In this document: positions 1 through 20,736 of the stretch, one piece after another
How positions within the stretch are numbered: position 1 is the stretch's first letter
Layout: the number at the start of each line of letters is the position of its first letter
Source: a virus
Virus record (IMG/VR): IMGVR_UViG_3300003702_000345
Coordinates: 1 to 20,736 of that record
Length of the DNA stretch: 20,736 nucleotides
Reading direction: 5' to 3' (one strand)
Notes under the pieces: generated by a model
What the model was told of the DNA's origin: nothing
Databases searched by the model: none
The model's input: only the letters and a program-made list of their open reading frames with translations
Program-made: the position numbers and the translations under genes

Positions 1-41
1 CACCCACACCAGCTGGGATAGGTGGGGGCAGTAAAGGCTAA
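1..41 (+). CDS. C-terminal end of an upstream gene (partial)
   Basis: In the frame beginning at base 3 the sequence reads PTPAGIGGGSKG and stops with TAA at 39-41, two bases before the next start codon. A Gly-rich tail stopping directly before the next gene fits the tight packing elsewhere in the window. Only about a dozen codons are visible, so neither family nor function can be given. Confidence 0.3.
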   Translation, partial: PTPAGIGGGSKG

Positions 42-43
42 AA

Positions 44-1168
44 ATGAAAATTAATCAAGTACTAGAAGATCATTATTCTTCCATGAAGCCCGGCGCTCGC
101 ATAGACCAAGAAAAAAAGGATAGGGAATTAGGTATTGGTCACGACTGGGAACTTAAACCAGGTGATACACAACCAACATATACAGGTAGTCCTGAAAATC
201 ATCCTCATCTACAACCATTAATTCCTCAAACAGATTTTATTACAGATATTCCCGCTGATAAAGGGGACAAGCCAAATCCTTATATAGAAAAACTTAAGGA
301 CCTTGGGGGATGGTATCTAGATACAGTAGTTGACGCTGGTAAATCTATAGGAAGAGGTATTAAAGACCAAGTAACAGGTACCCTGACAGGTGTAGGAGAT
401 TTTGGCAAACGTCGTTGGGATTCATTTAAACAAGACGTTGTAAATGATGATATAAATCGACTACGCACACTATCTGGTTTAAATGAAAAAGACGAAGATG
501 TTTGGGCATATAGTCCCCGGGGCAAAGGTGATATAGTTGCTAGAGTAGTTAAAACAGATCACGGGTTTCAAGTATATGTTCAAGGTCCGTATGGTTGGAT
601 AGCACAAGGACAACCACATATGAGTCAAGAAGAAGCACAAGAAGATGCAATGTCATTTTTTGAAGCAATTGACACGCTAGATGTAGATAAACTTAATGAA
701 GAACAATTCCTAGAAGTAGTATCTGTATTAGAATTGCACGACGAAGCACTTACTGAAGAACAACTTAATGAATTATGGCCAGCAGTAGCAGCTGGTGTAG
801 GAGCCGGTTTAGGTATGTGGGGTATTAAACAAGCGTCAAAGCCAAAAGAAGAACAGACATGGTACAAACTTTGGAAAAGATTCGGACCAAAGAAAGATGA
901 ACCAAAGAAAGATGTAGAAGAATCAGAGGAACTCAATGAAGTTCTTCCGCTAGTGATAGGTGGTGCGGCCGCAATAGGCGCAGGCGTTGCTGGTTATAAA
1001 TGGCTTAAAGGTCTTAAAAAGAAAACAAAAGATCGTAAAGATACACACCAAGATAAAATAGATCAAGCATTAAATGATTCTGTTGAACCTCAACCATGGT
1101 GGAATGATATGGATACCACTCTGCAAGAAATGAAAGCAGATATGTTAAGTATATCAAAAAAAAAATAG
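44..1168 (+). CDS. Unknown protein with two Gly/Ala-rich hydrophobic segments, probable virion protein
   Basis: I do not recognise this 374-residue protein. It has a polar N-terminus, a charged middle, and two similar modules: an acidic EELNE-type stretch followed by a Gly/Ala-rich hydrophobic segment and a Lys-rich patch, at roughly residues 235-275 and 292-330. The Gly/Ala segments could insert in membranes, as in ejected or inner-capsid proteins, but this is inference. The ATG at 44 follows a weak AAGG. The gene ends SISKKK-stop in a run of ten A (1156-1165). Removing one A, or reading +1, fuses it in frame to the downstream amidase, giving about 643 residues. It may therefore be the N-terminal part of a virion-associated peptidoglycan hydrolase. 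Confidence 0.8.
   Translation: MKINQVLEDHYSSMKPGARIDQEKKDRELGIGHDWELKPGDTQPTYTGSPENHPHLQPLIPQTDFITDIPADKGDKPNPYIEKLKDLGGWYLDTVVDAGKSIGRGIKDQVTGTLTGVGDFGKRRWDSFKQDVVNDDINRLRTLSGLNEKDEDVWAYSPRGKGDIVARVVKTDHGFQVYVQGPYGWIAQGQPHMSQEEAQEDAMSFFEAIDTLDVDKLNEEQFLEVVSVLELHDEALTEEQLNELWPAVAAGVGAGLGMWGIKQASKPKEEQTWYKLWKRFGPKKDEPKKDVEESEELNEVLPLVIGGAAAIGAGVAGYKWLKGLKKKTKDRKDTHQDKIDQALNDSVEPQPWWNDMDTTLQEMKADMLSISKKK
1156..1165 (+). other. A10 homopolymer: candidate slippage site or indel joining two reading frames
   Basis: Ten consecutive A follow the C at 1155. Upstream codons start at positions congruent to 2 mod 3 and the amidase frame starts at 0 mod 3. The amidase frame is open from 1149, just after a TAA at 1146, and reads through the tract with plausible protein sequence (VEATPITPEQYNQ) before its first start codon, a TTG at 1260. 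With nine A the two ORFs form one protein. Polymerase slippage on A tracts of nine or more is well documented in bacteria. A homopolymer sequencing error is the other explanation. Confidence 0.6.
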
Positions 1169-1259
1169 TATAGTTGAAGCTACCCCTATTACTCCAGAAC
1201 AATATAACCAAAATACGGCGTGGTACGACTCTTTAGAAACAGATCCTGAGATTGAACAC

Positions 1260-1976
1260 TTGTATGGTCCTAGGTCTATTAAATTTAGTGATACTATTAA
1301 AAAAGTAGACGGCTGGAACGACCATGAACAGCATAAAATAAATTATGAAGAAGCGTATCAGAAATACCTAAACACCAAAGACTTGTCGGATGCAGAAAAG
1401 AAAGCACTTGTAGATAAAGCTGGCACTTCTAGGGTATTAGGACGTAGGAACGGTGGCGAAAAACAATATATTGATATAGATCCTAAATGGGCAGTTATAC
1501 ATCATACTGCTAATAATCGCAAGGCTGACCATGACGGAACGAGTTATGCAGAAAAGTGGCGAGATACCGGAAAGGGAATACACTTTCTCGTTAGTCCTGA
1601 TGGTACAATACATCAAATACAAGATATAAAGAAAAGAGGTGTTCACACTGGACAAGCAAATACAGAATTTGGTAAAGATCAAAAAATTAGTAATATTAAT
1701 TCCTTTGGTATAGAAGTAGATGCAAAAAATGATAAACATGTTACTCTTGCACAACGAGAAGCAGTTATAAGATTACTAAAATTATTAGGTATGAAAGCTG
1801 AAAATATTGTCGGCCATGGAGAAATAAAAAATTCCAAACACGCACAAGCAGGCCAAACAGTCATTCAAAAAATTCGAGGAGCTGGTGAATGGTCATATGG
1901 AGATAGATATGATGTGGATCCAGGAGGAACGTGGATGTCACCATTACAGAGGCAAGACGTAGATCCTTCAATATAA
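1260..1976 (+). CDS. N-acetylmuramoyl-L-alanine amidase (Amidase_2/PGRP-type), probably the C-terminal part of a fusion
   Basis: This enzyme would cut the amide bond between muramic acid and the stem peptide in peptidoglycan. Counting from the TTG at 1260, a T7-lysozyme-like zinc amidase core starts near residue 77 with WAVIHHTA (first zinc His). It continues through FLVSPDGTIHQI, GVHTGQ and SFGIEVDA to VGHGEI near residue 186 (second zinc His). The usual third ligand, Cys or Asp before Pro-Gly, is not obvious: the equivalent stretch reads KHAQAGQTV. The TTG start has no clear ribosome-binding site, and coding-like sequence continues upstream to 1149, so translation as a fusion with the 44-1168 gene is likely. 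A virion-associated role in cell-wall penetration is more plausible than a free endolysin, but this is inference. Confidence 0.85.
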   Translation: MYGPRSIKFSDTIKKVDGWNDHEQHKINYEEAYQKYLNTKDLSDAEKKALVDKAGTSRVLGRRNGGEKQYIDIDPKWAVIHHTANNRKADHDGTSYAEKWRDTGKGIHFLVSPDGTIHQIQDIKKRGVHTGQANTEFGKDQKISNINSFGIEVDAKNDKHVTLAQREAVIRLLKLLGMKAENIVGHGEIKNSKHAQAGQTVIQKIRGAGEWSYGDRYDVDPGGTWMSPLQRQDVDPSI

Positions 1977-1982
1977 TAAATA
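1975..1982 (+). promoter_or_regulatory. T4-late-like promoter motif AATAAATA
   Basis: AATAAATA matches the T4 late promoter TATAAATA at seven of eight positions and overlaps the amidase stop codon. Initiation would fall near 1988-1990, at the left edge of the GC-rich structured element and not in front of an ORF. Short AT motifs are common in AT-rich DNA, so the position is the main argument. Confidence 0.35.
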
Positions 1983-1988
1983 GTAATA

Positions 1989-2059
1989 TAGACACGGGTC
2001 TCCATAGCCGCCGTCAATGTCCTCTGCATCCACGCTAGGCGTAGGGGGCCCACTTTTTT
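1989..2059 (+). ncRNA. Candidate structured small RNA, GC-rich, ending in a T-run
   Basis: The stretch 1991-2053 is 65% GC (41 of 63 by count), against 42% for the 60 bases before 1981 and 22% for 2061-2120. GGGTCTCC (1996-2003) can pair with GGGGGCCC (2044-2051) as an 8-bp closing stem including two G-U pairs. Inside is a small hairpin, ACGC-TAG-GCGT (2033-2043). Six T follow at 2054-2059, as at an intrinsic terminator. With the late-type motif just upstream this forms a short transcription unit without an ORF. It has no tRNA features. An alternative is a long-loop terminator for the amidase gene. Confidence 0.4.
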
Positions 2060-2069
2060 CAAAAAACAC

Positions 2070-2098
2070 TTGACATTTCTGTCAATATGCTTTAAACT
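2070..2098 (+). promoter_or_regulatory. sigma70-like promoter upstream of the replication genes
   Basis: TTGACA (2070-2075), a 17-base spacer, then TAAACT (2093-2098), which keeps four of six consensus -10 bases. A transcript starting near 2105 would have a short leader with TAGGAG seven bases before the ATG at 2132. It would drive the DsbA-like gene and polymerase. A TATAAT at 2109-2114 lacks a -35 at the right distance. Confidence 0.6.
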
Positions 2099-2131
2099 TA
2101 ATAAACAATATAATAACCATAGGAGCAAAAT

Positions 2132-2383
2132 ATGGCTCATACACCAGAAGAACAAGAACGATTAAAAACAATAATTAATGAGGGTATACAAGTTACCCAA
2201 GAAATATCATATCTTCGCGAAGGACTGCGAGACACTGTCAATGCAATAGCCGAAGAATTAGATCTTAAGCCGTCTGTTCTTAATAAAGCAATACGTGTTG
2301 CATTCAAAGGTGAGTTACAGAAGCACCGTAATGAGTTTAGTGAGTTAGAAGAAATCCTAGAAACTGTCGGTAGAACATTTTAA
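2132..2383 (+). CDS. dsbA: DsbA-like double-stranded DNA-binding protein
   Basis: This 83-residue protein resembles T4 DsbA (89 residues), which binds double-stranded DNA near late promoters. It is mostly helical and charged. A segment I recall from the family, IAEELDLKPSVLNKAIRVAFK, lies around residues 39-59 and an acidic C-terminal helix ends GRTF. The ATG follows a good TAGGAG with seven-base spacing. It is the first gene after the 2070 promoter and ends nine bases before the polymerase. The call rests on pattern and length and not on an alignment, and the protein could be another small helical DNA-binding protein. Confidence 0.5.
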   Translation: MAHTPEEQERLKTIINEGIQVTQEISYLREGLRDTVNAIAEELDLKPSVLNKAIRVAFKGELQKHRNEFSELEEILETVGRTF

Positions 2384-2392
2384 TATTATACA

Positions 2393-5035
2393 ATGTACGT
2401 TGATGCTCTTTTTGATAGGGATCACGATACAATCCATGTTGTCGAAAGAATAGGCGGAAAGAGAAATTTCCGTAAATTCTCTGCTCAATATGTTTTTTAC
2501 TATTTTGACAGTAGAGGTAAATTTACTTCTATATATGGAGATCCTTTAAGTCGTGTCAACACGACTACAGGTAAACATTTTCATAGAGAAAAAAAATTAT
2601 ACAAACATAAGAAATTATATGAATCAGATATAAATCCTATTTTTAAATGTCTTAGTGAAAATTACGCAGATGGGGAAGCACCTACTTTACACAAATGCTT
2701 TTTTGATATTGAAGTAGACTTTGATACTAATAAAGGATTTGCGGATCCTTCGGATGCATTCGCACCTGTTAACGCCATATCTTTATACTTGAGTTGGATA
2801 GATAAGTTAATAACTCTTTGTATTAAACCAAATACATTAACAACGTTTGAAGGACAAGATATTGTAGATAAATTTAACGATACTATTTTATGTCATAATG
2901 AAGCAGAATTATTAGAAACATTTTTATCATTAATAGATGATGCAGATGTGTTAAGTGGTTGGAACTCAGAAGGATTTGATATACCATATATGGTCAATCG
3001 TACTGCTCGCATATTAGGTAAACAGCGAACACGTGAGTTTTGTTTATGGGGGCAACTACCTAAAAAACGTGAATATGAAAAGTACGGAAGAGAGCAAGCA
3101 AGTTATGATTTAAAAGGTCGTATTCATTTAGATTATTTAGAACTGTATAGAAAATATACATACCATGAAATGCATTCATATTCGTTAGATGCAATAGGAG
3201 AATATGAATTAGGCGAACGTAAAATTGCATATGATGGAACGTTGGATCAATTGTTTAAAAATAATTTTGAAACGTTTATAGAATATAATAGACAAGATTG
3301 TATACTACTTAAAAAGTTTGATGATAAGTTACAATTCATTGACTTGTCTAATGTGTTAGCACACGCTAATACAGTGCTAATACAAACTACAATGGGTGCT
3401 GTAGCAGTAACAGATCAAGGAATAATAAACGAAGCACACAGACAAAACTTAATTGTTCCTGATAAAGTACACGACAAGGATACAACGACAGCGGCTGGTG
3501 CATATGTTGCATACCCTAAAAAAGGAATGCATCATTGGATAGGTTCAATTGATATAAGCAGTCTGTATCCGTCTATTTTGCGTAGTCTTAATATGAGTCC
3601 TGAAACTATTGTAGGACAAGTTAGACAAACACTAACAAGAGAGTTATTAGAAAGCCATAACTATAAAATTGCTGAAGCATGGGAAGGTAAATTCTCTAGT
3701 CCAGAATATGATTTAGTAATGGAAAAAGATACTAATGTTATTTTAAATTTAGACTTTGAAGATAAAAGTACAATAGAAGCAACAGGAGCACAAATATATG
3801 ATATGGTATTCCATGGTGAACATAAATGGATGATTACTGCTAATGGTACTATATTCAAATATGATAAGAAAGGTGTTATTCCAGCATTGTTAGAACGTTG
3901 GTATCAAGAACGTACAGAACTTCAACGTAAAGCAAACCAAGCATTACAACACAAAAATAATATAGAGTATGAGTTTTGGGATAAGCGACAGTTAGTTAAA
4001 AAAATTAACTTGAATAGTTTATATGGTGCATTGTTAAATCCAGGATCACGTTTCTTTGATCAACGTTTAGGACAATCTACAACACTATGTGGTCGTAACA
4101 TTGTGCGACATATGAGTGCAGAAATAAACAAAATATTAACTGGTAAGTATGATCATGTAGGTGAAACAATTATATATGGGGATACAGATAGTTGTTATTT
4201 TTCAGCATACCCTGTATTTGAAAAAGATATCAAAGAAGGTAAACTAGATTGGAATAAAGAAAAAGCAGTAGAATTATATGATGCAATATGTAAGGAAGCA
4301 AATACTACATTTCCATCGTTTATGTCGAAAGCATTTAATGTACCAAGAGATCAAGGTAAACTTATTTCAGCAAGCAAAGAAACTATTAGTTCTGCAGGAA
4401 TATTCATTACTAAAAAAAGATATGCTGTATTAGTATACGATTTAGAAGGACATAGAGTAGATATAGATGAACCAGGAAAAATAAAAGCAATGGGTTTAGA
4501 TCTTAAAAGATCAGATACTCCAGCATATATGCAAACCTTTCTTAGTGAATTATTATTAATGACGTTAACAGATGGAACAGAAGAAACTATTATAGATAAG
4601 ATACAAGAGTTTCGTAACGACTTTAGAAACAAACCAAATTGGGAAAAAGGCACACCTAAACGTGTTAACAATTTAACAAAGCATACTAAAATATATGAGA
4701 AAACTGGGCGATGTGGTATAGGACATGCTATGGCCGCTATTAATTGGAACAAGTTACGTAAAATGTATTCAGACCGCTATAGTTTAGAAATCGTAGATGG
4801 TATGAAAACTATTGTATGTAAGTTACGCAATAATCCAATGAATATGACTAGTGTAGCATATCCTATAGATGAGTTACGCATACCAAGTTGGTATAAAGAA
4901 CTTCCTTTTGATAATGATGCAATGGAAACTACGATTATAGACAAAAAACTAGACAATTTGTTGGGTGTATTAAAGTGGGATTTACGTAAAAGTAAGACTA
5001 ACGAAGCATTTGATAAATTATTTGACTGGGCGTAG
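2393..5035 (+). CDS. 43: Family B DNA polymerase, T4 gp43-like
   Basis: The replicative phage polymerase, with 3'-5' exonuclease and polymerase domains (880 residues; T4 gp43 has 898). Exonuclease motifs are visible: FFDIEVDF with D105 and E107, GWNSEGFDIPY with D196, and YNRQDC with D302. Polymerase motif A is DISSLYPS (D387), motif B KKINLNSLYG near residue 540, and motif C YGDTDS (D597, D599). All catalytic carboxylates are present. The C-terminus ends in an aromatic tail (LFDWA) like the clamp-binding end of gp43, which fits the clamp gene following 34 bases later. The ATG at 2393 has no strong ribosome-binding site. Confidence 0.97.
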   Translation: MYVDALFDRDHDTIHVVERIGGKRNFRKFSAQYVFYYFDSRGKFTSIYGDPLSRVNTTTGKHFHREKKLYKHKKLYESDINPIFKCLSENYADGEAPTLHKCFFDIEVDFDTNKGFADPSDAFAPVNAISLYLSWIDKLITLCIKPNTLTTFEGQDIVDKFNDTILCHNEAELLETFLSLIDDADVLSGWNSEGFDIPYMVNRTARILGKQRTREFCLWGQLPKKREYEKYGREQASYDLKGRIHLDYLELYRKYTYHEMHSYSLDAIGEYELGERKIAYDGTLDQLFKNNFETFIEYNRQDCILLKKFDDKLQFIDLSNVLAHANTVLIQTTMGAVAVTDQGIINEAHRQNLIVPDKVHDKDTTTAAGAYVAYPKKGMHHWIGSIDISSLYPSILRSLNMSPETIVGQVRQTLTRELLESHNYKIAEAWEGKFSSPEYDLVMEKDTNVILNLDFEDKSTIEATGAQIYDMVFHGEHKWMITANGTIFKYDKKGVIPALLERWYQERTELQRKANQALQHKNNIEYEFWDKRQLVKKINLNSLYGALLNPGSRFFDQRLGQSTTLCGRNIVRHMSAEINKILTGKYDHVGETIIYGDTDSCYFSAYPVFEKDIKEGKLDWNKEKAVELYDAICKEANTTFPSFMSKAFNVPRDQGKLISASKETISSAGIFITKKRYAVLVYDLEGHRVDIDEPGKIKAMGLDLKRSDTPAYMQTFLSELLLMTLTDGTEETIIDKIQEFRNDFRNKPNWEKGTPKRVNNLTKHTKIYEKTGRCGIGHAMAAINWNKLRKMYSDRYSLEIVDGMKTIVCKLRNNPMNMTSVAYPIDELRIPSWYKELPFDNDAMETTIIDKKLDNLLGVLKWDLRKSKTNEAFDKLFDWA

Positions 5036-5050
5036 AATTGGTGTTATAAT
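5022..5050 (+). promoter_or_regulatory. sigma70-like promoter for the sliding clamp gene
   Basis: TTGACT (5022-5027), a 17-base spacer, and a perfect TATAAT (5045-5050), overlapping the last codons of the polymerase gene. The predicted start near 5057 is one base before the ATG at 5058 and about 13 bases before the ATG at 5070. It gives the clamp its own promoter and allows expression above that of the polymerase. Confidence 0.75.
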
Positions 5051-5069
5051 ATATATTATGGAGAATAAG

Positions 5070-5816
5070 ATGAAAGATGTTGTTTTAGATATTGTTAAAC
5101 ATACAGCAGGGCTAGGGTTTATTGAAAGTGTTAAGGTTACAGGCACTGAAGAAGAAACCCGAATAGACGCAATGGATACTGATAGAACAGTTATTCTTAA
5201 TGCAAAATTACATACTCAAGTACCTGATCTAATAGGTGAATTTGGTATGGGTAATTTAAGTTTTCTTAATGGTATTTCACATTTACCCAATTATAAAGAA
5301 GACGATGCAACTATAAAAGTAGTTAGGCGAGACCGAAACGGTGAAGAACAACCCGAAAATCTTTTGTTTGAAGATTCTCATGGTAATACAGATACATATC
5401 GTTTCATGAGTAAACAAATAGTAGAACAACAATTAAAAACAGCAGTATTTAAAGGTGCAAATTGGAATGTTACTTTTCAACCTACAAAACAAAAAGTAAG
5501 TGAATTAACAATGGTTGCATCTATATATGCCACAATAGATCCTACGTTTAAAGTCAAAACAGAAGGGACTGATTTAATTATTCTTATTGGTGCTGGTGCT
5601 GGTGCAAGTCACACAGGACGCAGAGTGTTTGCTAATAACATAGAAGGTAAATTAACAGAAGGCTGGAGTTGGCCTCTTAATCAAGTTTTAAGTATTCTTA
5701 AATTAGGCATGAGTGGTATTTGTGTTGTACAAATTTCTGATCAAGGAGCACTACAAATCATAATTGATAGTGGTATTGGTGCTTATAATTATATTTTACC
5801 TGCATTAGCAAGATAA
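5070..5816 (+). CDS. 45: Sliding clamp, DNA polymerase processivity factor (gp45-like)
   Basis: A probable gp45-type clamp, which encircles DNA, tethers gp43, and in T4 also activates late transcription. From the ATG at 5070 it has 248 residues; T4 gp45 has 228. The sequence is clamp-like: an N-terminal helix, a stretch around LGEFGMGNLSFLNG in which hydrophobic residues alternate, a central exposed charged region, and a C-terminal half ending in strands. I chose ATG 5070 because GGAG precedes it by six bases. An in-frame ATG at 5058 would add MENK and would be almost leaderless from the upstream promoter. The call leans on position directly after gp43, since clamps are poorly conserved. Confidence 0.75.
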   Translation: MKDVVLDIVKHTAGLGFIESVKVTGTEEETRIDAMDTDRTVILNAKLHTQVPDLIGEFGMGNLSFLNGISHLPNYKEDDATIKVVRRDRNGEEQPENLLFEDSHGNTDTYRFMSKQIVEQQLKTAVFKGANWNVTFQPTKQKVSELTMVASIYATIDPTFKVKTEGTDLIILIGAGAGASHTGRRVFANNIEGKLTEGWSWPLNQVLSILKLGMSGICVVQISDQGALQIIIDSGIGAYNYILPALAR

Positions 5817-7370
5817 ATGCAAACAATAAATCTTAGTAAAAGAAATAGAGATTACGCTATTTTTTTACCGAGCATCTCTGGTTTTTATAATACCTTCGTT
5901 TCAAAACAACGATATGGGGAGTACGTTCCACATGACCGTATACCTGCTGACTTTGAACATGGAATAGAAGGTTGTAATTTTTTAAACAAAGAAAAAGGTT
6001 ACTTTACATATGACCATGCGTTATATTCTGCAGGTCATGCACAATTAAATATTGACAAAAGTGTTATACAAGAATCTATGGTACAAGAACGAGATAGAGA
6101 AAACACATGGATACTTGGAGACAGTGGCGGGTTTCAAATTGGTAAGGGTGTAATAAATTTTGATTGGCCGCATTTCTGGGAGAAGGAGGGAGATCCAGGC
6201 TATGTAGGTAGTGCTGATAAAGTACGATTAGCAATTCTTAATTGGTTAGAGTATACAGCAGATTATTCAATGATATTGGATATTCCTGCATGGGCGGCAG
6301 ATCCTGTAAATAGAGATCGCACAGGACTTACTAGTTTTAAAGATTGTTTAGAAGGTACAATACATAACTGTGACTTTTTCTTAAAGCATAGATTGGGTGT
6401 AACTAAATTCCTTAACGTATTACAAGGTGGTAATAATACAGAGGCAGACATTTGGTATGATGCTGTAAAACATTATCCATTTGAAGGCTGGGCAATGGGC
6501 GGCAATAACATGCGTGATGTTGACCTTGTTCTTCGACGATTAATTAAATTACGAGATGACAAATTATTAGAACCCGGCTATGATGTTATTCATTACTTGG
6601 GTACAAGCAAATTAGAATGGGCCGTAATTTTAACCTCAATCCAACGAAATTTACGAGAAACAGTAAATAAAGATATAAAGGTTACATTTGATTGTGCATC
6701 CCCGTTTATTGCAACAGCACATGGACAGGTATACACACAGCACGTACATAGAAATGACAGATTTAGTTATATTATGGATAAAGCTGTAGATTCAAAAACA
6801 TTAGCAGGCAGTGACATACCGTTTCCTTGGACTTCTCCGATAGCAGAGAGAATGACAATGGGAGACATTTGTTATTATAAGCCAGGCGATCTTAATAAAT
6901 TAGGTAAGGAAGGAAAAACATCTTGGGATAGTTTTTCATATTTCTTATATATGGCACACAATGTTTATCAACACATGGAGAGTGTACAACGAGCAAATGC
7001 GTTAGCAGATGCGGCATGTGTTATGCATAAACCAAATATCAATGAATGGCGCAAAATTAAAAACAAAAGTGCAGAAGGACAATTTGATGTTTGGACTCCA
7101 CGTGATGTCGTATATATGGTAGAATTAATAAACAATGTATTTAATTCAGAAACACCTTTTGACTTGTTAGATAAAGCAGAAGGTCTCTTAGCAAATTTCA
7201 ATGAAAAGAAAACACTTAAAACAAGTGCAAGTACGTTTAACAGTTTATTTGATTTAGATGAAGTAACCCATAGTAGTGATTCAGAAACTTTCGATGGTAT
7301 ACATGAAGGAGAAGATCGCGCAATGGATATAGCATTAGAAAAATTAGAGGAAGACATAAATGGTATATGA
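5817..7370 (+). CDS. dpdA: DpdA-like DNA guanine transglycosylase (7-deazaguanine insertion)
   Basis: DpdA proteins are relatives of tRNA-guanine transglycosylase that swap guanine in DNA for a 7-deazaguanine base. In this 517-residue protein two catalytic carboxylates are in recognisable context: D102 in GDSGGFQIG and D292 in TFDCASP, corresponding to the acid/base and nucleophile aspartates of TGT. Between them lie a VLQGGNN-type substrate loop (about residue 201), a GWAMGG segment and an LGTSK segment, in the TGT order. I do not see the CxCxxC zinc motif of bacterial tRNA TGTs, and the protein is longer than they are, which favours DpdA. It follows the clamp gene directly and leads a block holding folE, queD and queE relatives. 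The C-terminal 150 residues are unassigned. Confidence 0.85.
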   Translation: MQTINLSKRNRDYAIFLPSISGFYNTFVSKQRYGEYVPHDRIPADFEHGIEGCNFLNKEKGYFTYDHALYSAGHAQLNIDKSVIQESMVQERDRENTWILGDSGGFQIGKGVINFDWPHFWEKEGDPGYVGSADKVRLAILNWLEYTADYSMILDIPAWAADPVNRDRTGLTSFKDCLEGTIHNCDFFLKHRLGVTKFLNVLQGGNNTEADIWYDAVKHYPFEGWAMGGNNMRDVDLVLRRLIKLRDDKLLEPGYDVIHYLGTSKLEWAVILTSIQRNLRETVNKDIKVTFDCASPFIATAHGQVYTQHVHRNDRFSYIMDKAVDSKTLAGSDIPFPWTSPIAERMTMGDICYYKPGDLNKLGKEGKTSWDSFSYFLYMAHNVYQHMESVQRANALADAACVMHKPNINEWRKIKNKSAEGQFDVWTPRDVVYMVELINNVFNSETPFDLLDKAEGLLANFNEKKTLKTSASTFNSLFDLDEVTHSSDSETFDGIHEGEDRAMDIALEKLEEDINGI

Positions 7371-7572
7371 AACAATTGCATTAATAGATATCGTAGAAAA
7401 TAATTATAATCAGTTGGTAGAAACACACAGAAACCTTGACAAAGAAATAAAAGACATGTATAATAAACATAGTAATGAAGAAGACATAAAATTACAAAAA
7501 GTTAAAAAACTTCATCTTAAGGATGAAATAGCACTTATTAAAGACAGACTAACAAATTTAGTAAAAAGATAA
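7360..7572 (+). CDS. Small coiled-coil protein, DUF465/YdcH-like
   Basis: A 70-residue, strongly charged helical protein overlapping the end of dpdA by 11 bases. The segment from THRNLDKEI (about residue 22) through KVKKLHLKDEIALIKDRL has the heptad pattern and LKDEI signature of the DUF465 (YdcH) family, whose members are about this size. The family's function is not established. Its overlap with dpdA suggests co-translation, possibly as a partner, but nothing in the sequence proves that. Confidence 0.65.
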   Translation: MVYETIALIDIVENNYNQLVETHRNLDKEIKDMYNKHSNEEDIKLQKVKKLHLKDEIALIKDRLTNLVKR

Positions 7573-7575
7573 GAA

Positions 7576-8112
7576 GTGAAACGAGAGTATATAACAGGTA
7601 CTTCTGATATAGAAGATGTCATGTTTGTGGGTGTAGAAGTAGAACATACGCCAGCATATGGTATGACAACATTGTTTGTTGCCGGTAAGCATGACATACA
7701 AAATATAATAGATTTAGCAAATATAAACAACTGTACACATATATATCTTGGAGCAAATCAAAGTTTTACATATAAAAACGAAGCAGATATAACAGAATGG
7801 GAATATTTAGTAATAGGTTTACTAAAAGAAGAATTCCTTATAACACTTGATATTGATATTAAATTTTACCAACATATTTTAGATACATTATCATTGTTTA
7901 AAGACAAAAACAATTTTATATTAATACTATCTGTTAAAATACCATATATGGACGAATGTCTTAATTACAATGCATGTCTTAAATTAGATGATACAGATTT
8001 TAATGCAACAAACCCAGGTGTATGGGTACATAGAATACATGAACTTAAATCATTAGATAAATTTACAAACTGGGAACAATATAAAAGCGATAAACCTATA
8101 TATAATGGTTAA
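7576..8112 (+). CDS. Unknown companion protein of the 7-deazaguanine block
   Basis: No known domain can be named in this 178-residue protein. It starts with GTG (7576), three bases after the previous stop; an in-frame ATG at 7621 would remove 15 residues. Distinctive segments are EVEHTPAYGMTTLFVAGKHD, CTHIYLGANQSF, a strand-rich middle including SVKIPYMDECLNYNACLKLDD, and NPGVWVHRIHEL near the end. The alternation of strands and helices suggests a compact alpha/beta enzyme fold. I recall similar proteins beside preQ0-type genes in other phages, unverified. A role in the modification pathway is inferred from position only. Confidence 0.8.
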   Translation: MKREYITGTSDIEDVMFVGVEVEHTPAYGMTTLFVAGKHDIQNIIDLANINNCTHIYLGANQSFTYKNEADITEWEYLVIGLLKEEFLITLDIDIKFYQHILDTLSLFKDKNNFILILSVKIPYMDECLNYNACLKLDDTDFNATNPGVWVHRIHELKSLDKFTNWEQYKSDKPIYNG

Positions 8113-8308
8113 AAAAATAGATTTAACAGATACTTCGACTGAAAATATCGATGACATCGACCCAGGATCATCTGATGTTGCGGAAGTAAGTTCTATTCTT
8201 AACCTATTAAGTCAAATTGATTGGAAGTTATGGGAAATGTACAAAACTATGAAACGATTTGAAAAACTATTTGACGCAGATCAAGTTAATTTAGACGACG
8301 AATCATAA
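8105..8308 (+). CDS. Small acidic hypothetical protein
   Basis: A 67-residue protein overlapping the preceding gene by eight bases and ending one base before the next ATG. The N-terminal half is acidic and probably disordered (Asp/Ser-rich). The second half, from about residue 29, forms one amphipathic helix with WKLWEMYKTMKRFEKLF. That build suits a small adaptor or accessory subunit. No family recognised. Confidence 0.65.
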   Translation: MVKKIDLTDTSTENIDDIDPGSSDVAEVSSILNLLSQIDWKLWEMYKTMKRFEKLFDADQVNLDDES

Positions 8309-8309
8309 A

Positions 8310-8705
8310 ATGAATACTAAAAGATTAATATGGGTTACCTTTCGAAAGGAAGGTATTCATAAATATCCTGCGGCATTAGATGATCCTAAACTAGCAACTG
8401 GTGACGAATACGATGTATCCTTTTTAGGGTATCCACATCGTCATACATTCCATTTCAAAGTTACTATACAAGTATTTCACGATGACAGAGATATAGAGTT
8501 TATCCAATTTAAACGTTGGATGGAAAACTTGTATTCTGGCACATTACAACTAGACTATAAGTCTTGTGAAATGATAGCCGACGAACTTTATGAGGAAATT
8601 TCAAGTAGATATCCTGATAGAGAAATTTGGATAGACATAGGTGAAGATGGCGAAAATGGTAGCCATTGTATCTATCCAGTAACCTTTAACACTGAATTCT
8701 TATAA
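8310..8705 (+). CDS. QueD/PTPS-like protein lacking the catalytic cysteine
   Basis: This 131-residue protein lines up by eye with 6-carboxytetrahydropterin synthase (QueD). IHKYPAA gives a first zinc-type His (H17), PHRHTFHFKV gives the HxH pair (H43, H45), then come DIEFIQFKRW as the family's acidic-F-x-x-L/F-K segment, SCEMIA (E87) in place of TSE, and GEDGENGSHCIY (E112) in place of the ETxxxxCIY end. The Cys that normally sits about four residues before HxH is absent, and so is the DHH catalytic segment. Zinc binding therefore seems kept but the usual chemistry lost. It could be a QueD paralogue acting on a 7-deazaguanine; the published CDG decarboxylase prediction DpdL is one role to test. 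No gene symbol is justified. Confidence 0.65.
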   Translation: MNTKRLIWVTFRKEGIHKYPAALDDPKLATGDEYDVSFLGYPHRHTFHFKVTIQVFHDDRDIEFIQFKRWMENLYSGTLQLDYKSCEMIADELYEEISSRYPDREIWIDIGEDGENGSHCIYPVTFNTEFL

Positions 8706-8709
8706 TAAA

Positions 8710-9033
8710 ATGAAACCCATAGGCTTACAAAATATAAAATATGATCTTATTAAGATCTCTGAACCATATGATGATCTTCTTTGGGAAGATAATACAGCAG
8801 AAATAGTCAATAGATTAATGCGCTCATATCTAAGTGATTTAGTAAAAGATAGATTTATTGTTAGGTATGATGTTGAGTATACACGAAATGAAAATATATC
8901 TTATACATTTGATGTGGGTATACAATTAGAACCAAGCAGAACAAATAAAAAAATAAAAGTCCATGTAGGCATTTATAAAAGTAACTGGCCACTTGGAAAG
9001 AAAAAGAAACATAAAATAAGAGAATTTGCATGA
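8710..9033 (+). CDS. Hypothetical protein, basic C-terminus
   Basis: A 107-residue protein of unknown family between the QueD-like gene and the glycosyltransferase, overlapping the latter by four bases (ATGA). A helical N-terminal half (IVNRLMRSYLSDLVKDRF) is followed by alternating strands and a very basic tail (PLGKKKKHKIREFA). The basic tail might contact nucleic acid. Function unknown. Confidence 0.7.
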   Translation: MKPIGLQNIKYDLIKISEPYDDLLWEDNTAEIVNRLMRSYLSDLVKDRFIVRYDVEYTRNENISYTFDVGIQLEPSRTNKKIKVHVGIYKSNWPLGKKKKHKIREFA

Positions 9034-10121
9034 CTGTCTACATTGTAGACATAGAAGCAGTAGACACTCGTTATACTGCACAGTGGAAAAAACATTTACC
9101 ACAACAGTTAAGGCATGCCTTAGGAGGTGACTTTCAACAGCATGTCGATGTTAGGGTTATATCGGGGGGCGATGTCCCCCAAACCACTGATCCAGGAGCG
9201 TTTTTAAATTTTGCTGGAACAAACTCTTATAAGAGTCAGCAACTGCAAGAAATCGCATATTTGTTTTCTCTTGGTTCTATAAAAGATAACGACTACTTCT
9301 TATATACTGATGCATGGAATCCTACTGTGTTACAATTAAAGTACATGGCCGAATTGCTAGATATTAAAATTAAAATAGGTGGAATGTGGCATGCTGGTTC
9401 ATATGATCCTGCAGACTTTTTAGGACGTTTAATAGGGGATGCTAAATGGGTTAGAACAGCAGAAAGAAGCATGTTTGAAGCATTTGATCATAATTATTTT
9501 GCTACACAATTCCATATAAACATGTTTAATAGAAATCTATTAAAAACAGACGAATGGCAAGAAGATAGAAATTTATTAAACAAAAAAGTTATACGTACAG
9601 GATGGCCAATGGAGTATATGGAGCCTATACTAGAACAATATAAAGGTATGGAAAAACATAACCTAATACTTTTTCCACATCGCATTGCACCAGAAAAGCA
9701 AATAGATATTTTTAGAGACTTGGCTAAAGAATTACCCTTTAAATGTATTGTATGTCAAGATTCGGAATTAACTAAAGATGAATACCATGAACTACTTGGT
9801 ACTGCAAAAATGGTTTTCTCTGCCAATTTACAAGAAACATTAGGTATATCTTGTTATGAAGGTGCAATAGTAAACACTATACCTTTAGTGCCAGATAGAT
9901 TAAGTTATTCAGAAATGTATAATGAAATATACACATATCCTTCAGAATGGACAAGAAGTTTTAAACACTATATAAAACATAAGAAGGAATTAATTTCTGT
10001 TATAACAGACATAATGGACAATTATCCTATATACTTAGGAAGTCTAATCGATCAAACAGATGAATTGCTACAGTTTTTTCATGGTGAAAAACTTTACAAT
10101 ACCATCTCTTCTAGTGTATAA
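9030..10121 (+). CDS. GT-B fold glycosyltransferase (GT4-like)
   Basis: Transfers a sugar from a nucleotide-sugar donor to an unknown acceptor. The C-terminal domain of this 363-residue protein has the retaining GT-B signature: LILFPHRIAPEKQIDIF (residues 211-227), a strand and helix, and then ETLGISCYE (residues 269-277), an E-x7-E motif for donor binding, followed by a PLVPDRLSYSEM segment. The N-terminal half (MTVYIVDIEAVDTRY onward) would hold the acceptor site. The start is ATG 9030 by four-base overlap. Lying among 7-deazaguanine genes and just before folE, it may glycosylate the modified DNA base, as T4 glucosyltransferases do for hydroxymethylcytosine. Virion or surface glycan transfer is the alternative. 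Confidence 0.8.
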   Translation: MTVYIVDIEAVDTRYTAQWKKHLPQQLRHALGGDFQQHVDVRVISGGDVPQTTDPGAFLNFAGTNSYKSQQLQEIAYLFSLGSIKDNDYFLYTDAWNPTVLQLKYMAELLDIKIKIGGMWHAGSYDPADFLGRLIGDAKWVRTAERSMFEAFDHNYFATQFHINMFNRNLLKTDEWQEDRNLLNKKVIRTGWPMEYMEPILEQYKGMEKHNLILFPHRIAPEKQIDIFRDLAKELPFKCIVCQDSELTKDEYHELLGTAKMVFSANLQETLGISCYEGAIVNTIPLVPDRLSYSEMYNEIYTYPSEWTRSFKHYIKHKKELISVITDIMDNYPIYLGSLIDQTDELLQFFHGEKLYNTISSSV

Positions 10122-10122
10122 T
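10093..10122 (+). promoter_or_regulatory. sigma70-like promoter for folE
   Basis: TTTACA (10093-10098), an 18-base spacer and TATAAT (10117-10122), inside the end of the glycosyltransferase gene. Initiation would fall around 10129, immediately before the folE ATG at 10130, leaving practically no leader and no Shine-Dalgarno. Confidence 0.55.
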
Positions 10123-10129
10123 ATATATA

Positions 10130-10804
10130 ATGTCAGCAATTGCAACAATTATAAAAAAACGAATAGCCAAAGATAAAGGTAAATTCTTTTGTAACGATAA
10201 CATTTCTAAATATATTAAAAATGAAACTGAACTATCTTGGATAGAACGAGATGTTAAAGAAAAACTAGAAGAACTATTAGAGTGTCTTGTTATTGATACA
10301 AAAAACGATCATAACACACAAGAAACTGCCAAACGTATGGCTAAAATGTTTGTACATGAAATATTTCGTGGCAGATATAGAGAACAACCAAAAATAACTA
10401 CATTTCCTAATGCTACAAATTATGATCAACTATATATAACAGGTCCTATTTCTATTAGAAGTACTTGTGCTCATCATTTCCAAAATATTGTAGGCAAAGC
10501 ATACGTAGGAGTGTTTCCTGGCAAGGAAGTAATAGGGTTAAGCAAGTTCAATCGTCTTATACATTGGATTGCAGAGCGTCCACAAATACAAGAAGAAATG
10601 ACAATGCAAATTGCAGACGCTGTAGAAGAAGTAACAAATGCAGATGGTGTTGCTATTGTATTAAGGGCAGAGCATATGTGTATGACACACAGAGGAGTTA
10701 AAGAACACGAATCTGATATGACAACATCTGTGATGCGCGGTGATTTTAGGAACGATCCCGAACTTAAGAAAGAATTTTTAACGTTAATGCAGGAGATGAG
10801 ATAA
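10130..10804 (+). CDS. folE: GTP cyclohydrolase I (FolE)
   Basis: Converts GTP to dihydroneopterin triphosphate, the first step to both folate and 7-deazaguanines. This 224-residue protein, about the family length, carries STCAHH with zinc Cys C113 and H115/H116, the VIGLSKFNRL core, the RPQIQEEMTMQI helix, and HMCMTHRGV with the second zinc Cys C184. The usual CEHH reads CAHH here, so the Glu is replaced while the zinc and catalytic residues remain. Here it most likely feeds DNA modification, given dpdA, queE and queD remnants nearby. It has its own promoter and overlaps the next gene by TAATG. Confidence 0.95.
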   Translation: MSAIATIIKKRIAKDKGKFFCNDNISKYIKNETELSWIERDVKEKLEELLECLVIDTKNDHNTQETAKRMAKMFVHEIFRGRYREQPKITTFPNATNYDQLYITGPISIRSTCAHHFQNIVGKAYVGVFPGKEVIGLSKFNRLIHWIAERPQIQEEMTMQIADAVEEVTNADGVAIVLRAEHMCMTHRGVKEHESDMTTSVMRGDFRNDPELKKEFLTLMQEMR

Positions 10805-11346
10805 TGGCAAGATTAGCGTATATGAATTTTAAGAAATTACTTACACATACACATGACATATGTAGGCAAGTTAATTTAGACGAGTGGCGACCCGATTATA
10901 TAGTAGGAATTACTAGAGGGGGAATGTTACCTGCTAAATTAATTAGTCATTATTATAATCTTCCAATGTATACTTTGGATATTAGATTAAGACAAGATAG
11001 CGGCACTGGACCCGAATCAAATATAATGATGTCACGAGATGCATATGGTTATAATAGAAAAGATCATGAAGTTGGCATATTCAATAGTGCAAAAAATATT
11101 CTTATTGTAGATGATATAAATGACAGTGGTGCAACATTTCTTCATCTACAAAACGATTGGCAAAATAATTGTCATCCGGATGATAAAAGATGGGGAAACG
11201 TTTGGGGGAAGAGTGTTAGGTTTGCTGTTATTGTTGAAAATACATCAAGTGAATTTAAAGGCGTAACATATTATAGTAAAGAAATAAACAAATTGGAAGA
11301 TGATGTATGGATTGTATTTCCTTGGGAAGAATGGTGGACTTTATAA
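10804..11346 (+). CDS. Purine-type phosphoribosyltransferase
   Basis: A type I PRTase of 180 residues. The PRPP-binding loop ILIVDDINDSGATF (about residues 99-112) matches the hhhhDDhxDSGxT signature, IVGITRGGMLPAKLI near residue 33 forms the PPi loop region, and the protein ends with WIVFPWEEWW, like bacterial xanthine/guanine PRTases. It overlaps folE by one base in TAATG, so the two are probably translated together. DpdA releases free guanine when it modifies DNA, and a guanine PRTase would return it to GMP and hence to FolE's substrate GTP. That link is inference, and hypoxanthine or xanthine salvage are alternatives. Confidence 0.85.
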   Translation: MARLAYMNFKKLLTHTHDICRQVNLDEWRPDYIVGITRGGMLPAKLISHYYNLPMYTLDIRLRQDSGTGPESNIMMSRDAYGYNRKDHEVGIFNSAKNILIVDDINDSGATFLHLQNDWQNNCHPDDKRWGNVWGKSVRFAVIVENTSSEFKGVTYYSKEINKLEDDVWIVFPWEEWWTL

Positions 11347-11376
11347 TTGGGTAAGTTTATTCGAACACGGAGGTTG

Positions 11377-11664
11377 ATGTATGATATATATGGTGAGGAA
11401 CCGATTAAAGAAGCATTCGGTGGAATTTTACCTCAGCCAATTGAAGTATTTGAATATGTGAATAAGTGGTTGCCGGGTGAGGGAGAATTAGTATTAAAAG
11501 CAAAAAATGGTAGAGATGGTTTTAAAACATTTAAGAAATTTGAAAAATGGGCAAGGAAAAACGAAATATCCCCATTGCATTATAAATGTATGGCATATGA
11601 TCCTTGTACAATACAGTTTCATAGTAGCGAAGATTTAATTTATGCAAAGTTGTATTGGAGTTAA
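11377..11664 (+). CDS. Small hypothetical protein
   Basis: A 95-residue protein of unknown family. The frame is open back to a TTG at 11347, directly after the phosphoribosyltransferase stop. I prefer ATG 11377 because ACGGAGG lies just upstream, although the spacing is only three bases. It has an N-terminal acidic stretch, a basic helix (GFKTFKKFEKWARKN) and a strand-forming C-terminus ending KLYWS. Function unknown. Confidence 0.65.
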   Translation: MYDIYGEEPIKEAFGGILPQPIEVFEYVNKWLPGEGELVLKAKNGRDGFKTFKKFEKWARKNEISPLHYKCMAYDPCTIQFHSSEDLIYAKLYWS

Positions 11665-11692
11665 TTGACAAACTACAAAAATACTGTATAAT
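11665..11692 (+). promoter_or_regulatory. Consensus sigma70 promoter before the small membrane protein
   Basis: Perfect TTGACA (11665-11670) and perfect TATAAT (11687-11692), 16-base spacer, beginning right after the stop of the 11377 gene. The predicted start, near 11699, coincides with the ATG of the next ORF, so the message would be leaderless for that start. It would also drive the queD remnant and queE. Confidence 0.75.
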
Positions 11693-11698
11693 ATAATA

Positions 11699-11821
11699 AT
11701 GAGTGATCACAACGATTTTCAAAATAAATATGTAGGATATATGATACTAGCATTAGTGCTCAGTGTTGTAGGAATAGGAATAATTGGTTTGATTTATTTT
11801 TCTGTTACTGGGGGATATTAA
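11699..11821 (+). CDS. Small single-pass membrane protein
   Basis: ATG 11699 to TAA 11819-11821 encodes 40 residues: a short polar N-terminus followed by one hydrophobic helix (about residues 13-36, with LALVLSVVGIGIIGLIYF) and a GGY end. It sits directly behind a consensus promoter and overlaps the next ATG by one base. An internal ATG at 11741 with AGGA upstream would give only the membrane segment. Such small membrane peptides are common in phage early regions. Function unknown. Confidence 0.5.
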   Translation: MSDHNDFQNKYVGYMILALVLSVVGIGIIGLIYFSVTGGY

Positions 11822-12236
11822 TGACAGACGAAAAAGAATTCGAAGAATATTTTACTTCAACAAAAAGTTTTTGGAACTTTCCTTGTGCCCATAGACAATA
11901 TAGACATGATGGTAATTGCCATTTAATACATGTCTAGATGAGTTAAAAGCACATTTAGATTATATGTATGATCATACTTTGGTATTAGATGAAGAAGATC
12001 CATATATGCATCTGTTTAAAGAATTAGAAGCAGGTGGTGTATGTAAGATTAGAACACATCCAATGGGACCAGGTATGGAAGGTACAGCACATTATCTATG
12101 TGAATGGACAGACGAGTTTATACGTAATAGAACAAATGGTAGAGCATGGGTTATTAGTGTAGAAGCACGTGAAAACGATAAAAACAGTTCAATCTATGTA
12201 AATCCTGAAGCAGGATTTAAGGGTTGGAAAAAATAA
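11821..12236 (+). pseudogene. queD: queD (6-carboxytetrahydropterin synthase) with internal deletion and frameshift
   Basis: Two adjacent frames carry the two ends of a phage-type QueD. From ATG 11821 the first 38 codons give TSTKSFWNFPCAHRQYRHDG and NCHLIH, the family start with first zinc His and catalytic Cys, then stop at TAG 11935-11937. From about 11928, in another frame, the sequence resumes with LDELKAHLDYMYDHT (catalytic DH pair), GPGMEGTAHYL and RAWVISVEARENDKNSSIY, the family end. The HGY-to-VVDFG segment that I recall between the halves, about 25 residues, is missing at the junction near 11930-11936. The second ORF starts only with TTG (11916). Either a real deletion inactivated queD or the assembly lost about 75 bases. 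Confidence 0.7.
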
Positions 12237-13091
12237 ATGAAGTTCCGTTATACGGAGATTTTTTATAGTGTACAGGGAGAAGGTAAATTTGTCGGAGTAC
12301 CTTCTGTATTCTTACGAATGTTTGGTTGTAACTTTACATGCCAAGGTTTTGGCATGCCTAAAGGAGAATTAAGCACAGAATATTTAGATGTAGATCCTAG
12401 CAATTATAATTCTTTAAACGAACTGCCATTGGTTAGAACAGGTTGCGATAGTTATGCAAGTTGGGATGCACGGTTTAAAGATTTTACAACATCTATTGAA
12501 ACAACAGAAGTAGTAGAAAAATTATTATCATACACACCAAATAATAGATGGATAGAACCAATTGGTGATCAAGATATACATTTAGTTATTACTGGAGGCG
12601 AACCTTTATTACCAGGACAACAACGTAGATGGCCAGAGTTATTTAGGTTGCCAGGTATGGAGAATATAAAGAATGTTACATTTGAAACAAATTGTACACA
12701 ACTACTGCGAGATAGTTTCGTTGATTTTCTTACAGTTGAAGCAGGATTCGAAACAACTTTTTCCTGTAGTCCAAAACTTTCAGTATCGGGCGAGTCTTGG
12801 GATACTGCAATCAATCCTGAAGTTGCATTGGATTACTTTTCTATTCCTGGTAGCAATATGTACTTCAAGTTTGTTGTCGCTGACGAAATTGATATGGCAG
12901 AAGTTGACAAAGCGATTCTCGAATTCCAACATAAGGGTGTTAGTGCGCCTACGTATTGCATGCCAGTGGGTGGCTGTGAAGCTGAGTATATGGAAAATAG
13001 AACGAAAGTTGCGGAAGAATGCCTCAGAAAAGGTTACCGTTACTCGCCGAGATTACATGTAGACTTATTTGGAAATAATTGGGGAACATAA
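12237..13091 (+). CDS. queE: 7-carboxy-7-deazaguanine synthase (QueE), extended cluster loop
   Basis: A radical SAM enzyme contracting 6-carboxytetrahydropterin to CDG. The N-terminus YTEIFYSVQGEGKFVGVPS (residues 5-23) is typical QueE. RMFGCNFTC supplies C31 and C35, but position 38, where the third cluster Cys is expected, is Phe. The expected CDSY appears at C70 after an insertion, so the motif reads C-x3-C-x34-C instead of C-x3-C-x2-C. ITGGEPLL (the SAM-binding GGEP) follows, then FETNCT and SCSPKLSVSGE. At 284 residues it is longer than most QueE proteins, as expected from the insert. It begins right after the queD remnant's stop and overlaps the next gene by TAATG. Confidence 0.9.
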   Translation: MKFRYTEIFYSVQGEGKFVGVPSVFLRMFGCNFTCQGFGMPKGELSTEYLDVDPSNYNSLNELPLVRTGCDSYASWDARFKDFTTSIETTEVVEKLLSYTPNNRWIEPIGDQDIHLVITGGEPLLPGQQRRWPELFRLPGMENIKNVTFETNCTQLLRDSFVDFLTVEAGFETTFSCSPKLSVSGESWDTAINPEVALDYFSIPGSNMYFKFVVADEIDMAEVDKAILEFQHKGVSAPTYCMPVGGCEAEYMENRTKVAEECLRKGYRYSPRLHVDLFGNNWGT

Positions 13092-13447
13092 TGAGTATTA
13101 AAACTTGGATACAAAAGAAAGTAATTGCAAATACTTTAAAAGGTACAGACAAAGAAAAAGCATTAGCAAATGTTTCTAATGAACCTTGGGTTAAAGTATT
13201 AAATGTAGATGTTAATGAAGAAAATGTTAGCCAAGGATTTTTTGAATTAGATTGGAATGAGCAGTTTGTAGAAATGTTAATAGATAATGGTTACACAGGT
13301 ACTAGTCCTGAAGAAACAGTTAATGCTTGGTTTACAGATGTTTGTAGAGGTATTGTTAGAGAAGAATCAGCCGATGACTTCGTTGTCGATGAAGATGTAG
13401 TTAAAATAAAAGATTTAAACAAGAAAGAACTTAAAAAAGATGATTAA
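13091..13447 (+). CDS. Conserved-looking hypothetical protein
   Basis: A 118-residue protein with no recognised domain. I chose ATG 13091 (TAATG overlap with queE, GGGG six bases upstream) over the in-frame ATG 13079. The middle reads FELDWNEQFVEMLIDNGYTG and VNAWFTDVCRGIV, a pattern I recall from small marine T4-like phage proteins, unverified. The tail is Lys/Asp-rich. It overlaps the exonuclease gene by eight bases. Confidence 0.75.
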   Translation: MSIKTWIQKKVIANTLKGTDKEKALANVSNEPWVKVLNVDVNEENVSQGFFELDWNEQFVEMLIDNGYTGTSPEETVNAWFTDVCRGIVREESADDFVVDEDVVKIKDLNKKELKKDD

Positions 13448-14429
13448 TTACATCATTGTCGATACTGCCAACATGTTTTTTAGGGCGAAGCATGTTGTTA
13501 GAGGAGATTCGCTAGATACTAAAATAGGTATGTGTTGGCATATAATGTTTTCATCTATTAATAAAGCATGGAAACAATTTCATGGCAATCATGTTGTGTT
13601 TTGTTTAGAAGGACGTAGTTGGCGCCGTTCAGTATATGATCCTTATAAACGAAATAGAGATGCAGTTAGAGATGCATTAACTCCTAAAGAACAAGAAGAA
13701 GACGAAGAATTTTGGAATGCATTTATAGACTTTCAAACGTTTCTAAGAGAAAAAACAAATTGTACTGTACTACAAGACAGTCAATGTGAAGCAGATGATT
13801 TTATAGCACAGTGGATATTTAATCATCCCAAAGATAGACATGTTATTGTTAGTTCAGACAGTGACTTCTATCAACTAATAAGCGATAACGTAAAACAATA
13901 CAATGGTATTATGAAACACATAATAACTATCGATGGCTATTATGATGATTCTAATAAAGAACTAATAGATAAAAAAACAGGTGAGCATAGAAAATTAGCA
14001 GAGCCCGAATGGTTATTGTTTGAAAAATGTATGCGCGGAGATACATCTGATAATATCTTTAGTGCTTATCCTGGTGTTCGTAAGAAAGGATCTAAAAACA
14101 AAGTAGGATTAATAGAAGCATTTGCGGATAGACACAACAAAGGATTTGATTGGAATAATCTTATGTTACAAAGATGGGTAGACCATGAAGGTAACGAACA
14201 TAGAGTAATAGAGGATTATGAAAGGAATCGTATGCTTGTAGACTTGACACAGCAACCTGATGAAATAAAACAAGCCTTAAATGAAACTATAGATACTGTA
14301 GTTAATAAAGATCCTGTACAAAATGTTGGTTTACATTTTATGCGCTTTTGTGGAGTGTGGGATTTACAACGGATTAGTACATCTGTACCTGAACATGCAG
14401 AGTACTTGAATGCAAAGTATGTCAATTAG
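13440..14429 (+). CDS. rnh: 5'-3' exonuclease / T4 RNase H-like flap nuclease
   Basis: A FEN-1/T4 RNase H family nuclease removing RNA primers from lagging-strand fragments. In 329 residues (T4 RNase H has 305) the metal-binding carboxylates appear in order: D8 (IIVDTANMFFR), the CLEG glutamate, CEADDF with E117, D119 and D120, SSDSDF with D140 and D142, and RGDTSDN around residues 200-205. A helix-hairpin-helix-like PGVRKKGSKNK region follows for DNA binding. With gp43 and gp45 in this window it completes part of the T4-type replication set. Confidence 0.92.
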   Translation: MINYIIVDTANMFFRAKHVVRGDSLDTKIGMCWHIMFSSINKAWKQFHGNHVVFCLEGRSWRRSVYDPYKRNRDAVRDALTPKEQEEDEEFWNAFIDFQTFLREKTNCTVLQDSQCEADDFIAQWIFNHPKDRHVIVSSDSDFYQLISDNVKQYNGIMKHIITIDGYYDDSNKELIDKKTGEHRKLAEPEWLLFEKCMRGDTSDNIFSAYPGVRKKGSKNKVGLIEAFADRHNKGFDWNNLMLQRWVDHEGNEHRVIEDYERNRMLVDLTQQPDEIKQALNETIDTVVNKDPVQNVGLHFMRFCGVWDLQRISTSVPEHAEYLNAKYVN

Positions 14430-14928
14430 AGCAAAAATATTAGTAGAAAAGAAATTTTGGATAATTTTAGATAACGGTATAAAGAAAGGTACATTGAGAT
14501 TCATTAATGATAATGCCTACGAATATATTTCAAATGGAGATTCTGACTTATTAACTGAAGAATCATTATATAGAACATTTGGGAAAGATATATTTAAAGA
14601 AATAAAGACAGCCGTTGCAACTTCTGACAAAGAAGATTGCTATGAATATCCTACAGACTTTGAAGTTATATATAACAAAGAAAAAGTAGGATATACAGAG
14701 CCGGCAGTTTTACTTTGTTGCTGTTTTACTAAAACAAAAACCAGTACTATTAAGTATTGTGCAGGGTATTTTGGGTTACGGTTTGCACATAAATGGGTTA
14801 AAAGTTTTTGTCCCAAACTTGAAACAATATTTAAATATGACTTTATAGGTCCATATAAATTAGAAGCTGATTTACTTATAGCAATGAGACACAAAGAACA
14901 ATGCGAAGAGCATCCAGAAAGAGTTTAG
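14419..14928 (+). CDS. Hypothetical protein
   Basis: A 169-residue protein from ATG 14419 (MSIRAKILVEKKFWII); an in-frame ATG at 14410 adds three residues. Both starts lie inside the end of the nuclease gene. Strand-rich N-terminus with DNGIKKGTLRF, then an unusual CCC cluster (LLCCCFTK) around residue 98 and several aromatic residues. The start resembles a protein I recall from cyanophage genomes, without assigned function. Confidence 0.8.
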   Translation: MSIRAKILVEKKFWIILDNGIKKGTLRFINDNAYEYISNGDSDLLTEESLYRTFGKDIFKEIKTAVATSDKEDCYEYPTDFEVIYNKEKVGYTEPAVLLCCCFTKTKTSTIKYCAGYFGLRFAHKWVKSFCPKLETIFKYDFIGPYKLEADLLIAMRHKEQCEEHPERV

Positions 14929-15116
14929 AAGATTTTTTAGATCGAATTAACAATGTAGCAAAAACAAAAACTAGAGTTGTTAACGTACCTTTAGAAAATG
15001 CTATTGCTGTTAGTACTGCAATCACAGAATTATTAGCAGAGTTAAACGAAGAAAAAGATGCCCGAACAAAATCAGTAAATATAGTAAACACTGATTTAGA
15101 TGGAGGTGATTTTTAA
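14901..15116 (+). CDS. Small helical hypothetical protein
   Basis: A 71-residue protein overlapping its neighbours on both sides (28 bases upstream, TAATG downstream). Basic N-terminus (MRRASRKSLEDFLDRI), a VVNVPLENAIAVSTAITELL helix and an acidic C-terminus (TDLDGGDF). No family recognised. The GGAGG near its end (about 15102-15106) serves as ribosome-binding site for the next gene. Confidence 0.65.
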   Translation: MRRASRKSLEDFLDRINNVAKTKTRVVNVPLENAIAVSTAITELLAELNEEKDARTKSVNIVNTDLDGGDF

Positions 15117-15634
15117 TGTTTAGAAAAGAAATTAAAATAAGTATAGTTCTAATTGTAGCCTTACTATTATTCATGTATGTAGTACCAAAAGTGTTTGCTA
15201 CAAGTTCCCCAACAGATAATTGTGTCCCACCAGGCTGTGACGAAACTTCTGTTATTCCAAATCCAATGCCGGGAGTGGTGGATCCGCCCCCAACCTTAGC
15301 AGAACAAGCAATAGGTCAACGGGTAAACAGACCATTAATGTGTGGACCAATGGAAATGCTTGTTCCAACTATTCAAGAAAGGGGTGAGATTGCAGTTTGG
15401 AGGGGAGTAATGTATATTCCCGCCAATAGTGGCAATCCATTAAATGGGTTACACGAAGTTTGGCTGTGGGTTAATCCTGAAACAGGAACTTGGACTATAA
15501 TAGAAATACATAAAATGCCGGATGACTCAGTAATGGGTTGTATATATGCATTTGGCTTATTACCTTCACATATGGGTCAACCTGAACCAACAAACAAAGC
15601 ACCACAGAGTCCTGTTATCAACAAAATGCAATGA
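15116..15634 (+). CDS. Secreted or membrane-anchored hypothetical protein with signal peptide
   Basis: Its 172 residues start with a basic MFRKEIK and a hydrophobic core (ISIVLIVALLLFMYVV), ending in KVFA-TS, which fits signal peptidase cleavage. The exported part is Pro-rich with four Cys (DNCVPPGCDE, LMCGPM, MGCIY) that could form disulfides, and has a compact strand-rich middle (WLWVNPETGTWTIIEI). A periplasmic location is inferred. It might be a host-envelope or superinfection-exclusion factor; no family recognised. Confidence 0.75.
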   Translation: MFRKEIKISIVLIVALLLFMYVVPKVFATSSPTDNCVPPGCDETSVIPNPMPGVVDPPPTLAEQAIGQRVNRPLMCGPMEMLVPTIQERGEIAVWRGVMYIPANSGNPLNGLHEVWLWVNPETGTWTIIEIHKMPDDSVMGCIYAFGLLPSHMGQPEPTNKAPQSPVINKMQ

Positions 15635-15679
15635 TCTCCGTATTATACTACCTTTTAATGGTAAATAGTTATACGGAGA
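15635..15679 (+). promoter_or_regulatory. Stem-loop sequestering the ribosome-binding site of the next gene
   Basis: TCTCCGTAT (15635-15643) pairs perfectly with ATACGGAGA (15671-15679), nine base pairs; inside, TACC and GGTA can extend it. The 3' arm contains the GGAG (15675-15678) that lies eight bases before ATG 15687, so folding would hide the ribosome-binding site. There is no T-run, which argues against a terminator. Confidence 0.55.
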
Positions 15680-15686
15680 GTATTTC

Positions 15687-15992
15687 ATGGCTAGACCCAA
15701 ACCTAAAATCCTATTAGATTACACTAACAAAGAAACATATAAAAGCGAACAAATTCTAGAAGCAGACGCTATATACGCAGTATTTTATAAAAATACTCCT
15801 ATAAATTTGCGAGCACTTAACTCTCTTGTTAATTATCCAGGTCCAAAGTACAAAAAGGTTAGTTTTTCTAATTCAGGTCATGCATTCAATTTAGCAGAAA
15901 GATTGAATAAACTTTTTAGATGTAATGATTTCACAGTTGTAAAATTACGAGATGGCGAAACGATCACAGAAAGTGACATTAACTTTAACTGA
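15687..15992 (+). CDS. Small hypothetical protein of T4-like marine phages
   Basis: A 101-residue basic protein starting [12 protein letters not shown], with a conserved-looking core [20 protein letters not shown] and an AERLNKLF helix. The pattern is one I recall from marine T4-like phages, without known function. Its ribosome-binding site lies inside the upstream stem-loop, so translation may be regulated. It overlaps the next gene by 41 bases. Confidence 0.75.
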
Positions 15993-16386
15993 TCCTATAG
16001 ATATAATTAACGATATTGAGGAAAAAATTAAATCTTTAGATTTGTCATATAAAGGTGACCTAATAGATCCTCACAAGTTTTTTTCAAATTATAGACAAGT
16101 AATGCCATTTGGTAATCCTACAGGACTTAACAAAGGTGTACGATTATCATCTGCTGGTTGGTCTTTTATGAAAAGATTCTATGAATATAAACGAATCCAA
16201 TTACGTGCAGATAAAATAACCCCCAATCATTTGCTGAATTTGGACCGATTTTTGATAGGCCCTTATCATATGTATAAGTCAAAAACCCTGAAATTATTGT
16301 ATGTATTCAACCCTATGGACCAGCAAGAATTCACACTTTTTGATGGGGATTTGAACTTATGGTGCCAAGCAATGAAGGAATCCTAA
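15952..16386 (+). CDS. Hypothetical basic protein
   Basis: A 144-residue protein starting inside the previous gene (ATG 15952). A Lys-rich helical N-terminus leads to [20 protein letters not shown], then a basic segment ([17 protein letters not shown]) and [16 protein letters not shown]. The arrangement suggests a small nucleic-acid-binding domain, but no family can be named. It is the last gene before the repeat-containing gap. Confidence 0.7.
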
Positions 16387-16387
16387 T

Positions 16388-16463
16388 AAATCAATGACTT
16401 AAAAACCTAGCAAAATCAAGCACTTATATTTTTTTTTGGTTTCCTTTTAAAATCAATGACTTA
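16388..16463 (+). repeat. Three direct repeats of AAATCAATGACTTA
   Basis: Identical copies lie at 16388-16401 and 16450-16463, and a two-mismatch copy (AAATCAAGCACTTA) at 16413-16426; spacings are 25 and 37 bases. They fill most of the 155-base gap before the MoxR gene and end six bases before the -35 box. Such an array could be an operator or iteron-like protein-binding site. Confidence 0.6.
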
Positions 16464-16468
16464 TAAGG

Positions 16469-16497
16469 TTGACACATATAGCATATGACCATATAAT
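16469..16497 (+). promoter_or_regulatory. Perfect consensus sigma70 promoter for the MoxR-VWA operon
   Basis: TTGACA (16469-16474), exactly 17 bases, TATAAT (16492-16497). Initiation near 16504 gives a leader of about 38 bases with AGAGAGTTAGG before ATG 16542. It is the best promoter in the window. The repeats directly upstream suggest that a DNA-binding protein controls it. Confidence 0.85.
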
Positions 16498-16541
16498 GTA
16501 ATAATAGTAGAAGTAATCACACATAAGAGAGTTAGGCAAAT

Positions 16542-17630
16542 ATGAGTGCAACAGATGCAAGGACAGTCAAACTGTCAGAAGCACGGAGTTTAATACTTCA
16601 TGCTTTCAATCATAAAAGACCTGTATTTTTGTGGGGTCCACCTGGAATAGGAAAAAGTGATTTGGCACAACAGATTACCGATTCTTTGACAGGTTTATTG
16701 ATAGACGTCCGTCTTCCATTATGGGAACCCACTGACATTAAAGGAATACCGTTTTTCAACTCTAAGACAAAGAAAATGGAATGGGCACCGCCGACTGAAC
16801 TGCCTGATGCAGTGTTAGCAAAGAAGTGGCCCATCATAGTCTTGCTCCTAGATGAGTTAAACTCTGCTCCTCCTAGTGTACAGGCCGCGGCTTACCAGTT
16901 GATTCTTAATCGCAAGGTTGGTACTTATTCATTACCAGACAATGTGGTTATTATCGCTTGTGGTAACCGAGAAACAGATAAAGGTGTTACTTACAGAATG
17001 CCCAAACCATTAGCCAACCGTTTCTTCCATATGGAAGTTAGGGTCGACTATGAAGATTGGTTGGATTGGGCGACTAACAATAACATCCATCCCGATGTAG
17101 TTGGTTACATCACAGTGAACAAGCAGGACCTATATGATTTTGATCCAACAGCAGATGGTCATTCATTTGCTACTCCTAGGTCCTGGACTTTTGTTAGTAA
17201 CATGCTCCCCGACGTTCCGGAGGACTTGTTAACTGACATGGTTGCTGGTTGTGTTGGAGAAGGACTGGCGATTAAGTTCAAGAACCACATGAAGGTTGCA
17301 GGAAAAATGCCCAACCCGACACATGTGTTGACGGGCAAGGTTAAGGAACTTAAGGTCAAAGAGGTCAGTGCTATGTATGCATTGGCAACTAGTCTTTGTT
17401 ATGAACTCAAGGATAGTTTCGAACACCTTACAAAGAAGGATAAGCGGCCCACGTGGGACAAATATGCTGATAACTTCTTTAGGTTCATAATGGACAACTT
17501 CGAACCAGAGATGGTTATTATGGCGTCAAGGTTAGCAATTAAGAATTACAACCTGCCATTCAATCATCGTAAACTTAAAAACTTTGGAGAATTCTTCGAG
17601 CGTTATGGGAAACTCATCCAGAAAGCCTAA
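16542..17630 (+). CDS. MoxR-family AAA+ ATPase
   Basis: A chaperone-like AAA+ ATPase of 362 residues. Walker A GPPGIGKS is at residues 32-39, Walker B LLLDELNS has D104 and E105, ACGN is the sensor 1 region, and MPKPLANRF carries the arginine-finger-type Arg. The C-terminal 170 residues form a helical lid and extension. MoxR ATPases work with VWA-domain proteins to remodel or mature target complexes, and such a partner is the next gene, overlapping by 26 bases. The gene is less AT-rich than the window average, which may reflect high expression or separate origin. Its target in the phage cycle is unknown. Confidence 0.92.
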   Translation: MSATDARTVKLSEARSLILHAFNHKRPVFLWGPPGIGKSDLAQQITDSLTGLLIDVRLPLWEPTDIKGIPFFNSKTKKMEWAPPTELPDAVLAKKWPIIVLLLDELNSAPPSVQAAAYQLILNRKVGTYSLPDNVVIIACGNRETDKGVTYRMPKPLANRFFHMEVRVDYEDWLDWATNNNIHPDVVGYITVNKQDLYDFDPTADGHSFATPRSWTFVSNMLPDVPEDLLTDMVAGCVGEGLAIKFKNHMKVAGKMPNPTHVLTGKVKELKVKEVSAMYALATSLCYELKDSFEHLTKKDKRPTWDKYADNFFRFIMDNFEPEMVIMASRLAIKNYNLPFNHRKLKNFGEFFERYGKLIQKA

Positions 17631-18993
17631 CTCTTATAGTTCCCGGCTCGAGGATAGGGACGGGGAGTTTTACTCCCCGCTCCGTCTTTTCCTAGAGAAG
17701 GAAAAAGCCGATATTAAAAAGGCTCTCAATCTCCCAGATGTTCCGTTTGTGTTTGATAAGGAACAGAGAGAAAGGATTACACTCGCTAGAGTTAGGATGC
17801 TTATGAAGCACCCATTCTGGGGCAATCTTGCTACAAGACTTAAAGTAGTAGAAGCGAGTAACTGGTGTCCTACAGCCGCTACCGATGGTCGTTGCCTGTA
17901 CTACAACCAGGAATTTATTAAGTTATTAGATGATGACGAACTTGTATTTCTAGTTGGTCATGAACTCCTCCACTGTATCTATGAACATATGGATCCAGAT
18001 GTAAAGGGAGATAGAAACAGTATTATATGGAATATTGCAACAGATTATAATATCAATATGACCCTAGATGAACAGGGTATTGGTAAAGTAATTACGTTAG
18101 TCGAAATATTACTCGACTACAAATACAGAGGCATGTCTAGTTTTGAAATTTATGATGATGTCCTTGCTAATGTTCCAAAGATCGATTTAGACAAATTAGT
18201 AGATAAAATACTTGATGAGCACCTAAACGAAGATGGTGATGGTGACGAAGAAGGCGAAAGTAAAGGCTCAGGCAAAGAAGATGGTGATAACGAAAGACCA
18301 GGTAAGCCTAAATTTACTAAAGAAGAAAGGAAACAGATTAAAGATGAATTAAAGGATGCTGTACTTCAGGCGGCACAGGCCGCTGGTGCAGACAATTTGC
18401 CAGCTGATATTAATAGGATGATAAATGATCTAACTAGACCTAAGATGGACTGGAAAGATCTACTCCATGTGCAGATTGAAAGTTCTTTAAAAAGTGACTA
18501 TTCATTCATGCGTCCAAACCGTAAAGCATGGCACATGGATGCTATTTTACCGGGTATTAGAGACGGTGAAAAATTAGATATTGCAATAGGTATTGATGCT
18601 AGTGGTAGTATTTCAGACAATATGGTTAGAGAAATGCTTACTGAAGTAGATGGTATAATGCATCAGTATGATGCTTATAACATCCATATATGGCAGTTTG
18701 ATACCAAAGTATTTGGATATGAAATATTCACTCATGAAGATGGTAAAGACATCCGTGACTATAAAGTAGAAGGTGGTGGCGGAACAGAGTTCATGAAGAA
18801 TTGGGAGTTTATGAGAGATGAAGGTATTGAACCAAAACAGTTAATTATATTCACAGATGGCTACCCCTGGGGCAAATGGGGAGAAGAACACTACTGTGAT
18901 ACACTGTTTCTAATCCATGGCTATCCAGACAAGAAATTTAAAGCGCCTTTTGGGGTTACTGCTCATTATGAAGCATATACAAAAGGTCGTTGA
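17605..18993 (+). CDS. VWA-domain protein with HELLH metallopeptidase-like domain (DUF2201 type)
   Basis: The predicted partner of the MoxR ATPase. I chose ATG 17605 (462 residues), since the upstream alternative is a TTG at 17584. The N-terminal domain carries FLVGHELLHCIYEH (H119, E120, H123), a zinc-peptidase-type motif, then WNIATDYNIN with D147 as possible third ligand. An acidic Gly/Ser linker (about residues 212-235) follows. The C-terminal domain is a von Willebrand A fold with the MIDAS motif DASGS (D331 onward), the threonine in GGGGTEF, and IIFTDGYPWG. The arrangement matches DUF2201-type peptidase-VWA proteins paired with MoxR. Whether it cuts protein is unproven. Base composition shifts strongly within the gene near 17990. 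Confidence 0.85.
   Translation: MGNSSRKPNSYSSRLEDRDGEFYSPLRLFLEKEKADIKKALNLPDVPFVFDKEQRERITLARVRMLMKHPFWGNLATRLKVVEASNWCPTAATDGRCLYYNQEFIKLLDDDELVFLVGHELLHCIYEHMDPDVKGDRNSIIWNIATDYNINMTLDEQGIGKVITLVEILLDYKYRGMSSFEIYDDVLANVPKIDLDKLVDKILDEHLNEDGDGDEEGESKGSGKEDGDNERPGKPKFTKEERKQIKDELKDAVLQAAQAAGADNLPADINRMINDLTRPKMDWKDLLHVQIESSLKSDYSFMRPNRKAWHMDAILPGIRDGEKLDIAIGIDASGSISDNMVREMLTEVDGIMHQYDAYNIHIWQFDTKVFGYEIFTHEDGKDIRDYKVEGGGGTEFMKNWEFMRDEGIEPKQLIIFTDGYPWGKWGEEHYCDTLFLIHGYPDKKFKAPFGVTAHYEAYTKGR
17661..17679 (+). promoter_or_regulatory. GC-rich hairpin early in the VWA gene
   Basis: CGGGGAG and CTCCCCG form a perfect seven-pair stem around TTTTA, followed eight bases later by TTTT (17688-17691). 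It lies 31 bases after the MoxR stop, inside the VWA coding region. It could act as a weak attenuator or RNA-stability element between the two proteins. Confidence 0.4.
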
Positions 18994-18997
18994 AAGG

Positions 18998-19039
18998 TTT
19001 TCGCAAGAAGCGAAAAAGAGTGACTGGACTCTTTCCAGT
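18998..19039 (+). promoter_or_regulatory. Three overlapping hairpins in the leader of the HTH-like gene
   Basis: Hairpin 1: TTTTCGC (18998-19004) with GCGAAAA (19010-19016). Hairpin 2: AAAGAGT (19015-19021) with ACTCTTT (19028-19034). Hairpin 3: ACTGG (19023-19027) with CCAGT (19035-19039). Hairpin 3 uses the loop of hairpin 2 and excludes it. A ribosome-binding site (AATAGGAG) follows for ATG 19059. Placement between two genes suits RNA processing, attenuation or a translational switch. Confidence 0.5.
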
Positions 19040-19058
19040 ACAACAATAGGAGTTTTAT

Positions 19059-19319
19059 ATGGCAACAGCCACAAAAACCGATAAGGTGCTTACAGCACTA
19101 CAAGAAGGTCAAGAAATGACTTCAGCGCAGATCACTGCTCGTTGGGATGTCCCCAACGTTGGTGCCGTGATCCAGAACTTGCGTTTTAAGGGTCATTCTG
19201 TGTACCTTAATACCCACAAAGATACGAAGGGTCGCGTGACCAAGAAGTATCGTTTGGGTACTCCTTCCAGACGTGTTGTAGCCGCCGGCTACAAGGCGCT
19301 TGCCGAAGGTTCTGCGTAA
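19059..19319 (+). CDS. Small helix-turn-helix-like protein
   Basis: An 86-residue basic protein. VLTALQEGQEMTSAQITARW (residues 10-29) followed by VPNVGAVIQNLRFKG reads as a winged-helix DNA-binding core with a recognition helix; the tail KYRLGTPSRRVVAAGYKALA is basic. I recall very similar small proteins in marine T4-like phages. The gene is clearly more GC-rich than its neighbours, with a strong ribosome-binding site and hairpins on both sides, suggesting high or regulated expression. A transcription-regulator role is inferred. Confidence 0.8.
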   Translation: MATATKTDKVLTALQEGQEMTSAQITARWDVPNVGAVIQNLRFKGHSVYLNTHKDTKGRVTKKYRLGTPSRRVVAAGYKALAEGSA

Positions 19320-19354
19320 GCAGAAATTACCGAGTGGGGGACCTTGTGTCCCCC
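19310..19354 (+). promoter_or_regulatory. Pair of hairpins after the HTH-like gene
   Basis: TTCTGC-GTAA-GCAGAA (19310-19325) is a six-pair stem with a GNRA-class tetraloop that includes the TAA stop. GGGGGAC-CTTGT-GTCCCCC (19336-19354) is a very stable seven-pair stem. No T-run follows (TTAGG), so this is more likely a 3'-end stabiliser or processing signal than a strong terminator. Confidence 0.5.
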
Positions 19355-19367
19355 TTAGGTGACTAAC

Positions 19368-19514
19368 ATGAGAGACTTTAAAGACACTTATACGTTTGCA
19401 TTATTCAGTGGAGCATTTTCATTTGTTGAATTTGTTTTATGTATAATTGCTTGGGCTCTTATTATTTTTATACCAGCAGCTCTTGTAGTTGGATTAATAT
19501 CAAAACTATTCTAA
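19368..19514 (+). CDS. Small membrane protein
   Basis: ATG 19368 to TAA 19512-19514 encodes 48 residues. A polar start (MRDFKDTYTF) leads into a long hydrophobic stretch from about residue 16 to 46, with Gly, Pro and Trp (AWALIIFIPAALVVGLI), enough for one or two membrane passes. AGGTGA lies five bases upstream, a good ribosome-binding site, and a terminator follows. Family and function unknown. Confidence 0.6.
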   Translation: MRDFKDTYTFALFSGAFSFVEFVLCIIAWALIIFIPAALVVGLISKLF

Positions 19515-19540
19515 TAACATAATAATAATAATAAAATTGA

Positions 19541-19567
19541 ATGAGCCTGCAATGGGCTCATTTTTTT
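19541..19567 (+). terminator. Rho-independent terminator
   Basis: ATGAGCC (19541-19547) pairs with GGCTCAT (19555-19561) around a seven-base loop, with T's continuing to 19567. It closes the transcription unit that includes the HTH-like gene and the 48-residue membrane protein. A new promoter begins 13 bases later. Confidence 0.85.
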
Positions 19568-19579
19568 GATAAAAAAAGG

Positions 19580-19609
19580 TTGACAATACCATAAAGTTCG
19601 TATTATAAT
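19580..19609 (+). promoter_or_regulatory. sigma70-like promoter
   Basis: Perfect TTGACA (19580-19585), an 18-base spacer and perfect TATAAT (19604-19609). Initiation near 19616 gives a leader of about 27 bases with AGGAGG seven bases before ATG 19643. Promoter, leader and ribosome-binding site are all near consensus, so strong expression is expected. Confidence 0.8.
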
Positions 19610-19642
19610 AATAACTATACGTATATATTAGGAGGTCATAAA

Positions 19643-19891
19643 ATGGCTGAAGAAGCAACAACAAATGAAAATCTGACTATAGCAGATTTACAAACGATTG
19701 TAAATATTATCGACACGGCAACTCAGAGAGGTGCGTTTCGTGCAAACGAATTAAAGGTTGTAGGTAGTGTTTATGAAAAAACCACTGCATTTTTAGAATC
19801 AGTGAGTCAAGCTGAAAAAGATGCGGCTCCAGAAGCAGAAACTTTAGAAAAAGATGTAGGAGACGCAGAAGAAGAAGGAGGCGACAAATAA
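19643..19891 (+). CDS. Small acidic hypothetical protein
   Basis: An 82-residue protein, very acidic in its second half (EAETLEKDVGDAEEEGGDK). The first half has a helical core (LTIADLQTIVNIIDTATQRG, then FRANELKVVGSVYEKTTAFL). I recall a comparable short protein in cyanophage genomes, without function. It has a consensus promoter and AGGAGG, and overlaps the next gene by one base, so the pair is probably co-expressed. Confidence 0.75.
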   Translation: MAEEATTNENLTIADLQTIVNIIDTATQRGAFRANELKVVGSVYEKTTAFLESVSQAEKDAAPEAETLEKDVGDAEEEGGDK

Positions 19892-20499
19892 TGACAGATT
19901 TTATAAGGCATATAGGACGAGTTGATGGTACAGGATCTCGTATTGTAGTAGTATTTCGTCAATTGCCAGACGAGCCGGAGAACGCATTGATTGTTTTCAG
20001 TGATGCATTATCAGATCGTTATCATGACGAGTTAATGCATGCCTTGGAAAGTGGCACTGCACAAACAGGTCCAGACCTATTTCCGTTTTTGCAAAGACAA
20101 CGATTTTCCGATGGAATACCTATGCTTGATGCATTACACAAGAAGAAATTACTTCACAAACATCCAACAGATAAGATTTTAATGACGCCTAGGAGAGATA
20201 TGGTAATCAAACTAGACGAATTAAATGTAGATCTTAAGGATATTGATTGGGGTGGATTAGATCAACAGGCAACCAAAGAAACACCAGAACCATCAGCAAT
20301 AGATCAATATGCTGTACAACCCGGAGATAATGCACCTGCTCCTACAGGTGATACTGCATTATCAGATGCTGATCTAGCCTCACAACGGATATCACAGGCA
20401 ACTTCATTAGAAGAAGAAGCAAAACGTCTTCGAGATGAAGCATATGATTACGATCCTGATCTAAAACCAAAACGCGGACGACCAAGAAAAACTTCATAA
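19891..20499 (+). CDS. Hypothetical protein with C-terminal AT-hook-like motif
   Basis: A 202-residue protein. The N-terminal 115 residues form a folded domain (MTDFIRHIGRVDGTGSRIVV, VVFRQLPDEPENALIVFSD, MLDALHKKKLLHK) that I recall from marine T4-like phages without known function. A Pro/Ala/Asp-rich linker and a short coiled helix (SLEEEAKRLRDEAYDYD) lead to the end PKRGRPRKTS, where RGRP at residues 195-198 with flanking basic residues matches the AT-hook core for minor-groove binding. A DNA-associated role is inferred from this tail. Confidence 0.75.
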   Translation: MTDFIRHIGRVDGTGSRIVVVFRQLPDEPENALIVFSDALSDRYHDELMHALESGTAQTGPDLFPFLQRQRFSDGIPMLDALHKKKLLHKHPTDKILMTPRRDMVIKLDELNVDLKDIDWGGLDQQATKETPEPSAIDQYAVQPGDNAPAPTGDTALSDADLASQRISQATSLEEEAKRLRDEAYDYDPDLKPKRGRPRKTS

Positions 20500-20506
20500 G
20501 TGCTAA

Positions 20507-20514
20507 AATAAATA
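20507..20514 (+). promoter_or_regulatory. T4-late-like promoter motif AATAAATA
   Basis: AATAAATA, seven of eight matches to the T4 late element, placed so that transcription would begin around 20520 and reach an ATG at 20533. Position in the short gap before a gene makes it more convincing than the motif alone. Confidence 0.45.
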
Positions 20515-20532
20515 CAGTAAAGTATTTATGAA

Positions 20533-20736
20533 ATGGCCATATATAAAAAAGATAAGTCTTTTAATAACATTTTAGAAGATATTCAGTTTGACAATATACC
20601 AATAGAATATATTCATTGGATTGTGTTGCATCTTACTGATGGTCGCAAACTTAAAATTATCCCGTCCGAATTAAAGAATATTACTAATACTGATAATCTT
20701 TTTGATGATCCACGACTCGAGGCTATAGGGCCTATT
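20533..20736 (+). CDS. Unknown protein, 5' part (runs off the window)
   Basis: The frame from ATG 20533 (MAIYKKDKSFNNILED) stays open for 68 codons to the window edge. It shows a hydrophobic strand (WIVLHLTD) and DGRKLKIIPSEL, followed by DDPRLEAIGPI. No family recognised. The late-type promoter motif just upstream suggests a structural or other late gene. Confidence 0.65.
   Translation, partial: MAIYKKDKSFNNILEDIQFDNIPIEYIHWIVLHLTDGRKLKIIPSELKNITNTDNLFDDPRLEAIGPI

Follow-up and report, generated by a model that had tools for sequence, protein, structure and literature searches.

A candidate poly-A slippage site that may add an amidase domain to part of a phage protein, seen at two related loci with opposite shifted frames

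Transcriptional slippage on poly-A runs is known to generate two products in a set ratio from bacterial genes and IS elements. In Citrobacter rodentium tssM1, an A11 run gives rise to mRNAs with 10-15 A's and to two needed products whose ratio matters, and its relative, Yersinia tssM3, also has a poly-A slip site, an A9 run at which a 15-25% shift occurs (PMC4256274). A nascent hairpin stimulates slippage in an IS (PMC5009743), and on the A runs examined in one system with E. coli RNA polymerase no deletion rescue was seen and slippage was generally low (PMC6260861). In the part of the literature that we covered, we found no description of poly-A slippage for double-stranded DNA phages, whether in a virion gene or in one for lysis.

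The stretch of DNA that we analysed, referred to here as the window, is an entire virus record of 20,736 bases, and this record is probably a fragment. The DNA polymerase that it encodes is of the T4-like type, and among named phages its closest matches are in giant ones, for example Sinorhizobium phage Phosso (48% identical). Window positions 10130-10804 encode a GTP cyclohydrolase I (PF01227, 9e-52) and positions 12237-13091 a QueE-like radical SAM protein (phrog_2076, 2e-50), a pair that may serve to make 7-deazaguanine, perhaps to modify the phage DNA. Scans for Rfam families and tRNAs returned nothing, and T4 late-promoter-like matches were no more frequent than expected by chance. The features at the junction considered here, with their counterparts in the related contigs L002, L003, L005 and L006, are as follows.

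44..1168, + strand: upstream open reading frame (ORF) encoding the short 0-frame product of 374 aa, with homologues in L002, L003 and L005/L006
1104..1156, + strand: possible nascent-RNA hairpin, weak, with inner stem UCUGC/GCAGA and an outer stem that ends at the tract
1156..1165, + strand: A10 tract, candidate slippery site, adjoining a stop codon; the same tract lies at 4711-4720 in L003
1166..1168, + strand: TAG stop of the 0-frame product; L003 has TAA at the equivalent place
1167..1259, + strand: amidase-frame segment from the tract to TTG 1260, coding-like by codon log-odds and alignment, containing YDSLE[S/T]DP and lacking a usual start
1260..1976, + strand: N-acetylmuramoyl-L-alanine amidase region (Amidase_2), in frame +1 relative to ORF 44-1168, with TTG 1260 as its first common start

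The final codons of ORF 44-1168 are TCA AAA AAA AAA TAG, and the amidase frame (1155 CAA, 1158 AAA, and so on to 1973) is open across the tract. A sequence-only reading had reported this A10 and its in-frame TAG, an amidase frame that runs through the tract with no ATG before the domain and TTG 1260 as its first common start, and the union of both frames upon loss of one A; the sequence and the ORF list bear out all three, as a tract of A9 would give a single 643-residue fusion, and A12 would also join the frames. The same reading had called the upstream protein virion-like, a label that was not confirmed, since searches of Pfam and PHROG with this protein returned no match, and we can only infer that it is a virion protein.

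We scanned 2.9 million viral contigs for relatives of the upstream gene and found them in four, L002, L003, L005 and L006, the last two being identical along the compared stretch. Searches of viral contigs for further carriers using the window amidase, an amidase profile and the L003 amidase yielded nothing beyond this set, as did searches with an upstream-protein profile and two DNA anchors, and neither tblastn against 50,697 phage records nor a search of bacterial genomes added any. The arrangement of a tract followed by a shifted amidase was found at two loci only, the window and L003; the L002 contig ends ahead of the junction, within a tandem repeat. Tandem repeats in coding sequence are seen in this region at L002 5970-6152, where the repeat may hide the junction, and at 61-180 of another contig with the same backbone, L004.

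The DNA of L003 is 94% identical to the window from position 1973 on, and that of L005 is 93% identical from position 2003 on. Within window 2000-2100 an inverted repeat of high GC content (GGGTCTCC ... GGGGGCCC) precedes TTTTTT, and behind this comes a promoter-like site (TTGACA-17-TAAACT) ahead of a small gene at 2132; the region is similar in L003, L004 and L005, and one transcription unit probably ends there and another begins. The upstream gene of L003 encodes 517 aa (57-63% identical), with about 145 residues (roughly 3878-4310) that are extra compared with the window and L005, and it ends CCA AAA AAA AAA TAA, again an A10 directly followed by a stop. The amidase behind it is only 35% identical to that of the window at the protein level, and its frame reads AAA AAA AAA ATA ACT GAA, which is reached with A11 (or A14) and not with A9. 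Because the sequence that separates the tract from the amidase is not the same at the two loci, opposite shifts are needed from the same tract and stop position. Directly upstream of the tract 14 of 60 bases differ, and the tract is shared in part through common descent of the end of the upstream gene. The upstream gene of L005/L006 lacks the A10 and finishes with ...GATATGTTGAAATAG (DMLK-stop), and no Amidase_2 match was found in the whole L005 (53.5 kb) and L006 (29.3 kb) records. The amidase-less homologue ends at the same point, so that the short product counts as a full protein in its own right.

These comparisons bear on the concern, raised in the sequence-only reading, that the tract length might be wrong. 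Homopolymers are error-prone and the record comes from an assembly, and the real tract could be an A9 within a plain fused gene. The count of A's in the homologous phage weakens this: L003 was assembled separately, has the same A10 and stop and uses the other shifted frame, so that an error there would have to be the opposite one (A11 misread as A10) in the same place, while L005/L006 show a natural gene end at this point. We thus consider a sequencing or assembly error very improbable. A decaying gene, whose amidase is no longer produced, would account for the missing usual start and for variation among the predicted zinc ligands, of which the HHT and GH/RH histidines are present, while the third position, taken from an alignment to 6srt and a pairwise alignment, holds a His in the window and a Ser in L003 (the canonical set being His, His, Asp or Cys). 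Against decay, some 270 codons are open in the amidase frame at both loci and are conserved at the protein level, and we regard this reading as the least credible of those weighed here. It is the repetition of the arrangement in L003 that makes both artefact and pseudogene unlikely.

We then examined where coding in the amidase frame begins. The domain itself is clear at both loci (PF01510; E 3.1e-16 and 60.3 bits in the window, 49.6 bits in L003, cut-off 26), and an AlphaFold model of the amidase (pLDDT 38.8) was too poor for use. Using the codon usage of the other window genes as reference, the coding log-odds of positions 1167-1259 were +4.2 in the amidase frame, and the remaining two frames scored -14.1 and -17.2; between the tract and ATG 4756 of L003 the corresponding values were +2.1, and -7.9 and -8.9. 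The amidase frames of both loci have YDSLE[S/T]DP in common, which in the window lies upstream of TTG 1260, and the local alignment score of the segment was reached by none of 5000 shuffles. Conservation between the two amidase frames was 0.55, 0.59 and 0.39 at codon positions 1, 2 and 3, respectively, and the third position being the least conserved is the pattern expected for a selected protein. In both the window and L003, the coding potential of the amidase frame sets in at the tract.

This coding signal is one difficulty for the view that the amidase is a separate gene, begun at TTG 1260 in the window or at ATG 4756 in L003 and perhaps coupled to the upstream stop. The L003 ATG is in frame and about 33 bases past the stop, the homologous upstream gene has the same stop position in amidase-less relatives, and the conserved motif of L003 lies downstream of ATG 4756, so this codon could still act as a start. 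However, no Shine-Dalgarno-like (AGGAGG-like) site was found before either TTG 1260 or ATG 4756, the window motif and coding signal precede TTG 1260, and a separate gene leaves the retained A10 unexplained; we judge this explanation distinctly unlikely. Homologues in which an ATG and a ribosome-binding site belong to the amidase itself had been named in the sequence-only reading as evidence against slippage, and L003 is not such a case: the ATG is there, but a Shine-Dalgarno-like site is absent and the coding signal begins at the tract. If slippage does operate at this junction, gene callers would still label the amidase a separate TTG gene or a pseudogene.

To put the tract itself in context, we compared it with composition and with related sequence. 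Dinucleotide shuffles of the window gave an expectation of 0.79 A10 runs on both strands, and 44% of shuffles held at least one, so by composition alone the window A10 is unremarkable. Chance could therefore yield it on its own, and its recurrence in L003 argues against chance; the run is striking only when set against the coding sequence of related phages. Across the retrieved loci, 900,561 bases that include duplicates and a few unrelated contigs and count L003 twice because it was retrieved twice, runs of at least ten A's occurred only at the window and L003 junctions, and these were also the only places in the same bases where an ORF ended on an A-run of at least eight with another long frame open through it. 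Among 762 ORFs from the window and 81 related loci, Lys-Lys-Lys was written AAA-AAA-AAA in 5 of 89 instances, compared with about 32 expected from the use of AAA for 71% of Lys, a count that includes some spurious reverse-strand ORFs, overlapping triplets and two junctions of shared ancestry. Two of the five all-AAA triplets carry an A10, in agreement with the two junctions, and these phages apparently avoid AAA-AAA-AAA elsewhere. The junction has the sequence features of known slippage genes, namely an A/T run of at least about nine, a nearby 0-frame stop and conserved shifted-frame coding from the run onward, and the run is kept in relatives beyond expectation, as judged from two loci only.

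The locus as a whole is variable between conserved neighbours (window 44-1976; L003 3170-5526; L005 5566-6582; L004 1-640): on backbones that are 93-94% identical in DNA, it holds one kind of amidase, another kind, none or, in L004, apparently a different gene. Changes of tract length in the phage DNA, toggling the amidase fusion between particles, would fit such a variable locus, and long homopolymers mutate quickly and the window and L003 require different lengths. Both assemblies are nevertheless A10, which is the off state in DNA, and random states would seldom both be exactly ten; phase variation of this kind therefore seems quite improbable to us.

A-runs are classical sites of -1 ribosomal shifts, and the ribosome rather than RNA polymerase could slip on the run or on the stop that follows it. 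Such a -1 shift would lead straight to the L003 amidase frame, and the 0-frame stop directly behind the run would favour a slip. The window, however, calls for a shift of +1 or of -2 at this run, so that only L003 fits a -1 shift, and we found no strong stimulatory RNA structure downstream of the tract (z of -1.06 in the window and -0.13 in L003). Programmed ribosomal frameshifting is on these grounds unlikely, and transcription is the likelier level of slippage. Upstream, a hairpin abutting the tract is predicted at both loci, with weak support in the window: there it has -10.7 kcal/mol, a value matched by about 16% of window positions and thus not significant, and its L003 equivalent has -15.4 kcal/mol, matched by 2% of positions.

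Taken together, we propose that the A10 is probably a maintained slippage site that adds Amidase_2 to part of the product. The sequence-only reading had suggested slippage with a +1 shift; the A10 and stop of L003 and the lack of Shine-Dalgarno-like sites strengthen the slippage part, whereas the +1 direction holds for the window only and is opposite in L003. Assuming slippage by the polymerase, we infer two products in unequal ratio: most transcripts would keep A10 and encode the short protein, whose end coincides with that of the amidase-less homologue, and a minority would lose or gain A's, to reach A9 or A12 for the window and A11 or A14 for L003, and would encode this protein extended at its C-terminus by Amidase_2. 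A run that slips in both directions could serve the frames of both loci alike, and a spread of lengths around A10 like that of tssM1 would produce the fusion from A9/A12 in the window and A11/A14 in L003. Given that no deletion rescue was seen with E. coli RNA polymerase, the window may depend on the insertion of two A's. Through such a site, the phage would equip a small share of the copies of a structural or ejected protein with an enzyme and leave the main form undisturbed.

In the fusion, the amidase would share the destination of the N-terminal protein, and the N-terminus allows a guess as to where that may be. The start of the ORF 44-1168 product, MKINQVLED, resembles the capsid-targeting propeptides of T4 (putative cleavage MKINQVLE-D), sharing with T4 internal proteins a short N-terminal MK... 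stretch and an (L/I)xE-like site, a likeness of the N-terminus only; in T4 internal proteins the propeptide targets the head and is cleaved after glutamate, and fusions to the T4 capsid-targeting sequence become packaged and reach the host (PMC9026906). Several N-termini in a gene cluster at L005 893-6582 and L002 1156-5011, nearly all of whose members have no family match, read MK-(F/I/H)xx...(I/L)xE and likewise recall the T4 propeptides; just upstream in L005 they include MKFKEVMTE-A, MKIHDIINE-S and MKHKNISE-G, the MK...(L/I)xE pattern having been picked after the sequences were seen. No match to the prohead protease family Peptidase_S77 was found in eight contigs, all of them fragments, an uninformative search in that no control gave a signal. 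Our guess from the N-terminus is that the fusion might reside in a T4-like head and be ejected into the host, and if head-targeting applies, a few amidase molecules would enter the envelope together with the DNA. More tentatively, the site could be a hypervariable cargo site of a T4-like phage, in which a gene for a packaged protein has a conserved poly-A slippage cassette at its end and enzyme domains are swapped downstream of it; as the run would slip both ways, new cargo could be made as a low-level fusion whichever of the two shifted frames it occupies, a possibility that we consider doubtful.

Among described systems, tssM1 of C. rodentium offers a close likeness, with a poly-A run followed by a 0-frame amber stop, a domain in the shifted frame, and short and extended products. 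It is a bacterial T6SS gene for which RNA and protein were measured, while the phage junction is known from sequence; in tssM1 28 nt separate the run from the stop and the long form is canonical, whereas in the phage it is the short form that is canonical, the extension brings in an enzyme, and the shifts needed at the two related loci are opposite. Slippage of bacterial RNA polymerase on a homopolymer likewise yields a pair of C-terminal variants at a set ratio from dnaX of Thermus thermophilus and the T3SS genes of Shigella (PMC5009743), but these are bacterial genes, and in dnaX the long form is the one read in the 0-frame. In phages, lambda G-GT and other tail chaperones also obtain a C-terminally extended minor product by frameshifting (PMC5009743); these differ in relying on a ribosomal -1 shift and in being tail chaperones in which an enzyme domain is absent. 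The kind of mechanism is thus already known, and we rather think that the loci described here are a new instance of it, in which a single phage type has two loci that would need opposite shifts from the same run.

Follow-up and report, generated by a model that had tools for sequence, protein, structure and literature searches.

A queD gene broken by a probably real and recent 76-bp deletion in a T4-like phage fragment

Does a phage fragment in which a broken queD stands directly before an intact queE document a true loss of this gene, and what would such a loss mean for the pathway? Analysed here is a stretch of DNA (the window) that makes up a 20,736-base IMG/VR virus record. This fragment (~20.7 kb) of a larger phage genome carries replication genes of the T4 type, of which one encodes a family B DNA polymerase and another a 5'-3' exonuclease. 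The closest matches of the polymerase, at less than 50% identity, come from large phages that include Sinorhizobium phage Phosso and Cronobacter phage GAP32; at the DNA level, the phage database gave no match. Two relatives (G001 and G002) are collinear with the window at ~88-94% nucleotide identity, with the initial 2 kb and some short gaps as exceptions; the gene of an amidase (PF01510) at 1260-1976 lies in a stretch without DNA-level alignment to either of them. An intact folE encoding GTP cyclohydrolase I (10130..10804, plus strand; PF01227, E 8.6e-52) is followed by a phosphoribosyltransferase gene (10804-11346), a short ORF (11347-11664), a 40-aa ORF, queD and an intact queE (12237..13091, plus strand; phrog_2076, E 2.1e-50), whose start directly abuts the queD stop at 12234-12236.

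A reading made from the letters of the window (the sequence-only reading) had described queD as disrupted by the internal loss of about 25 codons, with two well-preserved parts in different frames joined near 11930-11936. The N-terminal remnant (11821..11937, plus strand) comprises residues 1-37 and one junction codon, and its translation is MTDEKEFEEYFTSTKSFWNFPCAHRQYRHDGNCHLIHV, that is 38 codons before a TAG at 11935. The C-terminal remnant (11934..12236, plus strand) holds residues 64-163 and the stop codon in the other frame, which is open from TTG 11916 and runs into the remnant. DNA alignment to three relatives (L002, L003 and L004) placed the junction at about 11932/11933 (11932..11933, plus strand), where exactly 76 bases of the relatives are absent between CATG and TCTAG. 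As 76 bp equal 25 codons and one base, the frame is shifted and the TAG follows immediately; the protein loses 26 residues, 38-63 of the relative's QueD. Gene, frames and junction were thus read correctly, whereas the size of the loss is not a whole number of codons. The good preservation of both sides was borne out as well, with 97% identity to the QueD of the closest relatives for either remnant (G002; over 37 residues for the N-terminal part). Judged by homology, both remnants are phage QueD and the match is not due to chance, since this identity is accompanied by a match of the C-terminal remnant to the QueD-like family phrog_2389 (E 4.5e-15).

The junction also bears on how the deletion may have arisen. 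Short direct repeats had been proposed as a feature to look for in intact relatives, and there is none exactly at the junction, the breakpoints sharing no base with the relatives' flanks; an ATGG repeat whose copies lie 72 bp apart in the relatives' sequence does adjoin it. A single homology-free event could have removed the 76 bp, and a two-step origin, in which a repeat-driven loss of 72 bp between the ATGG copies was joined by a small trim of 4 bp, is possible.

The consequences for the protein would be severe. Among the lost residues, 12 are invariant across thirteen intact relatives, and the missing stretch contains a predicted strand (40-49) in the structural model of an intact relative, which is of moderate confidence (pLDDT 69). 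The nearest solved structure to this relative is QueD2 of Acinetobacter (7v0f), a weak match by structure (E 0.006) that was found by sequence with E 8e-5. C22, H24, C33 and H37 remain in one frame and D76-H77 in the other, with G38 to G62 gone, so that the conserved Cys, His and Asp-His positions that mark QueD/PTPS proteins no longer stand in one protein. Of 20 records, 19 matched PF01242 once and above the cut-off; only the window gave no match. From the normal start, translation would now yield a stub of 38 residues, and the C-terminal part alone would be no enzyme. QueD function is very likely lost, because the conserved residues and the strand are missing, PF01242 is unmatched and a slippery sequence that could rescue the frame is lacking.

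This last point concerns the reading in which the split is functional and a frameshift or reinitiation yields either two proteins or one shortened protein that still works. Each part is an open frame and still well conserved, and the open C-terminal frame reaches back to TTG 11916, ahead of the stop of the stub. However, the two frames overlap by 19 bases only (11916-11934) and no slippery heptamer was found in this overlap, on which ground programmed frameshifting was rejected. The internal starts of the C-terminal frame omit the N-terminal part with the conserved Cys and His. Moreover, recoding is unable to bring back the missing strand or the 12 invariant residues. The sequence-only reading had named relatives with the same two-part arrangement as an observation that would speak against a broken gene. 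The arrangement was sought in relatives and in other viral contigs and found in none, and a natural split common to the relatives was rejected on this basis. We regard a functional split as hardly credible.

Is the deletion then a property of a phage or of a library? The two closest collinear relatives have an intact queD, and the QueD frame is uninterrupted in all 40 of the closest relatives. A further 40, more distant relatives included one damaged copy (L058), which carries a different deletion. There, an independent loss of 147 bp (~4888) spans the folE-queD boundary and joins the end of a folE-like gene into queD; its flanks match the intact contig L054 with 100% identity. Such queD deletions are thus found in about 2 of 81 contigs, with either nature or library/assembly as their source. 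The junction could be an artefact of library or assembly, or could stem from a minor defective variant picked by the assembler, with queD intact in the population. This reading draws on the fact that the junction occurs in a single contig and hence in one assembly (no other viral contig contains a 22-mer spanning it), on remnant flanks that are almost free of decay, and on L058, whose comparable and equally unique deletion relative to an otherwise identical contig could just as well reflect junctions born in a library or assembly. On the other hand, the breakpoints offer an assembler no common sequence to join on. Since they lack homology, an assembler is unlikely to have joined them through a repeat, and the junction should be present in some read. 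Every other aligned gene of the window is in frame against the relatives, and no further disabling indel was seen in the 20.7 kb. Noisy sequence is a poor explanation because all these genes are in frame and the two closest relatives are collinear at 90-94% nucleotide identity, and a noisy long-read assembly was rejected for want of a second broken gene in the window. In addition, there is a clean insertion upstream at the same locus, which indicates that the region is truly variable. Taken together, an artefact or minor variant has a small but appreciable chance of being the explanation, and the window probably records a real, recent loss-of-function deletion in queD of a T4-like phage. The damage is real-looking and of an ordinary kind. 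In that case a molecule with the deletion would have existed in nature, and the loss of 76 bp would have taken one predicted strand with conserved residues, shifted the frame and left no QueD activity.

The upstream region deserves a description of its own. A sigma-70-like promoter (TTGACA-16-TATAAT, matching 12/12; 11665..11692, plus strand), common to the window and L003, lies ahead of the 40-aa membrane-protein ORF (11699..11821, plus strand) and queD; the stop of the ORF overlaps the queD start (TAATG). Being too short to be searched singly, this ORF was searched as an alignment. It is missing at the queD start in G001 and G002. An ORF with 76% identity stands in the same place before queD in L030 (90-200), and L032 has upstream sequence as in L030 yet lacks the ORF. 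The ORF hence occupies the exact queD-start position in two separate lineages and is missing from a close relative of each. Like a small cassette, it may have been acquired or lost at one set position.

The age of a real deletion can be approached through the remnants. With L004 as outgroup, changes in the queD remnants were counted on the branches leading to the window and to L003. Synonymous changes number 7 on the window branch and 11 on the L003 branch, nonsynonymous changes 4 and 1. On a wholly neutral branch, four or fewer nonsynonymous changes out of 11 would be expected with P about 0.001, although these counts are low and a stretch of 11 bases holds three of the four nonsynonymous changes of the window branch. 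The counts indicate that most of the window branch passed under purifying selection and that the deletion looks young; it would be recent because the changes on the window branch show selection until lately. A recent event had also been proposed by the sequence-only reading, and both the nearly undecayed flanks and these counts agree with it. Against G002, dN/dS is 0.17 for folE, 0.20 for queE and 0.04-0.08 for the TGT-like gene described below, values that cover the whole time since divergence and are silent on selection after the deletion.

The product of queD acts early in the synthesis of a modified DNA base, and what its loss would mean for the pathway depends on the other genes. That the phage keeps folE, queE and dpdA while it depends on host QueD had been part of the earlier interpretation. 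FolE and QueE are indeed present and intact, in line with 7-deazaguanine DNA modification. For dpdA the picture is mixed. The protein encoded by an intact gene at 5817..7370 (plus strand), which has a DSGGFQ motif, matched no family model (Pfam, PHROG, NCBIfam, PADLOC), and Foldseek with its model (pLDDT 55) gave only TGTs among the 50 matches listed, with E from 2e-6. It is likely a divergent DpdA, because its predicted fold matches tRNA-guanine transglycosylases. In the Pseudomonas phages PA5oct and Paride, its relatives carry the annotation hypothetical. Neither the window nor 18 of its 19 relatives yielded a QueC, these records being incomplete.

Dependence on host QueD does not follow from a 20.7-kb fragment, as queD lies tens of kilobases away in some relatives. 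Among queE-bearing records, 11 of 20 without an adjacent queD show no queD on the contig. In another contig of only 6 kb (L090, 1-353), a queE 80% identical to that of the window has no queD in front. With a real deletion, the activity could come from another, unlinked queD in a part of the genome that lies beyond the fragment, and the remnant would then have been free to decay. This reading, which overlaps with the pathway options of a real deletion, is consistent with the fragmentary contig and with relatives that encode both FolE and QueE, for example G028, in which queD (34.8 kb) and folE (100 kb) are ~65 kb apart. However, in lineages where queD adjoins queE, a single PTPS gene was found per large contig (103-323 kb), and G002 (53 kb) likewise has only one, so that we consider a second copy improbable.

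Host supply of the QueD step is plausible because many hosts of such phages have queuosine genes (PMC6884629). In bacterial and archaeal genomes, the search for close relatives of the C-terminal remnant, meant to point to the host, gave one distant match only. That the phage truly lacks QueD and that FolE, QueE and the TGT-like enzyme are kept under selection with host QueD bridging the gap is a rather doubtful combination. If the deletion is real, the pathway could be dead, could continue with host QueD or from a later intermediate of the host, or could use another queD located beyond the fragment. The fragment is compatible with host supply, a second copy or a dead-end variant alike and cannot choose among the three, because relatives may carry queD far from folE and queE.

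When a middle gene is broken in a modification cluster that is otherwise intact, this would amount to a natural test of how far phage and host can share the steps of base modification. As seen, it is one more case of decay of an accessory phage gene, in a single metagenome contig, and a caution that host dependence cannot be inferred from a genome fragment. By sequence, both remnants resemble phage QueD (phrog_2389; PTPS PF01242; 6-carboxy-5,6,7,8-tetrahydropterin synthase), from which the copy in the window differs by the loss of 26 residues and of the frame and by the absent PF01242 match. With the phage 7-deazaguanine DNA modification genes folE, queD, queE and dpdA (Hutinet et al. 2019, PMC6884629), the window shares folE, queE and a TGT-fold gene, all within one region. 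In contrast to those gene sets its queD is broken, and its TGT-like gene is too divergent for the models and resembles DpdA by fold. Mycobacterium phage Bipper has been reported without queC (PMC6884629), like 19 of the 20 records here, and a phage in which only queC is missing is thought possibly to use 7-carboxy-7-deazaguanine (PMC6884629). Group 3 phages lack preQ0 genes and may use host intermediates (PMC6884629). The phage of the window would be alike if the deletion is fixed and there is no second copy, but unlike group 3 it would have lost one middle enzyme only, and recently, with the neighbouring genes intact.
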